The position numbers and the translations under genes were made by a program. A stretch of DNA of 64,000 nucleotides from Oscillospiraceae bacterium (GTDB lineage: Bacteria; Bacillota; Clostridia; Oscillospirales; Oscillospiraceae). The notes below the pieces were generated by a model that had not been told where the DNA came from, searched no databases, and worked only from the letters and a program-made list of their open reading frames with translations. Location: contig JAFROD010000008.1 in NCBI GenBank assembly GCA_017429835.1, forward strand, positions 1 through 64,000, given 5' to 3'. Below, piece after piece: positions 1 through 64,000 of the stretch (positions are counted from its first letter, which is position 1; the number at the start of each line of letters is the position of its first letter).

Positions 1-99
1 CTTGATCACTATGTCTCTTACTTCAACAACCAGCGCCTTCATGCTGCCTTGGGCTACAAAAGCCCAGTTCAGTACAAGACCGAACTGGGCTTTCCGTAA
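1..99 (+). CDS. IS3-family transposase, C-terminal end (partial)
   Basis: The first 32 codons, read from base 1, end at a TAA and translate to the typical tail of an IS3-family OrfB integrase: YVSYFNNQRLHAALGYKSP followed by VQY. The N-x-x-R-x-H-x-x-L-G-Y-K-S-P signature is the C-terminal edge of the rve integrase core. The rest of the gene, including the DDE residues, lies left of the window, so it cannot be said whether the element is intact. A perfect 12-bp inverted repeat (59-70 and 82-93) overlaps the last codons. Confidence 0.8.
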   Translation, partial: LDHYVSYFNNQRLHAALGYKSPVQYKTELGFP

Positions 100-138
100 T
101 TATACTTTTTTATTGTCTACTTTTGCTTGACAGGTGCA
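1..138 (+). mobile_element. Right end of an IS3-family insertion sequence
   Basis: The transposase stop codon is followed within 40 bases by a stretch (about 113-138) that resembles an IS3-type terminal inverted repeat: a GTC-x-ACTTTTG core ending in GTGCA. The opposite end is outside the window, so the exact border and target duplication cannot be confirmed. Confidence 0.5.
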
Positions 139-163
139 CTGTGCAAACGCACAGCGCCTTTTC
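136..163. terminator. Hairpin between the transposase and ansA
   Basis: A 9-bp stem (136-144 with 149-157, one G-U pair) has an AAAC loop and is followed on the plus strand by CTTTT. It sits between two convergent genes and could stop transcription leaving the IS element. The minus-strand side lacks a good T run. Confidence 0.55.
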
Positions 164-172
164 TGTATTCGG

Positions 173-1177
173 TTACGTCTCTTCTTTGAGGTACAGCAGG
201 TCGTGGGAGATCGGGGTGCAGAAGAGACGGCGGACCTCGGCGGGGTCGTGGGTCTGCCCGAGGATCCACATCAGCTTCGCCAGCGCCGCCTCCGTCGTCA
301 TGTCGTAGGCTTCCAGCAGGTGCAGGTCGTTCTTGAGGTGGAAGCCGACGTCGTAGACCGCCAGATTGCTGCCCTCGTTCTGCACCTGCGTGGTCATCAC
401 GATGGTCTTGCCGCGCTCGATCGCGGAGCGGATCACGTCAAAGAACCCGCTGCCCTGATAGGAAGGCAGTCCGCCGACGCCGTAGCTCTCCACGATCACC
501 GCGTCGTTGCGCTCAAGCAGGTACGAGAGCTGGTCACAGTCTGCGCCGGGGATCATCTTCATCAATCCGACGTGCGGGTCGAGCTTGTTGTAGAAGATCG
601 GCGCGGGCAGGCTGGTCGGGCGGATGTATTCCATCAGAAAGCCGTTCTGCAATACGGCGAGCGACGGATAGTTGATGCTCGAGAACGCCTGCAGGCTGGT
701 CGTATGCGTCTTTCTCGCACGGGTGCCGAGGATAACGCGGCTGTTGAAGACGATCATCACCCCGCAGAGATTCGACACCGCGACGCGGAAGGCGTCGATC
801 AGATTCGTCTTGGAATCCGTGTTCTCGAACAGGATCGGCTTCTGCGCGCCGGTCAGCACGATCGGCTTCGGGGCATACTGAATGAGGTAGGACAGCGCGG
901 CGGCGGTGTACGCCATCGTGTCCGTGCCGTGGACGATCACGAAGCCGTCGTATTTAGAGTAATTCTCGCGGATCGCGTTCGCGATCGCAAGCCAGTGATC
1001 GGGCGTGATATTCGTCGAATCAATGGAGTAGAGCTGTCGGCAGGTCACGTCGCACAAATTGGTGACCTCGGGGACGTTGTCAAGCAACTGCTCCGTCGTC
1101 ATGATCGGCGTCAGACCGCTCTCCGTCATGCCGGAGGCGATCGTCCCGCCGGTGCCGAGCATCAGAACTTTTTTCAT
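173..1177 (-). CDS. ansA: L-asparaginase, type I (cytosolic)
   Basis: Hydrolyses L-asparagine to aspartate and ammonia. The 334-residue product carries the N-terminal LGTGGTIAS motif, with the nucleophilic Thr, and the VHGTDTM motif with the second Thr and the Asp/Lys relay region, both typical of the asparaginase/glutaminase fold. There is no signal peptide, so it should be cytoplasmic. The start at 1177 (MKKVLML) is chosen because an AAAGGAG ribosome site lies just upstream; an in-frame extension to 1258 would run through the promoter. Length fits the type I family. It is monocistronic and divergent from the glycosyltransferase gene. L-asparaginase is much more likely than a glutaminase-specific role, but substrate preference cannot be read from the sequence. 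Confidence 0.88.
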   Translation of the reverse strand: MKKVLMLGTGGTIASGMTESGLTPIMTTEQLLDNVPEVTNLCDVTCRQLYSIDSTNITPDHWLAIANAIRENYSKYDGFVIVHGTDTMAYTAAALSYLIQYAPKPIVLTGAQKPILFENTDSKTNLIDAFRVAVSNLCGVMIVFNSRVILGTRARKTHTTSLQAFSSINYPSLAVLQNGFLMEYIRPTSLPAPIFYNKLDPHVGLMKMIPGADCDQLSYLLERNDAVIVESYGVGGLPSYQGSGFFDVIRSAIERGKTIVMTTQVQNEGSNLAVYDVGFHLKNDLHLLEAYDMTTEAALAKLMWILGQTHDPAEVRRLFCTPISHDLLYLKEET

Positions 1178-1213
1178 CGGTAGGCGACTCCTTTCGGGGA
1201 ATCTTACGATCAT

Positions 1214-1242
1214 ATTATAGCACGTTTTCGCCGCGGGAGCAA
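1214..1242 (-). promoter_or_regulatory. ansA promoter
   Basis: On the minus strand, TTGCTC (-35, 1237-1242) and TATAAT (-10, 1214-1219) are separated by 17 bases, about 37 bases before the ansA start. Confidence 0.65.
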
Positions 1243-1251
1243 CGCAAAAGG

Positions 1252-1280
1252 TTGACAAAATCAGACGCAGGCAATAAAAT
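1252..1280 (+). promoter_or_regulatory. Promoter of the glycosyltransferase gene
   Basis: TTGACA (1252-1257) and TAAAAT (1275-1280) have a 17-base spacer, 27 bases before the start codon at 1308. Confidence 0.65.
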
Positions 1281-1307
1281 GAAGAAAACGGAAGGGGGCG
1301 GTTTGAA

Positions 1308-2228
1308 ATGCTGTCCGTTGTGCTTCCTGCCTATAACGAGCAGGAAATGGTGCCGATCGCGGCGAAGGAAATCAGCCGCGTGTTGACGGCGGCGGGAATA
1401 CCGCATGAATTGATCTTCGTGGACGACGGCTCGAAGGACACGACCTGGGAGAAGATCCGGGCGGCGTCGGCGGAGCTTCCGACGGTGCGCGGCGTGCATT
1501 TTTCCCGCAACTTCGGCAAGGAGGCGGCGATCTTCGCCGGCTTGAGCCAGTCGAAGGGCGACTGCGTCGCGGTGATCGACTGCGACCTGCAGCATCCGCC
1601 GGAAAAGTTAGTGGAGATGTACCGCCTCTGGGAGCAGGGCTACGAGGTCATCGAGGGCGTCAAGTCCGACCGCGGCAAGGAGAGCGTCCTGCACCGCGCG
1701 TTTGCCAAGCTGTTTTACGCGCTCATCAGCCGCGCCACGAAGGTGGACATGTCCCGCGCCTCCGATTTCAAGCTCCTTGACCGCAAGGCGGTCAACGTCA
1801 TTCTGACGATGCGCGAAAAGCGAGCGTTCTTCCGCGCGCTGTCCTCGTGGGTCGGCTTCAAGACCACCGAGGTCTCCTACGAGGTGCGAGAGCGCACGGC
1901 GGGCGAGTCCAAGTGGTCGACCTGGTCGCTCGTCAAATACGCCCTGTCCAACATTACGGCGTTTACCGCCGTGCCGCTGCATATCGTAACGGTGCTCGGC
2001 GTCATTACGCTGATCGTGTCCGTCGTGATGGGCGTGATCGCGCTGGTGCAGAAGATCAGCGGCACCGCGCTCGGCGGCTTCACGACCGTCATCATTCTGC
2101 TGCTGTTCATCGGCAGCCTGATCATGATCAGTCTCGGCATCATCGGTTACTACGTCGGCAATATCTACGAGGAGATCAAGGATCGCCCGCGTTTCATCAT
2201 TGCCGACACCTGCGGAAAAAACGATTAA
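1308..2228 (+). CDS. Family 2 glycosyltransferase, polyprenyl-phosphate type (GtrB/DPM-like)
   Basis: Likely transfers a sugar from a nucleotide donor to a polyprenyl phosphate carrier at the inner face of the membrane. The N-terminal 220 residues form a GT-A domain: LSVVLPAYNE at the start, VDDGSKD, and the metal-binding Asp pair in VIDCDLQHPP. Two hydrophobic helices near residues 225-255 and 262-290 anchor the C-terminus, the usual architecture of GtrB, ArnC and bacterial DPM1-like enzymes. At 306 residues it is the normal length. A purine-rich GGAAGGGGG site precedes the ATG. The DUF937-type gene follows after 21 bases and is probably co-transcribed. The sugar and the final acceptor are unknown; no flippase or teichoic acid gene is adjacent. 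Confidence 0.82.
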   Translation: MLSVVLPAYNEQEMVPIAAKEISRVLTAAGIPHELIFVDDGSKDTTWEKIRAASAELPTVRGVHFSRNFGKEAAIFAGLSQSKGDCVAVIDCDLQHPPEKLVEMYRLWEQGYEVIEGVKSDRGKESVLHRAFAKLFYALISRATKVDMSRASDFKLLDRKAVNVILTMREKRAFFRALSSWVGFKTTEVSYEVRERTAGESKWSTWSLVKYALSNITAFTAVPLHIVTVLGVITLIVSVVMGVIALVQKISGTALGGFTTVIILLLFIGSLIMISLGIIGYYVGNIYEEIKDRPRFIIADTCGKND

Positions 2229-2249
2229 TTACGGTTTAGGAGGTTTACC

Positions 2250-2891
2250 ATGTCTGATCTCAATCTGAATTCGATCATGTCGCTGCTTTCGGGCGACGGA
2301 ACGTCCGCGATCAGCAAGCGCACAAAGGTGAGCAAGAGCGACGTTGCCAACGTGCTGTCTGCCGGCGTGCCGATCCTGCTGACCGGTATGCAGCGCAACG
2401 CCGGCACGCAGTCCGGCGAGGCGTCGCTGCGCGGGGCGCTGAAGGATCACGCTGCGGCGGACGTTTCCGATCCCGGCGCGTTCCTGAAAAACGCCGACCT
2501 CAAGGACGGCAAAAAGATCCTCGGTCACGTGCTCGGCAGCGACCAAAAGGCGATCGTCAAGCGCGTTTCCGACGCCAGCGGCGTCACCAAGGCCAAGACG
2601 ACGTCCATCCTCGCACTGATCGCGCCGCTGCTCCTGTCGCTGCTCGGCGGTCAGCAGAGCCAGCAGGGGAGCGGCTTCAGTCTGCTGGGCATGCTGGGCG
2701 GTCTGCTCGGCGGCGGTCAGCAGGAGCAGGAGGAGCAGGAGCCGGAGCCCCAGACGCAGTCCGGCGGCGGTCTGCTGGACTCGCTCGGCGGACTCGGCGG
2801 TCTTGCCGGTCTCTTCGGCGGCAGTCAGCAGGAGGAAAAGCCGCAGAGCGGCGGTCTGTTCAGCAGTTTCCTCAATCTGTTCCGCGGATAA
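2250..2891 (+). CDS. DUF937-type (YidB-like) protein
   Basis: Function unknown. The N-terminal 120 residues look like the DUF937 helical domain (a pattern of SLLSGDG, VSKSDVANVLSAGVPILLTG and LRGALKDHAA), which is often annotated YidB-like. After about residue 130 the protein turns into a Gly/Leu/Gln-rich tail with repeated LLGGGQQ and GGLGG blocks and a Glu/Gln stretch, probably disordered or an oligomerising segment. There is no signal peptide or clear membrane helix. The ribosome site is GGAGG before the ATG at 2250. It is second in an operon with the glycosyltransferase and is closed by a strong terminator. Confidence 0.65.
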   Translation: MSDLNLNSIMSLLSGDGTSAISKRTKVSKSDVANVLSAGVPILLTGMQRNAGTQSGEASLRGALKDHAAADVSDPGAFLKNADLKDGKKILGHVLGSDQKAIVKRVSDASGVTKAKTTSILALIAPLLLSLLGGQQSQQGSGFSLLGMLGGLLGGGQQEQEEQEPEPQTQSGGGLLDSLGGLGGLAGLFGGSQQEEKPQSGGLFSSFLNLFRG

Positions 2892-2902
2892 GCGGAGATA
2901 CA

Positions 2903-2938
2903 AACACGGGAGGATCGGTCGGATCCTCCCGTGTTTTC
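2903..2938. terminator. Bidirectional intrinsic terminator
   Basis: A perfect 14-bp stem (2903-2916 with 2922-2935) is followed by TTTT on the plus side and has an A/T-rich flank on the minus side. It separates the convergent DUF937-type gene and the GH13 gene. Confidence 0.85.
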
Positions 2939-2948
2939 TGTCTTGCTG

Positions 2949-4634
2949 TTATCGCAGCACGACGCTGGTCATCGAATCAAGGGTGAGCACCGTTCCTTCG
3001 AGCGTGGCGCCACCCTGCCCGACGACGGCGGCAATGGCGTTGAACTGTTCGCTTGTCAACTGAGCCAAATCCACCGATTTGGCGGTGAGCGTGGTGTTGT
3101 GCAGCACGCAGACCGAGCTGCCGTTCCACGTGGCGACGAAGCCGCCCATCTTGGAGTCGGTCACGTTCAGCGCGGTGTAGTCCCCGCGGGCGATCTCCGG
3201 ATTGGCGCTGCGGATCAACAGGAGCTTTTTATAGTAGTTTAAAAGGCTGTTCCCGTCGCCCTTCAGATTTTCCACCGTAGAAGACGTCTGATTGGAGGCG
3301 TCGTAGTCGGCGCCGTCGGGATCGCGCACCGTATCGCCGTCGCCCCAGAGCATGGCAAGCCGACGGTTGGCGTCCGTGCTCGCGCCGCCGCGGGAGCCGC
3401 GCATGCCCAACTCTTCGCCGTAATAGAGGAAGGGCGAGCCGCTGGAGAGGATATAGAGGTTGGCAGCCATCTGCATCTGCCAGCTCGCAACGGTCAGGTA
3501 GCCCGCCGCGCGGTCGGTGTCGTGGTTGGCGATGAAAGGTACGATCATGGCGTCCGGATTGAGTGCGTGGATCTCGTCCAGATAGTGATCCACGTAGGAG
3601 GTGTAGACGTTCACGTTCCCTTTCTTGGCGGTCTCGGCGATGAGGCCGCTCGTCTGCGAAATGGTGAAGTTAAAGCAGTTCATGGCGGGGTAGTACATAT
3701 CGGTCACCCCGTCCCCGTCCCAGACCTCGGCGACGGTGTAGATGTCCGGGTCGAGCTTCTTCAGCTCGGCGACGTACCACTCCCAGAAGTCTGCGGAACG
3801 GGCGTTCTCGCCGAAATAGATGTATTTGGCGGCGTCGAAGCGGAAGCCGTCCACGCCCATATCCAAATAATACCTTGCCACGTCCAGCACTGCCTGCCGC
3901 ACTTCCGGAGCGTCAAAATTCAGCTCGGGCATATCGTCGGAGAAATTGCACTCATACCAGTCGGTCGTGCCGGAGAGCTGCGCGAATCTGCGGCCTGCAG
4001 GAGCGGATTCTCCCTCGTGGTAGTAGCAGTAGAAATCGTACCAGGGGTCGTCGGTGTCTCCCTCCCGATGGGCGCGGGTGAAGTTGCCGAACCACTGGCT
4101 CAGCCGCCCCGTGTGATTGATGGGCAGGTCGAGAATGACCTTGACGTTCCGACTGTGGCAGGCGTCCAGCAGCGCCTGCAGGTCGTCCATCGTGCCGAAC
4201 GCAGGGTCGATCTCGTAATAGTCGTTCACGTCATACTTGTGGTAGGACTGGCTCTTGAAAACGGGCGAGAGCCACAGACCCTCCACGCCAAGGCTCAATC
4301 CGGAGGCGGGATCGCCGTCGTTGAGGTAGTCCATCCGGTTCAGAATGCCCCGCAGATCGCCGACGCCGTCGCCGTCCGAATCGGAGAAGGAACCGACGAA
4401 GATCTCGTAGAACACGCGGTAATTGTCCTCCGACGCCTGCGCGTTTTTGAATTCGTCGCCGGTGAGGATCGCCTCTCCGTCGTCGCTGAGAAAATACCGC
4501 CCGGAGGCGTCCGGTACGGCAGGGTCGGTCTGCTCGGTCGGTGCGGTCGGGGTCTCCGGCTCGGCAGGCTTGTTGCAGGCGCTCATGCCGAGCAGCATGG
4601 TCAGGATCAGAAGCAGCGAAAGCAGTCGTTTCAT
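2949..4634 (-). CDS. Alpha-amylase family (GH13) lipoprotein
   Basis: An exported alpha-glucan hydrolase. The first 20 residues form a lipoprotein signal (MKRLLSLLLIL, lipobox GMSAC with Cys20), so it should be tethered to the outer face of the membrane. The GH13 TIM barrel runs from about residue 55 to 480. It includes the nucleophile region GVDGFRFDAAKY (Asp near 265), the acid/base in TVAEVWDG (Glu near 301) and the FIANHDTDR motif with the third acid (near 369). An all-beta C domain follows. The ATG at 4634 is preferred over the GTG one codon upstream because GGGAGGT then sits 7 bases away. It is divergent from the GH53 operon. Substrate (starch, maltodextrin or another alpha-glucan) is inferred only from the nearby maltose-type importer. 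Confidence 0.88.
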   Translation of the reverse strand: MKRLLSLLLILTMLLGMSACNKPAEPETPTAPTEQTDPAVPDASGRYFLSDDGEAILTGDEFKNAQASEDNYRVFYEIFVGSFSDSDGDGVGDLRGILNRMDYLNDGDPASGLSLGVEGLWLSPVFKSQSYHKYDVNDYYEIDPAFGTMDDLQALLDACHSRNVKVILDLPINHTGRLSQWFGNFTRAHREGDTDDPWYDFYCYYHEGESAPAGRRFAQLSGTTDWYECNFSDDMPELNFDAPEVRQAVLDVARYYLDMGVDGFRFDAAKYIYFGENARSADFWEWYVAELKKLDPDIYTVAEVWDGDGVTDMYYPAMNCFNFTISQTSGLIAETAKKGNVNVYTSYVDHYLDEIHALNPDAMIVPFIANHDTDRAAGYLTVASWQMQMAANLYILSSGSPFLYYGEELGMRGSRGGASTDANRRLAMLWGDGDTVRDPDGADYDASNQTSSTVENLKGDGNSLLNYYKKLLLIRSANPEIARGDYTALNVTDSKMGGFVATWNGSSVCVLHNTTLTAKSVDLAQLTSEQFNAIAAVVGQGGATLEGTVLTLDSMTSVVLR

Positions 4635-4661
4635 CACGGCACCTCCCTTGAATATAGTTCT

Positions 4662-4690
4662 ATCCTACCCCCACCGCACCCGTCTGTCAA
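4662..4690 (-). promoter_or_regulatory. Promoter of the GH13 gene
   Basis: On the minus strand, TTGACA (4685-4690) and TAGGAT (4662-4667) are 17 bases apart, 27 bases before the start at 4634. Confidence 0.65.
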
Positions 4691-4709
4691 CAAAAATTGC
4701 CCTTCCGTC

Positions 4710-4737
4710 TTGCATTTTTCACTCGCTGTGCTATAAT
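4710..4737 (+). promoter_or_regulatory. Promoter of the GH53 operon
   Basis: TTGCAT (4710-4715) and TATAAT (4732-4737) have a 16-base spacer. The -10 box ends only 7 bases before the ATG at 4745, so the transcript would begin at or next to the start codon. Confidence 0.65.
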
Positions 4738-4744
4738 TTTTCCT

Positions 4745-5233
4745 ATGAAAACCATAGAACTGTACCGGCCGGAGGATCTTGCCCGGCTGACGAAAAAACG
4801 GAAAATCAGGCGCGTTCTGCTGCTCACCCTCACGGCGTTGGCCGCGGGGGTATGCGTGCTGCTGTGCTGTCTGGTCAACACCCGCAACGCCGCGCGAATG
4901 GAGCTTGCGGTCATTCTCACGAGCATTCTCTCCGGCTGGGTGCTGATCACGCTGCGCTATGAGCTGCTGGTGCTTGCCCGCAGAGAGGCGGAGCACACGG
5001 CGCACATGCTCGCGGGGCCCCGCGTGACCCGTACCGGCATACTCGACCTTACGGACGTCACCGTGCGCATCCCCGGCAGCGTCCGTATCCGGAGACTCAC
5101 GCTGCAGGAGGGGAAGGACGTCCGCCGTTTGAGCGTGGATGCGAGCAGACTGCGCATGCTGGGCGAGCTGCCGCGGCAGGTCACGGTCAGCACCGTCCAC
5201 GACTTCGTGGTCGCCCTGGAGGAAACGCCATGA
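4745..5233 (+). CDS. Membrane protein of unknown function, first gene of the GH53 operon
   Basis: Not recognised. The 162-residue product begins MKTIELYRPEDLARL, has a basic KKRKIRR patch, then two hydrophobic helices (about residues 28-48 and 57-75), and ends in a roughly 85-residue hydrophilic domain rich in short beta-like segments (VRIPGSVRIRRL, RQVTVSTVHDF). The basic N-terminus suggests both ends are cytoplasmic. The ATG at 4745 is chosen because the operon promoter ends 7 bases before it. No ribosome site is visible, which suggests leaderless translation. Its stop overlaps the next ATG (ATGA), so the two products are probably translationally coupled and may work together. Confidence 0.7.
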   Translation: MKTIELYRPEDLARLTKKRKIRRVLLLTLTALAAGVCVLLCCLVNTRNAARMELAVILTSILSGWVLITLRYELLVLARREAEHTAHMLAGPRVTRTGILDLTDVTVRIPGSVRIRRLTLQEGKDVRRLSVDASRLRMLGELPRQVTVSTVHDFVVALEETP

Positions 5234-5763
5234 TCAAACGAATCCTCTCCCGGTTTCAGGTCTATCTGCTCTGGGCGCTTGCCTCGGTTCTTCTCTGGAG
5301 CTACGTTTTCTCCTTTCTCACCGACGCGAAGCCTGCAAAAAAGCTTTCTCTTTATATCAGCGCAGAAAACGTCGAGGAGGTGGAGCTTGCCGCCAGACTG
5401 GAGGAATACGGTCTGCCGGACGGCATTCGCATGATCAAGGTGCGCCCCTTCTCCTATGCCATGTTCAGCGACCGGGATCTGCTCTCGGCTGACCTGTATA
5501 TCGTGAAGGCGTCTGAGGCGGCGGGCTGGCGCGACTCCTTTCGCCCCCTGCCCGACGGCATGACCGGCGATCTGGATTTGGGAGACGGCGTGCAGGGCGT
5601 TCGGGTCTACGACGCGGCAAGCGGCACCGGCGTGTTTGACGAGCTGATCGGCTACGCCGCGGAGGACTATTACCTCTTCTTCGGCGCGCAGTCGCAGCAC
5701 ACCGAGGCCGGCGACGGAGCGGCGCTGTGGCTTGCGGATCGTCTGCTGGAGGGCTCAAATTGA
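5230..5763 (+). CDS. Single-pass membrane protein of unknown function
   Basis: Not recognised. It has 177 residues with one N-terminal membrane helix (FQVYLLWALASVLLWSYVF) and an exported domain of about 145 residues. That domain has alternating beta and alpha segments (KLSLYISAENVEEVELAARL, LSADLYIVKASEAAGW) that recall a small solute-binding-protein lobe, though this is only an impression. It overlaps the preceding gene by ATGA, and its stop overlaps the TTG start of the GH53 gene. The tight coupling suggests a shared membrane or sensing role with the galactanase. Confidence 0.7.
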   Translation: MIKRILSRFQVYLLWALASVLLWSYVFSFLTDAKPAKKLSLYISAENVEEVELAARLEEYGLPDGIRMIKVRPFSYAMFSDRDLLSADLYIVKASEAAGWRDSFRPLPDGMTGDLDLGDGVQGVRVYDAASGTGVFDELIGYAAEDYYLFFGAQSQHTEAGDGAALWLADRLLEGSN

Positions 5764-7025
5764 AAAAGAAGCTTCTTGCGCTGCTGACCGCATTTTCGGT
5801 TCTGCTGGGCGTGAGCGCGTGTGCCGCGCCCGCTGAGCCGCCTGCGATCGCGTCCGAAACGCTCGCGGTGAAGGCGATCCCCGATCTGCCGGAGGATTTC
5901 ATTCTCGGCATGGACGTTTCCACCGTCCTGTCCGAGGAGGAGAGCGGCGTCAAATACTATGATTTTGCAGGCACGGAAACGGATCTCTTCCGGCTGCTGC
6001 GAGACTGCGGGATCACCCACGTCCGCGTCCGTGTCTGGAACGACCCCTACGATGACGAGGGGCACGGCTACGGCGGCGGCAACTGCAGCCCGGAACGGGC
6101 GGTTGAGATCGGCAGACGCGCTGCGGCATACGGCTTGAAGCTCATCGTGGACTTCCACTATTCCGATTTTTGGGCGGATCCCGGCAAGCAGACGGTGCCA
6201 AAGGCGTGGCAGGGCATGGACTTCGGAGAAAAGACGAAGGCGGTGGGCGAATTCACCCGCGAAACCCTGCGGAAGTTCGCGTCTGCGGGCGCGGAGGTCG
6301 CCATGGTGCAGGTGGGCAACGAGATCAACGGCTTCCTCTGCGGCGAGACCGGCTGGGAGCATATTCAGGCTCTCCTGCAGGCGGGCGCCGAGGCCGTTCG
6401 CGAGGTGTCCCCGGAAGCGTTGGTGGCAGTGCATTTTTCCAATCCCGAGCGGAGCGGAGCCTATCAGGACTACGCGAAGCGGCTCGACGAATACGGAGTG
6501 GACTACGACGTGTTCGCCACCTCCTATTACCCCATCTGGCACGGAACGCTCGAAAACCTCTCTGCCGTTCTCTCCGGGATCGCGAACAGGTACGGCAAAA
6601 AGGTCATCGTGATGGAGACCTCTTACGCCTATACCGCCGACGATTCGGACTTCTTTGCCAACACGGTCGGCGCGGACAGCGCGGCGCCCTATCCTTTCTC
6701 GGTACAGGGACAGGCTGACGCCGTGCGTGACGTGATCGATACGACGGCGCACGTTCCCGGCGGGATCGGCGTCGTCTGCTGGGAGGGCGCGTGGATCAGC
6801 GTGGGCGGCGCGTCGTGGGAGGAAAACCGCACGCTCTGGGAGCGGTACGGTTCCGGCTGGGCGACCGGCTATGCGGCATCTTACAATCCGGAGGACGCGG
6901 GCAGGTACTACGGCGGCTGCGCGGTGGATAATCAGGCGTTCTTTGACCCGGGCGGACGTCCGCTGGAGTCGCTCAAGCTGTTTTCCCTGCTTCGCAGCGG
7001 GAACGGCGTCGGCTCCGACCCATGA
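5760..7025 (+). CDS. Arabinogalactan endo-beta-1,4-galactanase (GH53) lipoprotein
   Basis: Cleaves internal beta-1,4-galactosidic bonds of type I galactan side chains. The start is a TTG at 5760, overlapping the previous stop, with GGAGGG six bases upstream. The reading begins with a lipoprotein signal ending in LGVSAC (Cys21). The GH53 (clan A) barrel shows FILGMDVSTVL at the start, HVRVRVWNDPY, LIVDFHYSDFWADPGKQ, the acid/base Glu188 in VQVGNEINGF and the nucleophile Glu286 in VIVMETSYAYT. The 421-residue length is normal. It is the third gene of an operon with two small membrane proteins. The enzyme should be displayed on the outer membrane face, releasing oligosaccharides for uptake. Confidence 0.9.
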   Translation: MKKKLLALLTAFSVLLGVSACAAPAEPPAIASETLAVKAIPDLPEDFILGMDVSTVLSEEESGVKYYDFAGTETDLFRLLRDCGITHVRVRVWNDPYDDEGHGYGGGNCSPERAVEIGRRAAAYGLKLIVDFHYSDFWADPGKQTVPKAWQGMDFGEKTKAVGEFTRETLRKFASAGAEVAMVQVGNEINGFLCGETGWEHIQALLQAGAEAVREVSPEALVAVHFSNPERSGAYQDYAKRLDEYGVDYDVFATSYYPIWHGTLENLSAVLSGIANRYGKKVIVMETSYAYTADDSDFFANTVGADSAAPYPFSVQGQADAVRDVIDTTAHVPGGIGVVCWEGAWISVGGASWEENRTLWERYGSGWATGYAASYNPEDAGRYYGGCAVDNQAFFDPGGRPLESLKLFSLLRSGNGVGSDP

Positions 7026-7072
7026 CTTTTATTCAAACTTAATAAAATTTTAAAATTTTTCTTTTTTTGAGG

Positions 7073-7115
7073 AAAAGCCGGTGTTTTTACCAAAACACCG
7101 GCTGTTTTCTTTTCC
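7073..7115 (+). terminator. Terminator of the GH53 operon
   Basis: An 11-bp stem (7077-7087 with 7092-7102) with a TACC loop is flanked by AAAA before and TGTTTTCTTTT after. Confidence 0.85.
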
Positions 7116-7154
7116 AATATTGGTAAATGCAGATAAGAAAACAGGGAAAACCGC

Positions 7155-7166
7155 ACGGAATTCCGT
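7155..7166. promoter_or_regulatory. Palindromic candidate operator upstream of the sugar importer
   Basis: A perfect 12-bp palindrome, ACGGAATTCCGT, ends 9 bases before the -35 box of the importer promoter. The position suits an activator or a repressor site. No regulator gene is in the window, so this is inference from symmetry and position only. Confidence 0.35.
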
Positions 7167-7175
7167 TTCTTTTGC

Positions 7176-7204
7176 TTGACATTCGAAAAAGCAAAAACTA
7201 TAAT
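7176..7204 (+). promoter_or_regulatory. Promoter of the maltose-type importer operon
   Basis: TTGACA (7176-7181) and TATAAT (7199-7204) have an ideal 17-base spacer. About 80 bases of leader precede the ATG at 7292. Confidence 0.8.
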
Positions 7205-7291
7205 TATAAACAAGAGAGCAGGAACAAGCAGCGGCTTGCCTGCCCCGATCAGCCCGGAATCCCGGGAAAATAGAATGGAGGTAATTATCCT

Positions 7292-8893
7292 ATGAAGAAA
7301 GTCCTTTCTATCCTTCTGGTTCTTGCCATGCTGTTCAGCCTGGCTGCCTGCGCCGGCGGCAACGGCGGCGGAGAGAATCCGTCCGGCGAAGCTCCCTCCG
7401 GCGAGACCCCGACCGGCGAAGCCCAGAACGGCGACAGCCCGCTTGCAGGCACCTATGACATCAAGGTTTGGGTCGCTGAAGCAATCACCGACCTGACCCA
7501 GAAGCAGATCGAAGACTTCAACAACACCAACACCGACGGCATCAAGTTCAACGCTACGGTCCAGGCTGTCGGCGAAGACATCGTCGCGACCCAGTTGATC
7601 ACCGACGTCGAGGCCGCAGGTGACATCTTCATCTTCGCACAGGATCAGTTTGCCCGCCTGATTCAGGCAGGCGCGCTTGCTCAGCTCGGCGAGGGCGCTT
7701 CCCAGATCGTGAAGGACAACAACACCCCCGAGGCGGTTGCTGCCGTCACCCTGAACGATGGCCTCTACGGCTACCCCGTCACCGCCGATAACGGCTACTT
7801 CATGTACTACGACAAGTCCGTTATCCCCGAAGAGGACGTGGATTCTCTGGAAAAGCTGATCGAGGACTGCGAGGCAGCAGGCAAGTACTTCAGCATGGAG
7901 CTCCAGACCTCCGCATGGTATCTGGCAAGCTTCTTCTTCGCGACCGGCTGCGTTTCCGAGTGGACGATTGACGACGACGGCATGGCCACCGCCCTCAACG
8001 ACACCTTCGACTCCCCCGAGGGTCTGATCGCCGCCAAGGGCATGAAGAAGCTCCTCGATTCTCCGGCACACGTCAGCTCCTCTCAGGCCAGCGACTTCGC
8101 CGCCGGCTCTGCCGTTCTGGTTTGCGGCACCTGGGCATACGACGATATCAAGGCGATCTTGGGCGACAACCTCGGCGCGACCGACCTGCCCTCCTTCGAG
8201 GTGGACGGCGAGGAATATCATCTCGGCTCCTTCAGCGGCTTCAAGCTCATGGGCGTCAAGCCGCAGACCGACGTCACCAGACAGGCTGCCCTGCATAAGC
8301 TGGCGCAGTATCTGACCGGCGAGCAGTGCCAGCTCGAGCGTTTCAACGAACGTTCCTGGGGCCCGAGCAACATCGTTGCCCAGCAGGATCCCGCCGTTGC
8401 CGCCAACGCAGGCCAGATCGCGATCAACCTGCAGGCTCCGTATGCAACCCCGCAGGGCCAGATCAGCGGCGCATGGTGGAACATCGCCAAGGTCATCGCC
8501 GATGAGGTCAAGGACGCTGCCGACGAGGAAGGCATCCAGGCTGCGCTGACCAACTACAGCCAGAAGTGCAACGCCCTCATCGGTGTGGGCGGCTACGTCT
8601 TCGTGGGCGCGTGGAACGGCTGGGACAACGCCGACATGACCCATAAGCTCACCGAGGAGGACGGCGTTTACACCATCACCGTCGAAGTGGAAGAGAGCGA
8701 CTACATGGGCGGCCGTATCGTTACCGCGACCAACTGGGATACCGACCACGGCGCAGCGCAGGTCACCACCGGCGCGGATCTGATTGACATGGAAGCCGCC
8801 GGCGGCGACAACAACATCGTCTTCAAGGAAGCCGGCAACTACACCGTCACCTGGAACGCGGACACCAACGAGATCACGATCGTAAAGAACTAA
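7292..8893 (+). CDS. Maltose/maltodextrin-type ABC substrate-binding lipoprotein with an extra C-terminal module
   Basis: Captures oligosaccharides outside the membrane and delivers them to the permeases encoded next. A lipoprotein signal ends at Cys20 (SLAAC), followed by a Gly/Glu/Pro/Ser/Thr linker (about 21-50). Residues 50-430 match the family 1 binding fold (DIKVWVAEAITDLTQKQIEDF, GDIFIFAQDQFARLIQAGAL, LYGYPVTADNGYFMYYDKS). The last 100 residues (about 433-533) are extra: a beta-rich piece with GGYVFVGAWNGWDNADMTHK and GNYTVTWNADTNEITIV, resembling a starch-binding or SusE-like carbohydrate module. Usual family members are about 400-430 residues. GGAGGT precedes the ATG. A hairpin follows the gene and may hold down permease expression. 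Confidence 0.87.
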   Translation: MKKVLSILLVLAMLFSLAACAGGNGGGENPSGEAPSGETPTGEAQNGDSPLAGTYDIKVWVAEAITDLTQKQIEDFNNTNTDGIKFNATVQAVGEDIVATQLITDVEAAGDIFIFAQDQFARLIQAGALAQLGEGASQIVKDNNTPEAVAAVTLNDGLYGYPVTADNGYFMYYDKSVIPEEDVDSLEKLIEDCEAAGKYFSMELQTSAWYLASFFFATGCVSEWTIDDDGMATALNDTFDSPEGLIAAKGMKKLLDSPAHVSSSQASDFAAGSAVLVCGTWAYDDIKAILGDNLGATDLPSFEVDGEEYHLGSFSGFKLMGVKPQTDVTRQAALHKLAQYLTGEQCQLERFNERSWGPSNIVAQQDPAVAANAGQIAINLQAPYATPQGQISGAWWNIAKVIADEVKDAADEEGIQAALTNYSQKCNALIGVGGYVFVGAWNGWDNADMTHKLTEEDGVYTITVEVEESDYMGGRIVTATNWDTDHGAAQVTTGADLIDMEAAGGDNNIVFKEAGNYTVTWNADTNEITIVKN

Positions 8894-8927
8894 CGCCTAG
8901 CTCAGCTCAGGCCAAACAGTCACTTTC

Positions 8928-8967
8928 GGCCGGAGCCAGTATTCCCTGGCTCCGGCCTTGCATTTTT
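8928..8967 (+). terminator. Intra-operon hairpin between the binding protein and permease genes
   Basis: A perfect 12-bp GC-rich stem (8928-8939 with 8946-8957) is followed by TTGCATTTTT. It lies 34 bases after the binding-protein stop and 29 before the first permease start. Partial termination here would give more binding protein than permease, a common arrangement in ABC importer operons. Confidence 0.7.
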
Positions 8968-8985
8968 CCGGAGAGGAGCGTGTTT

Positions 8986-10530
8986 ATGAAGCAATACAGC
9001 GACCTCGAATACTTGCAGCTTTCCAAATGGAAAAAGTTCTGCTATCGGATTCTTTGCTTTTTCCGGTCGATCCCGACGGCGCTGAAAAACTTTGTTTTCG
9101 GGATCGGACGTTTCTTTAAGAACGCGGCTCTCGCGGTCGTGCGGGAGTTCAAAGACATATTCTTCACCTTCAAAGACGGCGACGTCCATACGAAGATATC
9201 CTATGCAGTCATGGGCTGGGGCAATCTGGCGAGGGGACAGATCCTGCGCGGTCTGCTGTTCCTTCTCTTTGAGGCGGTCTTCATTTTTTACATGGTCGTC
9301 TCGGGCGGCTACTGGCTCAGCATGCTGCCTTCTTTGGGCAAGGTCGGCCCCGGCAAAATCTATGACCCGATCTATGACGTCTACGTCTACCAGTACAACG
9401 ACAACTCCTTCAAAATTCTGCTCTACGGCGTGCTGACGATCTTCTTCATCATCGCCTTCATCTATACCTGGCGGCTCAACGTGAAGCAGAACAAGATCGC
9501 CGAGGACATTATCAAGAGCGGCAAGCCCTTGAAGAGCGGCAGGGACGACCTGCGCAGCCTCGTGGACGACAAGTTCCACAAGACCCTGCTGGCGCTGCCC
9601 CTTACCGGCATTCTCATCTTTACGGTGCTGCCGATCGTGTTCATGATCCTCGTGGCGTTCACCAACTACGACGGCTCCCACGACGGTTTCATCAACGGCC
9701 TGTTCGGCTGGCAGGGGTTTGAAAACTTCCGCACGCTGTTCTCGTGGAAGGGCGCAAACGGGCACTCCTACGCCGCGACCTTTGGCGAGATCCTGACGTG
9801 GACGCTGATTTGGGCGGTGTTTGCGACCTTTACCAACTACTTCCTCGGCATGTTCGTCGCCATGATGATCAACAAAAAGGGCGTCCGCGTCAAGAAGCTG
9901 TGGCGGACGATCCTGGTCATGACCATTGCGATCCCGCAGTTCATTTCTCTTTTGTACGTGTCCAAGATGTTTGCCAAAAACGGCATTGTAAACGGCGTGC
10001 TGCTCGATCTGGGCTGGATCAAACAGGCCATAGACTTCTGGGGCAGCACGGCAAACAACGGCCTGCTTGCAAGGGTGCTCGTCATCGTTATCAATATCTG
10101 GATCGGCATTCCGTATCTGATGCTGATCGCGACCGGCATTCTGATGAATATTCCCGCAGACCTGTACGAATCCGCCAAGATCGACGGCGCTTCCGGCTGG
10201 AAGCAGTACACCAAGATCACACTGCCCTACATGCTGTTTATTACCGGGCCGTATCTATTGACCCAGTTTACCAGCAACATGAACAACTTTAACGTGATCT
10301 TCCTGTTGACCGGCGGCGCGCCGACCAATGCATCGGCGTCGTGGGCGTCCGGCAACGTGGGCTACACCGACCTGCTGATCACCTGGCTGTTCAAGATCAC
10401 CACCGGTGAAGACGCCAAGTACTATCTGGCGTCGGTGGTCGGCATTATGGTCTTCGTGGTGGTGGCGCTGATCACGCTCATCGTGTACAACCGGCTGCCC
10501 TCGGTCAAGAACGAGGAGGACTTCCAATGA
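8986..10530 (+). CDS. Sugar ABC transporter permease, MalF type
   Basis: A membrane subunit of the oligosaccharide importer. The 514-residue protein has a long N-terminal cytoplasmic and membrane extension. The region near residues 75-100 (YAVMGWGNLARGQILRGLLF) is typical of the larger MalF-like clostridial permeases. The binding-protein-dependent permease core follows, with the EAA-loop motif YESAKIDGASGWKQYTKITL that contacts the ATPase. The ATG at 8986 is preferred to a GTG two codons upstream because AGAGGAG then sits 7 bases away. Its end overlaps the next gene by ATGA. Substrate (maltodextrin) is inferred from family and neighbours. Confidence 0.88.
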   Translation: MKQYSDLEYLQLSKWKKFCYRILCFFRSIPTALKNFVFGIGRFFKNAALAVVREFKDIFFTFKDGDVHTKISYAVMGWGNLARGQILRGLLFLLFEAVFIFYMVVSGGYWLSMLPSLGKVGPGKIYDPIYDVYVYQYNDNSFKILLYGVLTIFFIIAFIYTWRLNVKQNKIAEDIIKSGKPLKSGRDDLRSLVDDKFHKTLLALPLTGILIFTVLPIVFMILVAFTNYDGSHDGFINGLFGWQGFENFRTLFSWKGANGHSYAATFGEILTWTLIWAVFATFTNYFLGMFVAMMINKKGVRVKKLWRTILVMTIAIPQFISLLYVSKMFAKNGIVNGVLLDLGWIKQAIDFWGSTANNGLLARVLVIVINIWIGIPYLMLIATGILMNIPADLYESAKIDGASGWKQYTKITLPYMLFITGPYLLTQFTSNMNNFNVIFLLTGGAPTNASASWASGNVGYTDLLITWLFKITTGEDAKYYLASVVGIMVFVVVALITLIVYNRLPSVKNEEDFQ

Positions 10531-11399
10531 GAGAGAAGAAAACAGTGAAGCGGCATCTGGGTCTGCGGGCGACCAACGCCATCTCCAACAGCGTCATCCA
10601 CGTGCTGCTCGTGATCATCAGCATTATCTGGCTGATCCCCTTTGTCTGCATTGTGCTCCAGTCCTTCCGGTTAGAGCTGTCCGGCCCGGTCGGCTACGTG
10701 ATCCCCAAGCAGTGGGGCTTTGACAACTACGCCGCCCTGCTGCGCACCGATTTCAAGCAATGGTACATCAACACCTTCATCATCGCGCTGGTCAACGCTG
10801 CGCTGCAGACGGTGATCGTGCTCTGCATGAGCTACACCCTCTCGCGTTTCCGCTTCAAGATGCGCGGCGCGCTGATGCGGCTGATGATGATCCTCGGACT
10901 GTTCCCCGGCATGCTGACTATGATCATCCTCTACCGCGTGCTGAAGGATCTGGGTCTGACCGAAGCCAACGCCGTACCCGGCCTGATCCTGGTATACGTC
11001 GCGTCCTCCGGCATGGGCTACTACGTGTCCAAGGGCTTCTTCGACACGATCCCCAAGTCGCTCGACGAAGCGGCGAGAGTGGACGGCGCGACCCGTATGC
11101 AGGTGCTCTTCAAGATCATCCTGCCGCTGGCAAAGCCCATCGTCATCTACACGATCCTGACTGCGTTCATGGCGCCCTGGGGCGACTACGTCTTTGCCCG
11201 GTACATATCCTTTGAGAACCCTGTCGGCATGAACGTTGCCGTCGGTATGTACAAGTGGCTCACCCTCGATCAGATCAACAGCAACTACACCATGTTCTGC
11301 GCAGGCGGCGTGATCGTCGCCATACCGGTTACGATCCTGTTCCTGTGCCTGCAGCGTTACTACGTGGAGGGCGTCACCGGCGGCGCCGTCAAGGGCTGA
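10527..11399 (+). CDS. Sugar ABC transporter permease, MalG type
   Basis: The second membrane subunit of the importer, 290 residues with six predicted helices. The EAA-loop motif DEAARVDGATRMQVLFKIIL lies near residues 180-200, as in MalG. It begins inside the stop of the MalF-type gene (ATGA overlap), which indicates translational coupling and equal stoichiometry. The ATPase gene follows after 20 bases. Confidence 0.9.
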   Translation: MREKKTVKRHLGLRATNAISNSVIHVLLVIISIIWLIPFVCIVLQSFRLELSGPVGYVIPKQWGFDNYAALLRTDFKQWYINTFIIALVNAALQTVIVLCMSYTLSRFRFKMRGALMRLMMILGLFPGMLTMIILYRVLKDLGLTEANAVPGLILVYVASSGMGYYVSKGFFDTIPKSLDEAARVDGATRMQVLFKIILPLAKPIVIYTILTAFMAPWGDYVFARYISFENPVGMNVAVGMYKWLTLDQINSNYTMFCAGGVIVAIPVTILFLCLQRYYVEGVTGGAVKG

Positions 11400-11419
11400 G
11401 AAAGGAAGCGAGAAGAAAT

Positions 11420-12541
11420 ATGGCAAGTGTAAAACTGACAAAAGTCAAGAAAATATACGACAAGAACGTGGTGGCAGTCCACGACTTCGATCTGGAGATC
11501 AAGGATAAGGAATTCGTGGTGTTCGTCGGGCCTTCCGGCTGCGGTAAATCCACCACCCTGCGCATGATCGCCGGTCTGGAGGAGATCTCCGACGGCACGA
11601 TCGAGATCGACGGCGAGGTAGTCAACGATCTTCAGCCGAAGGATCGCAACATCGCCATGGTCTTCCAGAACTACGCGCTCTATCCCCACATGACGGTCTA
11701 CGAAAACATCGCCTTCTCTTTGCGGCTCCAGAAAGTCCCTGAGGACGAAATCTACGCCAGAGTGACCCGCGCCGCCGAGATCCTGGGCATTACCGACTAT
11801 CTGATGCGCAAGCCCCGCGCGCTGTCCGGCGGTCAGCGGCAGCGTGTCGCCATCGGCCGCGCCATGGTGCGCGACTCCAAGGTGTTCCTGATGGACGAGC
11901 CGCTGTCGAATTTGGACGCAAAGCTGCGCAACCAGATGCGCGCCGAGATCATTCTCCTGCGGCAGAAGCTGGATACCACCTTCGTCTACGTCACCCACGA
12001 CCAGACCGAGGCGATGACGCTGGGCGACCGGATCGTCATCATGAAGGACGGCTATATTCAGCAGGTCGGCACGCCCACCGAGGTCTTTGAGATGCCGAAG
12101 AACCTGTTTGTGGCGGGCTTTATCGGCGCGCCGCAGATGAACTTCATCGAGACTGAGCTGATGTTGGAGAATGGGACCTACTACGTTAAGCCCTTCGGCG
12201 TGAAGCTCCCCGTGAGCGGCGAGAAGGGCGCGGCGCTGAAGGAAAAGCAGGCGAAGACCGGTCACATCACGCTGGGCGTCCGTCCGGAGCATATCACGCT
12301 GACCCAAGCCGGCGCAAACGCGATCCCGTGCACGCTGGAGGTCAACGAAATGATGGGCTCCGAGCTGCATCTGCACGTCTATACCGAGGACGGGACCCGT
12401 CTGGTGGTGCGCGTGCCGACGATCAGCCTCGACGCGGAGACCCGCAAGGGACTCGTGGCAGGTGCGAAGGTCTATATCACCTTCGAGGGGAAGGTCATGC
12501 ACTTCTTCGACCCCGAGAGCACCGAAAACCTGCTGAACTGA
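11420..12541 (+). CDS. Sugar ABC transporter ATPase (MsmX/UgpC/MalK type)
   Basis: Hydrolyses ATP to power the sugar importer and possibly other importers. The 373-residue protein has Walker A GPSGCGKSTT (about residue 37), the signature LSGGQRQRVAIGRAM, Walker B VFLMDEPLSNLD and the switch His in THDQTEAM. The C-terminal 130 residues form the TOBE/OB regulatory domain (GVRPEHITL). MsmX-type ATPases of Gram-positives often serve several sugar importers, so it may be shared. The start at 11420 is set by AAAGGAAG upstream and the MASVKLTKVKKIYD beginning typical of the family. It is the last gene of the operon. Confidence 0.9.
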   Translation: MASVKLTKVKKIYDKNVVAVHDFDLEIKDKEFVVFVGPSGCGKSTTLRMIAGLEEISDGTIEIDGEVVNDLQPKDRNIAMVFQNYALYPHMTVYENIAFSLRLQKVPEDEIYARVTRAAEILGITDYLMRKPRALSGGQRQRVAIGRAMVRDSKVFLMDEPLSNLDAKLRNQMRAEIILLRQKLDTTFVYVTHDQTEAMTLGDRIVIMKDGYIQQVGTPTEVFEMPKNLFVAGFIGAPQMNFIETELMLENGTYYVKPFGVKLPVSGEKGAALKEKQAKTGHITLGVRPEHITLTQAGANAIPCTLEVNEMMGSELHLHVYTEDGTRLVVRVPTISLDAETRKGLVAGAKVYITFEGKVMHFFDPESTENLLN

Positions 12542-12553
12542 ACTGCAAGCATG

Positions 12554-12592
12554 AACAAAGAGGAAGGGCGTTCGCCCTTCCTCTTTGTTATT
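12554..12592. terminator. Strong terminator closing the importer operon
   Basis: A 17-bp perfect stem (12554-12570 with 12573-12589) ends in an A/T-rich arm with a CTTTGTTATTG tail. The stem reaches the stop codon of the convergent amidase gene, so it may serve both. Confidence 0.85.
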
Positions 12593-13367
12593 GTTTCTGC
12601 AGCTTTTTCCGCAGGCGTTCGACCATGATCGCAGCCTCCTCGCGCGTCGTATAGCCGCGCGGGCGGGTACCGTCCGTAATGCCGTGCGCCACGGCGCTTT
12701 GCAGTTCTTCCTCCGCCCACGGGCTGACTTTCGTATCCGCGCCGATCAGTACGGCTTTGATCCGCTCGTCGATCAGCCGCTCCAACGCTTCGCTTGTCAT
12801 GCCATCAACCCCCATCAGCAGGTTTACATAATACCTGAAACCGTCCATCGTCCTGCCGAATTTCGGGAACCAGTGGCTCACGTCGCCGTGATTGCTGGCG
12901 ATCCCGCGCCGATAACCCTCCGCGTGGTCGATCACGACCCCGTCTCGCAGCGGATCGAGACGGTACTGCTTACAAAGATAGGCGGTCAGCTCCGCCGCCT
13001 CGCGGTAGACCGCCTCGAAGTACTGCCGGTCGTTCAGACCGTCCTCGCAGATCTCAAAGGAGATGTGCGTGTTGTTCGCCGCGCCGCCGGCGTGCCAGCC
13101 GCGGTGCGCCCACGGCAGCACCTGATAGGTTGCGATCCCGCCGTCCTGCTTTCTGCCGATGAAGGCGTGGACGCAAACGTCCAACCCCGGGCGATTCCAG
13201 TCGTTGGCGTTCTGATTCTTCCCGAGCAGCCCGTCGTCCGGCTGCACGTAGCGTTTCAAAAACGGATTGTTCGCGCCGGTCGAATGCACCATCACGCCCT
13301 GCGGCGCGATCTTATCTCCCTGCAGCCAGCAGTCGCTTTTTGTAAAGAAACAAGTATGCAGCTCCAT
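12588..13367 (-). CDS. N-acetylmuramoyl-L-alanine amidase (Amidase_2) with an SLH-like tail
   Basis: Predicted to cleave the bond between MurNAc and L-alanine in peptidoglycan. The Amidase_2/PGRP fold is indicated by GVMVHSTGANNP (first zinc His), WHAGG, NNTHISFEICED and DHAEGYRRGIASNHGDVSHW (later zinc His and catalytic residues). The last 45 residues (WAEEELQSAVAHGITDGTRP, TREEAAIMVERL) look like one SLH-type repeat, common in clostridial endolysins. The start at 13367 follows an AAAGGAG site. No signal peptide is visible, as in phage-type endolysins, so export may need lysis or another route. It is 47 bases downstream of nth. No other phage genes are nearby. Confidence 0.82.
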   Translation of the reverse strand: MELHTCFFTKSDCWLQGDKIAPQGVMVHSTGANNPFLKRYVQPDDGLLGKNQNANDWNRPGLDVCVHAFIGRKQDGGIATYQVLPWAHRGWHAGGAANNTHISFEICEDGLNDRQYFEAVYREAAELTAYLCKQYRLDPLRDGVVIDHAEGYRRGIASNHGDVSHWFPKFGRTMDGFRYYVNLLMGVDGMTSEALERLIDERIKAVLIGADTKVSPWAEEELQSAVAHGITDGTRPRGYTTREEAAIMVERLRKKLQKQ

Positions 13368-13414
13368 AGCCGACTCCTTTCGGAACAGACTATGCAGCCG
13401 CATTCGGTTTTGTG

Positions 13415-14041
13415 CTACGTGCCGGAAAACTCTTTGCAGTACGGCCGCAGCGGGCAGTCGCCGCACTTCGGACTGCGCGCCGTGCAGATGTCGCGCCCGA
13501 AGAGGACGATCCGGTGGCAGAAGGCGGTGCTTTCCTCCGGCGGGAGGACGGCGCGAAGCTGCGTTTCGACCTTTTCCGGCTCTTTTCCCGCCGCCAGTCC
13601 GAGACGGTTGGCGATGCGGATGCAATGCGTGTCGCAGACGACGGCGGGCTGCCCGTAGATGTCGCCGAGCAGGAGATTCGCGGTCTTTCGGCCCACGCCG
13701 GGCAGCTTCAACAGTTCTTCCATGGAATCCGGCACTTTACGGTCGTACTGCTCGCGGAGCATCCGGCACGCCAGCACGATATCGCGTGCCTTGTGCTTGT
13801 AGAAGCCGCAGGAATGGACGAGCGTTTCGACCTCCGCGACGTCCGCGTCCGCAAAGCTGTCGAGGGTGGGGAAGCGCGCGAACAGCGCGGGCGTGACGAG
13901 ATTGACCCGCGCGTCGGTACACTGCGCCGACAGCCGCACGGCGATCATCAGCTCGTAGTCCTTGTCGTACTGCAGAGCGCACAGCGCGTCGGGATACCGC
14001 TCTTTTAGAATAGAAATGATTGCGTCGACGTTCTTCATCAT
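13415..14041 (-). CDS. nth: Endonuclease III (base-excision repair DNA glycosylase/AP lyase)
   Basis: Removes oxidised pyrimidines from DNA and nicks at abasic sites. The 208-residue protein has the helix-hairpin-helix LLKLPGVGRKTANLLLGD, which carries the catalytic Lys, the catalytic Asp in AVVCDTHCIRIANRLG, and the C-terminal 4Fe-4S ligands in the C-x6-C-x2-C-x5-C spacing (CTARSPKCGDCPLRPYC). All key residues are present and the length is normal. The ATG at 14041 (a second ATG is next to it) follows an AAAGGCGG site. It is divergent from ung, another base-excision repair gene. Confidence 0.93.
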   Translation of the reverse strand: MMKNVDAIISILKERYPDALCALQYDKDYELMIAVRLSAQCTDARVNLVTPALFARFPTLDSFADADVAEVETLVHSCGFYKHKARDIVLACRMLREQYDRKVPDSMEELLKLPGVGRKTANLLLGDIYGQPAVVCDTHCIRIANRLGLAAGKEPEKVETQLRAVLPPEESTAFCHRIVLFGRDICTARSPKCGDCPLRPYCKEFSGT

Positions 14042-14086
14042 ACCACCGCCTTTTTCGACCATTATAGCACAGATTCGCGCAAATAG

Positions 14087-14115
14087 TTGCCTTTTTTTCA
14101 CCGATGGGGTATAAT
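14087..14115 (+). promoter_or_regulatory. ung promoter
   Basis: TTGCCT (14087-14092) and TATAAT (14110-14115) have a 17-base spacer. The -10 box is 16 bases before the ATG, so the leader is very short and no clear ribosome site fits inside it. Confidence 0.6.
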
Positions 14116-14131
14116 TTCAGCGGTGATCTTT

Positions 14132-14797
14132 ATGAAATGGAACGATTTGGGCGCATGGAGCGCGCTCCTTGCGGATCAGAAAGACTTGTTTTCAGAACTG
14201 AATGAACGGCTCGCGCTTGCGCGGCAGGAGGCGGAGATCTATCCGCCCGACGGGTCGGAGCTGACCGCCTTGAAGCTGACGCAGCCGGACGCCGTTTGCG
14301 CGGTGATTCTGGGGCAAGACCCCTATCACGAGCCGGGGCAGGCGTTCGGTCTGGCGTTCGCGGTCAAAAAGGGCGTTCCGCTGCCGCCGTCGCTGCGGAA
14401 TATCTATACCGAGCTGCAGTCCGACCTCGGCGTCGCTTCACCAAACCACGGCGATCTGACCGCGTGGGCGGAGCGCGGCGTGCTGCTGCTCAACACCGTT
14501 CTGAGCGTGGAGCGGGGCAGGGCGAACAGCCACGCCGCCTGGGGCTGGCAAAGGCTGACCGACGCGGTGATCGCCGCGACGAACCGTCTGCCGCAGCCGA
14601 TCGCCTTCGTCCTCTGGGGCGCGCAGGCGCAGAAAAAGGCGGCGCTGATCCAATCCTGCGCGCCGCGTCTCGTGCTGTCCGCGCCGCACCCGAGCCCCCT
14701 GTCGTCCTACCGCGGCTTCTTCGGCAGCAAGCCGTTTTCGCAGATCAATCGTTTCCTCAAAGAAAACGGCGACGCGGCAATCAAATGGCAAATATAG
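14132..14797 (+). CDS. ung: Uracil-DNA glycosylase, family 1
   Basis: Excises uracil from DNA. The 221-residue protein carries the water-activating motif VILGQDPYHEPGQAFGL (Asp63) and the DNA-intercalating motif HPSPLSSYRGFFGSKPF, both diagnostic of family 1 UDG. MKWNDLGAW at 14132 is chosen as the start because the promoter lies directly upstream; an extension to 14087 would include the promoter. It is monocistronic, with a terminator that begins in the stop codon. Together with nth beside it and mutY at 35.5 kb, it forms a set of base-excision glycosylases. Confidence 0.94.
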   Translation: MKWNDLGAWSALLADQKDLFSELNERLALARQEAEIYPPDGSELTALKLTQPDAVCAVILGQDPYHEPGQAFGLAFAVKKGVPLPPSLRNIYTELQSDLGVASPNHGDLTAWAERGVLLLNTVLSVERGRANSHAAWGWQRLTDAVIAATNRLPQPIAFVLWGAQAQKKAALIQSCAPRLVLSAPHPSPLSSYRGFFGSKPFSQINRFLKENGDAAIKWQI

Positions 14798-14845
14798 ACA
14801 ACGCGAGAGTCCGCGCAAAAAGCGAACTCTCGCGTTGTCTATCGT
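14794..14845 (+). terminator. ung terminator
   Basis: A 17-bp perfect stem (14794-14810 with 14826-14842) starts in the ung stop codon and has a 15-base A/G-rich loop. The downstream T run is poor, but the stem is very stable. Confidence 0.7.
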
Positions 14846-14876
14846 TACACAAGGGAGCCTAAGATGTACATTTTTT

Positions 14877-15512
14877 CTATTCCACGTCGTCGGCGCGCGG
14901 GAGGTTCCAGTGATAGTGCGCTGCCAGCAGGCGGATGATCAGCACGAGCAGCATGCCGACCAGCATGGCGGCATAGCTCGGCAGAATCTTCCACAGCAGC
15001 GCGCAGGCGAGCGCACCGATCAGAGAGGCGCAGGCATAGACGTACTTGACCAGAATAAACGGCATGTTGCCCGCGAGCACGTCGCGGATCATGCCGCCGC
15101 CGACGCCCGTCAGCACGCCGACGAAGACCAGCAGGAAGGTGCTGCGATCCGGGTCGAATGCCAGCGCGTTCCAAATGCCCATGACCGTGAAGACGCCGAG
15201 TCCGATGGAATCCATGATCAGCAGAATGACGTCGAACAGCCGCTGGTTGTGCATCAGGCGATGGCGCAGCCACGGAATAAACAACAGAATGGAGGTTGCG
15301 ACCGCGACCAGGGCGTCCGCAGGATCGCGGAAGGCGAGCGGCGGGGTAATGCCGAGGATCAGATCGCGCAGAATGCCGCCGCCGACGGCGGTGACGACGC
15401 CGAGGACGATCACGCCGAGCAAGTCCATGTGCTTTTTCATGGCGATCAGCGCGCCGGACGCGGCAAAGGCGACCGTGCCGATCAACTCCAATAGACTGAC
15501 ATAAGTTTCCAT
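14877..15512 (-). CDS. TRIC/UPF0126 family membrane protein (cation channel or small-metabolite transporter)
   Basis: A 211-residue, roughly seven-helix membrane protein made of two internal repeats. Each carries the hallmark Gly-rich kink: TAVGGGILRDLILG in the first half and TGVGGGMIRDVLAG in the second. Family members are described either as prokaryotic TRIC channels or as amino-acid transporters of the YadS/YicG type, so the solute is open. The start at 15512 (METYVSLLE) follows a GAGGGA site that lies just after the murA terminator. It is downstream of murA in the same direction but separated from it by that terminator. Confidence 0.82.
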   Translation of the reverse strand: METYVSLLELIGTVAFAASGALIAMKKHMDLLGVIVLGVVTAVGGGILRDLILGITPPLAFRDPADALVAVATSILLFIPWLRHRLMHNQRLFDVILLIMDSIGLGVFTVMGIWNALAFDPDRSTFLLVFVGVLTGVGGGMIRDVLAGNMPFILVKYVYACASLIGALACALLWKILPSYAAMLVGMLLVLIIRLLAAHYHWNLPRADDVE

Positions 15513-15522
15513 ATCCAAATCC

Positions 15523-15556
15523 CTCAAAAAATGCACATCCGAACGGATGTGCATTT
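15523..15556 (-). terminator. murA terminator
   Basis: On the minus strand, a perfect 13-bp stem (15544-15556 with 15529-15541) and a 2-base loop are followed by TTTTTT. It lies between murA and the TRIC-type gene, immediately before the latter's ribosome site. Confidence 0.85.
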
Positions 15557-15567
15557 GTATGATCTCG

Positions 15568-16863
15568 TTATCCGGCAGAGCGGCTTTTTGCGCCGCGGGG
15601 CATCTCGATGCGCTTGATCGTCGCGCCGAGTCCGTGCAGCTTGGAGATCAGCGCCTCGTAACCGCGCTCGATATACTCCGCTTCTTCGATCACGGTCGTG
15701 CCGTCTGCGGCAAGACCCGCGATGACCATCGCCGCGCCGGCGCGCAGATCGCAGGCGTGAACGGTGCAGCCGTGGAGCTGATCGACGCCAGTGATGATGG
15801 CGATCTTCGTGTCGACCTTGATCGACGCGCCCATGCGGTTGAGCTCGGCACAGTAGCCGAAGCGCGTGTCGTAAATGCTCTCGCGGATCGTGCTCACGCC
15901 GGACGCCAGCGACATACAGACCGCGATCTGCGGCTGCATATCGGTCGGGAAGCCGGGGTAGGGCAGGGTCTTTACGTTGGCGCGGCGCAGCGGCGTGCCG
16001 TCGCGCTCCACGCGAATGGCGTCGTCATACTCCGTCACCTTCGCGCCCATTTCGCGCAGCTTCGCGCTGATGGTGTCCATGTGCTTCGGAATGACGTTCT
16101 GTACGAGGACGTTGCCGCCCGCTGCCGCAGCAGCCGCCATATAGGTGCCCGCCTCGATCTGGTCGGGAATGATCGAATACGAGCCGCCGCGCAGTCCCTT
16201 GACACCGCGAATCTTGATGACGTCGGTGCCTGCGCCGGAGATCTTCGCGCCCATCGCGTTGAGGAAGTTCGCCATATCGACGATGTGCGGCTCTTTTGCT
16301 GCGTTCTCAATGATGGTCGTGCCGCCCGCCAGGGTCGCGCCGATCATGATGTTCATCGTCGCGCCGACCGAGACGACGTCCAGGTTGACGCGGCCGCCGG
16401 TCAGTCCCGCTTCGCCAGCGCGCGCGCAGACGTAGCCGTTCTGCAGCTCGATCTCCGCGCCGATCGCTTCAAAGCCCTTGATGTGCTGGTCGATCGGACG
16501 GGGGCCGAAGTTGCAGCCGCCGGGGAGGGCGACCTTCGCATGGCCGAAGCGTCCGAGCTGCGCGCCGATCAGATAATAAGAAGCGCGGATACGGCGCACC
16601 AGCGCGTCCGAAGCCTCGCTCTCGCGGACGTTGCGGCAGCAGATCTCGATCGTGTTCGGGCTCAGACGGCGGATCTCCGCGCCCATGCTGTCGAGAATCT
16701 CAAGCAGCAGACGGACGTCGGAAATATTGGGTACGTTTTCAATGCGGCAGGTGCCGTTGACCAGCAGGGTCGCCGGCAGGATGGCAACAGCAGCGTTCTT
16801 CGCGCCGCTGATCGTTACGGTTCCGTTTAAAGGCTTTCCGCCCTCAATTACATATTGCGTCAT
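15568..16863 (-). CDS. murA: UDP-N-acetylglucosamine 1-carboxyvinyltransferase
   Basis: Catalyses the first committed step of peptidoglycan synthesis, adding enolpyruvate from PEP to UDP-GlcNAc in the cytoplasm. The 431-residue protein has VTISGAKNAAV with the catalytic Lys22, and LPGGCNFGPRPIDQH with the active-site Cys (about residue 117) that fosfomycin alkylates, so it should be fosfomycin-sensitive on that criterion. The start is set at the second ATG (16863, MTQYVIEGG) because the GAGAGG site is only 3 bases from the first ATG (16869). Its own promoter and a leader of about 65 bases lie upstream. Confidence 0.94.
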   Translation of the reverse strand: MTQYVIEGGKPLNGTVTISGAKNAAVAILPATLLVNGTCRIENVPNISDVRLLLEILDSMGAEIRRLSPNTIEICCRNVRESEASDALVRRIRASYYLIGAQLGRFGHAKVALPGGCNFGPRPIDQHIKGFEAIGAEIELQNGYVCARAGEAGLTGGRVNLDVVSVGATMNIMIGATLAGGTTIIENAAKEPHIVDMANFLNAMGAKISGAGTDVIKIRGVKGLRGGSYSIIPDQIEAGTYMAAAAAAGGNVLVQNVIPKHMDTISAKLREMGAKVTEYDDAIRVERDGTPLRRANVKTLPYPGFPTDMQPQIAVCMSLASGVSTIRESIYDTRFGYCAELNRMGASIKVDTKIAIITGVDQLHGCTVHACDLRAGAAMVIAGLAADGTTVIEEAEYIERGYEALISKLHGLGATIKRIEMPRGAKSRSAG

Positions 16864-16934
16864 ATTCATAATCCTCTCATATTAGGAGTATCTCCTATAT
16901 GCGAAAGTTTAGTAATCCAAAAAAAGGCAGAGTA

Positions 16935-16963
16935 AGTATAGCACACAGAACCGCGCTTGTAAA
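16935..16963 (-). promoter_or_regulatory. murA promoter
   Basis: On the minus strand, TTTACA (16958-16963) and TATACT (16935-16940) are 17 bases apart. The leader contains a short inverted repeat (AGGAG and CTCCT) just before the ribosome site. Confidence 0.7.
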
Positions 16964-17011
16964 GAGAAAAATAACAAAACGATTACGACTTCATACAGAT
17001 TTAACACTTTT

Positions 17012-18334
17012 TTATAATCTGCGTAAACCCTTCGGATAGTGGTTCTTCAGAATGCCGTCCGCGCCCTTCGCCCAGCCGAGCGGAACGCCGTCCGCGCAGA
17101 CGAGCGTCCAGCCGCTTTGCGGCGCGAACAAGGTCTGTCCGTGCAAATAGGCGTCGATCTCAGCGCTTCCTGCGGGAAAGACGGCTTTCGCAGGGAAGTC
17201 CGCGAGCGCAAGCGCGAGGGCGTGCGCGGGCACGAAGCGACCCTTGCGCACCTCGCCGAGTTCCAGACCCGCGCGCAGGACGCGCAGTCCGCGCAATTCC
17301 GGCAAGTCGTCCGGTGCAAGATAGACCGTCTCGCCGAACGAAACGGCATTTCCCGCGATCGGAAGCCTGTTTTCCGCGATGAAGTCACGGACGCAAGCCG
17401 GCAGCGGCTCGGTTTTCTGCAGCGCGCCGACCGTCCGTTCTTCCTCGCCGCGGCGGCGCAGGACGGCGGCAAAATGCCCCTCGCCGCGCAGCTTGTGCGG
17501 GAAAAGCCGGAACGTGCGCTCCACTCCCTCCGCCGGATCGTCGATCCATTCCGGACGCCCGCGGTCGAACCACGGCGCGTCGACCTCCTCCGCGAAAAAC
17601 TCCGGATGCGAATGCAGGAAACGGCTGATGCCCCCCTCGTTTTCCTCCGGCGCAAAGGTGCAGGTCGAATAGACCAGCCGCCCGCCGGGACGGAGCATCG
17701 CCGCCGCGGAGGAAAGGATCTCGCTCTGCCGGTCGGCGCACATCGCGACCGTCTCTTCGCTCCAGTCCGTCACCGCCGCGTCCTCCTTGCGGAACATGCC
17801 CTCGCCGGAGCAGGGCGCGTCCACGAGAATGCGGTCAAAACAACGCGGGAAGCGTTCTGCGAGCTTTGCCGGGTGCTCGTTCAGAACCAGTGCGTTCGTC
17901 ACGCCGAGCCGCTCAATATTTGAAGATAGAATCCTCGCGCGCTTCGGGTGGATCTCGTTGCAGACCAGCAGACCCCGCCCGTCCATCGAGGCGGCGAGCT
18001 GCGTCGTCTTGCCGCCGGGCGCGGCGCAGAGATCGAGCACGACTTCGCCGGGCTGCGCGTCCAGAAGCCGCGCCGGCGCCATCGCGCTCGGCTCCTGCAG
18101 ATAGTATACGCCGGCGTCGTGATAAGGGTGCAGACCCGGGCGCACGTCCGGCAGCAGATAATATCCGTTCGGCTCCCACGGTACGCGCTCCCCGCAGAAC
18201 GGCAGCTTGCCCGCGCCCTTGCGCGGGTTCAGCCGCAGCCCCGTGTTGCGCGGTTTATCGTAGGACGCCAGAAAGGCGTCGTATTCCTCGCCCAGCAGGC
18301 GTTTCATTCGCTCCAAAAATGCAGCAGGCAGCAT
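17012..18334 (-). CDS. rRNA (cytosine-C5) methyltransferase, RsmF/NOP2/Sun family
   Basis: Methylates a cytosine in rRNA using S-adenosylmethionine. The 440-residue protein has the SAM motif VLDLCAAPGGKTTQLA, motif IV ILVDAPCSGEGMFRK with one active-site Cys, and motif VI VYSTCTFAPEENE with the second (catalytic) Cys. The C-terminal 150 residues match the RNA-binding extension of RsmF-type enzymes (GNAVSFGETVYLAP, GRFVPAHALALAL). The start at 18334 follows GGAGG. The exact target cytosine cannot be told from sequence; RsmF is the closest match in architecture. Confidence 0.85.
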   Translation of the reverse strand: MLPAAFLERMKRLLGEEYDAFLASYDKPRNTGLRLNPRKGAGKLPFCGERVPWEPNGYYLLPDVRPGLHPYHDAGVYYLQEPSAMAPARLLDAQPGEVVLDLCAAPGGKTTQLAASMDGRGLLVCNEIHPKRARILSSNIERLGVTNALVLNEHPAKLAERFPRCFDRILVDAPCSGEGMFRKEDAAVTDWSEETVAMCADRQSEILSSAAAMLRPGGRLVYSTCTFAPEENEGGISRFLHSHPEFFAEEVDAPWFDRGRPEWIDDPAEGVERTFRLFPHKLRGEGHFAAVLRRRGEEERTVGALQKTEPLPACVRDFIAENRLPIAGNAVSFGETVYLAPDDLPELRGLRVLRAGLELGEVRKGRFVPAHALALALADFPAKAVFPAGSAEIDAYLHGQTLFAPQSGWTLVCADGVPLGWAKGADGILKNHYPKGLRRL

Positions 18335-18441
18335 GGCGTTCCTCCGTGGTTGGTCTGGAAATCATTTCTATCATAGCACAGAGAACGGCAGAAAAAAAGT
18401 AGGAAGTTCGATATGTTAAGTGCGGAATTGTCCGACCAACT

Positions 18442-18470
18442 GCGTCATTGCGAGCCGCAGTATGGCAATC
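18442..18470. repeat. Remnant of a short REP-like intergenic repeat
   Basis: This 29-base stretch reads GCGTCATTGCGAG, then GCCGCAG, then a TGGCAATC end. It resembles the GTCATTGCGAGG...TGGCAATC repeats scattered between genes in many bacteria. Only one degraded copy is seen here. Confidence 0.35.
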
Positions 18471-18575
18471 AGGCATTGCATTCTGCTTTATAACACGGCA
18501 AGCAAAAGGGTGCGCTTCGCAATGAGGCGCATCCTTCGGCAAAACGCGGTTTTTCAGAAAAAGCAAAAAAATGTG

Positions 18576-18604
18576 TTGACAAACGCGGGCGCGGTTGATA
18601 TAAT
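18576..18604 (+). promoter_or_regulatory. tRNA promoter
   Basis: TTGACA (18576-18581) and TATAAT (18599-18604) have a 17-base spacer, 40 bases before the first tRNA. This is a perfect consensus promoter, as expected for stable RNA. Confidence 0.88.
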
Positions 18605-18644
18605 ACGCTTGCTGTCGAGCCAAAGGGCAAGAATCAGCGACCGT

Positions 18645-18720
18645 GCCGGTATAGCTCAGTTGGTAGAGCAGCTGATTTGTAATCAGCAGGTCGGGGGTTC
18701 GAGTCCGTCTACCGGCTCCA
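18645..18720 (+). tRNA. tRNA-Thr (anticodon UGU)
   Basis: A 76-base cloverleaf has acceptor stem GCCGGTA pairing with TACCGGC, a TTTGTAA anticodon loop (UGU), the GGTTCGAGTCC T-arm, and an encoded CCA end. Confidence 0.95.
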
Positions 18721-18735
18721 TGCAATTTCATATAT

Positions 18736-18820
18736 GGGGGAATTCCCGAGTGGCCAAAGGGGGCAGACTGTAAATCTGTTAGCAGTGCTTTCGGTGGTTC
18801 GAATCCACCTTCCCCCACCA
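18736..18820 (+). tRNA. tRNA-Tyr (anticodon GUA)
   Basis: An 85-base class II cloverleaf has acceptor stem GGGGGAA pairing with TTCCCCC, a CTGTAAA anticodon loop (GUA), a long variable arm as expected for bacterial tRNA-Tyr, the GGTTCGAATCC T-arm and an encoded CCA. It is 15 bases after tRNA-Thr and co-transcribed with it. Confidence 0.95.
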
Positions 18821-18852
18821 ATCCCGAAGCTGAAAAGCTTCGGGATTTTTCT
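18820..18852 (+). terminator. Terminator of the tRNA operon
   Basis: A 12-bp stem (18820-18831 with 18836-18847) with a GAAA tetraloop ends in TTTTTC. The stem starts at the last base of tRNA-Tyr. Confidence 0.9.
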
Positions 18853-18918
18853 TGTTTTGCGGAGAGAATGCGGTTTTTCCACGTCAAAAAGTTGATCGTT
18901 TCGTTTGCGAAAACGCTT

Positions 18919-18972
18919 TGACCCTTGACGTGACCCTTAAACGGCTGATTCGTAATGGGTCAGGTGACCCTT
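18919..18972. repeat. Three TGACCCTT direct repeats upstream of the giant SLH gene
   Basis: TGACCCTT occurs at 18919-18926, 18931-18938 and 18965-18972, with an inverted GGGTCA at 18957-18962 that makes a GGGTCA-GG-TGACCC palindrome with the third copy. It lies 76 bases before the -35 box of the SLH gene. It could be a regulator site or chance; nothing else was seen in 18853-19040. Confidence 0.35.
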
Positions 18973-19047
18973 ATAGACGATCCGATCCCTCCGTTCCGCA
19001 TCAGCCCGCACCGCTGCCGAAACCAAGGATTTCCTGTCGAAAACGGC

Positions 19048-19077
19048 TTGAACGGAACCATTGAAGTGTGATATAAT
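19048..19077 (+). promoter_or_regulatory. Promoter of the giant LRR-SLH gene
   Basis: TTGAAC (19048-19053) and TATAAT (19072-19077) have an 18-base spacer, 40 bases before the start. Confidence 0.7.
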
Positions 19078-19117
19078 ACAAGAAAATGGAAAACGCCCCG
19101 CTCTGAAGGAGGTTTAT

Positions 19118-22100
19118 ATGATGAAACGAATTCTTGCACTGTTTCTCTGTCTGGTTTTGCTCGTATCTGCGCTGCCGCTGACCGGCGCCGCCGAGGAAGG
19201 CAAGATCACACCGGTCGCCACTCGTCTAAAAGCGACCGGCGAGGACGGCAATTCCTACGTCTACTGCGTCTACCCCGCAGAGGAGGGCTACGGCGCGGAC
19301 TACTTCGCCGCTGTCGAGTACGTGGAGTGGGACACGGAGCACGATATTACGTCGCTGACGATTCCCGCCTACGTTCCCTACGACGACGCTCAGGTTCCGA
19401 TGCGCTATATCAGCATTCCCGAGAACAGCACGTTCCGTTACGGCTGCCTGAGCGATCTGAGCGGCCCGCTGCACGACACGCTGCGCGAGGTCGAGATCCC
19501 CGAGACCGCAGAGGGCATTGGCAGACAGGCGTTCTGGAAATGCACGCAGCTCACGACCGTTACGCTCCACGAGGGTCTGAAATCCATTGACTACGGTGCC
19601 TTTTTCGGCGATACCGCGCTGACGGCGCTGGCTCTCCCGTCTACGCTCGAAACGCTGGGCGAAGCCTGCTTCAAGGGCTGCACCGCCCTCGCCTCCGTCG
19701 ATTTTTCGAGGGTGACCGCCCTGCGGACGATCTCGAAGGAAGCGTTTTACAGCGCCGGCGTCACGGACGTCGCGCTGCCCGAGGGGCTGACGACCGTCGG
19801 TGCAGAGGCGTTCCGCAATTCCGCGGTACGTTGGCTTTCCTTCCCGTCCACGCTTCAGACGCTCGAGCCGAGCTGCTTTGAGGACTGCAAGAGCCTGCAG
19901 ACGGTTCTCTTCGCCGAGCATACCGATCCCGCGTTCCGCACGATCAACGGCTTCGCCTCCTGTGCCGCGCTGACGGAGATCCAGATTCCGGACACCGTTC
20001 GCACGATCGGCAACGGTGCATTCTATCAATGCGGCCTGACCTCGGTTATTATCCCCGCTTCGGTGGAGCTGATCGAAAACAAGGCGTTCGGCTTCAATGC
20101 GAATCTTGCGAGTCTGATCATCCTCCCGGGCACGACGCCCTTGACGATCGGCCCGCTGGCGTTCCAGTACTGCACCGCGCTGGGTACTTCCACCGTCACC
20201 CTGCCAAAGCGCGTGACTGAGCTGCAGGAGGGCTGTTTCTCCAATATTCCGACGGCGGCGAGCCCGTCGTATCTGATCTATAATGACCGCCTGCGCCTTG
20301 TGGACAACGAAGCCTATACCCAGCAAAACTGGGAGGGCGGACTGCCCGTCGTGACCGGCGCGGGCGGTGAGAACGCGCCAGACCCGTGGTTCCACTGCAT
20401 CGGCGACCCGACGATCCGTTACCCCGAAACGATGACGGAGGCGACCTCGCCGAGTTTCCTGCAGTACAAGACCTTCTGCGAGGAGAACGCGGACGGCAGA
20501 GTCCATCCCGTGTTTGAGACCTTCGACGCGACGCAGCCGCAGACCTATACGGTCTCCGGCGCCGTGCCAGAGGGCGCGGCGGTCGCCGTCGCATCCGGCG
20601 GCGCGCTCGTGCCCGTCACGATGACCGGACGGCAGTTTGCAGCGCAGGCGGCAGCCGATCTGCCCGTCACCGTGTCCGTCACGCTCGACGGCTACGCGGA
20701 GCGGACGTTCACGAAAGACGGCGCGGACTTCCACGCCGACTGGGATATCGGCAATCTGACCCTCGACGGCTTCACGCCGACCTCCTTGAGCGGCGATCTT
20801 GCAATCACCGTGACCGGCGCTGCGGACGCCAATCTCGCCGTGCTGGACGCGGAGGGGAAGCTGGCGGCCGCAGGCAAGGCGGAGGGCAGTTTCTTCCTCG
20901 CCGCCGACCTGCCCGCCGGCAAATACACCGTGCTCGGCTTCGGCGACAACCCCTACGTGAGCGCGATTTCCGCTGAGAGCGACCTGCTTGCCCTCGGGAT
21001 CAAGGACTACGGCAAGGCGGAGAACGTCGCCGTTTCCTGCGGCGAACAGACCGCGCTGGAGCTGAACGTTCCCGTTCTCAGTCTCGGCTCCGGCGCTCTG
21101 GAAAAGGGCGGCGTCTTGCTTGCGCAGCAGCAGCTTGCGCCGGGTGTGGACTTTACAGTCCGCGTCAACTATAAAATGGCGGCGGAGCATCCCGCGGAAC
21201 AATTGACCTTTAACGTGCCCGACGGCTTAACGATCGTTTCCGTCGCCTCGCAGAACAAAAACTACGGAAAAGCCGCGGTCGTCGAGCCCGACGGAGCAGA
21301 CCGCTGGGAATCCGTGATCAGTCTGACCCTGCGCGCGGAGAAGACCGGCGCTTACGCCGTCAGCGCGGCGGTCACCTCCGGCGGTATCGTTGTTCCGCTG
21401 GGCAGCGCGAGCTGCCGCGTGAAGGATCTGGTGCTTGAGCTGCCGGAGACCTTCGTCCATAACCGTGACGTTCCCGTGACGGTCTACGCCGCGCCGAACA
21501 CCACGGTCACACTGCAGGCGGGTATCGGCGCGCCGGTCAAGGTCACGACGAATCTCAACGGCGCCTATCGCGGTCTGATCTCTCTGCCGAAGGAAACCGT
21601 CGGCGGTACGCGCACCGCGATCATCGCCTCCACGGACGACGCCGCCGTTCACCAGAGCGCGGTCATGGCGCCGATGGAAGCGCAGATTGAAGAATCCTAT
21701 TTCATCCACGCGGGCGTGCAGACCTACGGTCATAAGGACGGCGTGAACGTTTCCGGCGGCTACTATACCTACGTTGCAAACGGCGACGAAAAGAACAAAT
21801 ACTGGACGTACAGCGTCGTCTTTGAGGGCAGCCTTCTGACCGATCAGGTGATCCTGAACGTCTACATGATGGACGGCAGCGTCCGCCACGAGGCGATGAC
21901 CCTCGCCTCCGTGGAAAACGGCGCGACCGGCTACCGTCAGACCTACGTCTGCACGCTCTACCTCGAGCAGGGCGGCGACCACGTCTTCTTCCCGAATCTC
22001 GTTCCCACGGGCTACGACGTGACCTTCACCTACATGGGACGCGCCTTCACGATGGACGCTGACGCCGTGATCTATATCCGGCAGCTCGCCGCGATCGACG

Positions 22101-24919
22101 ACGGCGGCTGGCGGCAGGGCGTGGACGATATCCTCGGCGAATACGGGCTCGAGCCCGGTGACGCCGACGGCATCTTCGACCACGGCTCCATCGCGGACGC
22201 GCCGGACTTTGCCGAACTTCCGCCCGAAGTGCAGGATGCCGCGCTGCAGTATGAGCAGGCGATCGCGGACGCGCTGGACGCCATGCTCGACCTGCTCGGT
22301 TGCGAGAAGGATTGGGACGACTACGACGACGCGGACGACTTCCTCGAAGATATGGGCGTTGACTACGACGCCGACGTTCCCTACGACCCCGACGCGCTGG
22401 CGGACGACGGATTCACCGTCACGCCGCCGGATTCGGACGGCAATTCCTTCGCCTTCCGCGATACGCCGACGGACGACGGCGGCAGCAGGCACGAATACCG
22501 CGACAGCAGCGGCACAAGCCTGACCGTGGACGCACATGCCAACGCGATCAGCAACGCCAGCCTGACCGCCTCGGGCTACGCCCTCGACGCGCTGAACGAG
22601 GCGGCGGACAACTTCTCGCTCAAGAAGCTGGGCGTCGGCAAGGACTGGCTCGACGCGCATCCCAACATTGAAAAAGGCTTCAACAAGCTGTCCGGCGTCG
22701 GCAAGGTCGGCGGCGCACTTCTCGGCGGCGCGCTTGAATTCTATCAGGTCGCCAATGACGCGGGTGACTACGTCTCCGCCGTGGAGGAGTACGAAAAACT
22801 CAAGGGCGATCTTGAAAACGCCCGCATTTATCAGAATTACTACAAAACGCACAACTATTCCGACGTCTGCCAGTGGGCGATCCGCGATGAGATCGCTGCG
22901 GGCGAGCGGCTGCTCGAGCTGCTGCGCAAGCAGAAGAATCACGCCCTGCTCGACGCGGTCGTCGGCGCGGGATTCACCGCAGCGGGCATCATTGCCGCCC
23001 TGCCCTCGGCGGGCAGCAGTCTTGCCGCCGTCGAAACGCTGAACGCGATCTACGACGTACTCTCCAATGCGATCAACCTCAACCGCTCCTCGCAGATCGT
23101 GATGAAGCTGGCTGACTACGTCAACGCGATGAACCAGCGCTATCAGCGGTGCGGCAGTCTCAAGACGAAGGGCGACTGCTCCTTCGCCACCCGCATGGAT
23201 CCCTCCGGCATCGTCTTCGAGGCGGTGGAATCTAATCTCCTGTCCGGCGTCACGGCGACCTGCTTTGACGTGACGAACAACACGGTCTGGGACGGCGCGC
23301 CCTTCGGTGAAACGAATCCGCAGATCACAGGCGACGAAGGCTTCTACGCATGGGACGTGCCCGTGGGCGACTGGCGCGTGGACTTCATCAAGGAAGGCTA
23401 CGAAAAGGCGTCCACGCCGGTCGTCACCGTGCCGCCTCCCCAGATGGGGCTCAAGACCGGCATGGTCGCCAAGGACGGCCCGGAGATCGCCGCCGTCCAC
23501 GCTTATCCCGACTGCGTGGAATTCATCTTTACGCAGTATATGAGCACGGTCGCGCAGCTCAGCATCCCGTCGGGTTACACGGCGGAATGGGTCGATCCCG
23601 AGCCGATCTACGAGGGCTGCAAGACCTGCTTTGCGACCGTCCTGCACCTGATCCCGGAGAAGCCGGCAGAGCTCGGCGGCAAGGTCGACATCAAGCTGGA
23701 CGGCGCGAAAAACTACGCGGACAAGCCGCTCGCCGCTTACGCGGGCACGCTGGCGGTCGAGCCGCGCCCCGCGACAATGGTTCTGAATTACGAAGAGCAG
23801 ATCGCGCTCTTCCTCAACGAAGCGCCCGCGCCGAGAGTCACCGCGCAGATTCTGGACGCCGACGGCAAGCCGATCAAGGGGCTGACCGTGAACGCAAGCG
23901 GCTGCAGCGAGCTGCTGGCGGAGGTCATGGCGATCCGCGCCGTGACGGATGAAAACGGCGTCGCGGTCTTCGAGATCAGGGCGCTCCTGCCCGGCATGAC
24001 GGAGCTGAGGCTGTCGGTGGACGGCACTGCCCTTACCAAGACGTTGCCGCTCAAAATCGAGGTCGAATCCAATCAGGTCGCCCGTCCGACCGCGACGGTC
24101 GGCGAGACCGTGATCGGCGCAGGCGCGCCGAAGGACAACTATCTGACCGTCGAAGAGGGTACGGTGCTCACGCTCTCCTGCGAGACTGAGGGCGCGGTGA
24201 TCTATTACACGCTGAACGATACCTGCCCGTGTCAGGATACCGCGAACCGCGTCGCCTACACCGCGCCGGTCACCCTGACGGAAAGCGGCTATTACCGCAT
24301 TTCCGCTTACAAGCCCGGCATGGAATACAGCGAGCGGCTGAATCTGCACATCACAGTGAACGCCAAGCCCGTAGAGCGCACCAACCCCTTCACGGACGTG
24401 CATGAAACCGATTTCTTCTACGACGCGGTGCTGTGGGCGGCGAACGCCGAGCCGCAGGTCACCGCAGGCACTTCGGCGACCACCTTCAGCCCGAACGCCA
24501 CCTGCACGAGAGCGCAGGTCGTGACCTTCCTCTGGAGAGCCAAGGGCTGTCCGGAGCCGAAGTCGGGCAGCAATCCGTTCACGGACGTCGCAAGCGGCGA
24601 GTATTATTACAAGGCAGTCTTGTGGGCGGTCGAGAACGAGGTCACAGCAGGCACCTCTGCGACGACCTTCAGCCCGAATGCGGGCTGCACCCGTGCGCAG
24701 GTCGTCACCTTCCTGTGGCGCGCCGAGGGCAAGCCCGCGCCGGGCTCCTCCGACAACCTCTTCACGGACGTTGCAAGCGGCGAGTACTACTACACCGCCG
24801 TCCTGTGGGCGGTCGAAAAGGACATCACCAAGGGTACGAGCGCGACGACGTTCAGCCCGAACGCCACCTGCACCAGAGGTCAGATCGTGACCTTCCTCTA
24901 CCGCGCAGACAAAAAATGA
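19118..24919 (+). CDS. Giant secreted surface protein with BspA-type leucine-rich repeats and three SLH domains
   Basis: A 1,933-residue cell-surface protein. The first 30 residues form a Sec signal (ILALFLCLVLLVSALPLTGA). Residues 75-370 hold BspA/TpLRR-type (LRR_5) repeats of the form LTTVTLHEGLKSIDYGAFFG. These are followed by beta-rich Ig- or carboxypeptidase-regulatory-like segments. An Asp-rich stretch (about 1060-1120, DWDDYDDADDFLEDMG) may bind calcium. A helical region with a hydrophobic segment lies near 1290-1320. Another beta domain near 1665-1740 contains a chitobiase-like GAVIYYTLNDTCPC. Three SLH domains end the protein (from about 1753), each with FTDV and TSATTFSPNA-x-CTRAQ, attaching it to secondary cell-wall polymer. 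AAGGAGG precedes the start at 19118 (a second ATG is adjacent). An adhesin or matrix role is inferred; no enzyme motif was recognised. Confidence 0.85.
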   Translation: MMKRILALFLCLVLLVSALPLTGAAEEGKITPVATRLKATGEDGNSYVYCVYPAEEGYGADYFAAVEYVEWDTEHDITSLTIPAYVPYDDAQVPMRYISIPENSTFRYGCLSDLSGPLHDTLREVEIPETAEGIGRQAFWKCTQLTTVTLHEGLKSIDYGAFFGDTALTALALPSTLETLGEACFKGCTALASVDFSRVTALRTISKEAFYSAGVTDVALPEGLTTVGAEAFRNSAVRWLSFPSTLQTLEPSCFEDCKSLQTVLFAEHTDPAFRTINGFASCAALTEIQIPDTVRTIGNGAFYQCGLTSVIIPASVELIENKAFGFNANLASLIILPGTTPLTIGPLAFQYCTALGTSTVTLPKRVTELQEGCFSNIPTAASPSYLIYNDRLRLVDNEAYTQQNWEGGLPVVTGAGGENAPDPWFHCIGDPTIRYPETMTEATSPSFLQYKTFCEENADGRVHPVFETFDATQPQTYTVSGAVPEGAAVAVASGGALVPVTMTGRQFAAQAAADLPVTVSVTLDGYAERTFTKDGADFHADWDIGNLTLDGFTPTSLSGDLAITVTGAADANLAVLDAEGKLAAAGKAEGSFFLAADLPAGKYTVLGFGDNPYVSAISAESDLLALGIKDYGKAENVAVSCGEQTALELNVPVLSLGSGALEKGGVLLAQQQLAPGVDFTVRVNYKMAAEHPAEQLTFNVPDGLTIVSVASQNKNYGKAAVVEPDGADRWESVISLTLRAEKTGAYAVSAAVTSGGIVVPLGSASCRVKDLVLELPETFVHNRDVPVTVYAAPNTTVTLQAGIGAPVKVTTNLNGAYRGLISLPKETVGGTRTAIIASTDDAAVHQSAVMAPMEAQIEESYFIHAGVQTYGHKDGVNVSGGYYTYVANGDEKNKYWTYSVVFEGSLLTDQVILNVYMMDGSVRHEAMTLASVENGATGYRQTYVCTLYLEQGGDHVFFPNLVPTGYDVTFTYMGRAFTMDADAVIYIRQLAAIDDGGWRQGVDDILGEYGLEPGDADGIFDHGSIADAPDFAELPPEVQDAALQYEQAIADALDAMLDLLGCEKDWDDYDDADDFLEDMGVDYDADVPYDPDALADDGFTVTPPDSDGNSFAFRDTPTDDGGSRHEYRDSSGTSLTVDAHANAISNASLTASGYALDALNEAADNFSLKKLGVGKDWLDAHPNIEKGFNKLSGVGKVGGALLGGALEFYQVANDAGDYVSAVEEYEKLKGDLENARIYQNYYKTHNYSDVCQWAIRDEIAAGERLLELLRKQKNHALLDAVVGAGFTAAGIIAALPSAGSSLAAVETLNAIYDVLSNAINLNRSSQIVMKLADYVNAMNQRYQRCGSLKTKGDCSFATRMDPSGIVFEAVESNLLSGVTATCFDVTNNTVWDGAPFGETNPQITGDEGFYAWDVPVGDWRVDFIKEGYEKASTPVVTVPPPQMGLKTGMVAKDGPEIAAVHAYPDCVEFIFTQYMSTVAQLSIPSGYTAEWVDPEPIYEGCKTCFATVLHLIPEKPAELGGKVDIKLDGAKNYADKPLAAYAGTLAVEPRPATMVLNYEEQIALFLNEAPAPRVTAQILDADGKPIKGLTVNASGCSELLAEVMAIRAVTDENGVAVFEIRALLPGMTELRLSVDGTALTKTLPLKIEVESNQVARPTATVGETVIGAGAPKDNYLTVEEGTVLTLSCETEGAVIYYTLNDTCPCQDTANRVAYTAPVTLTESGYYRISAYKPGMEYSERLNLHITVNAKPVERTNPFTDVHETDFFYDAVLWAANAEPQVTAGTSATTFSPNATCTRAQVVTFLWRAKGCPEPKSGSNPFTDVASGEYYYKAVLWAVENEVTAGTSATTFSPNAGCTRAQVVTFLWRAEGKPAPGSSDNLFTDVASGEYYYTAVLWAVEKDITKGTSATTFSPNATCTRGQIVTFLYRADKK
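24385..24915 (+). repeat. Three tandem SLH-coding repeats
   Basis: Three units of about 170-180 bases (starting near 24385, 24575 and 24755) encode nearly the same 55-60 residues and are similar at the DNA level, for example TTCACGGACGT followed by GCAAGCGGCGAGTA in units two and three. Recent internal duplication is likely. Confidence 0.8.
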
Positions 24920-24988
24920 TCCCTTCCCGCGGCGGACGCACTGAGACGTCTGCCCCTCGGAGAAGGGGATCTCAACGGATACTACCAC

Positions 24989-25020
24989 AAAAAAGGGCTT
25001 GCGAAAGCAAGCCCTTTTTT
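24989..25020 (+). terminator. Terminator of the giant SLH gene
   Basis: A 14-bp stem (24989-25002 with 25007-25020) with a GAAA tetraloop ends in a T run. Confidence 0.9.
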
Positions 25021-25059
25021 CTATGCGTGTTTTTTTATTTTTTTCTTTCCGGAATATGG

Positions 25060-25234
25060 TAGTATGGAATTGCGGCACAAGTCAATAACGCGCAGCAAAT
25101 CGAAGCGTGTATTTTTATCTATTGGTAAAAATACGGGCTCTGTTTCGCATGCTTTGGTTTGCTATGTGAGACTTGTGTCGCAGCAATTGGAGCCGCGTGT
25201 TTTTCGGTGCGCAGCTCCGGCTGCGCACTTTTTT
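25060..25234 (+). ncRNA. Possible structured transcript without an ORF
   Basis: This part of a 445-base gap has no credible coding frame but contains a 9-bp A/T-rich hairpin (25109-25117 with 25126-25134). It ends in a textbook terminator: a 9-bp stem at 25207-25215 and 25220-25228 with a TCCG loop, then TTTTTT. The previous gene already has its own terminator at 24989, so this second one needs a transcript. No strong promoter was identified, so a small RNA is only a possibility. Confidence 0.3.
25207..25234 (+). terminator. Orphan intrinsic terminator
   Basis: A stem GTGCGCAGC/GCTGCGCAC with a TCCG loop is followed by TTTTTTG. No gene directly upstream uses it. Confidence 0.75.
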
Positions 25235-25364
25235 GTTTGTGCGGGGGTGAAAAAACAAGAAAGAAACAGAATCGGACGTCATTACTACTGACAGATATTA
25301 TCATTAACTGCGACAGACTAAAGATAAGAAATTGGGAGGATTTAGATTATGGCAAAAGGCAGAT

Positions 25365-25871
25365 ATGGTCAAAATTGCACAAGTTGGATTATTGCTTCAT
25401 AACGTCAGATTGCAGCAGCTTAATTCGAAGCTCGAAAGCTTCGGTATGGACGATTTCTATTCAACGGCGCATACAAATCTGATGCTCTACACGTTATACA
25501 TAGCGAAGGCAGACGGCGAAGCTGACGAGGACGAGCTGGAGGATATCCTTGAAGTCTATGCAAAATCGCCGGAATTGGCCGGAGTAGTGAAGGGTGCGCA
25601 AAAATCATTCCTGAACGACGAATTCGATACCATAAAAGCCATGCTTTGGGACAACACAACGGACGTCGTCGGAAAGCTTGCGCTTCTCGTAAAGTACGGT
25701 CTTGAATCCGAGGGGATAGTACGCGATATCATCGGCTTTTATAATAGCTTCGCGGATATTATCATTGCAGCAGACGGCGTAGTGGATAAGGCGGAAACGA
25801 AAGCAAAGGCGGAATTTGAAGAGAATTTCAATTCGGCGTTTTCTTTCTTCCTCCGTAAACTGAAGCTGTGA
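25365..25871 (+). CDS. Hypothetical acidic helical protein, TerB-like appearance
   Basis: A 168-residue soluble, largely helical protein. Two Asp-rich stretches, YIAKADGEADEDELEDI and IIIAADGVVDKAETKAKAEF, are spaced like the metal-binding helices of TerB-like (tellurite resistance) folds; this is a fold impression, not a confirmed match. The start is uncertain. A perfect GGGAGG site precedes an ATG at 25349, but that ATG opens a different frame that stops after 17 codons. The main frame first has ATG at 25365 and no ribosome site of its own. Either the short frame couples to it or one base has been gained or lost near 25350-25400. Base composition is clearly more AT-rich than neighbours. The next gene follows after 19 bases. 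Confidence 0.6.
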   Translation: MVKIAQVGLLLHNVRLQQLNSKLESFGMDDFYSTAHTNLMLYTLYIAKADGEADEDELEDILEVYAKSPELAGVVKGAQKSFLNDEFDTIKAMLWDNTTDVVGKLALLVKYGLESEGIVRDIIGFYNSFADIIIAADGVVDKAETKAKAEFEENFNSAFSFFLRKLKL

Positions 25872-25890
25872 CTGAGAGCGGGTATTCAAT

Positions 25891-26598
25891 ATGAAGTACA
25901 CAAAGGAAACCTTTCAATTCAGAACGCTTCCATACGCGGCGAAGCAGTCGTTGGCAGACTACGGAATCAATCCGGACGCGGCAAAACCTGTGTATCTTGA
26001 GGGGTCGACAGCGTACGAGCTTTATCCGATCGGAAGGATCGGATTATACGCAATCGCAGACATCAAAAAACAAAAACTGCTGCTCATTCCTGCACTTTTT
26101 TCACTGCATGAGTTGGTTTTTGAGCACAATTTCGGCGAACAATTTGACGAAAACGGGTTTGCGAAGGCGCTGGGCGCAACGATGGGGTCCGGCAGTGCGC
26201 TCGTCGGCATTCTGGCAACGGAATACTTCATGAGACAAAAGGCGGACTATATTATTAAAAAGCTGGCAATCCGCTTCAAGGATTCCGAAAGCCGCAGACA
26301 ATTGGGAGAAATCGTGTTCGCTGAAAACTACAGGGAAAGAAACGTCGACGTGATGACCGCCTTTGCAAAAGAAAGGCTGGCTTGCCTAAACGAGATCGGA
26401 GATTTCATTGGTTATGAACAGGACAGAATCACTTCGGAACAGGGCTTTTGCCTGCAGATCATGCGCAATTCTAAGGAGAGCTACGATTCCATCAGAGAAC
26501 TGATCAGAGAAGTCCGCATTCAACTCGTTTCCATCGGCGTAAACCCGAAAGACATTGCGCACGATGCAATAGCGGAGTATCATAAACAACTTTCCTGA
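25891..26598 (+). CDS. Hypothetical protein in an AT-richer island
   Basis: Not recognised. A 235-residue protein with no signal peptide. The N-terminal half has short beta segments (AYELYPIGRIGLYAIADIKK, KLLLIPALFSLHELVF). A Gly/Ala/Ser-rich segment near residues 95-110 (GATMGSGSALVGILATEYF) could be a membrane-associated helix. The C-terminal half is helical and charged, ending in HDAIAEYHKQLS. It follows the TerB-like gene in the same direction with a 19-base gap, so the two probably form one transcription unit. Codon use is AT-richer than the surrounding genes, consistent with acquisition by transfer. Confidence 0.6.
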   Translation: MKYTKETFQFRTLPYAAKQSLADYGINPDAAKPVYLEGSTAYELYPIGRIGLYAIADIKKQKLLLIPALFSLHELVFEHNFGEQFDENGFAKALGATMGSGSALVGILATEYFMRQKADYIIKKLAIRFKDSESRRQLGEIVFAENYRERNVDVMTAFAKERLACLNEIGDFIGYEQDRITSEQGFCLQIMRNSKESYDSIRELIREVRIQLVSIGVNPKDIAHDAIAEYHKQLS

Positions 26599-26610
26599 TT
26601 CGAACAAAGC

Positions 26611-26649
26611 ACCGCCGCCCATCGCCGCGATTTGGCGATGGGCGGCGGT
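26611..26649. terminator. GC-rich hairpin between convergent genes
   Basis: A perfect 16-bp stem (26611-26626 with 26634-26649) has a 7-base loop. Neither side has a strong T run; the stem lies 6 bases from the SDR stop codon and 12 from the end of the island gene. Confidence 0.65.
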
Positions 26650-26655
26650 ATTGTC

Positions 26656-27447
26656 TCAGGAAGCGTAGATTTTTCCGACCAGCCACACGAGAAGCCGGTT
26701 GGGAAGCAGGCGGGTCAGAAAGACGAAGACCTTGTATTTCCCACCGAGGGTGCAGACGATCGGCACGCGCTTCTGCAGCGATTTCTTTGCTACGAACGCG
26801 CCGGCTTTCTCAGCCGGAATGCCCGCCTGCTCGTCATGCTCCATGACGGCGACACTGCGGGCGATCCGCCCGCCGTAGGCGTCGTCGCCGGCGGGATCCT
26901 TTTTCCGTGCGGCGGTGAAGCCTGTCGCAATGTCGCCCGGCATGATGCAGCAGACCTCGATGCCATAGGGGCGTACCTCGCTCTGCAGCGCCATGGAATA
27001 GGCGCGGATCGCCGCCTTGGACGCGGAATAATAGGTCTGGAAGGGAATGGCGATCGGTGCGGCGACGGAGCTCATGTTGAGGATCCGCCCGTGTCCTTGC
27101 CGGTGCAGGATCGGCAGGACGGCGCGATTGACGCGCACCATGCCGAAAAAATTGACGTCGAACTGCCGCCGCGCATCTTCGGTGTCGGTATATTCGACCG
27201 CGCCGGAAATGCCGTAACCCGCGTTGTTGATCACGACGTCGATACGACCCTCGCGCTCCATGATCTCCTGCACGGCGTGCTCCACCTGCGTATCGTCGGT
27301 CACGTCGGCGGCTATATGGTATATGCCGTCTGCACCGGTCTCCCTGCGGCTGAGCTCATACACGCGGCAGCCCTTTGCGGCAAGCGCTTTTGCCGTGTGC
27401 AATCCGATCCCGCTTGATCCGCCGGTGAGCAGTATGACCTTTTCCAT
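26656..27447 (-). CDS. Short-chain dehydrogenase/reductase, possible 3-ketosphinganine reductase
   Basis: An NAD(P)-dependent oxidoreductase of the classical SDR family, 263 residues. It has the dinucleotide motif TGGSSGIG at the N-terminus, NNAGYG, Ser126/127, and the YSASK active site (Tyr140, Lys144). The C-terminal 25 residues are hydrophobic (FVFLTRLLPNRLLVWLVGKI), suggesting membrane association as in lipid-metabolic SDRs. It starts 4 bases after the serine-palmitoyltransferase-like gene, so the two are almost certainly co-translated. In known sphingolipid pathways the condensation product, a 3-keto base, is reduced by an SDR, so this gene is a natural candidate for that step. Other SDR substrates cannot be excluded. 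Confidence 0.82.
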   Translation of the reverse strand: MEKVILLTGGSSGIGLHTAKALAAKGCRVYELSRRETGADGIYHIAADVTDDTQVEHAVQEIMEREGRIDVVINNAGYGISGAVEYTDTEDARRQFDVNFFGMVRVNRAVLPILHRQGHGRILNMSSVAAPIAIPFQTYYSASKAAIRAYSMALQSEVRPYGIEVCCIMPGDIATGFTAARKKDPAGDDAYGGRIARSVAVMEHDEQAGIPAEKAGAFVAKKSLQKRVPIVCTLGGKYKVFVFLTRLLPNRLLVWLVGKIYAS

Positions 27448-27451
27448 GACG

Positions 27452-28645
27452 TCACTCCCCGACGTGGTGACTGCGCAGCACGTCCGCGATAATACCGACC
27501 GCTTCCTCGATCAGCGCCTCGGAATGCGTCGCCATCAGGCTCGTGCGCAGCAGACATTCGCCCGGCGCAGTGGCGGGCGGCAGCGTGGAATTGACGTAAA
27601 CGCCGCGGTTATACAGCTCCTTGGCGATGACCAGCGTCGGGAGCGGCTCGTAGGTATAGATGGGAATGATGGGGATACGCTCTCCGTTGGATTCGCGCAT
27701 ACGGATATCGGCGTCCTGCAGCTTGGCGCGCATGAAGACGGCTCTGTTCTGCAGCGTTTCCGGGAGCTCAGGGTGGCTCGCCAGGATCCGCAGCGCCGCC
27801 AGCGCGGCTGCGCAGCTTGCCGGCGTGATCGAGGCGGAGAAGATGAAGGGTCTCGAGCAGTGCTTCACGTAGTCGACGACCTGGCGGGACGCCGCCATGT
27901 AACCGCCGAGCGAAGCGAGGGACTTGGAAAAGGTACCCATGTAGATATCCACTTGATCTTCCAGACCGTAGTAGCTGGCAGTGCCGCGTCCGCCCTCGCC
28001 GATGACGCCGAGACCGTGCGCGTCGTCTACCATGACGCGCGCGCCGTACTGCTTCGCCAGCCGGCAGATCTCCGGCAGATTCGCGATGTCGCCACCCATG
28101 GAGAAAACGCCGTCGGTGACGATCAGACGGCCGGCGTTTTCCGGCACGGACGCGAGCTTCTTCTCCAGATCCTCCATGTCGTTATGGCGGAAGCGGAGCA
28201 TTTTCCCGAAGCTCAGACGGCAGGCGTCGTACAGGCTCGCGTGGTTTTCTCTGTCCATGATGACGTAATCGCCGAGCCCGACGATCGCGCTGATGATGCC
28301 GAGATTGGACTGGTAGCCTGTAGAGAAGGTTACCACGGCTTCTTTGCGCAGAAATTTCGCAAGCTCTTCCTCAAGCTGCAAATGCAGCGTGAGCGTTCCG
28401 TTCAGGAAACGGGAGCCGGAGCAGCCGGAGCCGTATTCCTCAAAGGCGCGGACGCCGGCCTCGATCACTTCGGGGTGCGTCGTCAGCCCGAGGTAGTTGT
28501 TGGAGCCGAGCATGATGCGGCGCTTGCCTTCCATAATGACCTCGGTATCCTGCCGCGATTCGAGCGCGTGGAAGTAAGGATAAATCTTCTTTTCCCGCAC
28601 TTCGTCTACCAGCGACGGCTTATAGCATTTGGCAAAAATATCCAT
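27452..28645 (-). CDS. Alpha-oxoamine synthase, serine palmitoyltransferase-like
   Basis: A PLP-dependent enzyme that condenses an amino acid with an acyl thioester, releasing CO2. The 397-residue protein shows MVDDAHGLGVIGEGGRG (PLP-binding Asp and His) and MGTFSKSLASLGGY with the Schiff-base Lys (about residue 241). YGSGCSGSRFLNGTL, HNDMEDLEKKL and DGVFSMGGDIANLPEI resemble, from memory, the Bacteroides serine palmitoyltransferases more than BioF or Kbl; no alignment was run. The start at 28645 (MDIFAKCYK) follows GGGAG. No biotin or threonine-degradation genes are nearby. An SDR follows after 4 bases. Alternatives are 8-amino-7-oxononanoate synthase and 2-amino-3-ketobutyrate CoA ligase. 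Confidence 0.82.
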   Translation of the reverse strand: MDIFAKCYKPSLVDEVREKKIYPYFHALESRQDTEVIMEGKRRIMLGSNNYLGLTTHPEVIEAGVRAFEEYGSGCSGSRFLNGTLTLHLQLEEELAKFLRKEAVVTFSTGYQSNLGIISAIVGLGDYVIMDRENHASLYDACRLSFGKMLRFRHNDMEDLEKKLASVPENAGRLIVTDGVFSMGGDIANLPEICRLAKQYGARVMVDDAHGLGVIGEGGRGTASYYGLEDQVDIYMGTFSKSLASLGGYMAASRQVVDYVKHCSRPFIFSASITPASCAAALAALRILASHPELPETLQNRAVFMRAKLQDADIRMRESNGERIPIIPIYTYEPLPTLVIAKELYNRGVYVNSTLPPATAPGECLLRTSLMATHSEALIEEAVGIIADVLRSHHVGE

Positions 28646-28686
28646 TGTTTTCTCCCAAAACTCTTTCAAGCATAAAGTATGGCTGC

Positions 28687-28715
28687 ATAATAGCACATCA
28701 AACGGAAAATGACAA
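28687..28715 (-). promoter_or_regulatory. Promoter of the alpha-oxoamine synthase-SDR operon
   Basis: On the minus strand, TTGTCA (28710-28715) and TATTAT (28687-28692) are 17 bases apart, 41 bases before the start. Confidence 0.7.
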
Positions 28716-28755
28716 GATATTTCTTTTCTGCGGCAGGCGGGACGGCGGGGAGGTG

Positions 28756-28784
28756 TTGCGGAATATGGGAAAATGTGGTATATT
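28756..28784 (+). promoter_or_regulatory. Promoter of the DUF362 ferredoxin gene
   Basis: TTGCGG (28756-28761) and TATATT (28779-28784) have a 17-base spacer, 26 bases before the ATG. Confidence 0.6.
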
Positions 28785-28810
28785 GAAAAAAAGAGCGGAG
28801 GTATTCTTTT

Positions 28811-29920
28811 ATGGAAAAGTCAAAAGTATATTTTACCAATATGCGGATCGTGGGCGGTGAATGCCTGACCGATAAGCTGGTACGGCTGTGCAAGACCGCC
28901 GGCATCGGCGAGATCGACTTCAAGGATAAATTCACCGCGATCAAAATGCACTTCGGCGAGGACGGGAATCTGGCGTTTCTGCGCGCGGACTACGCCCGCG
29001 CGATCGTCGAGCTCGTAAAGTCCATGGGCGGCAGACCCTTCGTGACCGACGCCAATACGCTCTACGTCGGCAGCCGCAAGAACGCGCTCGATCATCTGGA
29101 CGTGGCGTTCAAACACGGCTTCAACCCGCTGTCCCTCGGCTGCCATACGATCATTGCCGACGGGCTGAAGGGTACGGACGAGGTGGAGGTACCCGTCGAC
29201 GGCGATTACGTGAAGTCTGCGAAGATCGGCAGAGCGATCATGGACGCGGACGTCGTGATCTCCCTGACCCATTTCAAGGGACATGAGGGAACGGGCTTCG
29301 GCGGCGCGTTGAAAAACCTCGGCATGGGCAGCGGCAGCTTTGACGGCAAGAAGGAAATGCACACCAGCGAGAAGCCGAAAGTGCAGGAGGACGTGTGTGT
29401 CGGGTGCGGCGTCTGCGCGGACAACTGCGCGCACGGCGGCGTTACCGTTGCAGACGGCTGCGCGGTCATCGACCATGCGCGGTGCGTCGGCTGCGGACGG
29501 TGTGTGGGCGTCTGTCCGACCGGCGCAATGATCCCCGCGGCGATCGACGCGCTGGAGCTGCTTTCCCGCAAGGTGGCGGAATACGCCTGCGCCGTATGCA
29601 AGGGTCGCCCGTGCTTCCACGTTTCGCTCCTGATCGACGTGTCGCCCTTCTGCGACTGCTACGGCAGCAACGACGCGCCCGTCATTCCTGACGTGGGCAT
29701 GTTCGCGTCCTTCGATCCCGTCGCGCTCGACAAGGCGTGTGCGGACGCCGCCAACAAGCAGCACGCGCTCGCGGACTCCTTGCTCGGGGAGCTGCACCCG
29801 GCAGAGGGCGCGGATCATTTTCACACGATGCACCCGGATACCAACTGGGAGGCGGGGATCGAGCAGGCGGAAAAGCTCGGGCTCGGCACGGCGGACTATG
29901 AGCTGATCACGATGATCTGA
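28811..29920 (+). CDS. DUF362 protein with two 4Fe-4S clusters
   Basis: A cytoplasmic iron-sulfur protein of unknown reaction, widespread in anaerobes. Residues 1-180 and 250-340 form the DUF362 domain (KMHFGEDGNLAFLRADYARA, VVISLTHFKGHEGTGFGGAL). A bacterial ferredoxin insert at about 195-240 has two C-x2-C-x2-C-x3-C sets: CVGCGVCADNC and CVGCGRCVGVCPTG. The second set is canonical; in the first, the residue after the last Cys is Ala instead of Pro. More Cys pairs (CAVCKGRPC, CDCYG) lie in the C-terminal part and may bind metal. GGAGGT precedes the ATG. The gene is divergent from the alpha-oxoamine synthase operon and upstream of the transglutaminase-SLH gene. Confidence 0.87.
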   Translation: MEKSKVYFTNMRIVGGECLTDKLVRLCKTAGIGEIDFKDKFTAIKMHFGEDGNLAFLRADYARAIVELVKSMGGRPFVTDANTLYVGSRKNALDHLDVAFKHGFNPLSLGCHTIIADGLKGTDEVEVPVDGDYVKSAKIGRAIMDADVVISLTHFKGHEGTGFGGALKNLGMGSGSFDGKKEMHTSEKPKVQEDVCVGCGVCADNCAHGGVTVADGCAVIDHARCVGCGRCVGVCPTGAMIPAAIDALELLSRKVAEYACAVCKGRPCFHVSLLIDVSPFCDCYGSNDAPVIPDVGMFASFDPVALDKACADAANKQHALADSLLGELHPAEGADHFHTMHPDTNWEAGIEQAEKLGLGTADYELITMI

Positions 29921-29968
29921 TCTGCCGCGAATCAGCGGCAAACGAACAGACCGGAAGGAGAAACGACG

Positions 29969-32080
29969 ATGAAACAACGAATCCTGTCTCTGTTCCTTGC
30001 GCTTGCGCTTTCGATCGGGCTGTTGTCTGCCGCCGCTGGAACGGCTGGCGCGGCAGACTCCGCCGCAGACTGGGCGAACGAGATCATCATTCTGGATCAG
30101 ATCGAAGCGGATCTTATCACGGCGATCCGCGCCGGAAAATCGAGTCTCGATCTGCAGAGCTATCGTCTGAACAGAAAGACGATTGAGCTGAACGAGATCA
30201 AATACTATTCACCCTACGTCAGCAACGGGATCGACGTCAACGGCTGGTGGCTCGCGGACGGCACCTACCTGAAGCTCGAAATCACCTACCCGAAGGACAG
30301 GAATCTGAGCGAGATCAACGCGTACTTTGACCTGCTGGACAGAAAAGTTGCCGAGATCGACGCCATGCTTGCCGCAGTGCCGGACGACGCGGATAAGGTG
30401 CTTGCGCTCCACGATTATCTGGCATACGTCTGCGAGTATGACTATGAGAATCTGCTTGCGCAGACGGTGCCGCCCGAGTCCTTTAGTACAGCGGGCGTGT
30501 TGATCAATCGCCGCGCGGTCTGTCAGGGCTTCACCTACGCGTTCATGTATTTTATGAATCGCGCGGGCGTTGAGTGCCATCGCGTGATCAGCCGCCCCAT
30601 GGATCATGCGTGGAACGTCGTCAGGCTTGGAAACAGCTACTACCACGTCGACGTCACGTGGGACGATCCCGTGCCGGACGACCTCGGCATGGTGCGGCAC
30701 AGGTTCCTTCTGCTCAGCGATACTGCCGTAGCGGGCAAGCGCGCCATCGGTGACAATCACCACCACGATTGGGAAACGCTGCCCGTGACGTGCAGCGATA
30801 CGCAATATGATAACGCATACTGGTACGGCGTCGAAAGCCCGATCCTTTCTTCGGGCAGTGACAGATACTACATCAAAGACGGCGCGATTGTCAAAAACGA
30901 AAGCAAACGCGGCGGAGAGACCGCGCTGCTTTCACTCGGCGAGTGGCCGGTGTGGGGCAGCGGCAGTGCGTTCTGGGTCGGCTCATTCAGCGGGCTTTAC
31001 CTTTATAACGGAAAGCTCTACTACAACACCGCGACGGAACTGCGCCGCCTTGATCTCGAGACGATGGCGGACGAGACGGTCTATGCGCCGGAAACGACCG
31101 ACGGTTATCTTTACGGCAGCGCGGTGATCGACGGCGAGATGATCTACGAGATCAAGAAGAGCCCGAACGAAACGGGCGTGCGCCGCTCCGTTCCGTTTCA
31201 TGAGCTGACGGGCGAGCACGTCCACAGCTATACGGCGACCGTGACTGCGCCGACCTGCACGGAGCAGGGCTTTACGACCTATACCTGCGAATGCGGCGAC
31301 AGTTACGTCGATCGCTACGTTGCCGCGTTGGGACACGACGTCGTTACAGACGCTGCCGTCCCGGCGACCTGTACCGCGACCGGTCTGAGTGCAGGCGAGC
31401 ATTGCACGCGCTGCGATTATATGGTCGCGCAGAAGGTCGTCCCCATGCTCGCGCACAGCTACAAGGACGGCGTGTGTACGGCCTGCGGCGCGAAGGATCC
31501 GAACTACAAGCCCGTGGAGCAGACGAAATTCAACGACGTGAAAGAAAATGCGTGGTATTATGACGCGGTCAATTACGCCGTGCGGAACGGCTTGATGAAC
31601 GGCGTCGGCGGCGGTAGATTCGCGCCCAACGAGCCCATGACGAGAGCCATGCTCGTGACCGTCCTGTGGCGCTACGAGGGCGAGCCGAAGGAGGGAAAAA
31701 ATACCTTCACGGACGTACCGGACGGACAGTGGTACACGCAGGCGGTCGCGTGGGCGGCGCACAACGGCATCGTCGGCGGCGTCGGCAGCGGCAAGTTCGA
31801 TCCGAGCGGCAACATCACGCGCGAGCAGATGGCGGCGATCCTGTACCGCTACGCGGATAAGAAGGGCTTTGATACGTCAAAGCGCGGCGACCCGAGCGGT
31901 TTCCCCGACGCAGGAAAGGTCAGCTCCTGGGCGAAGGACGCGATCGCATGGGCGGTCGCCGAGAAGATCATCGGCGGCTCCGACGGCAAGCTCCTCCCGC
32001 AGGGCAACGCCACCCGCGCCCAGGTCTCGACCATTCTCATGCGGTTTATCGAGAACTTCGTAAAGACGCAGGCTAAATAA
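29969..32080 (+). CDS. Secreted transglutaminase-like protein with three SLH domains
   Basis: A 703-residue wall-anchored protein. A Sec signal covers residues 1-28. A transglutaminase-like domain (about 110-260) keeps the Cys-His-Asp triad: RAVCQGFTYAF (Cys near 184), RPMDHAWNVV (His near 212) and YHVDVTWDDP (Asp near 227). Such domains act as transglutaminases or proteases. A beta-propeller-like stretch follows (300-410), then a Cys-rich linker with repeated C-x2-C pairs (CTEQGFTTYTCECG, HCTRCDYM, VCTACGAKDPNY). Three SLH domains from about 519 to the end attach it to the wall. The RBS is GGAAGGAG. The last 185 residues closely match the end of the 45.1-kb protein. Confidence 0.87.
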   Translation: MKQRILSLFLALALSIGLLSAAAGTAGAADSAADWANEIIILDQIEADLITAIRAGKSSLDLQSYRLNRKTIELNEIKYYSPYVSNGIDVNGWWLADGTYLKLEITYPKDRNLSEINAYFDLLDRKVAEIDAMLAAVPDDADKVLALHDYLAYVCEYDYENLLAQTVPPESFSTAGVLINRRAVCQGFTYAFMYFMNRAGVECHRVISRPMDHAWNVVRLGNSYYHVDVTWDDPVPDDLGMVRHRFLLLSDTAVAGKRAIGDNHHHDWETLPVTCSDTQYDNAYWYGVESPILSSGSDRYYIKDGAIVKNESKRGGETALLSLGEWPVWGSGSAFWVGSFSGLYLYNGKLYYNTATELRRLDLETMADETVYAPETTDGYLYGSAVIDGEMIYEIKKSPNETGVRRSVPFHELTGEHVHSYTATVTAPTCTEQGFTTYTCECGDSYVDRYVAALGHDVVTDAAVPATCTATGLSAGEHCTRCDYMVAQKVVPMLAHSYKDGVCTACGAKDPNYKPVEQTKFNDVKENAWYYDAVNYAVRNGLMNGVGGGRFAPNEPMTRAMLVTVLWRYEGEPKEGKNTFTDVPDGQWYTQAVAWAAHNGIVGGVGSGKFDPSGNITREQMAAILYRYADKKGFDTSKRGDPSGFPDAGKVSSWAKDAIAWAVAEKIIGGSDGKLLPQGNATRAQVSTILMRFIENFVKTQAK

Positions 32081-32092
32081 CAGAAATGAAAC

Positions 32093-32133
32093 GAACGCCG
32101 CGCGGGGATAACTCCACCGCGCGGCGTTCTTAT
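32093..32133. terminator. Bidirectional terminator
   Basis: A 13-bp GC-rich stem (32093-32105 with 32117-32129) lies between the convergent transglutaminase-SLH and hydratase genes. The T run is short on both sides. Confidence 0.75.
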
Positions 32134-32138
32134 CGTCA

Positions 32139-34352
32139 TTATGCATAATAGTTGATCAAACAGCCTGCGAGGATAACGTCGCGCTCCTCGCGGGTCAGGC
32201 GTTCGAGCTTGAGGGGTAGCGGCGCCTTTTTGTCGCCTTGCAGCAGAACGCCCTCAATTTGCTCCGCATCGCCCTCCAGCGCCTTGCGGATGCCCGCGAT
32301 ATAGACGCGGTCGCCCGGCCGGATATGGTAAGAAGCAATATTGTCCACGGTGAACGGGAGCATGCCCCAGTTGATGACGTTGCTGCGGTAGCGCTTCGTC
32401 GCGAAGTCCTCGCAGAAATTCGCCACGCCGCCGAGCACGCGCTGGCAGGACGCCGCCTGCTCACGGGCGGAGCCGTCGCCGGGACGGATCGCCATGACCG
32501 CGCTGCCAAGTCCGGTCGTTTCGGGGTCATAGCCGTCGAGGTCGGCGGGCTTTCCCTCGCGGCGCAGCTTCTCCTGCGCAAGGACGGCTTTGGCGCGCCC
32601 GACGTAGTCGGGATCCTTGCGGCTGAGGGCGAATTCGCTCAATCTGAGCGGATTGCTGCGGTAGGACGAAGTTTCGCCGGAGGGAATCAGCTCGTCCGTG
32701 GTCGTGACGGGGTCGTAGATCGCCGACGCGACGGTGATGAGAAGATTCTCGGGCAGCGCGATCTGTTCCGGCCAGTCGGCGATGTTCGGGCCGAAAACCA
32801 GCGGCTGCGACGGGTCGGGTTTACCGACGCCGTGATAAACACGCCCGTAAGGCGCGGGATCGAAGTGATAGTCCACGAAGGACGGGTCCTCCGTCAGCTC
32901 CGCAAGCTCCGTCGCAGGCGTGATCGCGCCGCCGTTCAGGGCGGAAGCGGCGATCGAACGCGAATCCATCAGCGCGACGTAGGCGACCTGTCCGTCGGCA
33001 GGCTTGGAGCCTTCGCGGTTGGGGAAGTTGCGGGTGGAGTGGCGGATGGAGAACGCGCCGTTGGCAGGCACGTCGCCCGCGCCGAAGCACGGGCCGCAGA
33101 ACGCGCTGCGGACGGACGCGCCGGCGGCGATCAGTTTTTCGAGCGCACCGGTACGCAGCAGTTCCATCAAGACTGGCTGACTTGTAGGGTAGCAGGAGAG
33201 CCAGAAGCGGTCGCTGCCGAGCGATCTGCCGTTCAGGATCTCCGCCGCTTTCACGAGATTCTGGAAGGTGCCGCCGGAGCAGCCCGCGATCACGCCCTGG
33301 TCGGCGTAGACTCTGCCGTTTCGGATCTTTTTCGTCAGGGATTCCGGCTTCGCCTTGAGACCAAGCGCGGTGACGGCGTTTTCGTCGACCGCGTGCAGCA
33401 GATCCGCCGCGTTCTCGTTGAATTCGCGGATCGTATAGACGTTCGAGGGGTGGAAGGGGAGCGCGATCATCGGCTCGATCGTGCCGAGATCGACCTCCAG
33501 CAGCGCGTCGTAATACGCGCCGTCCTGCGGGGCGAGCGCCCGGTAGGCGTCGGATCTTTCGTGCGCGGCGAGAGACGCCTGCACGGTCGCGTCCGTCTGC
33601 CAGACGGAGGACAGGCAGCTCGTTTCCGTCGTCATGACGTCGATGCCGTTGCGGTAGTCCATCGAAAGGGCGGCGACGCCGCTGCCGAAGAATTCCATCA
33701 CGCTGTTTTTGACCGTGCCCTGCTTGAACGTCGCGCCGATAATCGCGAGCGCGACGTCCTGCGGACCGACGCCCGCCTGCGGTCTGCCGGTCAGATGCAC
33801 GCCGACCACGCGCGGATAGGCGATGTCGTAGGTCTTGCGCAGGAGCTGCTTCACGAGCTCCGGGCCGCCCTCGCCGATCGCCAGCGTGCCGTAGGCGCCG
33901 TAGCGGGTGTGGGAGTCCGAGCCGAGGATCATTCTGCCGCCGCCCGCATACATCTCGCGCATGTAGCTGTGAATGACGGACTGGTGCGCGGGGACGAATT
34001 CGCCGCCGTACCGCTTCGCTGCTGACAGACCGAAGACGTGGTCGTCCTCGTTGATCGTGCCGCCGACGGCGCAAAGGGAGTTGTGGCAGTTGGTCAGCAC
34101 GTAGGGCAGGGGAAACTGCTCCAGCCCCGAGGCGCGGGCGGTCTGAATGATGCCGACGTAGGTGATGTCGTGCGACGCCATCGCGTCGAATCTGATCTTT
34201 AGCGCGCGCATATCGCCGGAGGTGTTGTGCGCGGCAAGAATCCCGTAGGCGATCGTCTTTTTTCTGCCGTCATCGGGCGAAAGCCCGCACTGCGCGGCGG
34301 GGATCAGGCTGCCGTTTTGATAGAAAACGCCGCCGTTTACGATTTGAATCAT
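32139..34352 (-). CDS. Aconitase-superfamily hydratase
   Basis: A cytoplasmic 4Fe-4S (de)hydratase, 737 residues, with the catalytic and swivel domains in one chain. Signature elements are [20 protein letters not shown] and the cluster-Cys regions [13 protein letters not shown] and FCGPCFGAG, with the swivel domain ([19 protein letters not shown]) at the C-terminus. It is shorter and more divergent than typical AcnA/AcnB (about 750-890 residues). Members like this are usually just called hydratase in Clostridia, so citrate need not be the substrate. No citrate synthase or isocitrate dehydrogenase is adjacent. The start at 34352 (MIQIVNGGV) follows GGAGG. It is monocistronic. Confidence 0.8.
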
Positions 34353-34374
34353 GGAACCACCTCCGTTTTTCTCT

Positions 34375-34403
34375 ACTATATCGCAACGTCCGGAAAATGT
34401 CAA
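34375..34403 (-). promoter_or_regulatory. Promoter of the hydratase gene
   Basis: On the minus strand, TTGACA (34398-34403) and TATAGT (34375-34380) are 17 bases apart. Confidence 0.75.
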
Positions 34404-34420
34404 AAACTTTATACGACCGG

Positions 34421-34449
34421 TTGCGGCTCGGAGAAAACTGTGATATGAT
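34421..34449 (+). promoter_or_regulatory. Promoter of the exonuclease gene
   Basis: TTGCGG (34421-34426) and TATGAT (34444-34449) have a 17-base spacer, 24 bases before the ATG. Confidence 0.6.
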
Positions 34450-34473
34450 AAATGACGGAAAGGAAGTTTTTGA

Positions 34474-35439
34474 ATGCAGTATATTGTTTTGGATATGGAA
34501 TGGAATCAGCCGTGGCCCGGCTCCTACGCGGCAAAGAAGGTGCTGCCGGTGGAGATCCACGGCGAGATCATTCAGATCGGCGCGGTGCGTCTGCTCGAAG
34601 ACGGCACGGTCGCCGACGAATTTCAGGTTCTGGTTCGCCCGAAATACTATAAAAAGCTCAACAGCCGCGTGTCCAAGCTGACCGGTCTGCGCGATTCGAC
34701 TCTGCGCGAGGAGGGCTTGCCCTTTCCGGAGGCGCTGGAGCGGTTCCGCAAGTGGATCGGCGGAGAGTGCATTTTCCTGACGTGGGGATTTGACGACATC
34801 ACGATCCTGGAGGACAACATTCTCCTGCATGACGACGAGCCGGATTGGATCAAGGAATGGTATAACGCGCAGATGATCTTCAACGCGCAGACGGGCTGCG
34901 GAACCTCGCAGAAGGCGCTTTCCACCGCGATGGAGCTGATCGGCATCGAGCCGAGCCGTCCCGCGCACGACGCGCTGGGCGACGCCTATCACACCGCGCT
35001 GATCTGCAGCAGGCTCGACCTCAAGCGCGGCATCGCGGACTATGAGCGCGCGTTGCGCAATCACGCCGACGGCTTCCACGGCGATCCGCCCGAGGGCTGT
35101 ATCGGCAAGGCGGTCTTCCGCGGTTACGAGGACAAAGCGAAGGCGATCGACGCCATGACGGAGCTGAAAAGCCACTGCCCGCAGTGCGGCGCGCCCATGC
35201 CGAACGGCGCGTGGATCGCGCAGGAGGGCCGCCGCTATATGACGATGGCGTCCTGCCCCGAGCACGGCAGATACCTCATCCGTATCCGCCTGCAGAAGGA
35301 AGCGGACGGCACGCTGCGCGTCAGCCGCCTGATCTACGAGGGCGCGTCCGACGCGGCGCAGAAATTCGACGAGCTTGCCGCACGGCGCAAGCCTGCCCGC
35401 CGCAGAAGAAGAAAGAGAAAACCGGCAGAAGAAAAGTAA
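34474..35439 (+). CDS. DnaQ-like 3'-5' exonuclease
   Basis: A DEDDh exonuclease: Exo [11 protein letters not shown] gives the first Asp/Glu pair, Exo II lies near [11 protein letters not shown], and Exo III is [13 protein letters not shown] with the His-x4-Asp. The catalytic domain spans residues 1-190. The remaining 130 residues hold a Cys-x2-Cys pair ([12 protein letters not shown]) with a later Cys-x-x-His ([10 protein letters not shown]), suggesting a zinc ribbon, and end in a very basic tail ([13 protein letters not shown]), which suits nucleic-acid binding. The substrate could be RNA or DNA. GGAAG precedes the ATG. The family resembles the KapD/sporulation-inhibitor-type exonucleases of Bacillota. 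Confidence 0.82.
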
Positions 35440-35446
35440 GCGGATG

Positions 35447-35477
35447 GGGGCTGCCTTGAAAAGGACAGCCCCTTTTC
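35447..35477 (+). terminator. Terminator of the exonuclease gene
   Basis: A hairpin with outer stem GGGGCTG/CAGCCCC (35447-35453 with 35466-35472) and an inner CTT/AAG extension is followed by TTTT. The mutY ribosome site is 10 bases further on. Confidence 0.7.
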
Positions 35478-35495
35478 CTGAAAGGAGGAAGCGCG

Positions 35496-36518
35496 ATGCT
35501 GCAAAGCTTGCCCGAACGGCTGCTGCCGTGGTTTGAGAAAAATCGCCGCGACCTGCCGTGGCGGCGCGACCGCAAGCCGTATCACGTCTGGCTGTCCGAG
35601 ATCATGCTGCAGCAGACGCGCGTGGAGGCGGTCAAGGGCTATTACGAGCGCTTCCTGCAACGGCTTCCGACGATCGAAGCGCTTGCCGCCGCGGAGGAAA
35701 ACGAGCTGCTGAAGCTCTGGGAGGGGCTCGGCTACTACAGTCGCGTGCGCAATCTGCAAAAGGCGGCGCAGCACATCGTGCGCGATTACTGCGGCGCGTT
35801 CCCGCACGACTATGAAAGCGTCCGCGCCCTGCCTGGGATCGGCGCGTACACCGCGGGCGCGATTTGCTCGATCTGCTTCGAGCAGCCGACCGCCGCCGTG
35901 GACGGCAACGTCCTGCGCGTCGTCTCCCGCGTGCTCGCTTCCGATCAGCCGATCGGCGAGGAGCGCGTCAAGCGCAGCGTGAAGCAGGAGTTGGAGAAGA
36001 TTTACCCGGAGGGGCGCTGCGGCGATTTCACGCAGGCGCTCATGGAGCTCGGCGCGACGGTCTGCCTGCCAAACGGCGCGCCGCTGTGCGGCGTATGCCC
36101 GCTGCGGGATATCTGCAAGGCAAATCTGACTGCAACGCAGGAACGCTATCCCGTCCGTGCCGCCAAAAAGCCGCGGCGCGTAGAGCGGCGAACGGTGTTT
36201 TTTCTGGAATGCGGCGATAAGATCGCCGTCTGCAAGCGCCCGAAGACGGGCCTGCTGGCGGGACTCTGGCAGCTTCCGGATGTGCCGGGCGAGCTGAGCG
36301 TCGCGGATATGCTGCGGCAGGCGGAGACTTGGGGCGTGCACCCGCGCAATATTCGCAAAACCGTGCAGCGCACGCATATCTTCACGCACGTCGAATGGAA
36401 ATTGACCTGCTGTTATCTCGATTGCGCGCAGGAAAATGAATTCACGTGGGTGACGCGGCGGGAGCTGGAGGAAATAATCGGGTTGCCGACGGCGTATCGT
36501 CAGTTTTTGACGGAATAG
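35496..36518 (+). CDS. mutY: A/G-specific adenine DNA glycosylase
   Basis: Removes adenine mispaired with 8-oxoguanine. The 340-residue protein has the helix-hairpin-helix ALPGIGAYTAGAICSI with AVDGNVLRVVSR after it (catalytic Asp), WLSEIMLQQTRVEAV at the N-terminus, and the 4Fe-4S ligands CLPNGAPLCGVCPLRDIC in C-x6-C-x2-C-x5-C spacing. Residues 230-340 form the NUDIX-like domain that reads the 8-oxoG (KTGLLAGLWQLPDVPGE). AAAGGAGG precedes the ATG. Together with nth and ung it completes a base-excision repair set in this window. Confidence 0.94.
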   Translation: MLQSLPERLLPWFEKNRRDLPWRRDRKPYHVWLSEIMLQQTRVEAVKGYYERFLQRLPTIEALAAAEENELLKLWEGLGYYSRVRNLQKAAQHIVRDYCGAFPHDYESVRALPGIGAYTAGAICSICFEQPTAAVDGNVLRVVSRVLASDQPIGEERVKRSVKQELEKIYPEGRCGDFTQALMELGATVCLPNGAPLCGVCPLRDICKANLTATQERYPVRAAKKPRRVERRTVFFLECGDKIAVCKRPKTGLLAGLWQLPDVPGELSVADMLRQAETWGVHPRNIRKTVQRTHIFTHVEWKLTCCYLDCAQENEFTWVTRRELEEIIGLPTAYRQFLTE

Positions 36519-36520
36519 GC

Positions 36521-36549
36521 TTGCACTTTCCCGGAAAGTGGACTATAAT
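36521..36549 (+). promoter_or_regulatory. Promoter of the DUF1292 gene
   Basis: TTGCAC (36521-36526) and TATAAT (36544-36549) have a 17-base spacer, 32 bases before the ATG. Confidence 0.7.
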
Positions 36550-36581
36550 AAAAATACCAACCTTGACAGGAGGAATCGACT

Positions 36582-36848
36582 ATGGAAGATAAACGCGCAC
36601 AGTACTCGGAAGACGAGATCATTGCACTGGAATTTGACGAGGGCGAAAGCGTAGACTGCGGCATCATGGGCATTTTCGATCTGGACGACAAGCAGTACAT
36701 TGCGCTGGAGCCGTTTGACGAGACCAACGACGTCTATCTCTACGGCTACGTGCCGACGGAAGATGACTTTGAGCTGCTCGACATTCCGGAGGAAGACTTC
36801 GACCGCGTTGCGGCGGAGTTCGACCGCCTGATGGACGAGCCCGTATAA
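36582..36848 (+). CDS. DUF1292 (UPF0473/YrzB family) protein
   Basis: A small (88-residue) acidic cytoplasmic protein of the DUF1292 family found across Bacillota. The characteristic pattern is visible: LEFDEGESVDCGIMGIFDLD, then YIALEPF, VYLYGYV and FELLDIPEEDFDRVAAEFD. In many genomes the family sits next to ruvX/yrrK and alaS, and here ruvX is 1.6 kb away, though on the other strand. The function is unknown. GGAGG precedes the ATG. Confidence 0.85.
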   Translation: MEDKRAQYSEDEIIALEFDEGESVDCGIMGIFDLDDKQYIALEPFDETNDVYLYGYVPTEDDFELLDIPEEDFDRVAAEFDRLMDEPV

Positions 36849-36856
36849 TTCGGCAA

Positions 36857-36892
36857 GCAAAAGACCCGCCTCAAACGAGGCGGGTCTTTTGC
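36857..36892 (+). terminator. Terminator of the DUF1292 gene
   Basis: A 16-bp perfect stem (36857-36872 with 36877-36892) with an AAAC loop and a TTTT arm. Confidence 0.85.
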
Positions 36893-37066
36893 TGCCTCCC
36901 TATACGCAAGGGAGGCGGCACGGCGCAGCCGTGACGGAGGGATTGTAACCGCAGGCGGCGGTTTGCTGCAAGGCTGCTATGCGGTACAACCCTCCGTCTA
37001 TGCCATTGGCAAAGAAAGCTCCCCTTACACAGGGAAGCTTTCCTCCCTCGGGGAGGGAGCCGCGCT
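36893..37066. repeat. Composite palindromic intergenic repeat (MITE-like)
   Basis: The 174 bases fold into a string of hairpins: GCCTCCCT/AGGGAGGC (36893-36920), CACGGC/GCCGTG, a 19-bp arm GACGGAGGGATTGTA pairing with TACAA-CCCTCCGTC around a C/G-rich loop, GAAAGCT/AGCTTTC and CCTCCC/GGGAGG. The wording GACGGAGGGATTG and CTCCCTTACACAGGG resembles dispersed repeats in gut Ruminococcaceae such as Faecalibacterium, from memory. There is no ORF. It ends at the stop of the SSB-like gene. Confidence 0.65.
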
Positions 37067-37675
37067 TTACGGCAGTTCTCCCAGCTCGGCGGTGATGGCG
37101 GATATCTCATAGGCGGTGCGCTCCTCGGCGACGCCGTCCGTGACCTTGATGTACGCGCGGCTCTGCAGCCGTCCGGTTAAAGCAAGCGGCGTGCCGACGG
37201 GGTAGGCGGCGACCTCCTGCGCGCAGCGCCCCCATAGGATACAGGGCAGATAGTCGGCGCGGTGATAGGGGCGGTTGACGGCGAGCATGACGTCGGTGAT
37301 CTCCCTGCCCAGCGGGGTGCGCCGATAGATCGGATCCTTGCAGACGATCCCCTGCAGGGTGACGCGGTTATCGTGCGGCGCGTCCGTGACCTCCATGGTT
37401 TCGGCAAGCACGGAAATGATCAGTCGCCTGCCGTTCGGAGAGCGGTTGTTATAGGAGCGAATCTGCCCTTCAATCTGCAGCGCGTCACCCTCCCGCGCTT
37501 CGACGGAAAACAGCAGCTCTTCCGGCGCGAGGATCTGCAGACGGTCGATCGCGCCGGACAGCCGCGCGACTTCCAAATAGAACGAATAAAAACGCCGCCC
37601 GTGGTTGCCGTGTGAAAACGTCGGAGCGGACGCGAGATTGCCGATCAGCGTGATATGATTTACGGTTTGTTCCAT
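37067..37675 (-). CDS. Single-stranded DNA-binding-like protein with two OB folds
   Basis: A 202-residue protein made of two SSB/PriB-like OB domains in tandem. The first runs MEQTVNHITLIGNLASAP to about residue 100, and the second begins NRVTLQGIVCKDPIYR and ends near ISAITAELGE. Each has the beta1 strand with L-x-G and the following x-P-x-x-R signature. It lacks the acidic C-terminal tail that recruits partners in normal SSB, so it is likely an accessory paralogue, not the housekeeping protein. The start at 37675 follows AGGTGGGAG. It is divergent from the TauE-like pair. Confidence 0.78.
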   Translation of the reverse strand: MEQTVNHITLIGNLASAPTFSHGNHGRRFYSFYLEVARLSGAIDRLQILAPEELLFSVEAREGDALQIEGQIRSYNNRSPNGRRLIISVLAETMEVTDAPHDNRVTLQGIVCKDPIYRRTPLGREITDVMLAVNRPYHRADYLPCILWGRCAQEVAAYPVGTPLALTGRLQSRAYIKVTDGVAEERTAYEISAITAELGELP

Positions 37676-37766
37676 TCTCCCACCTCGTTTAATTCTTATG
37701 GGAGAGTATATTCTGCGGATAGGACAGTTATGATAGGCGCAAAATAATGGAAATATCGTTTGCGGA

Positions 37767-38141
37767 ATGGAGATGGCAGGATTGAAAAAACATCGGCTTG
37801 CGCCGCTGCTGAGCGGCGCGGCGGCAGGCATTGCCAACGGCTTGTTCGGGGCGGGCGGCGGAATGCTGCTGCTTCCGCTGCTGGCCAAGACGACCGACCT
37901 CAGACAGCACGAGCTGTTTGCGTGCAGCGTATGCATTATTCTCCCGCTGTCTCTGGTATCTGCGGGGGTCTATCTGCTGCGCGGCGGCAGCTTTCTCGTT
38001 GGCGCCGTGCCTTACCTGATCGGCGGCGCGGTCGGCGGCGCGATCGCGGGGCTGATGCTGAAGAAGCTTCCGACCAAGTGGCTGCACCGCGTGCTCGGCG
38101 CGTTCATCCTCTGGGGCGGCGTCCGCCTTTTGACGGCATGA
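37767..38141 (+). CDS. TauE/SafE-family permease, first half
   Basis: A 124-residue membrane protein with four predicted helices, covering only one of the two homologous halves of a TauE/SafE (sulfite or organosulfur exporter) permease. The repeat motif ANGLFGAGGGMLLLPLL is at the N-terminus, followed by SLVSAGVYLLRGGSF and a second Gly-rich helix (LIGGAVGGAIAGLMLKKL). The ATG at 37767 has no good ribosome site; a TTG at 37782, 9 bases after a GGAG, is an alternative start. It overlaps the second half by ATGA, so both should be made together and pair in the membrane. The substrate is unknown. Confidence 0.8.
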   Translation: MEMAGLKKHRLAPLLSGAAAGIANGLFGAGGGMLLLPLLAKTTDLRQHELFACSVCIILPLSLVSAGVYLLRGGSFLVGAVPYLIGGAVGGAIAGLMLKKLPTKWLHRVLGAFILWGGVRLLTA

Positions 38142-38512
38142 GCGCGGTGATCGCCGGACTCGCCGGCCTGCTATGCGGCGTGCTGTCCGGCCTCGGAATC
38201 GGCGGCGGCACCCTGCTCATGGTCTGGCTGACCGCCGTCATGGGCATGGCGCAGAAAAGCGCGCAGGGAATCAATCTGCTCTTCTTTCTGCCGACTGCCG
38301 CCTGCGCGCTCGTGTTCCATATAAAAAACCGCCTGATCCGCCCGCGTATCGTCGTCCCCGCGATCCTTGCCGGCTGCGTTTGCGCCGCGGGCGCGGCGGT
38401 ACTGGCAACGGCGATGGATACGGGTCTTTTGCGCAGGCTGTTCGGCGGCTTTTTGATCGTTGTCGGCTTGACGGAGCTGCTCGGGCGTCAGCGCGACAGG
38501 AAGGAAAGATAG
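38138..38512 (+). CDS. TauE/SafE-family permease, second half
   Basis: Another 124-residue, four-helix half-permease. It opens with the matching motif LLCGVLSGLGIGGGTLLMVWL and has the helix AAGAAVLATAMDTGLLRRLF. It starts within the stop codon of the first half (ATGA). The two halves carry the same sequence motif and the same length, like the internal repeats of a full-length TauE (about 250 residues). The gene's last 25 bases overlap the 3' end of the convergent ruvX gene (38488-38512). Confidence 0.8.
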   Translation: MSAVIAGLAGLLCGVLSGLGIGGGTLLMVWLTAVMGMAQKSAQGINLLFFLPTAACALVFHIKNRLIRPRIVVPAILAGCVCAAGAAVLATAMDTGLLRRLFGGFLIVVGLTELLGRQRDRKER

Positions 38513-38901
38513 CCCTCTAAGATCAGCGACGCGGCGACGGCGTCCACGGTCTCTTTCCGCTTCTTTCCGCGGTAGTTGCAGCCGGAAAGAATGTTGTGCG
38601 CCTCGACGGTGGTGCGCCGCTCGTCCCAGAGGACGACGGGCATGCCGCAGGTCTGCTCCACCAGCGCGGCGAAGCTGCGGTAAAGCTCCGCCCGCGGACC
38701 CTCCGTGCCGTCCATGTTGCGCGGGAAGCCCATGACGATCCGCTCCGCGCCGCTTTCTTTGACGAAACGGGCGATCTCTGCGGCGGTTTTCTTTGCATTG
38801 TAGCTGTGGATCACGGCGATCTGCCCGACGATCGTTCCGCTCGCGTCGGAGATCGCGATGCCGGTGCGGGCGTCGCCGTAATCAATGGCAAGAATTCTCA
38901 T
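38488..38901 (-). CDS. ruvX: Holliday-junction resolvase-like protein (YqgF/RuvX)
   Basis: An RNase H-fold nuclease of the YqgF family, proposed to process Holliday junctions or the 5' end of 16S pre-rRNA. All family elements are present in 137 residues: ILAIDYGDARTGIAISD with the first Asp, IVMGFPRNMDGTEGPRAE, VVLWDERRTTVEAHNIL with the acidic pair, and VDAVAASLILEGYL with the last Asp. The ATG is at 38901. The 3' end overlaps the second TauE-like gene by 25 bases on the other strand. It lies alone, not in the usual alaS-yrzB-yrrK group, though a DUF1292 gene is 1.6 kb away. Confidence 0.9.
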   Translation of the reverse strand: MRILAIDYGDARTGIAISDASGTIVGQIAVIHSYNAKKTAAEIARFVKESGAERIVMGFPRNMDGTEGPRAELYRSFAALVEQTCGMPVVLWDERRTTVEAHNILSGCNYRGKKRKETVDAVAASLILEGYLSFLSR

Positions 38902-38977
38902 ACGATTGCTCCATTTGTTAGATTACCCACATTATAACGGCAAGCCGCCGGAATTACAAGTTTTTTTCGCCGCCCGC

Positions 38978-39006
38978 TTGATAAGAAAGCCGCCTTGTGC
39001 TATCAT
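38978..39006 (+). promoter_or_regulatory. feo operon promoter
   Basis: TTGATA (38978-38983) and TATCAT (39001-39006) have a 17-base spacer, 38 bases before feoA. No clear Fur or DtxR box was recognised by eye. Confidence 0.6.
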
Positions 39007-39044
39007 TTACGCAGATAGACATGACTAACTCGGAGGATAACGAG

Positions 39045-39281
39045 ATGACGCTGAAGGAACTGGCAGTCGGCAAGAGCGGTCTGATCACCGCGGTCGGCGG
39101 GGAAGGGGTACTGCGCTGCCGCCTGCTGGATATGGGACTGATCCCGAATACGAAGGTGACGGTGCAAAAGATCGCTCCGATGGGCGATCCGATGGAGATC
39201 CGTCTGCGCGGCTACGAGCTGACCCTTCGGCTGGAGGACGCGGCAAAAATCGAGATTCTGCCGGAGGTGAGCGCGAAATGA
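39045..39281 (+). CDS. feoA: Ferrous iron transport protein A
   Basis: A 78-residue SH3-like cytoplasmic partner of FeoB. The pattern LKELAVGKSGLITAV, RCRLLDMGLIPNTKVTV and APMGDPMEIRLRGYELTLRL is diagnostic. The ATG at 39045 follows CGGAGG; an in-frame upstream ATG at 38997 would lie inside the -10 box. The stop overlaps the feoB start (ATGA), so the two are translationally coupled. Confidence 0.93.
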   Translation: MTLKELAVGKSGLITAVGGEGVLRCRLLDMGLIPNTKVTVQKIAPMGDPMEIRLRGYELTLRLEDAAKIEILPEVSAK

Positions 39282-41284
39282 TGTTCGCTTTGGTCGGCAA
39301 TCAGAACTGCGGAAAGACGACCCTGTTCAACCAACTGACCGGCGCGAACCAGCACGTCGGCAATTTTCCCGGTGTGACCGTTGACAGCAAGATCGGACAG
39401 ATGCGCGGCGCGAAGGACTGCACGGTGGCAGACCTGCCGGGCATCTACTCCCTGCGCCCCTATTCCGCCGAGGAGATCGTCACGCGCGACTTCCTGCTCG
39501 ACCGGCATCCGGACGGGATCGTCAACATCGTCGACGCGACGAATATCGAGCGCAATCTTTATCTGACCCTCCAGCTTCTGGAGATGGATATCCCGATGGT
39601 GCTCGCGCTCAATATGATGGACGAGGTGCGCGGCAACGGCGGCACGATCGACGTCAATAAGATGTCCGCGGAGCTGGGGATCCCCGTGGTGCCGATCTCC
39701 GCTGCGAAAAACGAGGGCATTACGGAGCTGGTGCAGTGCGCCGTGCAGACGGCGAAGGCGAAGCACCGCCCCCTGCGCGTGGACTTCTGCGACGACGGCC
39801 CGGTGCACCGCTGCATCCACGCCGTTTCCCACCAGATCGAAGACCATGCGCGCAATGCGGGCATCGCGCGCCGCTTTGCCGCGACGAAGATGATCGAGGG
39901 CGACACCGACATCATCGAGCGCATGGTGATCGACCGGAACGAGATGGAGCTCCTGGAGCACAGCATCGTGCAGATGGAGGACGAGGGCGGCCTCGACCGC
40001 AACGCCGCGATCGCCTCCATGCGCTACGACTACATTGAAAAACTCTGCGACAAAACGGTCGTCAAGTGCAAACAAAGCAAGGAGCACCTCCGCTCCGTTG
40101 CCATCGACCGCGTCTTAACGAACAAATACGCCGCGCTGCCGATCTTCCTCGGCATCATGCTGCTGATCTTTTGGCTGACGTTCGACGTGATCGGCGCGTT
40201 TTTGCAGGACGCGCTCGCCGCGGGCATCGACCGGCTCTCCGCCGTCGTAGACAGCGGCTTGAAAGCCTACGGGCTCAACCCCGTCGTGCATAGCCTGATC
40301 ATCGACGGTATCTTTGCGGGCGTCGGCAGCGTGGTCAGCTTCCTGCCGATCATCGTCGTCATGTTCTTCTTCCTGTCCATTTTGGAGGATACGGGCTACA
40401 TGGCGCGCGTAGCGTTCGTGATGGACAAGCTGCTGCGCAAGATCGGTCTGTCCGGACGCAGCTTCGTGCCGATGCTGATCGGCTTCGGCTGCACCGTGCC
40501 TGCGGTCATGGCGACCCGGACGCTGCCGTCGTCGCGCGACCGCAGGCTGACGATCCTGCTGACGCCGTTCATGAGCTGCTCTGCGAAGATCCCGATCTAC
40601 GCGGTATTCTCCGCGGCGTTTTTTCCGAATTACACCGCGCTGGTGATGGGGCTTCTGTATTTCGGCGGCATGCTCGTCGGCATTCTGGTATCGCTGCTGT
40701 TCAAGAAGACCCTCTTCCGCGGCAAGCCCGTCCCGTTCGTCATGGAGCTCCCGAACTACCGCATGCCGTCCGTCAAGAGCGTCGCCATGCTGCTGTGGGA
40801 CAAGGCAAGGGACTTCCTGCAGCGCGCCTTTACCATCATCTTCGTCGCAACGCTGGCGATCTGGTTCCTGCAGTCGTTCGATACGCATCTGAACTTCGTG
40901 GAGGACAGCACGCAGAGCCTCCTCGCATGGGTCGGCAAGGTGCTGACCCCAATTTTCCGCCCGCTCGGCTTCGGCGACTGGCGCATCACGACCGCCCTCG
41001 TGACGGGCTTCACGGCAAAGGAGGCCGTCGTCAGCACCCTCGGCATTCTGACCGGAACGGGCATGGAGAACCTCTCTGCCGGACTGTCCGCCCTCTTTAC
41101 CGTCGCTTCGGCGGTCAGCTTCCTGACCTTCACCCTGCTCTATACCCCCTGTGTCGCCGCAACTGCCGCCATCGGCAGAGAGCTCGGCGGCAAATGGCGC
41201 GGTGCGATCGTCGCGGTGTTCCAGTGCGTCGTCGCGTGGCTCTTCGCCGCGCTGATCTATCGCGGCGCGCTGCTGGTGTTCTGA
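39278..41284 (+). CDS. feoB: Ferrous iron transporter B
   Basis: The main Fe(II) importer. The N-terminal GTPase domain has G1 GNQNCGKTTLFN, the G3 DLPG in TVADLPGIYSL, G4 NMMD and a helical GDP-release domain to about residue 260. The transmembrane part begins near AALPIFLGIMLLIFWLTFD and has two Gate regions (FLPIIVVMFFFLSILEDTGYMARVAF is split around residues 350-375) and the VPAVMATRTL motif. At 668 residues it is normal length. It starts within the feoA stop. Expected to operate in anaerobic or acidic gut conditions where Fe(II) predominates. A small Cys-rich gene follows directly. Confidence 0.95.
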   Translation: MMFALVGNQNCGKTTLFNQLTGANQHVGNFPGVTVDSKIGQMRGAKDCTVADLPGIYSLRPYSAEEIVTRDFLLDRHPDGIVNIVDATNIERNLYLTLQLLEMDIPMVLALNMMDEVRGNGGTIDVNKMSAELGIPVVPISAAKNEGITELVQCAVQTAKAKHRPLRVDFCDDGPVHRCIHAVSHQIEDHARNAGIARRFAATKMIEGDTDIIERMVIDRNEMELLEHSIVQMEDEGGLDRNAAIASMRYDYIEKLCDKTVVKCKQSKEHLRSVAIDRVLTNKYAALPIFLGIMLLIFWLTFDVIGAFLQDALAAGIDRLSAVVDSGLKAYGLNPVVHSLIIDGIFAGVGSVVSFLPIIVVMFFFLSILEDTGYMARVAFVMDKLLRKIGLSGRSFVPMLIGFGCTVPAVMATRTLPSSRDRRLTILLTPFMSCSAKIPIYAVFSAAFFPNYTALVMGLLYFGGMLVGILVSLLFKKTLFRGKPVPFVMELPNYRMPSVKSVAMLLWDKARDFLQRAFTIIFVATLAIWFLQSFDTHLNFVEDSTQSLLAWVGKVLTPIFRPLGFGDWRITTALVTGFTAKEAVVSTLGILTGTGMENLSAGLSALFTVASAVSFLTFTLLYTPCVAATAAIGRELGGKWRGAIVAVFQCVVAWLFAALIYRGALLVF

Positions 41285-41285
41285 G

Positions 41286-41441
41286 ATGGGCTGGCTGGAG
41301 ATCGCCCTGTTGGGCGCGGTCGGGCTGTGGCTGATCGCGACGGTGATCTGCCTCGTCCGCCGCAGGGGAACCGGCTGCGGCGGGTGCGGCGGCAATTGCG
41401 GAGCCTGCAAATATCACGAAAACTGCAACAATCGGGAGTGA
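41286..41441 (+). CDS. FeoB-associated Cys-rich membrane miniprotein
   Basis: A 51-residue protein starting one base after the feoB stop. One membrane helix (IALLGAVGLWLIATVICLV) is followed by a basic stop-transfer RRR and a cysteine cluster TGCGGCGGNCGACKYHENC, with six Cys in total. This matches the FeoB-associated Cys-rich membrane protein family that plays the part of FeoC or a metallochaperone in Clostridia. No ribosome site precedes it, so coupling to feoB is likely. The terminator begins within its last codons. The gene is easily missed because of its length. Confidence 0.85.
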   Translation: MGWLEIALLGAVGLWLIATVICLVRRRGTGCGGCGGNCGACKYHENCNNRE

Positions 41442-41465
41442 GCGTATCGCTCGCTCCCGTTTTTT
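41433..41465 (+). terminator. feo operon terminator
   Basis: A 12-bp stem (41433-41444 with 41448-41459, one G-U) with a TAT loop is followed by TTTTTT. The left arm lies in the last codons of the miniprotein gene. Confidence 0.85.
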
Positions 41466-41499
41466 GCGTAAAAAACCTTGAAAAAACAAGAAATAATGC

Positions 41500-41528
41500 T
41501 TGACCTGATAGACTTCCTGTGTTAGAAT
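41500..41528 (+). promoter_or_regulatory. Promoter of the rpmG-secE-nusG operon
   Basis: TTGACC (41500-41505) and TAGAAT (41523-41528) have a 17-base spacer. A leader of about 125 bases follows with no clear structure noted. Confidence 0.65.
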
Positions 41529-41660
41529 GTCTCTACCTGCGAAAATTGGGTTTTCTTTTTGCGCCCATTTTTCACCCGCGGAGGCGCCCCGTAGTTTCGG
41601 CGTCGGCTAAATTTTCGATAGCCGCGGGCATACAGGGAGGCAAATTAAGGAGGTGCCGAA

Positions 41661-41810
41661 ATGCGAGTAAAAATCACCCTTCGCTGCAACGAGTGCAAGC
41701 AGAGAAACTACAACACCATGAAAAACAAGAAGAACGACCCTGACCGCCTGGAAATGAAGAAGTATTGCAGGTTCTGCAGAAAGCATACCGTTCATACCGA
41801 AACGAAGTAA
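41661..41810 (+). CDS. rpmG: Ribosomal protein L33
   Basis: A 49-residue 50S subunit protein. The sequence starts [18 protein letters not shown] and ends KHTVHTETK. It keeps the two C-x2-C pairs (CNEC and CRFC) of the zinc-binding form of L33, so growth without zinc could call for a Cys-free paralogue elsewhere. AAGGAGG precedes the ATG. It is the first gene of the rpmG-secE-nusG unit, the usual Bacillota order. Confidence 0.94.
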
Positions 41811-41827
41811 GGAAAGGAAGAAACAAG

Positions 41828-42061
41828 ATGGCAGAAGCTAACAAGAAGCCTAATTTCTTCGTCCGTACCGGCCGCGCGATTGCCAAGTGGTTCCGCGAAA
41901 TGAAGAGCGAGCTGAAGAAGGTCGTCTGGCCCGATGGCAAGCAGTTGTTCAACAACACGCTGATCGTTCTGGCATCCGTTCTGGTTGTCGGCGTCATCGT
42001 TTGCCTGTTCGACTTCCTCGCAGGCAAGGGAATTGCCCTTCTGAAGGATCTGTTCCTTTAA
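41828..42061 (+). CDS. secE: Preprotein translocase subunit SecE
   Basis: A 77-residue essential partner of SecY in the Sec translocon. It shows the amphipathic cytoplasmic helix RAIAKWFREMKSELKKVVWP, with the family WP motif, and one membrane helix (NNTLIVLASVLVVGVIVCLF). It follows rpmG by 17 bases, with AAGGAAG upstream of the ATG at 41828; longer in-frame starts would overlap rpmG. Confidence 0.95.
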   Translation: MAEANKKPNFFVRTGRAIAKWFREMKSELKKVVWPDGKQLFNNTLIVLASVLVVGVIVCLFDFLAGKGIALLKDLFL

Positions 42062-42067
42062 TTCGGT

Positions 42068-42601
42068 ATGGCAGAAGAAGCAAAATGGTATGTTGTGCAT
42101 ACCTACTCCGGTTATGAAAACACCGTAAAGGCGACCATCGAGAAAACGGTGGAAGCCAGACAGCAGGACGACAGGATCAAGATCTACCAAGTCTCCATCC
42201 CGATGGAAACCGTCACAGAGATCACCGATAACGGCCCGAAGACCTACGACCGCAAGCTCTTCCCCGGTTACGTGCTGGTGAAGATGGTGATGACGGACGA
42301 GGCGTGGTATGTCATCCGAAACGTCCGCGGTGTCACGGGCTTTATTACCTCGGGCAGCGAAAAGGCGACGCCTCTGACGGAGGACGAGACCTACAAGCTC
42401 GGCGTAGAGAAGCGCGAGATCGTTGTCGGCTACGACGTCGGCGATACCGTAACCATCGTGGACGGCGCGCTGACCGGGTTCAACGGAGTCGTTGATATGC
42501 TCGACATCGAAAAGAACAAAGTTCGTCTGACCGTTTCCATGTTCGGTCGCGAAACACCGGTTGAGCTTGAGCTCGATCAGGTGGAGGTTGTCTCCGAATA
42601 G
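42068..42601 (+). CDS. nusG: Transcription elongation/antitermination factor NusG
   Basis: Binds RNA polymerase and links transcription to translation or termination. The 177-residue protein has the NGN domain (AKWYVVHTYSGYENTVKATI, FPGYVLVKMVM, VRGVTGFI) and the C-terminal KOW domain (YDVGDTVTIVDGALTGFNGV). The ATG lies 6 bases after the secE stop, with no recognisable ribosome site, so it probably relies on reinitiation. rplK follows after a structured spacer. Confidence 0.95.
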   Translation: MAEEAKWYVVHTYSGYENTVKATIEKTVEARQQDDRIKIYQVSIPMETVTEITDNGPKTYDRKLFPGYVLVKMVMTDEAWYVIRNVRGVTGFITSGSEKATPLTEDETYKLGVEKREIVVGYDVGDTVTIVDGALTGFNGVVDMLDIEKNKVRLTVSMFGRETPVELELDQVEVVSE

Positions 42602-42616
42602 TATTCGGTCACTAAC

Positions 42617-42664
42617 GTGGGAGGGGACTGTCCCCGCCAAAAATACGCGCAGGCGTATCACCAC
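42617..42664 (+). promoter_or_regulatory. Structured element before rplK (probable L1-binding leader)
   Basis: The spacer opens with GTGGGAGG and closes with CCAC, forming an outer GTGG/CCAC stem. Inside are GGGGAC/GTCCCC and ATACGC/GCGTAT hairpins. The same outer pattern recurs before rplA, so both may be sites for autoregulation by L1. This is inferred from the repeat and position. Confidence 0.5.
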
Positions 42665-42687
42665 TTTTTTATTTGGAGGTGCTTATC

Positions 42688-43113
42688 ATGGCACAGAAAG
42701 TTACTGGTTATATCAAACTTCAGATTCCGGCCGCCAAGGCGACCGCTTCGCCCCCTGTCGGTCCGGCTCTCGGCCAGCACGGCGTCAACATCGCACAGTT
42801 CATCAAGGAATTCAATGACCGCACCAAGGATCAGGCTGGTTTCAAGATCCCCGTTGTGATCACTGTATATTCCGACCGCAGCTTCTCCTTCATCACCAAG
42901 ACCCCCCCGACCCCGACCCTCATTCTGAAGGCGATCGGTCAGGAAAAGGGCTCCGGCGTCCCCAACAAGGACAAGGTCGGCACGATCACCAAAGCGCAGG
43001 TGCGCGAGATCGCCGAGAGAAAGATGCCGGATCTCACCGCTTCTACGATCGAAGCTGCTATGAGCATGGTTGCAGGCACCTGCCGCTCCATGGGCATTAC
43101 CGTTGTTGACTAA
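42688..43113 (+). CDS. rplK: Ribosomal protein L11
   Basis: A 141-residue 50S protein of the GTPase-associated centre. It begins [20 protein letters not shown] and holds the conserved [14 protein letters not shown] and the C-terminal RNA-binding region ([25 protein letters not shown]). The ATG at 42688 follows GGAGG. It is followed by rplA after a structured spacer, in the standard order. Confidence 0.96.
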
Positions 43114-43143
43114 TTAAGCTGCCGAGGCGATTCGCCTCAATAT

Positions 43144-43172
43144 GTGGGAGGATTCCATTCCGCATTTACCAC
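43144..43172 (+). promoter_or_regulatory. Structured element before rplA (probable L1-binding leader)
   Basis: GTGGGAGG at the start and CCAC at the end frame a short GGA/TTCC pairing, repeating the pattern seen before rplK. The rplA ribosome site begins 7 bases later. Confidence 0.45.
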
Positions 43173-43190
43173 TTCAAGGAGGATAAAACA

Positions 43191-43880
43191 TTGTTTAGAG
43201 GTAAGAAATATAAGGACAGCGCGAAGCAGATCGACCGCTCCGTGCAGTATGAAGTAGCCGACGCCCTTGACCTGGTGGTCAAGACCGCTCCGGCAAAGTT
43301 CGACGAGACCGTCGAAATCCACATCAAGCTCGGCGTTGACTCCCGTCATGCCGATCAGCAGGTCCGCGGCGCCATCGTTCTTCCGAACGGCACCGGCAAG
43401 ACCCGTAAAGTCCTCGTTTTTGCGAAGGACGCTAAGGTCGACGAAGCGACCGCAGCCGGCGCAGACTACGTCGGCGGCATGGAGCTCGTTGAGAAGATCA
43501 CGAAAGAAAACTGGTTTGACTTTGACGTCGTCGTCGCTACCCCCGATATGATGGGTATCGTCGGCCGTCTCGGTAAGGTCCTCGGCCCGAAGGGCCTGAT
43601 GCCTTCCCCCAAGGCCGGCACCGTCACCCCGAACGTCGCGGCTGCCGTCAAGGAGATCAAAGCCGGTAAGATCGAGTACCGTCTCGACAAGACCAACATC
43701 ATCCACTGCCCGATCGGCAAGGTTTCCTTCGGTGCAGAGAAGCTGGCCGAGAACATGAACGCGCTGCTGGCCGCCGTTATCAAGGCGAAGCCCGCCGCTG
43801 CGAAGGGTCAGTATATCCGCTCCTGCGTCGTCGCGTCCACCATGGGCCCCGGCGTCAAGGTTGCAACTTCCAAGCTGTAA
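43191..43880 (+). CDS. rplA: Ribosomal protein L1
   Basis: A 229-residue protein of the L1 stalk of the 50S subunit. It starts at a TTG codon (43191) with AAGGAGG upstream. Conserved parts are [45 protein letters not shown], and [20 protein letters not shown]. It is the last gene of the unit, ended by a terminator, with rplJ-rplL having a separate promoter and leader. Confidence 0.96.
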
Positions 43881-43896
43881 TCTGCGGATTTTGAAG

Positions 43897-43925
43897 CGTG
43901 CAGCGCGAAAGCGCTGCACGTTTTC
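43897..43925 (+). terminator. Terminator after rplA
   Basis: A 10-bp stem (43897-43906 with 43911-43920) with a GAAA tetraloop and TTTT tail. Confidence 0.88.
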
Positions 43926-43957
43926 TGCAAAAAAGTCGGAAAAACAGAAAAAAGTTG

Positions 43958-43985
43958 TTGACAAACGCCGCATTTCTGTTATAAT
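43958..43985 (+). promoter_or_regulatory. rplJ-rplL promoter
   Basis: TTGACA (43958-43963) and TATAAT (43980-43985), both perfect, have a 16-base spacer. Confidence 0.88.
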
Positions 43986-43989
43986 AGCT

Positions 43990-44093
43990 AAGGTTGCCAA
44001 AGACAGCAGGTGGCGCAAGCCGTAAATCCTGCCGAGGTTACACGAAATATGCTTGTTTTGTGTCCTCATGTCTTTTGGCATGAGGATTTTTTT
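43990..44093 (+). promoter_or_regulatory. Ribosomal L10 leader with attenuator
   Basis: The leader carries the L10(L12)4-binding fold: AGACAGCAGGTGGC paired with a TCCTGCCGAGG segment, followed by a terminator hairpin (44063-44070 with 44079-44086) and TTTTTTT. Excess L10-L12 complex is known to promote termination in such leaders. The rplJ ribosome site follows directly. Confidence 0.88.
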
Positions 44094-44108
44094 CGGAGGT
44101 GACACAAA

Positions 44109-44636
44109 TTGCCCAATAAGCAAGTACTCGAAAACAAAAAGGCAATTGTCGATGCACTGGCCGATAAGCTGCAGGGTTCCACCGCTGCCGTCTTCGTCGA
44201 CTACAAGGGCATCACTGTCGCACAGGATACCGAGCTTCGCAATAAGTTCCGTGAAGCTGGCGTGGAATACACCGTCGTCAAGAACACGCTGACTCGTTTC
44301 GCCGCCAACAAGGCAGGCTACAACCAGTTTGACGAGCTCCTCAACGGTACCACTTCTCTCGCCACCACCACCGGCGACCCCATTGCTCCGGCTCGCATCG
44401 TTTGCGAATTTGCCAAAAAGAACAAGAACGTTCTGAAAATCAAGGGCGGCTTCGTCGAAGGTTCCGTCCTGTCCGTCGAACAGCTCCAGGGCTTCGGCGA
44501 GCTTCCCGGCAAGGATGCTCTCATCGCTCAGGTGCTCGGCACGTTCCTGGCCCCCATCTCTTCCCTGGCTTTCGTCATTGACCAGATCCGCCAGCAGAAG
44601 GAAGGCCCTGCTCCCGCAGAAGCTGCGGAAGCCTAA
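44109..44636 (+). CDS. rplJ: Ribosomal protein L10
   Basis: A 175-residue stalk-base protein that carries L12 dimers on its C-terminal helix. It starts at a TTG (44109) with CGGAGGT upstream. Conserved features are ENKKAIVDALADKLQGSTAA, VFVDYKGITVAQDTELRN, FREAGVEYTVVKNTLTRFA and the C-terminal L12-binding helix before AEAAEA. Expression should be controlled by the L10 leader. Confidence 0.96.
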   Translation: MPNKQVLENKKAIVDALADKLQGSTAAVFVDYKGITVAQDTELRNKFREAGVEYTVVKNTLTRFAANKAGYNQFDELLNGTTSLATTTGDPIAPARIVCEFAKKNKNVLKIKGGFVEGSVLSVEQLQGFGELPGKDALIAQVLGTFLAPISSLAFVIDQIRQQKEGPAPAEAAEA

Positions 44637-44671
44637 TCAACCACCAAACAATACATTAGGAGGATTTTACA

Positions 44672-45043
44672 ATGTCTGAAAAAATCGCTGCTCTGATCGA
44701 AGAAGTTAAGGGCCTGTCCGTTCTGGAACTGGCCGAGCTCGTACACGCTCTGGAAGATACCTTCGGTGTTTCCGCCGCTGCTGCCGCTGTTGCCGCTCCT
44801 GCTGCGGGCGCTGCTGCCGAAGTCGAAGAGAAGACTGAATTCGACGTTATCCTGAAGGATTGCGGCGCTTCCAAGCTGAACGTCATCAAGGTGATCCGCG
44901 CTGCCACCGGCCTCGGCCTGAAGGAAGCGAAGGACATCGCCGACAACTGCCCGAAGACCCTGAAGGAAGGCATCTCCAAGGAAGACGCGGAGAAGCTCGC
45001 AGCCGATCTGAAGGAAGCCGGCGCAACCGCAGAGATCAAGTAA
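44672..45043 (+). CDS. rplL: Ribosomal protein L7/L12
   Basis: A 123-residue stalk protein that recruits translation GTPases. The N-terminal dimerisation helix ([20 protein letters not shown]), the Ala-rich hinge (about 35-52) and the C-terminal domain ([34 protein letters not shown]) are all present. AGGAGG precedes the ATG. A terminator follows, so rpoB-rpoC are not part of this operon, unlike in many bacteria. Confidence 0.96.
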
Positions 45044-45062
45044 TTTATCTCAATACGGAACG

Positions 45063-45094
45063 AAACAGGACTGCAAACGCAGTCCTGTTTTTTC
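45063..45094 (+). terminator. Terminator of rplJ-rplL
   Basis: A 12-bp stem (45063-45074 with 45079-45090) with an AAAC loop and TTTTTT tail. Confidence 0.9.
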
Positions 45095-45124
45095 TTGACG
45101 ATTTGCGGTGTCTGCAGGTATAAT
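45095..45124 (+). promoter_or_regulatory. Promoter of the metallophosphatase-SLH gene
   Basis: TTGACG (45095-45100) and TATAAT (45119-45124) have an 18-base spacer, directly after the rplL terminator. Confidence 0.7.
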
Positions 45125-45144
45125 CAAAACAGGGGGTGATCTGC

Positions 45145-47682
45145 GTGAAAAAGACGGCGCTGCTTCTTGTAGTATCAATGCTCTTCTCTCTGATATCCGT
45201 TCCTGCGTCTGCGCAGAGCGCGCAGCCTTCCGCGGCGGAGTATACTCTGCCGATCTTTGAAACCGCCGACCTGCACGGCTGTCTTGTGGATACCGGCTTT
45301 GAGGGGGAAGAAAACTATCAGTACCGTTTTGCCCGCATCATAGACGCAGTGGAAGACCGACGAAGTTACAGCGACGCGTGCGCGCTGCTGCTGGACGGCG
45401 GCGATATCTATTCCGGCAACGTGATCGAATCGCAGCAGGATGGAAGACCCGTCAGCGCGGCGTACGCGCAGGCGCGCTACGACGCGGTCGCCCTCGGCGG
45501 GCATGCGTTCGACGCCGGATTGGAGCATGCCGTCGACGCCGACGGCACGATGCCGGATTACGCGCTGAACGGGCTGTCCGGCGTAAACGCGATCCCCGTC
45601 CTGTGCAGCAACCTCTATTCTGTCAAGGACGGCGCGCGGGTCGCGCGGACGAAGGACTACGTACTTCTCGAAAAGACCGCCGTCGCTGCGGACGGCACGG
45701 AAAAAGCGGTCAAGATCGCGGTGATCGGCTGGCTGCATAACATGAACGGCTCGATCCTGCCGGATAGAATCAAGGATTACTACGTGAACGACTCCCTCGC
45801 GCCGGTCGACGCGCTGGCGCGGCAATTAAAAGCACAGGGAGCGGACGCCGTGGTGCTGCTGGCGCATCGCGACGCGAAAAAGACGGCGGCTGCGCTGCCG
45901 GGCGGCACGGCGGTCGACCTCGTCTGCGGCGCGGATTCCCACTACGCGCAGACCGGCACGGAACAGACGGCGTATATCCAGCCCTCCGCAAAGGCGAGGG
46001 GTTACGCTTACGCGGAGCTGCGGTTTTCTGCGGGCGCGGTCAGCGTCGCGTCCATGCGCACGGTCTCCGTGACCGGAAACGCCGCCATGCTCCACGATAC
46101 GACGGGCAACGCCGGCAATCTGCACCCCGCCGTGATGACGGTCTCCCGTCTTGCGGTGGAGGGTGTGCGCCCGCTGCTCGAAGCCAAGCTCGGAACGATC
46201 ACCGCCGCGATCACGACGGATTCCGTCGTCGGCAGCTCCATGGCGTCCACGGGCGGCAACTGGATGACCGATCTGGCGAATCGCGCCTGCGGCACGCAGG
46301 TGTCGTTCACCAATTCCGGCGGCATCGGGACGCAGCTTCTTCTGACGAACGGCGTCCATACCGTGACTAAGGCGGATATCTATAACCTTGCGCCGTATTC
46401 CAACCGCCTGTACGTCTATGCCCTGCGCTATCCCGAGCTGCTGGGCGTGCTCAACTGGGCGGTCAGCCATACGAGCATGAATTTGCGCATGTCGGGCATC
46501 GACTGCTACTATTCGGATTCCAAGGTGACCGCGCTGGTGGAAAACGGCGCGTGCATTTACAAGGACGGCGCGTGGGCGAAAGGCTACGAGAGCAAATACG
46601 TGCGAGTGTCCTGCAACGAGTTCGTCGCGACGTATGCCTACGGGCCGTTTGCGGGTTTTACCGCGACGGACAACTCCAGGATCGACAACGAGAGCTTTAT
46701 CGCGGTGCTGGAGGCGGAGAGCAGAGCGAACGGCGGTCAGCTTTTCGTCGACAAGACCCCGCATATTCTGAAATCGACCTATTCGGGCGAGCTGGCGGAG
46801 ATCGCGTGTCCGCACGAGCACGCCTGCCCGGAGCGGAAAGACGCGACCTGCACGGACGCCGGTTTTGTTAAAATGATCTGCGACGATTGCGGGGAAGTGA
46901 TCTCCGAGACGGTTCTTCCCGCGCTCGGGCATGATCTGGTTTTCCATGAGGAAAAGACCGCAACCTGCACGGAAGCCGGCTGGAACGCCTATCAGACTTG
47001 CAGGCGCTGCGACTTCACGACCTATGCGGGGATTCCGGCGTTAGGTCACAGCTATCAGAACGGCGCCTGCACGCGCTGCGGCGCAAACGACCCGAGCTAT
47101 ATCGCGTCTGCCGGTTTCAGCGACGTTTCCAAAAGCGCGTGGTACTACGACGCGGTGAATTACGCGGCAGCGCGCGGACTGATGAACGGCGTGGGAAACG
47201 GGCGTTTCGCGCCGGACGGGACGATGACGCGTGCAATGCTCGTGACCGTGCTGTGGCGATACGCTGGCAGTCCGGCGGCGGGCGAAAACGGCTTTACGGA
47301 CGTGCCGGACGGCGCGTGGTACGCGGCGGCGGTCGCGTGGGCGGCAGAGAACGGGATCGTCAACGGCGTCGGCGCGGGGAAGTTCAACCCGAACGGCGAT
47401 ATCACCCGCGAGCAGATGGCGGCGATCCTCTTCCGCTTTGCGCAGAGGAATGATCTCAATACCGGCGCGCACGGCGATCTGAGCGGCTTCCCCGACCGGG
47501 CAAAGGTCAGCTCCTACGCTGTCGATGCGATCGTGTGGGCAGTCGGCGCAGGACTCCTCCGCGGCGCGGACGGAAAGCTCCTGCCGCAGGGCAGCGCGAC
47601 CCGCGCGCAGCTCGCGGCGATCCTCATGCGGTTTATCGAGAACATCGCGAAGACAGAGATCGTTATTGTACCAAACAGTTGA
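45145..47682 (+). CDS. 5'-nucleotidase/UshA-like metallophosphoesterase with three SLH domains
   Basis: An 845-residue secreted wall protein. Translation likely starts at GTG 45145 (AGGGGG site 8 bases before), giving a Sec signal (KKTALLLVVSMLFSL) ending near ASAQS. Residues 38-270 resemble the metallophosphatase domain: ETADLHGCL (metal His/Asp), LLDGGDIYSGN, then ALGGHAFDAG, where the family has GNHEFD, and CGADSHY, where it has GHSH. A 5'-nucleotidase C-terminal domain follows (about 310-540), with MASTGGNWMTDLA and FTNSGGIG. Then come a Cys-rich linker (CTEAGWNAYQTCRRCDF, HSYQNGACTRCGANDPSY) and three SLH domains from about residue 655. Missing metal ligands make nucleotidase activity doubtful. 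The C-terminal 185 residues match the 30-kb transglutaminase protein. Confidence 0.82.
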   Translation: MKKTALLLVVSMLFSLISVPASAQSAQPSAAEYTLPIFETADLHGCLVDTGFEGEENYQYRFARIIDAVEDRRSYSDACALLLDGGDIYSGNVIESQQDGRPVSAAYAQARYDAVALGGHAFDAGLEHAVDADGTMPDYALNGLSGVNAIPVLCSNLYSVKDGARVARTKDYVLLEKTAVAADGTEKAVKIAVIGWLHNMNGSILPDRIKDYYVNDSLAPVDALARQLKAQGADAVVLLAHRDAKKTAAALPGGTAVDLVCGADSHYAQTGTEQTAYIQPSAKARGYAYAELRFSAGAVSVASMRTVSVTGNAAMLHDTTGNAGNLHPAVMTVSRLAVEGVRPLLEAKLGTITAAITTDSVVGSSMASTGGNWMTDLANRACGTQVSFTNSGGIGTQLLLTNGVHTVTKADIYNLAPYSNRLYVYALRYPELLGVLNWAVSHTSMNLRMSGIDCYYSDSKVTALVENGACIYKDGAWAKGYESKYVRVSCNEFVATYAYGPFAGFTATDNSRIDNESFIAVLEAESRANGGQLFVDKTPHILKSTYSGELAEIACPHEHACPERKDATCTDAGFVKMICDDCGEVISETVLPALGHDLVFHEEKTATCTEAGWNAYQTCRRCDFTTYAGIPALGHSYQNGACTRCGANDPSYIASAGFSDVSKSAWYYDAVNYAAARGLMNGVGNGRFAPDGTMTRAMLVTVLWRYAGSPAAGENGFTDVPDGAWYAAAVAWAAENGIVNGVGAGKFNPNGDITREQMAAILFRFAQRNDLNTGAHGDLSGFPDRAKVSSYAVDAIVWAVGAGLLRGADGKLLPQGSATRAQLAAILMRFIENIAKTEIVIVPNS

Positions 47683-47687
47683 CAAGC

Positions 47688-47727
47688 AAACAGCCGCGCT
47701 GTGAAACTCACAGCGCGGCTGTTTTAC
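47688..47727. terminator. Bidirectional terminator
   Basis: A 17-bp stem (47688-47704 with 47708-47724) with an AAC loop and TTTT on the plus side separates two convergent genes. Confidence 0.85.
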
Positions 47728-47737
47728 TGCATATAGC

Positions 47738-48337
47738 TTATTCCCGCATGGCGGCGATGACCTCGTCCATCGTGCGGCAGACGCGGTTGTCGACCAGACC
47801 GCCGACAAAATTATTCAGGCGGAAGGTCTCGTTATAGTAGTTGCGCACGTCGCTCTTGTAGAGCACCAGCTTCTTGCCCAGTCCGTAGCCCAGACCGATC
47901 TCGGCGGCAGTGCCGGAGTCGATCTCGATGCCGTTGCAGTTGACCACCAGAAAGTCCGCCAGGCGGATCGCCTTGAGATCCATGTAGAAGCACGCCGCCT
48001 TGACGAGCACGGTGCTTTCGTTTGTGATGACGACCTCCTGCGGCAGGAAGGTGGTATAGCCGAGGGCGCGCAGACGGTCGGAATTGCACTGATTCGTGTA
48101 GCGGTCGCCCTCGTTAAAGAGGGGACCTGCCATATAGACGGCGGGTTTGCCGTCCTCATAGGGGTACAGGTATTTCGTCAGCGCCTCGACGGTCTTCGGC
48201 TCGGTGATCTCCTCTAACCCATCGCGGAACGGGAAACCCTCCGTGCCGTACTTTTCGGCGAAGACGGGGTAACACGTGCCGTCCTTTTCATAGACCGCGA
48301 ACAGCGGATCGACGTCGTTTCCAAGATAGAATTTCAT
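47738..48337 (-). CDS. Nucleoside 2-deoxyribosyltransferase-like protein
   Basis: A 199-residue cytoplasmic protein. VYMAGPLFNEGDRYTN is the start of the nucleoside 2-deoxyribosyltransferase fold, and EIDSGTAAEIGLGYGLGKKL carries the Asp and Glu expected at the active site. Family members move deoxyribose between bases or hydrolyse nucleotides. The N-terminal 70 residues (MKFYLGNDVDPLFAVYEKDG) are an addition of unknown purpose. The start at 48337 follows GGGAG. It lies downstream of the zinc-motif membrane protein gene but after a terminator. Confidence 0.75.
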   Translation of the reverse strand: MKFYLGNDVDPLFAVYEKDGTCYPVFAEKYGTEGFPFRDGLEEITEPKTVEALTKYLYPYEDGKPAVYMAGPLFNEGDRYTNQCNSDRLRALGYTTFLPQEVVITNESTVLVKAACFYMDLKAIRLADFLVVNCNGIEIDSGTAAEIGLGYGLGKKLVLYKSDVRNYYNETFRLNNFVGGLVDNRVCRTMDEVIAAMRE

Positions 48338-48350
48338 AATTGCTCCCTTC

Positions 48351-48388
48351 AAAAAAGTCATTCCGCAAAAACTGCGGAATGACTTTTT
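48351..48388 (-). terminator. Terminator of the zinc-motif membrane protein gene
   Basis: On the minus strand, a 16-bp stem (48373-48388 with 48352-48367) is followed by a TTTTTT run that belongs partly to the arm. Confidence 0.8.
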
Positions 48389-48396
48389 ATGCGGCT

Positions 48397-49224
48397 TTAA
48401 TCGCCGGTTTCCTCGGATTCCGGTGCTTCGGTTTCCTGCGCTTCGTTTTCATCCGACTCGTCGTCGGTCGATTTGTCGTCGAGCTCGCCGCTGGCGCGCT
48501 TCGCTTCGCAGGTCTTGCAGACACGGGTCCTGTTGGCTTCGATCGCCTGCTCGACGGTGCCGGCTGTCAGCTCGTCGCTGCGATTGAGATGGCTGCAGTT
48601 TTCGTCCAGATGATACACTTTGCCGAACGTTGACCAGTAGACGGTTTCACCGCTGTATTCTGCAATGGCGTCCGCCTTTTCCTCTGCGGAAATGGGGTTC
48701 CAGTCGTAGCTGAACAGACCGCCGATGAGCAGGGCGATGACCGCAACGACGGTGGCGATGGTCTTGGTCTTCTTGTCCGCGTTCTTGTTGGTCAGCGCGA
48801 TGATGATAAACGGGACGAACGCGAAAGCGCAGACGATCAGCCCCATGTTGTTCCAGAGCCAGAACTTGAGCTTGTTCTTCTCGGAGGCGGGATCGAGCAG
48901 GTTGGACTTCTTCCAGAGCAGCGAGCCCGCGATCACGCAGATGAGGTCGAGGACGAGCGCGATGATGACGAGCGCGAGCGTGGACATGAACGTCCATTCG
49001 AGCTTGCCGACCAGCAGCAGGACGGCGATGATCTCAAAGGCGATGGCGGCGACCCACAGGACGACCGCGCCGATGCGGTAGCCGAGCGCACCGCTCTTGC
49101 CCTTCACCGGGGCGGCGGGCTTTGCGCTGCTTTCGGCGGGCTTATTGCCTTCCGCGGCGGGCTTGATGGTGTGCTTGACTTTCTTCGGAGCGTCTTCCGC
49201 TCTCGTGATCTTTTTTTCTGCCAT
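48397..49224 (-). CDS. Membrane protein with a small Cys/His zinc-like motif
   Basis: Function unknown; 275 residues. The N-terminal 50 residues are a Lys/Ala-rich cytoplasmic tail, followed by four hydrophobic helices (about 52-75, 82-107, 125-148, 155-178). The exterior or C-terminal part contains VYHLDENCSHLNRSDEL and TRVCKTCEAK, a Cys-x-His...Cys-x2-Cys pattern that looks like a small metal-binding module seen in many clostridial surface proteins. The last 30 residues are highly acidic (DESDENEAQETEAPESEETG). GAGGGG precedes the ATG. It is monocistronic. Topology prediction and a zinc assay would be needed before any function is assigned. Confidence 0.72.
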   Translation of the reverse strand: MAEKKITRAEDAPKKVKHTIKPAAEGNKPAESSAKPAAPVKGKSGALGYRIGAVVLWVAAIAFEIIAVLLLVGKLEWTFMSTLALVIIALVLDLICVIAGSLLWKKSNLLDPASEKNKLKFWLWNNMGLIVCAFAFVPFIIIALTNKNADKKTKTIATVVAVIALLIGGLFSYDWNPISAEEKADAIAEYSGETVYWSTFGKVYHLDENCSHLNRSDELTAGTVEQAIEANRTRVCKTCEAKRASGELDDKSTDDESDENEAQETEAPESEETGD

Positions 49225-49264
49225 AAAATACCCCTCTTTTCAATATTTGTGGTTTGCTATAAAC

Positions 49265-49293
49265 ATACTACACCATATATAGTTATTTTTCAA
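49265..49293 (-). promoter_or_regulatory. Promoter of the zinc-motif membrane protein gene
   Basis: On the minus strand, TTGAAA (49288-49293) and TAGTAT (49265-49270) have a 17-base spacer. The -35 box touches the end of the ABC exporter gene (stop at 49290). Confidence 0.55.
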
Positions 49294-51056
49294 GAGATTT
49301 CTTTCTTTTCTCCGAGATTTTGCGTGCGGTACAGCTCCGCGTACAGTCCGTTCTTCGCCATCAGCTCGGCGTGGGTACCCTGCTCGACGATCCTGCCGTC
49401 CGCGACGGCGAGGATCCGCGATGCGTTGCGGACGGTGGACAGGCGGTGGGCGATGATGAGGGTCGTTCTGCCGACCGCGAGCGCGTCGAGGGCGGACTGT
49501 ATCTTTTCCTCCGTCACGCTGTCGAGGGCGCTCGTCGCTTCGTCCAGGATCAGGATCGGCGGATTCTTGAGGAAGATCCGCGCAATGGAGACGCGCTGTT
49601 TCTGCCCGCCGGACAGGAGCGTACCGCGCTCGCCGACGTAGGTGTCGAAACCGTCCGGCATTTCCATGATGTCGTCGTAGATCTCCGCCCGCTTCGCGGC
49701 CTCGGCGATCTCCTCCATCGTCGCGTCGGGCTTGCCGTAGCGGATATTGTTGCCGATCGTGTCCGCGTAGAGGAAGACGTCCTGCTGCACGACGCCGATC
49801 GCCTGGTGCAGAGACGCCTGCGTGATCTTCCGCACGTCCAGCCCGTCGATGCGGACGCTGCCCTCGTTCACGTCGTAAAAACGCGGGATCAGGCGGCAGA
49901 GCGTGCTCTTTCCGCCGCCGGACGGTCCGACGATCGCAATCGTCTCGCCGGGCGAAACCGTCAGCGAGGTGTCGATCAAGACGTCCTGCTCTTCCTCATA
50001 GGCAAAGGAAACGTGATCGACCTCGATTTTTCCGCGCACGTCCGTCAGCTCGACGGCGTCGGGTGCGTCCTTTAAGGTCGGTTCGGTGCGCATGAGCTCG
50101 GCGAAGCGCCCCAAGCCCGCAAAGCCGTTGGCGAACATCTCCGAGAACATCACGAGCTTGCGGACGGGGCCGGTGAAGGTGGTGATGTAGAGACTGAAGG
50201 TCAGAAGATCGACCATCGCAATGCCGCCCGTCATGGTCAGCACGCCGCCGACCGCGATCACGGCGACGGAGAGGAAGGACATGAAGAATTCCTGCGTGCT
50301 GAAGAAAATGCCCATTTCCTTATGGAACTCGCGCTTGGAGACCTTGAACCGCTCGTTCGCGTCCGTGAATTTCTCGAATTCGACCTCCTCGTTGGCAAAC
50401 GCCTTCGCGGTGCGAATGCCGGAGAGAGAGGACTCGATCTCCGCGTTGATCGCGGCGGTCTTGACCTTGACGCCTTTGGAGACCTTGCTCATTTTGCGCC
50501 GCCGCGTGATCACACTGACCAGCAGGATCGGCAGGATCAGGATCACGACCAGCGCGAGCCGCCATTCGATCACGAACATCACGATCAGCGCGCCAATGAT
50601 CGTCAGCGTGGAGATCAGCAGGTCTTCCGGCCCGTGATGCGCCAGCTCCGTGATGTCGAACAGATCGCTCGTCAGCCGGCTCATGAGCTGACCGGTGCGG
50701 TTGCGGTCGTAAAAGTCGTAGCCGAGTGTCTGCATGTGGCGGAACAGGTCGCTGCGGATATCCGCCTCGACGCGGATGCCGAAGGTATGCCCCCAGTAGC
50801 AGATGACGTAATACAGCACGGCGCGGATCGCGTAGGCGAGCGCCATGCCTCCCATGACGATGAAGAAAATCAGGTACTTCTGATCGGGCAGCAGGTTGCT
50901 GATCGACCAGCGCGTGACCAGCGGGAACGCCAAATCGACCGCCGCCACCGCCAGCGCGCAGAGCATGTCCAGCGCGAACAGCCTGCGGTGCGGCTTGAAA
51001 TAGCCGATAAAAATTCGGATAAGGCTATGCTTCTGATAGTATTTCGTGTCCTTCAT
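49290..51056 (-). CDS. ABC exporter, fused membrane and ATPase domains
   Basis: A 588-residue half-transporter, expected to work as a homodimer or with another half, exporting drugs, lipids or peptides. Six helices fill residues 20-310. The nucleotide-binding domain follows: Walker A VGPSGGGKSTLCRLI (near 375), signature LLSGGQKQRVSIARI, Walker B PILILDEATSALD and the switch HRLSTV. The start at 51056 follows AGAGGA; the gene overlaps the end of the MATE gene by 32 bases, so the two are translationally linked and presumably co-regulated. Confidence 0.87.
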   Translation of the reverse strand: MKDTKYYQKHSLIRIFIGYFKPHRRLFALDMLCALAVAAVDLAFPLVTRWSISNLLPDQKYLIFFIVMGGMALAYAIRAVLYYVICYWGHTFGIRVEADIRSDLFRHMQTLGYDFYDRNRTGQLMSRLTSDLFDITELAHHGPEDLLISTLTIIGALIVMFVIEWRLALVVILILPILLVSVITRRRKMSKVSKGVKVKTAAINAEIESSLSGIRTAKAFANEEVEFEKFTDANERFKVSKREFHKEMGIFFSTQEFFMSFLSVAVIAVGGVLTMTGGIAMVDLLTFSLYITTFTGPVRKLVMFSEMFANGFAGLGRFAELMRTEPTLKDAPDAVELTDVRGKIEVDHVSFAYEEEQDVLIDTSLTVSPGETIAIVGPSGGGKSTLCRLIPRFYDVNEGSVRIDGLDVRKITQASLHQAIGVVQQDVFLYADTIGNNIRYGKPDATMEEIAEAAKRAEIYDDIMEMPDGFDTYVGERGTLLSGGQKQRVSIARIFLKNPPILILDEATSALDSVTEEKIQSALDALAVGRTTLIIAHRLSTVRNASRILAVADGRIVEQGTHAELMAKNGLYAELYRTQNLGEKKEIS

Positions 51057-52455
51057 GAGTTTTTTCCTCTACGATGTTGTGAATCCAAATGCCTTTTTTA
51101 ATCAGGATAATGCCGACGGCGCACTTGCCGAGATCGACGAGCTGACAGATCAGATAGAGCGGCACGATGGAAATGCCGAACGCGTGGGTCAGGAGCATCG
51201 CCAGCGGCACGGTCAGCACGCAGACGTAAAAGCTGTCGAAAAAGAAGGTGATCAGCGTCTTGCCGCCGGAGCGCATGGTAAAGTAGCACGCGCTCGCAAG
51301 GCTGTTGATCGGCATGCACAGACCGGTGATGACGATGAACTTCGTCGCCAGAGCGCGGACGGCGTCCGTGGTGTTGTAGATGTGCGGGTACAGCGGCGCG
51401 ACCGCCGCCATCGCGCCGCCGATGAAGACGCAGATCGCTACGGCGAAGAAGATCAGCTTGCGGTTGCTGTCCACCGCCTCCTCCGTTTTGTTCGCGCCGA
51501 GGAGCTGTCCGACGATAATGCCGATGGCGCTGCCCATGGCGATAAAGCTGACGCTGAAGACGTTGGAGATCGTCCGGCAGATATTGTCCGCCGCGACGAC
51601 GTCGTAGCCGTGCATCGAGTACGCCTGCGAGAGCAGCGCCATGCCGCCCGCCCAGAGCGTTTCATTGATCATCAGCGGCAGGGTCTTGCGCAGAATGCGG
51701 AAAAACAGCTCCCTCGGAATGCGCATAGTGCGGTACGCGCCGACGAGATAGGGACACTCCTTCGGGTGCAGGTGCGCCCAAAGCGCGACGATCGCGAGCT
51801 CAACGAAGCGCGCGATCACGGTGGCGATCGCCGCGCCGGCGGAGCCGAGGGCGGGGAAGCCGAGCAGACCGAAGATCAGCAGCGCGTTGAAAAGAAGGTT
51901 GACCAGCACCGACACGATGCCGGCGACCATCGGAACGACGGTCTGTCCGCATTCGCGGAGCGTTCCGGCGTAACACTGCGTCAGCACGAACGGCAGCAGA
52001 CCGATCAGCAGAATGTGCAGATACTCTTTCGCGTAGCCAAGGCTCGCTTCGATCTCCTGCGGCGTGCCCTCGCCGCGCAGGTAGAGCATGATCAGCGGCT
52101 CGTCGAGCAGCAGGAAGACGGCAAAGCCGACTGCCGTCAGCGCGGCGCAGATCAGCAGCTTGAAGCGGAACGCGCTGCGCACGCCCGCGTTGTTCCCGCT
52201 GCCGTAGAACTGCGCGCCGAAAATACCCGCGCCGGACACCGCGCCGAAGATGGCAAGGTTAAAGACGAAGACCAGCGTGTTAGCGATGGAAACGCCGGCC
52301 ATCTGCTCCGTGCCGACGCGTCCGACCATAATGTTGTCAAGCATGCCGACAAACTGCGTAATGCCGTTCTGTATCATGATCGGCACGGCGACTGCCAATA
52401 CCGTGCGGTAGAACGCCCGGCTGCCGATATATTTCTTTTTCAGGGTAGCGAACAT
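51025..52455 (-). CDS. MATE-family efflux transporter
   Basis: A 476-residue, 12-helix transporter of the multidrug and toxic compound extrusion family, exchanging cations (Na+ or H+) for substrates. The first half has AVPIMIQNGITQFVGMLDNI and MVGRVGTEQMAGVSIAN; the second half, homologous to it, has LPLMINETLWAGGMALLSQAY. The start at 52455 follows GGAGA. Its end overlaps the ABC exporter start by 32 bases. The pair forms an efflux operon whose inducers are unknown. Confidence 0.87.
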   Translation of the reverse strand: MFATLKKKYIGSRAFYRTVLAVAVPIMIQNGITQFVGMLDNIMVGRVGTEQMAGVSIANTLVFVFNLAIFGAVSGAGIFGAQFYGSGNNAGVRSAFRFKLLICAALTAVGFAVFLLLDEPLIMLYLRGEGTPQEIEASLGYAKEYLHILLIGLLPFVLTQCYAGTLRECGQTVVPMVAGIVSVLVNLLFNALLIFGLLGFPALGSAGAAIATVIARFVELAIVALWAHLHPKECPYLVGAYRTMRIPRELFFRILRKTLPLMINETLWAGGMALLSQAYSMHGYDVVAADNICRTISNVFSVSFIAMGSAIGIIVGQLLGANKTEEAVDSNRKLIFFAVAICVFIGGAMAAVAPLYPHIYNTTDAVRALATKFIVITGLCMPINSLASACYFTMRSGGKTLITFFFDSFYVCVLTVPLAMLLTHAFGISIVPLYLICQLVDLGKCAVGIILIKKGIWIHNIVEEKTHEGHEILSEA

Positions 52456-52512
52456 AGCGATTTCTCCGAATTGGTATTGCAAGACACTATTTTATCAAAT
52501 AGTATCGGAAAA

Positions 52513-52548
52513 TGCAAGAAAGAATCCGCCGCGCAAAGCGCGGCGGAT
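52513..52548 (-). terminator. Terminator after pepD
   Basis: On the minus strand, a 11-12-bp GC-rich stem (52538-52548 with 52523-52534) is followed by a TTCTTTCTTG tract. It separates the RR-HK-pepD unit from the MATE-ABC operon. Confidence 0.75.
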
Positions 52549-52563
52549 GGGGAAAGTCGGATC

Positions 52564-53979
52564 TTACAGCCTTTCGAGGACGGCGACCAGATAATCCCAG
52601 GTGCGCTTCGTCGAGGCGAGGTCGAGCCGTTCGCGGCTGGTGTGGATATCGTGCATCTGCGGTCCGAAGGAGACTGCGTCCAGTCCAGGCAGGCGGTCGG
52701 AGAAAATACCGCATTCCAGACCGGCGTGGATCGCTTCCACGACCGGCTCTTTGCCGTAGAGCTCGCGGAAGACGGAAACCATCACGTCGCGCAGGCGCGA
52801 GTGCTTTTGATACTCCCAGGCAGGATACGCGCCGGACTCCGTATAGTCTGCGCCGTGGGCGAGACCGACTGCTTTGAGCGTGTCGATCAGCGCAGCCTTT
52901 TCGGCGTTGACGGAGCTGCGGACGGAGAACGCCAGCGTGACGGCGTCCGCCTGCGTTTTCAAAATGCCGAGATTCAGCGAGGTCTGCACCAGACCGGGAA
53001 TGTCCTCGCTCATCTTCTGCACGCCGTTGGGGATCGCGTTCAGCAGCGCGATCACGGCGCGGCTGCTCTCCTCGCTCATCGGCGCAAGATCGCTTGCAGC
53101 GGGTTCGCAGTAGAACTCCGCTGCGGTCTCCGCAGCGGGCAGAAGCGCCTTGACCTGCTCCGCGCGGGCAAAGAATGCGGCTTGCAGATCGTCCGCGACG
53201 ACGAGCGCCTCGCAGGAGCGCGGGATCGCGTTGTCCTTGCTGCCGCCGTCGATGGAGATCAGACGGACGGGAAGCGCCTCCAGCACGGCGGCGAGCGTCT
53301 TGCTCGCATTGGCTCTGCCCTTGTTGATCTCCACGCCGCTGTGACCGCCGGTCAGATTCTTCACGCCCATGCGCCAGACCGCGCCGGCGCAGACTTCGCG
53401 GCGGACGGGGCGGGTGAGCACGGAGGTCGCGCCGCCGGCGCAGCTCACGGTCAGAATGCCCTCGTCCTCGGAGTCGCAGTTGAGCAGAACGCGCCCTTTG
53501 AGCACGCGCATATCCATTGTGTCCGCGCCGAGCATGCCGATCTCCTCGTCGACGGTGAAGACCGCCTCGATGGGAGGGTGCTTCAAGTCGTCCGCCGCCA
53601 GGATCGCCAGCGCGTAGGCGACGGCAATGCCGTCGTCGCCGCCGAGCGTCGTCCCCTCGGCAAAAACGTACCTCCCGTCGCAGCGCAGGCGCAGACCGTC
53701 CGTGGAGAAGTCGATATCGCAGTCCGCGTCCTTTTCGCAGACCATGTCGAGATGACCCTGCAGAATGACGGTCGGGTGCTCCTCATAGCCCTTCGCAGCG
53801 GGCTTATAGATCACGACGTTGTTGTGCTCGTCCTGCACGCAGGCAAGATCGTGCGCCTTTGCGAAACGCACGCAGTAGTCCGAGATTCGTTTGGTATCGC
53901 GCGAGCCGTGCGGAATGGCGCAGATCTCCTCAAAATAGCGCAGCGCCTCGCGCGGCTCGTATTGCTCTAATACTCGCAT
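52564..53979 (-). CDS. pepD: Aminoacyl-histidine dipeptidase (Xaa-His dipeptidase)
   Basis: An M20-family zinc dipeptidase acting on carnosine-like and other Xaa-His dipeptides in the cytoplasm. The 471-residue protein has the metal motifs VILQGHLDMVCEK (His and the activating Asp), TTLGGDDGIAVAYALA (bridging Asp) and FTVDEEIGMLGADTM (the catalytic Glu and zinc Glu), plus SGVEINKGRAN and ECGIFSDRLPGLDAVSFGP near the C-terminus. The start at 53979 follows AAAAGGAG. It lies 18 bases downstream of the histidine kinase gene and likely shares its transcript. Confidence 0.9.
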   Translation of the reverse strand: MRVLEQYEPREALRYFEEICAIPHGSRDTKRISDYCVRFAKAHDLACVQDEHNNVVIYKPAAKGYEEHPTVILQGHLDMVCEKDADCDIDFSTDGLRLRCDGRYVFAEGTTLGGDDGIAVAYALAILAADDLKHPPIEAVFTVDEEIGMLGADTMDMRVLKGRVLLNCDSEDEGILTVSCAGGATSVLTRPVRREVCAGAVWRMGVKNLTGGHSGVEINKGRANASKTLAAVLEALPVRLISIDGGSKDNAIPRSCEALVVADDLQAAFFARAEQVKALLPAAETAAEFYCEPAASDLAPMSEESSRAVIALLNAIPNGVQKMSEDIPGLVQTSLNLGILKTQADAVTLAFSVRSSVNAEKAALIDTLKAVGLAHGADYTESGAYPAWEYQKHSRLRDVMVSVFRELYGKEPVVEAIHAGLECGIFSDRLPGLDAVSFGPQMHDIHTSRERLDLASTKRTWDYLVAVLERL

Positions 53980-53997
53980 GAAACAGTCTCCTTTTCA

Positions 53998-55029
53998 TTA
54001 ACATTTCGGCAGAATGACGCGGAAGGTCGAGCCTTCGCCGGGCGCGCTTACGACCTCGATCACGCCGTCGGACAGCTCCACGATCCGCTTGACGAGCGAC
54101 AGCCCCAACCCGTTGCCTTCGGACTTGTGAGAGCTGTCCGCCTGATAGAACTTTTCAAAAATACGCGCCTGCACCTCGGGCGTCATGCCGCAGCCGTGAT
54201 CCGTGACGGTGACGACGACGCACTCCTTCTGCTCGAGCAGACGGAGCTGGATCTCTCCGCCGTCCGGACTGAATTTGATCGCGTTGCCCAAAAGATTCGT
54301 CCATACGTGGGTCAGAAGGCTCTCACAGCCGCGGAATCTGACCTCGTCCAGAGAAACGTCGAAGCTGACGCCCTTCTCCGACCACTCCGGCTCCAGCGAC
54401 ACGACCGTCTGCCGAAGCTGCTCGTCCAGACGGAAGGTAGTGTACTGCTCGGAGATGGACTTGCTTTCAATCTTGGAGAGCATCAGAACACTGCCGACCA
54501 GCGTGGTCAAACGGTGGATATTCAGCAGGATCTTGTCCAGATACTCGCCGCGCTCCTGCTGGCTCAGAGACGAATCCTGCAGCAGCATGGCGTAGCCCTC
54601 AATGGCGGTCAGCGGGGTCTTGAATTCGTGCGAGACGTTGGCGACGAAGTCGTTGCTCAGGGTGGAAACGCTGTCGAGCTCCTTCACCATGGCGTTGAAA
54701 TTGCGGAAGGTGGTCTGCACCTCCTCCAGCTTGCTCGAATCGCTGACGGTGATCGAGAAATTGCCGCGCGCGACTTCCGTGGACGCCTTGCTCAGCTTGA
54801 GCATCGGCGCGAGAATGCGCTTGCCCACGAAGTAGCTCATGATGCCGCCGGCGACTGCAGCCACGACGAAGATAGAGATCAGCGTGATATAGCTCAACTG
54901 AACGGGCACGTTCAGCCGGTCGAGCAGGAACAGCACGCCCGTGACCATCGCGCCGGAGAACAGAATGATGATAACGACGATCAGCGAATAATACGCCCGC
55001 ATACGCGGGGACATCTTCTTGTCATTCAC
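53998..55029 (-). CDS. Sensor histidine kinase, probable intramembrane-sensing type
   Basis: A 343-residue membrane kinase. Two helices (about 12-34 and 43-65) are joined by an exterior loop of only about 10 residues (DRLNVPVQLSY), which suggests sensing within or at the membrane. A HAMP linker (GKRILAPMLKLSKASTEVAR) follows, then the HisKA H-box NVSHEFKTPLTAIEGYAMLL (phospho-His) and the ATPase boxes (NLLGNAIKFSPDGGEI, DHGCGMTPEVQARIFEKFYQ, GNGLGLSLVKRIVEL). It overlaps the response-regulator gene by 8 bases. The target signal is unknown; envelope stress or antimicrobial peptide detection would fit the loop size. Confidence 0.9.
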   Translation of the reverse strand: MNDKKMSPRMRAYYSLIVVIIILFSGAMVTGVLFLLDRLNVPVQLSYITLISIFVVAAVAGGIMSYFVGKRILAPMLKLSKASTEVARGNFSITVSDSSKLEEVQTTFRNFNAMVKELDSVSTLSNDFVANVSHEFKTPLTAIEGYAMLLQDSSLSQQERGEYLDKILLNIHRLTTLVGSVLMLSKIESKSISEQYTTFRLDEQLRQTVVSLEPEWSEKGVSFDVSLDEVRFRGCESLLTHVWTNLLGNAIKFSPDGGEIQLRLLEQKECVVVTVTDHGCGMTPEVQARIFEKFYQADSSHKSEGNGLGLSLVKRIVELSDGVIEVVSAPGEGSTFRVILPKC

Positions 55030-55699
55030 GCCGCTTCACCGCCTTGTAGCCGATGCCGCGCACCGTCGCGATCTCAAAATCCGGATTGTCCCGGAAGCGG
55101 TCGCGCAGCCGGTTGATATGTACGTCCACGGTGCGCGGATCCGTCTGTGAATCCATGCCCCAGATGTCGTCCATGAGCTGCTGCCTCGTAAAAATATGTC
55201 CGGGAGAGGAAATCAGCTTGTAAAGCAGCAGAAATTCCTTCTGCGGCAGGACGGTCTCAAAGCTGCCGCACCGCACCGAGAGCGAGTCGATCTCAAAGGT
55301 CGTGCTGCCGATGGTCTGTCTGCGCTCCGCGACGATCTGCGCACGGCGCAGAAGCGCGTTGATCCGCAGCACCATTTCGCTCACGTTGACGGGCTTGACC
55401 ATGTAGTCGTCCGTTCCCGCAAGGAAACCGGACTGCATGTCCTGAAAGCTGTCCTTCGCAGTGATCATCAGAACGGGAACGGTATTGCCGGCCTCGCGCA
55501 GACTGCGCACCAGGGCGTAGCCGTCCACGCGCGGCATCATGATATCGGAAACGATCAGGTCGATATATTCATGCTCCAGTGTCTCCAGAGCGGCGGCGCC
55601 GTCCGGCACGCCGATCGCGGTAAAACCGCTGCGGCTCAGGACACGGCAAAACATCTGCCGAAGCTCGCTGTCGTCTTCGGCGATCAGGATCTTGAACAT
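55022..55699 (-). CDS. OmpR/PhoB-family response regulator
   Basis: A 225-residue transcription regulator partnered with the histidine kinase. The receiver has the acidic pair in LIAEDDSELRQ, the phospho-Asp in LIVSDIMMPRVDGY, the Thr/Ser and Lys in VLMITAKDS and KPVNVSEMV. The winged-helix DNA-binding domain follows (PRTVDVHINRLRDRFRDNPD). The start at 55699 sits 6 bases from GGAGGG; an alternative ATG at 55705 directly abuts that site and is disfavoured. It is divergent from the pgsA-like gene, whose promoter it may regulate. Confidence 0.9.
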   Translation of the reverse strand: MFKILIAEDDSELRQMFCRVLSRSGFTAIGVPDGAAALETLEHEYIDLIVSDIMMPRVDGYALVRSLREAGNTVPVLMITAKDSFQDMQSGFLAGTDDYMVKPVNVSEMVLRINALLRRAQIVAERRQTIGSTTFEIDSLSVRCGSFETVLPQKEFLLLYKLISSPGHIFTRQQLMDDIWGMDSQTDPRTVDVHINRLRDRFRDNPDFEIATVRGIGYKAVKRRE

Positions 55700-55718
55700 A
55701 CACATCCCTCCACCTTGC

Positions 55719-55748
55719 AGTATATCACAGCAGAGCATGGTTTGTAAA
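55719..55748 (-). promoter_or_regulatory. Promoter of the two-component operon
   Basis: On the minus strand, TTTACA (55743-55748) and TATACT (55719-55724) have an 18-base spacer, 20 bases before the start. The 100-base gap to the divergent pgsA-like gene holds repeated TTGA/TTCAGTTGAC-type words that may be binding sites. Confidence 0.6.
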
Positions 55749-55857
55749 AGAAAAAGTCCCGAATTTTAACAAAAATTGATTTTCGGTTGATGTTCAGTTG
55801 ACATTCGCGGTTTATACTAAGCTCAACGAGGGCAAAAGAAGCGAGGTGAAGCCGTCT

Positions 55858-56472
55858 GTGAGTGAGAAAGAACGCGAACAGATCCAACAGGCGCAATACG
55901 TCGATACGGATCGGATCTTTACGCTGCCGAATATGCTGAGCTTTCTGCGGCTGCTGCTGATCCCGCTGATCGTCTACTTTTTCGAGACGGATCAGTACTG
56001 GTGGGCGTTCGGCATGCTGTTGCTGTCGGGCGCAACGGACGTTATCGACGGCTGGATCGCCCGCACCTTCCATCTCGTTTCCGACTTCGGCAAGGCGATC
56101 GACCCCATCGCGGATAAGCTGACGCAGCTTGCCGTTCTGTTCTGTCTGATGCGGCAGTATTGGTGGGTGCTGGCGGCGCTGCTGATTAAGGAGATCACCA
56201 TCGGCGTTCTGGGGCTGGTTGCGCTGCACCGCACGCATTCGGTCTATTCCGCCGGTTGGTACGGCAAGCTGTGTACGGTCGTGATCTATCTGTCCATGTT
56301 CGCGCTGATCCTTTGGCAGCCGATCACCGGCTCCGTGCCGAATCCGACCTTCGTGCTGATCGACTCCTTCGTGATCGTCGCTGCGATCCTGTTGGCGTTC
56401 GTCAAGTATCTGATTTATTTTATTCGGATCCTGCGGGAGGCGCGTGCCGATGACACGCGGAAAGCCGAATGA
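55858..56472 (+). CDS. pgsA: CDP-alcohol phosphatidyltransferase (phosphatidylglycerophosphate synthase-like)
   Basis: Condenses CDP-diacylglycerol with an alcohol, most likely glycerol-3-phosphate, to start phosphatidylglycerol synthesis. The metal motif D-x2-D-G-x2-A-R-x8-G-x3-D-x3-D is complete: ATDVIDGWIARTFHL and SDFGKAIDPIADKL. About six membrane helices span 204 residues. The GTG at 55858 is preferred as the start because a GAGGTGA site is 8 bases upstream. It is divergent from a two-component system and coupled (ATGA) to a zinc-ribbon gene. A cardiolipin or phosphatidylinositol-type role cannot be ruled out. Confidence 0.82.
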   Translation: MSEKEREQIQQAQYVDTDRIFTLPNMLSFLRLLLIPLIVYFFETDQYWWAFGMLLLSGATDVIDGWIARTFHLVSDFGKAIDPIADKLTQLAVLFCLMRQYWWVLAALLIKEITIGVLGLVALHRTHSVYSAGWYGKLCTVVIYLSMFALILWQPITGSVPNPTFVLIDSFVIVAAILLAFVKYLIYFIRILREARADDTRKAE

Positions 56473-56657
56473 GGGGCCGGTTTCTGACCTTCTGGGTCAA
56501 CCGCCGCGACCGCATCGGCAGCCGCCTGCAAAACCGGGCGAAAAAGCGATATTTCCGCTGTCCCGCCTGCCGGGCGGTGCAGGCCGTTCCCGTCGGAAGA
56601 GGGCAGACCAAAATCGTCTGCCGCCGCTGCGGAGAGATCTTCCTGCGAAGGACGTAA
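56469..56657 (+). CDS. Small zinc-ribbon protein
   Basis: A 62-residue, highly basic protein overlapping the pgsA-like stop (ATGA). The N-terminus reads MRGRFLTFWVNRRDRIGSRL; the C-terminal half carries a zinc ribbon with CPACRAVQAVPVGRGQ and CRRCGEIF (two C-x2-C pairs). Similar proteins are annotated only as hypothetical or zinc-ribbon proteins in Clostridia. The tight coupling suggests a link to phospholipid synthesis or regulation, which is inference. Confidence 0.72.
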   Translation: MRGRFLTFWVNRRDRIGSRLQNRAKKRYFRCPACRAVQAVPVGRGQTKIVCRRCGEIFLRRT

Positions 56658-56663
56658 AGACGC

Positions 56664-56877
56664 AAATGCGCCGCGACTGCGGCGCATTCAGATTGTCAAA
56701 AACGAAGAAAGTAAGTTTTTCGAAGGGAAAGAAAGTGTGAAAGAAAACCGTCAGGGTTGTCTTTCACGTTTGATAAAACAGGTTTTTCAAACTGATTATA
56801 AGTTTGAAAATCCGCACGAGCGAGTCAAAAAGACTTTTTTGACTCGCGAAATGCGCCGCGACTGCGGCGCATTTTTT
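56664..56877 (+). repeat. Intergenic array of four hairpins flanked by a duplicated GC-rich stem
   Basis: A 24-base inverted repeat (AATGCGCCGC, GACT, GCGGCGCATT) occurs at 56665-56688 and again at 56850-56873, the second followed by a TTTTTT terminator tail. Between the copies are three more hairpins: 56737-56767 (GTGAAAG/CTTTCAC), 56774-56800 (TTTTCAAACT/AGTTTGAAAA) and 56820-56847 (GCGAGTCAAAAA/TTTTTGACTCGC). No ORF of note runs through it. It may be an inserted element or a structured RNA. Confidence 0.55.
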
Positions 56878-56928
56878 GGAACGGGTTTGCGTTCCCGCCG
56901 TCTATAGAGTGCCAAGGAGGTAACGCGT

Positions 56929-58167
56929 ATGAAAAGAATATTTGCCTGCTTATTACTGGCGGCGCTGGTTTTTCAGCTCTTCGGCTGTGCGGCACGGGAA
57001 GCCGCGCCGGGCGAAACCGCGCTGACCGCAGCGCAACAAACGACAACGGAGGAAACGGAAATGGAACAACCTGCTACGGAACGGATCGAAGACGTCATTC
57101 CGCAGGACGCGGCGGCGGATTTCGCGCTCGCCCTGCTGCGGAGCAGCGAAGACGGAATGAAAAACTGCGTCCTTTCACCCTACAGCATTCTCACCGCGCT
57201 TGCCATGACGGAAAACGGCGCGGACGGGGAGACCCTGCGGCAGTTTGAGACGCTGTTCGGCATGTCGTGCGACGAGCTCAACGCCTATTTGCAGGCTTGC
57301 ATCGCAAAAGAGGGGGAAGAGGTCGCAGGCGCGAATTCGATCTGGCTGCGTGACGAGCCCGATCTTGCGCTCAAGGAGGACTTCCAAAAGCTGACGCAGG
57401 AGCTGTTCGGCGCGGAGGTATTCACTGCGCCCTTTGACGCGGCAACCGTGGAACGGATCAACGCGTGGGTCAGCGAGCATACCAAGGAGCGGATCAAGCA
57501 GATCATCGACACGTTGGACAGCGCTTCCATGGTGCTGATCAACGCACTGAGCTTTGACGCGAAGTGGGAACGCCCCTACGCGCCCAACGAAGTGAAGGAC
57601 GGGACCTTTACGGCTTCCGACGGCACGGTGCAGCAGGTACAAATGCTCTGCGCCAGGGAGGGCCTCTATCTGGACGACGGCATGGCGACCGGCTTCCTCA
57701 AGCCCTACGAGGGCGGCAAATACAGTTTTGTCGCGCTCTTGCCGAACGAGGACACGGACGTCCAAACCTACCTCGCTTCATTGACGGGCACCAAGCTGCT
57801 GGCGGCGATCCATGCCGCGGCGGAGCAGCAGGTGATGGTGAGCATGCCGAAGCTAAAGACGGAAACTTCGCTGCAGCTTGCCGAGCTGCTGTTCGGCATG
57901 GGGCTGACGGACGCTTTTACCAATGCGGCGGACTTCAGCCGCATGACGTCTGCCGTCCAGTGCATCGACGAGGTCATCCACAAGACCTATCTGAGCATTG
58001 ACGAGGAGGGTACGGAGGCTGCCGCCGCGACCGCCGTCGTCATGACGCGGTCGGCAAGACCCATACAGATGCCGACCCTTACGCTCGACCGCCCGTATCT
58101 GATGGCGATTGTCGATAACGAAACGGATTGTTTGCTGTTCCTCGGCGTGATCAACCAAATTCCTTGA
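56929..58167 (+). CDS. Serpin-family protease inhibitor, lipoprotein
   Basis: A 412-residue serpin tethered outside the cell. The signal ends in a lipobox LFGCAA (Cys20), followed by a Thr/Glu-rich linker to about residue 50. The serpin fold follows: [66 protein letters not shown] and a C-terminal [21 protein letters not shown]. The hinge of the reactive loop is [13 protein letters not shown], the small-residue type needed for insertion, so inhibition by the trapping mechanism is plausible. The loop continues [10 protein letters not shown], placing Arg-Ser near P1-P1'. GGAGG precedes the ATG. The gene follows the hairpin array and stands alone. Confidence 0.9.
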
Positions 58168-58183
58168 TAATTACAAAAAAGAC

Positions 58184-58212
58184 TTGTATTTGCGGCCGGA
58201 ATAGTATATGAT
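58184..58212 (+). promoter_or_regulatory. ddl promoter
   Basis: TTGTAT (58184-58189) and TATGAT (58207-58212) have a 17-base spacer, 32 bases before the GTG start. Confidence 0.65.
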
Positions 58213-58244
58213 AAGGCGACTCGTATTTCGGAAGAAGGTATTTT

Positions 58245-59309
58245 GTGAGAAAACTGAGTGTCTGCGTCCTGTTCGGCGGCATTTCGCCGGAGCATGAAGT
58301 CTCGCTTCGTTCGGCGGAATCGGTGCTGAACAATCTGGACAAGAAAAAGTATAATCTGTTCCCGGTCGGCATTACCAAAAACGGCGACTGGATTCTTTAC
58401 GGCGACGACGACTACAGCAAGCTGCCGAGCGGCGAGTGGCTCAAGTGCGAGCGCAACTGCCGCGCGACCATTTCGCCCATTCGCGGGCAGGGTCTGCTGC
58501 GCTTCGAGGGCGATTGCGTGGTGCGTGAGCGTATCGACGTCGTCTTCCCCGTCCTGCACGGTGAAAACGGCGAGGACGGCGCAATGCAGGGCCTGCTGCA
58601 GCTTGCGGGGATCGCTTACGTCGGTCCTCGCGTGTCTGCGTCCGCCGCCTGCATGGACAAGACGATCACCAAGCTGATCATCGACCGGACGGGCATCCGC
58701 CAGGCGGCGTGGCAGCTCGTCACGGCACAGGAGCTTGCGATCAATCCGGACGCGGCGCTGGACGCGGTGGAGAAAAAGTTTTCCTATCCCGTCTTCGTCA
58801 AGCCGGCGGGCACCGGCTCGTCGGTCGGCGTCGCGAAGGCGAAGACCAGAGAAGCCCTGCGGGCTGCGCTGGAAAACGCCGCGAAATACGACCGCAAGAT
58901 TCTGGTCGAGGAATTCATCAACGGCCATGAGGTCGAGGTGGCGGTGCTGGGCAACGACGCGCCTGCGGCTTCGATCTGCGGCGAGATCGACGCCGGTACG
59001 GAATTCTACGACTATGACGCGAAGTACATCTCGGACTGCGCCCGTCTGTTCATACCCGCGCGGATCGACGACGCCGTGGCGGAACGCGTGCGCGAAACGG
59101 CGATCAAAGTCTATCAGGCGATGGGCTGCCGCGGGCTGTCCCGCGTAGATTTCTTCGTGACCTACGACAAGAACGAGGTCGTCTTTAACGAGATCAACAC
59201 GATCCCCGGCTTTACCTCGATCTCCATGTATCCCAAGCTCTTTGCCGCGAGCGGCATTCCGTACAGCGAGTTGTTGGATCGTCTCCTCGAGCTGGCGCTG
59301 GAGGACTGA
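58245..59309 (+). CDS. ddl: D-alanine-D-alanine ligase
   Basis: Makes the D-Ala-D-Ala dipeptide of peptidoglycan. The 354-residue ATP-grasp enzyme starts at GTG 58245 (GAAGG site 6 bases before) with [73 protein letters not shown], and [18 protein letters not shown] are the active-site and nucleotide-binding parts. A Tyr at the omega-loop region would indicate D-Ala and not D-lactate specificity; that position is not checked here. The DUF1934 gene follows after 2 bases. Confidence 0.93.
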
Positions 59310-59311
59310 GC

Positions 59312-59740
59312 ATGGAACGGGAAGTTCTGCTGACGATCACCGGAACGCAGCGTTTCAGGGACGAAGCGCCGGAAACGACCAAGCTGGTCACGGAGGGCGT
59401 CATGCGCTGTACGGACGGCGCGGTGGAGCTGTCTTATGAGGAAACGGAGCTGACCGGACTGAGCGGTACGAAAACGACCTTCCGCATCGAGGGTGCGCGC
59501 GTCGTTCTCAGCCGCACCGGGACGGTCGAATCGCGCATGGTCTTCGCCGTCGGGCAGGAGGAACACTCCCTGTACGACATCGGCTACGGCGCGCTGATGA
59601 TCGCCGTCCGCGCCGAGCGCATCTGCTCTGACGTGGGTGAGAACGGCGGCACCCTGCAGGTCGCCTACGCGATCTCCATCGAAGAGGAGATGGCAGGCGA
59701 GATCGAATACTTGATCGAAGTTAGACCAAAGAGGAAATAA
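59312..59740 (+). CDS. DUF1934 (YwiB-like) beta-barrel protein
   Basis: A 142-residue cytoplasmic protein of the DUF1934 family, a calycin-like beta barrel of unknown role. The pattern EVLLTITGTQRFRDEAPETTKL, VELSYEETELTG and the C-terminal GTLQVAYAISIEEEMAGEIE fit the family. It starts 2 bases after the ddl stop, so it is probably co-translated with it; next comes an unknown gene after 2 bases. Confidence 0.8.
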   Translation: MEREVLLTITGTQRFRDEAPETTKLVTEGVMRCTDGAVELSYEETELTGLSGTKTTFRIEGARVVLSRTGTVESRMVFAVGQEEHSLYDIGYGALMIAVRAERICSDVGENGGTLQVAYAISIEEEMAGEIEYLIEVRPKRK

Positions 59741-59742
59741 CG

Positions 59743-60324
59743 ATGTTCTTTGACTTGTTTCGCCGCGAGGAGCTGCGCCAATGCACGCCGGAGGAATGGA
59801 AAGTGCAGTGGCAGAGCCTGTTTCCGCCGGAAAACCGCGACGTACCGATCACCCATGACGGGCAGACGGTCGTCGCGTTCGTTCAAATCAATCATTACGT
59901 GATGATGCTGCAGGACGGACTGCTGATGGAAGCGTCCTTCTTCGACGTCTGCGAATTCTTCCAGGCAGCGGGCTACCACGTGGTTTGGCTGATGCGCTGT
60001 ACGCAGGATATCCACAACGGCTATCTCAAGCTGTTGGAGAACAACGGTAAGCAGTGCCGCTGGCTGTGGAAGAGCCCGACGACCAATTTCGACCGCTGGA
60101 GCGAGGACAACTGCCGCGCGGGCATCGTCCTGCAATGGCGTCCGATCCCCAAAGGCGGTCTGCAGAACTGCGAGGAAGCGATGCTGCAGCGGGTCTTCTG
60201 GTCGGAAAGCGACGACCCGAAGGAAATTGTGCCAGGGCGCACGCGCTTTACCACGGCGGGCGTTCCCGCAACGCCGATGCAGCTCGTGCGCTGGCTGAAC
60301 GGCACGCCGCTTTCGGAATTATAA
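59743..60324 (+). CDS. Hypothetical protein in the ddl operon
   Basis: Not recognised. A 193-residue soluble protein with several Trp and Cys residues (EEWKVQWQSLFPPEN, VVWLMRCTQDIHNGYLKLL, CRWLWKSPTTNFDRWSEDNC). The order of a short N-terminal domain, an alpha/beta middle segment (TVVAFVQINHYVMMLQDGLL) and a C-terminal RFTTAGVPATPMQLVRWLNG does not match a family I can name. It is the last of three tightly packed genes (ddl, DUF1934, this), followed by a strong terminator, and may act in cell-wall or nucleotide metabolism only by association. Confidence 0.7.
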   Translation: MFFDLFRREELRQCTPEEWKVQWQSLFPPENRDVPITHDGQTVVAFVQINHYVMMLQDGLLMEASFFDVCEFFQAAGYHVVWLMRCTQDIHNGYLKLLENNGKQCRWLWKSPTTNFDRWSEDNCRAGIVLQWRPIPKGGLQNCEEAMLQRVFWSESDDPKEIVPGRTRFTTAGVPATPMQLVRWLNGTPLSEL

Positions 60325-60330
60325 AGCATA

Positions 60331-60370
60331 AAACGAGAGAACCCGTACCATTGACGGGTTCTCTCGTTTG
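60331..60370. terminator. Terminator between the ddl operon and mnmG
   Basis: A 16-bp stem (60331-60346 with 60354-60369) with a TTTG tail. It lies between convergent transcripts; the mnmG stop codon begins at 60374. Confidence 0.85.
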
Positions 60371-60371
60371 T

Positions 60372-62240
60372 TTATCCGTTTCGTTCCAACCAGATCAGCA
60401 GGACGGCGACGTCCGCCGGACTGACGCCGGAAATGCGGCTTGCCTGTCCGATCGAGCGAGGGCGTATCTCCGAGAGCTTCTGCCGCGCTTCCAGACGCAG
60501 ACCGCCGATGGCGTTGTAGTCCGCGTCCGGCGGGAGCAGGCGCTCCTCCTCGCGGGCAAAGTCCTCGATCTGCTTTTCCTGCCGCCGCAGGTAGCCCTCG
60601 TATTTGACGCGGATCTCCACCTGCTGCGTGACCTCGCGGGGAAGGTCGGGGCGGTCGCGGTCAAAGGGCGCGAGACAGTCGTAGTCCAGCTCCGGGCGGC
60701 GCAGGAGGTCGGAAAGCCTTGCCGCGCTGACCACGGGAGCCGAGCCGCGCGCCTGCAAAAAGGCGTTGAGCTCCGGCGTGGCGGGCGTACCGGTCGCGTC
60801 GAGGCGGCGCATTTCGCGCCGGACGGCGTCGTATTTTTCCCGCACCTCGTCGAGCCGCTCCTGCGGGATCAGACCGATCCGGCAGCCGATCTCCGTCAGC
60901 CGCTCGTCGGCGTTGTCCTGCCGGTGCAGGAGCCGGTATTCGCTGCGCGAGGTCATGATGCGGTACGGCTCCTCCGTACCCTTGGTGACGAGATCGTCGA
61001 TCAGCGTGCCGATATAGCCGTCCGAGCGCCGCAGGATCAGCGGCTCTCTGCCCAGCAGCTTGAGCGCGGCGTTCACGCCCGCGACAAAGCCCTGCACTGC
61101 GGCTTCCTCATAGCCCGAGGAGCCGTTGAACTGCCCGGCGCCGTAGAGTCCGGGCACTTTTTTCGTCTCCAGCGTGGGGAAAAGCTCGGTGGGATCGACG
61201 CAGTCGTATTCGATCGCGTAGGCGGGGCGCAGCATTTCCGCGTGCTCCAGACCCGGCACGGTATGCAGCATCGCAAGCTGCACGTCCTCAGGAAGGCTCG
61301 AGGAGAAGCCCTGCAGATACATTTCGTCGGTCGCAAGTCCGCACGGCTCCAGGAAGAGCTGATGGCGCGGCTTGTCCGCAAAGCGGACGACCTTCGTTTC
61401 AATGCTCGGGCAGTAGCGCGGGCCGACGCCGGTGATTGAGCCGTCGTAGAGGGGACTGCGCTCGAGATTCTTGCGGATGATCTCGTGCGTTTTTTCGTTC
61501 GTATAGGTCAGATAGCACACCGCGCGGTTTTCCGGCGGCGTTTTGGTCGAAAAGGAGAACGGCTCGGGATTCTCGTCGCCCGGCTGCAGCTCCATTTTGG
61601 AAAAATCGACGCTTCTGGCGTTGATGCGCGGGGGCGTGCCTGTTTTAAAGCGGCGCATGCTGAGCCCCAAGGCGCGAAGGCTCTCGGTCAGCTCCGGCGC
61701 GGCGCGCATCCCGTCCGGGCCGGAGGAGATCGAGCAGTCGCCCGTGATGCAGCGGCTGTCGAGGTAAGTTCCAGCGGCGACGATACAGGCGCGGACGCGG
61801 TAGACCGCACCGAGCTGTGTGACCACGCCGGATACCTTGCCTTCTTCTGTCAGAATCTCGGTGACGGTCGCCTGTTTGAGGTCAAGATTCGGCTCGCGCT
61901 CCAGAACGTGCTTCGTATGCTCCTGATAGCGGCGGCGATCCGCCTGCGCGCGCAGAGAGTGGACGGCGGGGCCTTTGCCGCGGTTGAGCATACGGTACTG
62001 GATACAGCAGGCGTCCGCCGCCTTTGCCATTTCGCCGCCGAGCGCGTCCAGCTCGCGCACCAAATGCCCTTTGCCGGTACCGCCGATCGCGGGATTGCAG
62101 GGCATATTGCCCACCGCGTCGAGGTTGATCGTGAAGACCACGGTACGCAGACCGAGCCGCGCGCCCGCAAGTCCCGCCTCGATGCCCGCGTGACCCGCGC
62201 CTACGACGGCAATATCATATTCTCCTGCGAAGTATCGCAT
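60372..62240 (-). CDS. mnmG: tRNA uridine-5-carboxymethylaminomethyl synthesis enzyme MnmG
   Basis: With MnmE, modifies the wobble uridine of several tRNAs using FAD and glycine or ammonium. The 622-residue protein begins [20 protein letters not shown] with the FAD-binding G-x-G-x2-[17 protein letters not shown] and the second dinucleotide region ALEPF-type motifs, [16 protein letters not shown] and [18 protein letters not shown], are present. The start at 62240 follows AAAGGA; longer in-frame starts would overlap rsmG. It is 13 bases downstream of rsmG in the same operon. Confidence 0.95.
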
Positions 62241-62253
62241 AATTACCAATCCT

Positions 62254-62940
62254 TTACAGCGGCTGCTGCTTGATTTTTGCGAAGCGTCTGGGGTAGGCGG
62301 CAGGCGTCGGGCGGACTTTTTTAACGACGACGACGCGGTGCGTGACGCCGTCAAGGTCGTATTCCGCGACCCGTTCGACGCTTCCGCCGAGGACGGTCAG
62401 CGCGCGCTGCGCTTCCGCCAGCTCTTCTTCCGCCGCGGCGCCTTTCATGGCAAGGAAGTACCCGCCGACGCGCACGAAGGGAAGACACAGCTCTGCCAGC
62501 ACGTTCAGCCGCGCGACGGCGCGGGAGACCGCGATGTCGAATTGTTCTCTTGCCTTGTATTCCTCCGCGCGGGCGGAAACGCAGTCTGCCTCCACGCCCA
62601 GCGCGTCCAGCGTTTCGCGCAGCCAGTTGACGCGCTTTTGCAGGCTGTCGAGCAGGGTGAGCCGGATCGACGGCTCGCCGAGCTTCATCGGTACCCCGGG
62701 AAAACCCGCGCCGCAGCCGACGTCGACGACGGATTTGTTCCGGCAGTCGACGATCTTCAGCAGCGCCAGACAGTCGGCAAAGTGCAGCTTCGCGACCGCC
62801 TCCGGCTCGGTGATGGCGGTCAGATTCATGACCTTGTTCTTTTCGATCAACGCTTCTCCGAAGGCGCAGAGCAGGTCGATTTTCTCCTGCGTCAGCGCGA
62901 TGCCGAGCCGCGCGCATTCCGCTCTCAGTGCTTGTTCCAT
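62254..62940 (-). CDS. rsmG: 16S rRNA (guanine527-N7) methyltransferase
   Basis: Methylates G527 of 16S rRNA; loss confers low-level streptomycin resistance in several bacteria. The 228-residue protein has the SAM-binding [17 protein letters not shown] and the typical [32 protein letters not shown] and GGYFLAMKG segments. The ATG at 62940 overlaps the TGA of the DUF3267 gene by one base, and a GGAGA site lies within that gene. It sits between the DUF3267 gene and mnmG. Confidence 0.95.
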
Positions 62941-63524
62941 CAGCGTTTCTCCGTATAGATCGTCACAGCTACGCCGCTGTCGTGAAACAGCGCGCTCTTC
63001 GGCTGCCGCAGCGCGCGGTACGTCATATAGTAATCGCCGACCGCGCCGCCGAGATTTGCCAACTGCAGCGCCATGACGAGCCAGAACCATTCGTCCCGCA
63101 GGAAAACGCTCAGCAGGGCGAAGAGGATCGTGAAGATCACAACGGGGGAGAGGGCGGTGACAATATAGTCGCGGCGGGAGAAATAGGCTTCGCTGCCGGT
63201 GAACAGCAGCACGCCTTTTCTGCCGTAGTGCGGACGGATGCCGGAAAACAGGCGCATGCAAAGTCCGTGCGTCAGCTCATGCAGCGCAAGATAGGCGATC
63301 ACGCAGACGCAGAGGAGCAGCAGCCAGAGCGCATAGTCGCTGATCCCGCGCTTCAGCAGCGAAAGCAGACCGTCAACTCCGCGCCAAAGCCAGCCGACAG
63401 CGATCACCGCTGCGCCGATCAGAAACGAGGCGATATTCAGATTGCGATAGATGCGCCGGTTGGCATAGAGGTTTACATAATCTTCCTCCACATAGCCGTC
63501 CGGCAGGGTAAAACAGGTTCTCAT
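62940..63524 (-). CDS. DUF3267 membrane protein with an HExxH motif
   Basis: A 194-residue membrane protein with four predicted helices (about 30-50, 68-88, 118-142, 148-168). The sequence YLALHELTHGLCMRLFSGI carries the zinc-protease HELTH motif, so a metalloprotease or zinc-dependent role is possible, as proposed for the DUF3267 family. It starts 6 bases after the mnmE stop and overlaps rsmG by one base, so it is part of the same operon. It is absent from the standard mnmE-mnmG-rsmG arrangement. Confidence 0.8.
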   Translation of the reverse strand: MRTCFTLPDGYVEEDYVNLYANRRIYRNLNIASFLIGAAVIAVGWLWRGVDGLLSLLKRGISDYALWLLLLCVCVIAYLALHELTHGLCMRLFSGIRPHYGRKGVLLFTGSEAYFSRRDYIVTALSPVVIFTILFALLSVFLRDEWFWLVMALQLANLGGAVGDYYMTYRALRQPKSALFHDSGVAVTIYTEKR

Positions 63525-63530
63525 ATTGTC

Positions 63531-64000
63531 TCACTTTCCAACGCAGAAGCGTTCAAAAATCCGGCTGGTAATATCCTCACGCACGGTGCGTCCGGTGACC
63601 TCGCCGAGCGCCTGCATGGCTTCCTCCGCGTCCAAAAGCACGGCGTCGGGGGTCATGCCGCCGCGCAGCGCGGTCTGTGCGTGGCGGATCGCGTCGGCGG
63701 CGCGGGTGATCGCCCCGAACTGGCGGGCGTTGGTCAGGATCGAGCCGTCGCAGGATACGCCGTCTGCAAACCACTGTTCCAAAATCTCTTTCAGCGCGTC
63801 CAGATTCTCGCCGCTTTTCGCGGACAGTGATATGACCGTATCAAAGGGCAGGTCGCGCTCACTGACGCGCTGCGGCAGGTCGGACTTGTTCAGCACGGCA
63901 AGACGCTTCGGCGCGGCCTGCGCCGCCTGCATGGCGCGGTAATCCTCGTCGTTCAGCGGCTCGGAGGCGTCGCAGACGAAGATCGCAAGCTCCGCTTCCT
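63531..64000 (-). CDS. mnmE: tRNA modification GTPase MnmE, C-terminal part (cut by the window edge)
   Basis: Only the last 156 codons are visible; the 5' part lies beyond base 64000. The reading frame is open to the edge and gives ELAIFVCDASEPLNDEDYRA, part of the G domain, then LAVLNKSDLPQR (G4 NKSD), ISLSAKSGENLDAL (G5) and the helical end with IFERFCVGK. The C-terminal Cys-x-Gly-Lys ending is the MnmE hallmark. MnmE works with MnmG in wobble-uridine modification. It is the first visible gene of the mnmE-DUF3267-rsmG-mnmG operon. Confidence 0.95.
   Translation of the reverse strand, partial: EAELAIFVCDASEPLNDEDYRAMQAAQAAPKRLAVLNKSDLPQRVSERDLPFDTVISLSAKSGENLDALKEILEQWFADGVSCDGSILTNARQFGAITRAADAIRHAQTALRGGMTPDAVLLDAEEAMQALGEVTGRTVREDITSRIFERFCVGK

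Follow-up and report, generated by a model that had tools for sequence, protein, structure and literature searches.

A 5'-nucleotidase-fold protein with an altered metal site and three SLH domains: a candidate surface pseudoenzyme of an Oscillospiraceae bacterium

The window, i.e., the whole 64,000-nucleotide stretch analysed here, carries a gene whose product resembles secreted 5'-nucleotidases of the UshA type and deviates from them in the active site, which raises the question of whether it is still a normal 5'-nucleotidase. Judging from sequence comparisons, it most likely no longer is; it also appears to be derived, maintained by selection, and probably surface-bound. The gene is an intact open frame with a stop at 47682. 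It has two candidate start codons, GTG at 45145 and at 45136, of which the former is preferred since an ortholog (in genome G003) has ATG at the equivalent position. The upstream TTGACG-18-TATAAT sequence is a weak candidate for its promoter, as the stretch contains one site of this type against 0.8 expected in shuffles. The features of the gene are collected in Table 1.

By descent, the window protein is a member of the UshA (secreted 5'-nucleotidase) superfamily, with the two-domain fold comprising a metallophosphatase and a 5_nucleotid_C domain. The latter is recognized by Pfam at 8.4e-12 (45.9 bits vs. a cut-off of 23.6), and the SLH domains, also present in the orthologs, at 7.5e-37, with the best match at residues 661–700 of the 848-residue frame. 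PF00149 (Metallophos) finds no match in the window protein at E<=1 or in the orthologs at E<=0.01, and matches the nearest canonical relative, L038, at 1.3e-06. NCBIfam models of the CpdB/UshA/NadN type match the N-terminal part, the best at 8.9e-21 over residues 33–500, far under their curated cut-offs (38.8 bits vs. 436 for nadN). The initial annotation was right that the protein is of the UshA type, complete, and equipped with SLH domains: the frame is full and both 5_nucleotid_C and the three SLH domains are present. A fragment or a pseudogene is ruled out by the full frame together with the low dN/dS values given below.

Table 1. Features of the altered nucleotidase gene and the positions corresponding to the UshA active site
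Feature	Position	Strand	Basis
Entire gene; product of 845 aa with an altered 5'-nucleotidase fold and three SLH domains	45145..47682	+	Frame and Pfam
Promoter-like TTGACG-18-TATAAT upstream of the gene	45095..45124	+	11/12 matches
Signal-peptide-like N-terminus: KK, hydrophobic stretch, ASA	45145..45222	+	Read from sequence by eye
D42, H44 (UshA D41, H43), metal ligands kept	45268..45276	+	Alignment to UshA
D87 (UshA D84), bridging metal ligand kept	45403..45405	+	Alignment to UshA
G119-H120-A121-F122-D123 (UshA N116-H117-E118-F119-D120)	45499..45513	+	Alignment to UshA
H241 (UshA H217), metal ligand kept	45865..45867	+	Alignment to UshA
A263-D264-S265-H266 (UshA G251-H252-S253-Q254)	45931..45942	+	Alignment to UshA and NadN comparison
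5_nucleotid_C (PF02872)	46237..46521	+	Profile match, E 1.4e-11 in genome-wide search
G395 (UshA R410, phosphate-binding Arg)	46327..46329	+	Alignment; Arg role after PMC8677862 and PMC11708047
Y418-S419-N420 (UshA F429-G430-N431): aromatic base-stacking position is Tyr, Asn kept	46396..46404	+	Alignment to UshA
Cys-rich spacer, CxxC repeats	46807..47100	+	Read from sequence; Pfam assigns nothing there
Three SLH domains, outer limits approximate	47116..47652	+	Pfam, 3 stretches

Residue numbering is anchored on E. coli K-12 UshA, and the roles of the UshA residues follow the UshA structures and the two papers on Efn1 and CD73 cited next. The metal ligands that define the binuclear family are two Asp, three His, and one Asn (PMC11708047). 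In the AlphaFold model of Efn1 presented there, the Asn is a metal ligand that binds one shared metal together with the first His of GHxH, while the Asn, the adjacent His, and an Arg contact the AMP phosphate (PMC11708047). According to PMC8677862, the phosphate in CD73 is coordinated by Arg354 and Arg395, the latter corresponding to the C-domain Arg410 of UshA.

This ligand set is incomplete in the window protein and its two orthologs (hereafter the trio), where Asn116 has become Gly and His252 has become Asp in 3/3, the remaining ligands being retained. Arg410 is replaced by Gly, Gly, and Ala across the trio, and Phe429 by Tyr in all three proteins. The His117-Asp120 dyad is intact in each of them, as H120 and D123, and in the window protein the position of Gln254 is occupied by H266, a His being found there in six relatives from the bacterial family as well. 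The three substitutions first reported for the window protein, Asn to Gly, Glu to Ala, and His to Asp, are borne out by the alignment to K-12 UshA, and with them the absence of two canonical metal-site residues (G119 for Asn116 and D264 for His252). Close relatives share them only in part: the Gly and the Asp are common to both orthologs, whereas the change of Glu118 to Ala (A121) is confined to the window species, both orthologs keeping Glu, and it was discarded as the defining change. The loss of Arg410 was absent from the initial annotation, in which the Asn-to-Gly change was not singled out. The case is strongest for the Asn-to-Gly change and for the phosphate Arg of the C domain, lost in all three proteins. 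Of the features that define a two-metal 5'-nucleotidase, the protein thus lacks two, the full set of metal ligands and this Arg.

The loss is uneven: one metal site is complete, the other lacks the Asn, and just one of the three phosphate contacts described for Efn1 remains. As read from the alignment, the damage falls on one metal site and the phosphate contacts, with no change to His217, the His-Asp dyad, or the ligands of the other metal site; the altered second site retains D87, H241, and D264. All seven comparison rows, i.e., six family members and UshA, have N, H, and R at positions 116, 252, and 410. In these rows 43 columns are invariant, of which the trio keeps 34, changes 7 in all three proteins, and is mixed in 2. 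The columns changed in all three comprise 4 of the 12 active-site columns and 3 of the 31 others (hypergeometric p about 0.08), a modest excess of losses in the active site.

Full-length orthologs occur in 3 of the 17 genomes of the genus, namely that of the window (G000), G001 (88% identical), and G003 (82% identical), and nine more genomes gave weak, partial matches only, to other nucleotidase domains. Some of the 17 genomes are incomplete. GGHEFD and GADSH are found in each of the two orthologs, so that Gly and Asp characterize the clade and Ala121 is new in the window species. A search of 400 genomes of the bacterial family yielded five further near-full-length relatives (in G130, G134, G385, G293, and G342), and a second search L038, which is the same frame as that of G130, and L039; L040, a weak 63-residue match, was excluded. 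All six distinct relatives are canonical, with N116, H252, R410, and F429. An order-level protein search at E<=1e-15 found matches in only 3 of 394 genomes, the own one included, and a plasmid search gave four records, all distant. In a tree of 39 rows, rooted for drawing only and with several long rows uncertain (none of those named belongs to the trio or its closest relatives), the trio forms one clade (100/100) that is sister to L038 (95/89), its canonical relative of 51% identity. The stem of the clade measures 0.59 changes per column, compared with tips of 0.29 and 0.24 for the two nearest relatives. Since six canonical relatives surround the clade, the changes in the trio are derived.

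Pairwise dN/dS values among the three orthologs, calculated by NG86, are 0.146–0.174 for the metallophosphatase region and 0.106–0.163 for the C domain. They are similar to those of the neighbouring nucleoside 2-deoxyribosyltransferase-like (NDT-like) and ABC genes (0.07–0.19), above those of rplA/rplJ (0.01–0.06), and below those of the SLH region (0.25–0.57); the altered domains are under purifying selection. In a crude neutral simulation, in which the probability of a residue surviving in all three lineages was about 0.09, the seven retained site residues were all kept in 0 of 20,000 runs. The simulation points to a constraint on these seven residues, which may be structural.

How unusual the substitutions are was assessed in 99 other distinct UshA-like domain hits, a set that includes partial and overlapping rows. 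Position 116 is Asn in 87/87 of the domains that have a residue there; 28 of these rows come from a viral-contig search, the other 59, all Asn, from loci chosen otherwise. As one of the two patterns of the viral-contig search was GNHEFD, the 45 viral-contig relatives say little on the frequency of Asn loss. Among the domains examined here, Gly at this position had no match outside the trio. Position 252 is His in 86 of 87 domains, the sole exception being L128, a viral-contig relative with GGDSHT in which GNHEFD is kept and whose best PDB match is NadN (3ztv), with GDSHY at the equivalent place. A DNA pattern for GADSHYA hit 8 of the 400 family genomes, and among the eight loci read only the three of the trio were UshA-like; a viral-contig search with L038 matched one stretch, which is not a relative.

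Since NadN, listed as a hydrolase, has the same Asp, the His-to-Asp change at GHSH does not by itself indicate loss, a point on which the initial annotation needs correcting, and as a proof of inactivity it is ruled out; Asp at 252 is compatible with an enzyme. Among the 15 GNHEFN-type (CpdB-like) domains that have a residue at 410, 14 have no Arg, so that loss of the Arg cannot be called rare in itself and can mean a change of substrate, not inactivity. The loss is unusual for the sub-type of the trio, as 54 of the 56 domains having Asp120 and a letter at 410 have R. Tyr at 429, found in 13 of 82 domains with a letter, is not unusual.

We give about an even chance to the reading in which the classical activity has been lost or much reduced and the protein, with its fold predicted to be intact, is retained as an SLH-bearing surface pseudoenzyme. 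The trio shows the feature expected of pseudoenzymes, the loss of catalytic-site residues in a protein under purifying selection. One full metal site, the dyad, and a conserved His217 are, on the other hand, more than an inert scaffold needs, and the His-to-Asp change is shared with NadN. The closest competitor, a real possibility of clearly lower probability, is a hydrolase that is still active in retooled form, with Asp264 serving as ligand in place of the His, like the Asp of NadN, water at the Asn position, and a different metal or a substrate that requires no Arg clamp. It would account for the retention of the first-metal-site ligands, the dyad, and His217 in 3/3 orthologs against the neutral expectation, for the low dN/dS of the domains, for the same Asp in NadN and in L128 with its GNHEFD intact, and for the many GNHEFN-type domains without the Arg. 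Less easily accommodated are the fact that Asn116, invariant in the other domains, is both a metal ligand and a phosphate contact, and the simultaneous loss of two phosphate contacts. The pattern GGH[DE]F[DN], which cannot match the GGHAFD of the window protein, was moreover found at 61 places in 55 of 398 phylum genomes (a draw without G001 and G003), and 0 of the 30 loci read was UshA-like. The kept metal site and dyad favour an active hydrolase, and the lost Asn and Arg a pseudoenzyme.

The predicted structure bears on whether the protein may simply be an ordinary 5'-nucleotidase that tolerates the substitutions and works much like UshA. An AlphaFold2 model built from 15 rows (pLDDT 85.1, pTM 0.84), which supersedes a weak one built from 5 rows (pLDDT 68.9), matches E. 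coli 5'-nucleotidase 1ho5 with Z 31.5 (3.1 Å over 464 residues, VIA), YfkN 3gve over the N domain with Z 31.0 (2.8 Å over 291 residues), and 1oi8 at 1.6e-35 (Foldseek). With a fold predicted to be intact, the substitutions do not belong to an overall breakdown of the protein. SoxB and NadN match the model well too (Z 28), so that the activity cannot be deduced from the fold by itself. That the two-domain fold is predicted intact, that the model is nearer the closed form of CD73 (4h2i, 4.0 Å over 461 residues) than the open one (4h2f, 11.3 Å over 457), and that NadN has the same Asp in place of His would all suit an ordinary enzyme. We nevertheless regard it as unlikely, given that Asn116, Arg410, and His252 are lost together and that all the other domains examined with a residue at 116 have Asn.

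The gene lies directly 3' of rplK-rplA-rplJ-rplL and is convergent with the NDT-like gene (PF05014, 9.1e-17) on the other strand. A hairpin after rplL, at about 45073–45103, looks terminator-like by eye and is absent from the output of the scan that gave the promoter-like site. All three genomes have the gene between rplL and the NDT-like gene, with an ABC transporter gene beyond; the window and G001 additionally carry a MATE-type gene and one for a small membrane protein there, and in G003 nothing separates the NDT-like gene from the ABC gene, which is succeeded by a peptidase-like ORF. The slot is variable in the genus: occupied by the altered nucleotidase in three genomes, it is reduced to some 75 bases without a gene in G004 and holds other small genes, read by eye, in G007. 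In G012 the NDT-like gene has another SLH protein next to it, which is truncated by the end of the contig, so that the rplL side is out of view. Such patchy presence (with some of the genus genomes incomplete), the Glu121Ala change private to the window species, and the long stem branch might be expected of a gene decaying towards loss under relaxed selection. This is quite improbable in view of the full-length frames in all three genomes, their common location, and dN/dS values of 0.11–0.17 in the altered domains. Least credible by far is a sequencing or assembly artefact, in spite of the own genome being a draft of 66 contigs and the G001 and G003 records being titled uncultured, since Gly119 and Asp264 recur in two other assemblies; this refutation does not extend to Ala121, private to the window species.

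A search of the own genome with PF02872 gave five matches at E<=0.001, the window gene and four on three other contigs. Its domains L001/L002 and L003 are UshA-like and canonical at every key position covered, and L004 is CpdB-like, so that 5'-nucleotidase activity can be supplied elsewhere. The genome also encodes the CsaB pyruvyl transferase, which serves SLH anchoring (238.1 bits vs. a cut-off of 213.1), and the window protein is probably bound to the surface via its SLH domains. The following course of events can be proposed. The active site would have been remodelled along the stem branch of the clade, which is confined to one genus as far as found. The altered metal site, with D87, H241, and D264 and without the Asn, would have little or no affinity for its metal, and the disappearance of the Asn116 and Arg410 contacts would leave the phosphate unclamped, which together would abolish or strongly reduce the classical two-metal 5'-nucleotidase activity. 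With the SLH domains presumably binding the secondary wall polymer, the two-domain cleft, in which a complete metal site, the His-Asp dyad, and the aromatic and Asn positions of base contact are retained, may bind a ligand (a nucleoside, a nucleotide, or another compound) rather than turn it over fast. More tentatively, the protein may be a natural, selected half-site variant of the UshA family, either a surface receptor or a hydrolase whose first metal site is complete and whose second carries the Asp, with an unusual, non-nucleotide ligand. As far as sequences can tell, the options listed in the initial annotation, a binding protein, a different metal site, or action on another bond, remain a fair list.

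Sequence-based annotation would probably label the window protein a 5'-nucleotidase. The canonical sister, the three altered orthologs, and the canonical paralogs in the own genome form a series that would show by which route the function of a two-metal phosphatase is lost or altered with its fold preserved on the cell surface. The series would also bear on whether such bacteria employ proteins with a nucleotidase fold to sense nucleotides outside the cell or to build the wall. Literature searches on pseudoenzymes among metallophosphatases, metallophosphoesterases, and nucleotidases listed neither a bacterial 5'-nucleotidase pseudoenzyme nor a counterpart of a half-site UshA-family variant.

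The closest known systems include UshA and other secreted 5'-nucleotidases with PF00149 and PF02872 (E. coli UshA, CD73, Thermus 2z1a), which have the same two-domain fold and domain order, the first metal site, the His-Asp dyad, His217, and the C-domain fold. Unlike them, the trio has Asn116, His252, and Arg410 replaced, and the window protein has no reported PF00149 and carries SLH domains. A natural loss of a metal ligand is known from MPPED2, a class III metallophosphodiesterase with a His-to-Gly change in the metal site; like the trio, this metallophosphatase has lost a ligand of the GHxH type, and it belongs to another family. The CpdB/YfkN 2',3'-cyclic phosphodiesterase/3'-nucleotidases (3jyf, 3gve) have a similar N domain; the GNHEFN-type domains examined here mostly lack Arg410, but they keep Asn116 and His252, where the trio has GGHxFD and GADSH. 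NadN, the NAD nucleotidase of Haemophilus influenzae (3ztv/3zu0), shares the fold and has GDSHY where the window protein has GADSHY, but 3ztv keeps GNHEFD and GGVR, and the window protein is below the nadN cut-off. It is listed with Zn2+ as a hydrolase of AMP, NAD, and UDP-sugars in a review (PMC8475336) and degrades NAD, NMN, and AMP according to PMC8038981 and PMC10694654, the latter stating that its own purified His-tagged NadN had no pNPP activity. Finally, BA0330 and BA0331 of B. anthracis are lipoproteins of an unrelated, deacetylase fold; as Gram-positive envelope proteins that have an enzyme fold, show no enzyme activity, and support the wall (PMC4505593), they parallel what is proposed for the window protein.

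The Cys-rich spacer of the altered nucleotidase, over which a Pfam search of the protein placed no named domain, is matched by other proteins of its own and sister genomes in a search of the family genomes.

Features in and around the altered nucleotidase and its relatives
Feature	Position	Strand	Remarks
Cys-rich spacer repeats of the altered nucleotidase	46807-47100		no Pfam assignment
Nucleoside 2-deoxyribosyltransferase (NDT)-like gene	47738-48361	-	PF05014
Tandem pair of canonical UshA-type domains in a single frame (L001/L002), own genome	G000:C59, about 25997-31033		
NadN-like 5'-nucleotidase	L128, 2222-3994		reads GGDSHT; contig from viral collection
Slot in G004	L152		nothing but ~75 bases beside NDT-like gene
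Slot in G007	L150		small gene set; by eye resembles membrane protein, zinc-ribbon protein and regulator
Slot in G012	L151		different SLH protein beside NDT-like gene; similar Cys repeats; at contig end, rplL side unseen

The NDT-like gene and the altered nucleotidase gene are convergent, on opposite strands, in all three genomes carrying the latter (G000, G001, and G003). Despite this orientation, nucleoside metabolism is a possible tie between the two. What occupies the slot, which has rplL on one side and the NDT-like gene on the other, varies between species of the genus, as seen in the three other genomes compared.
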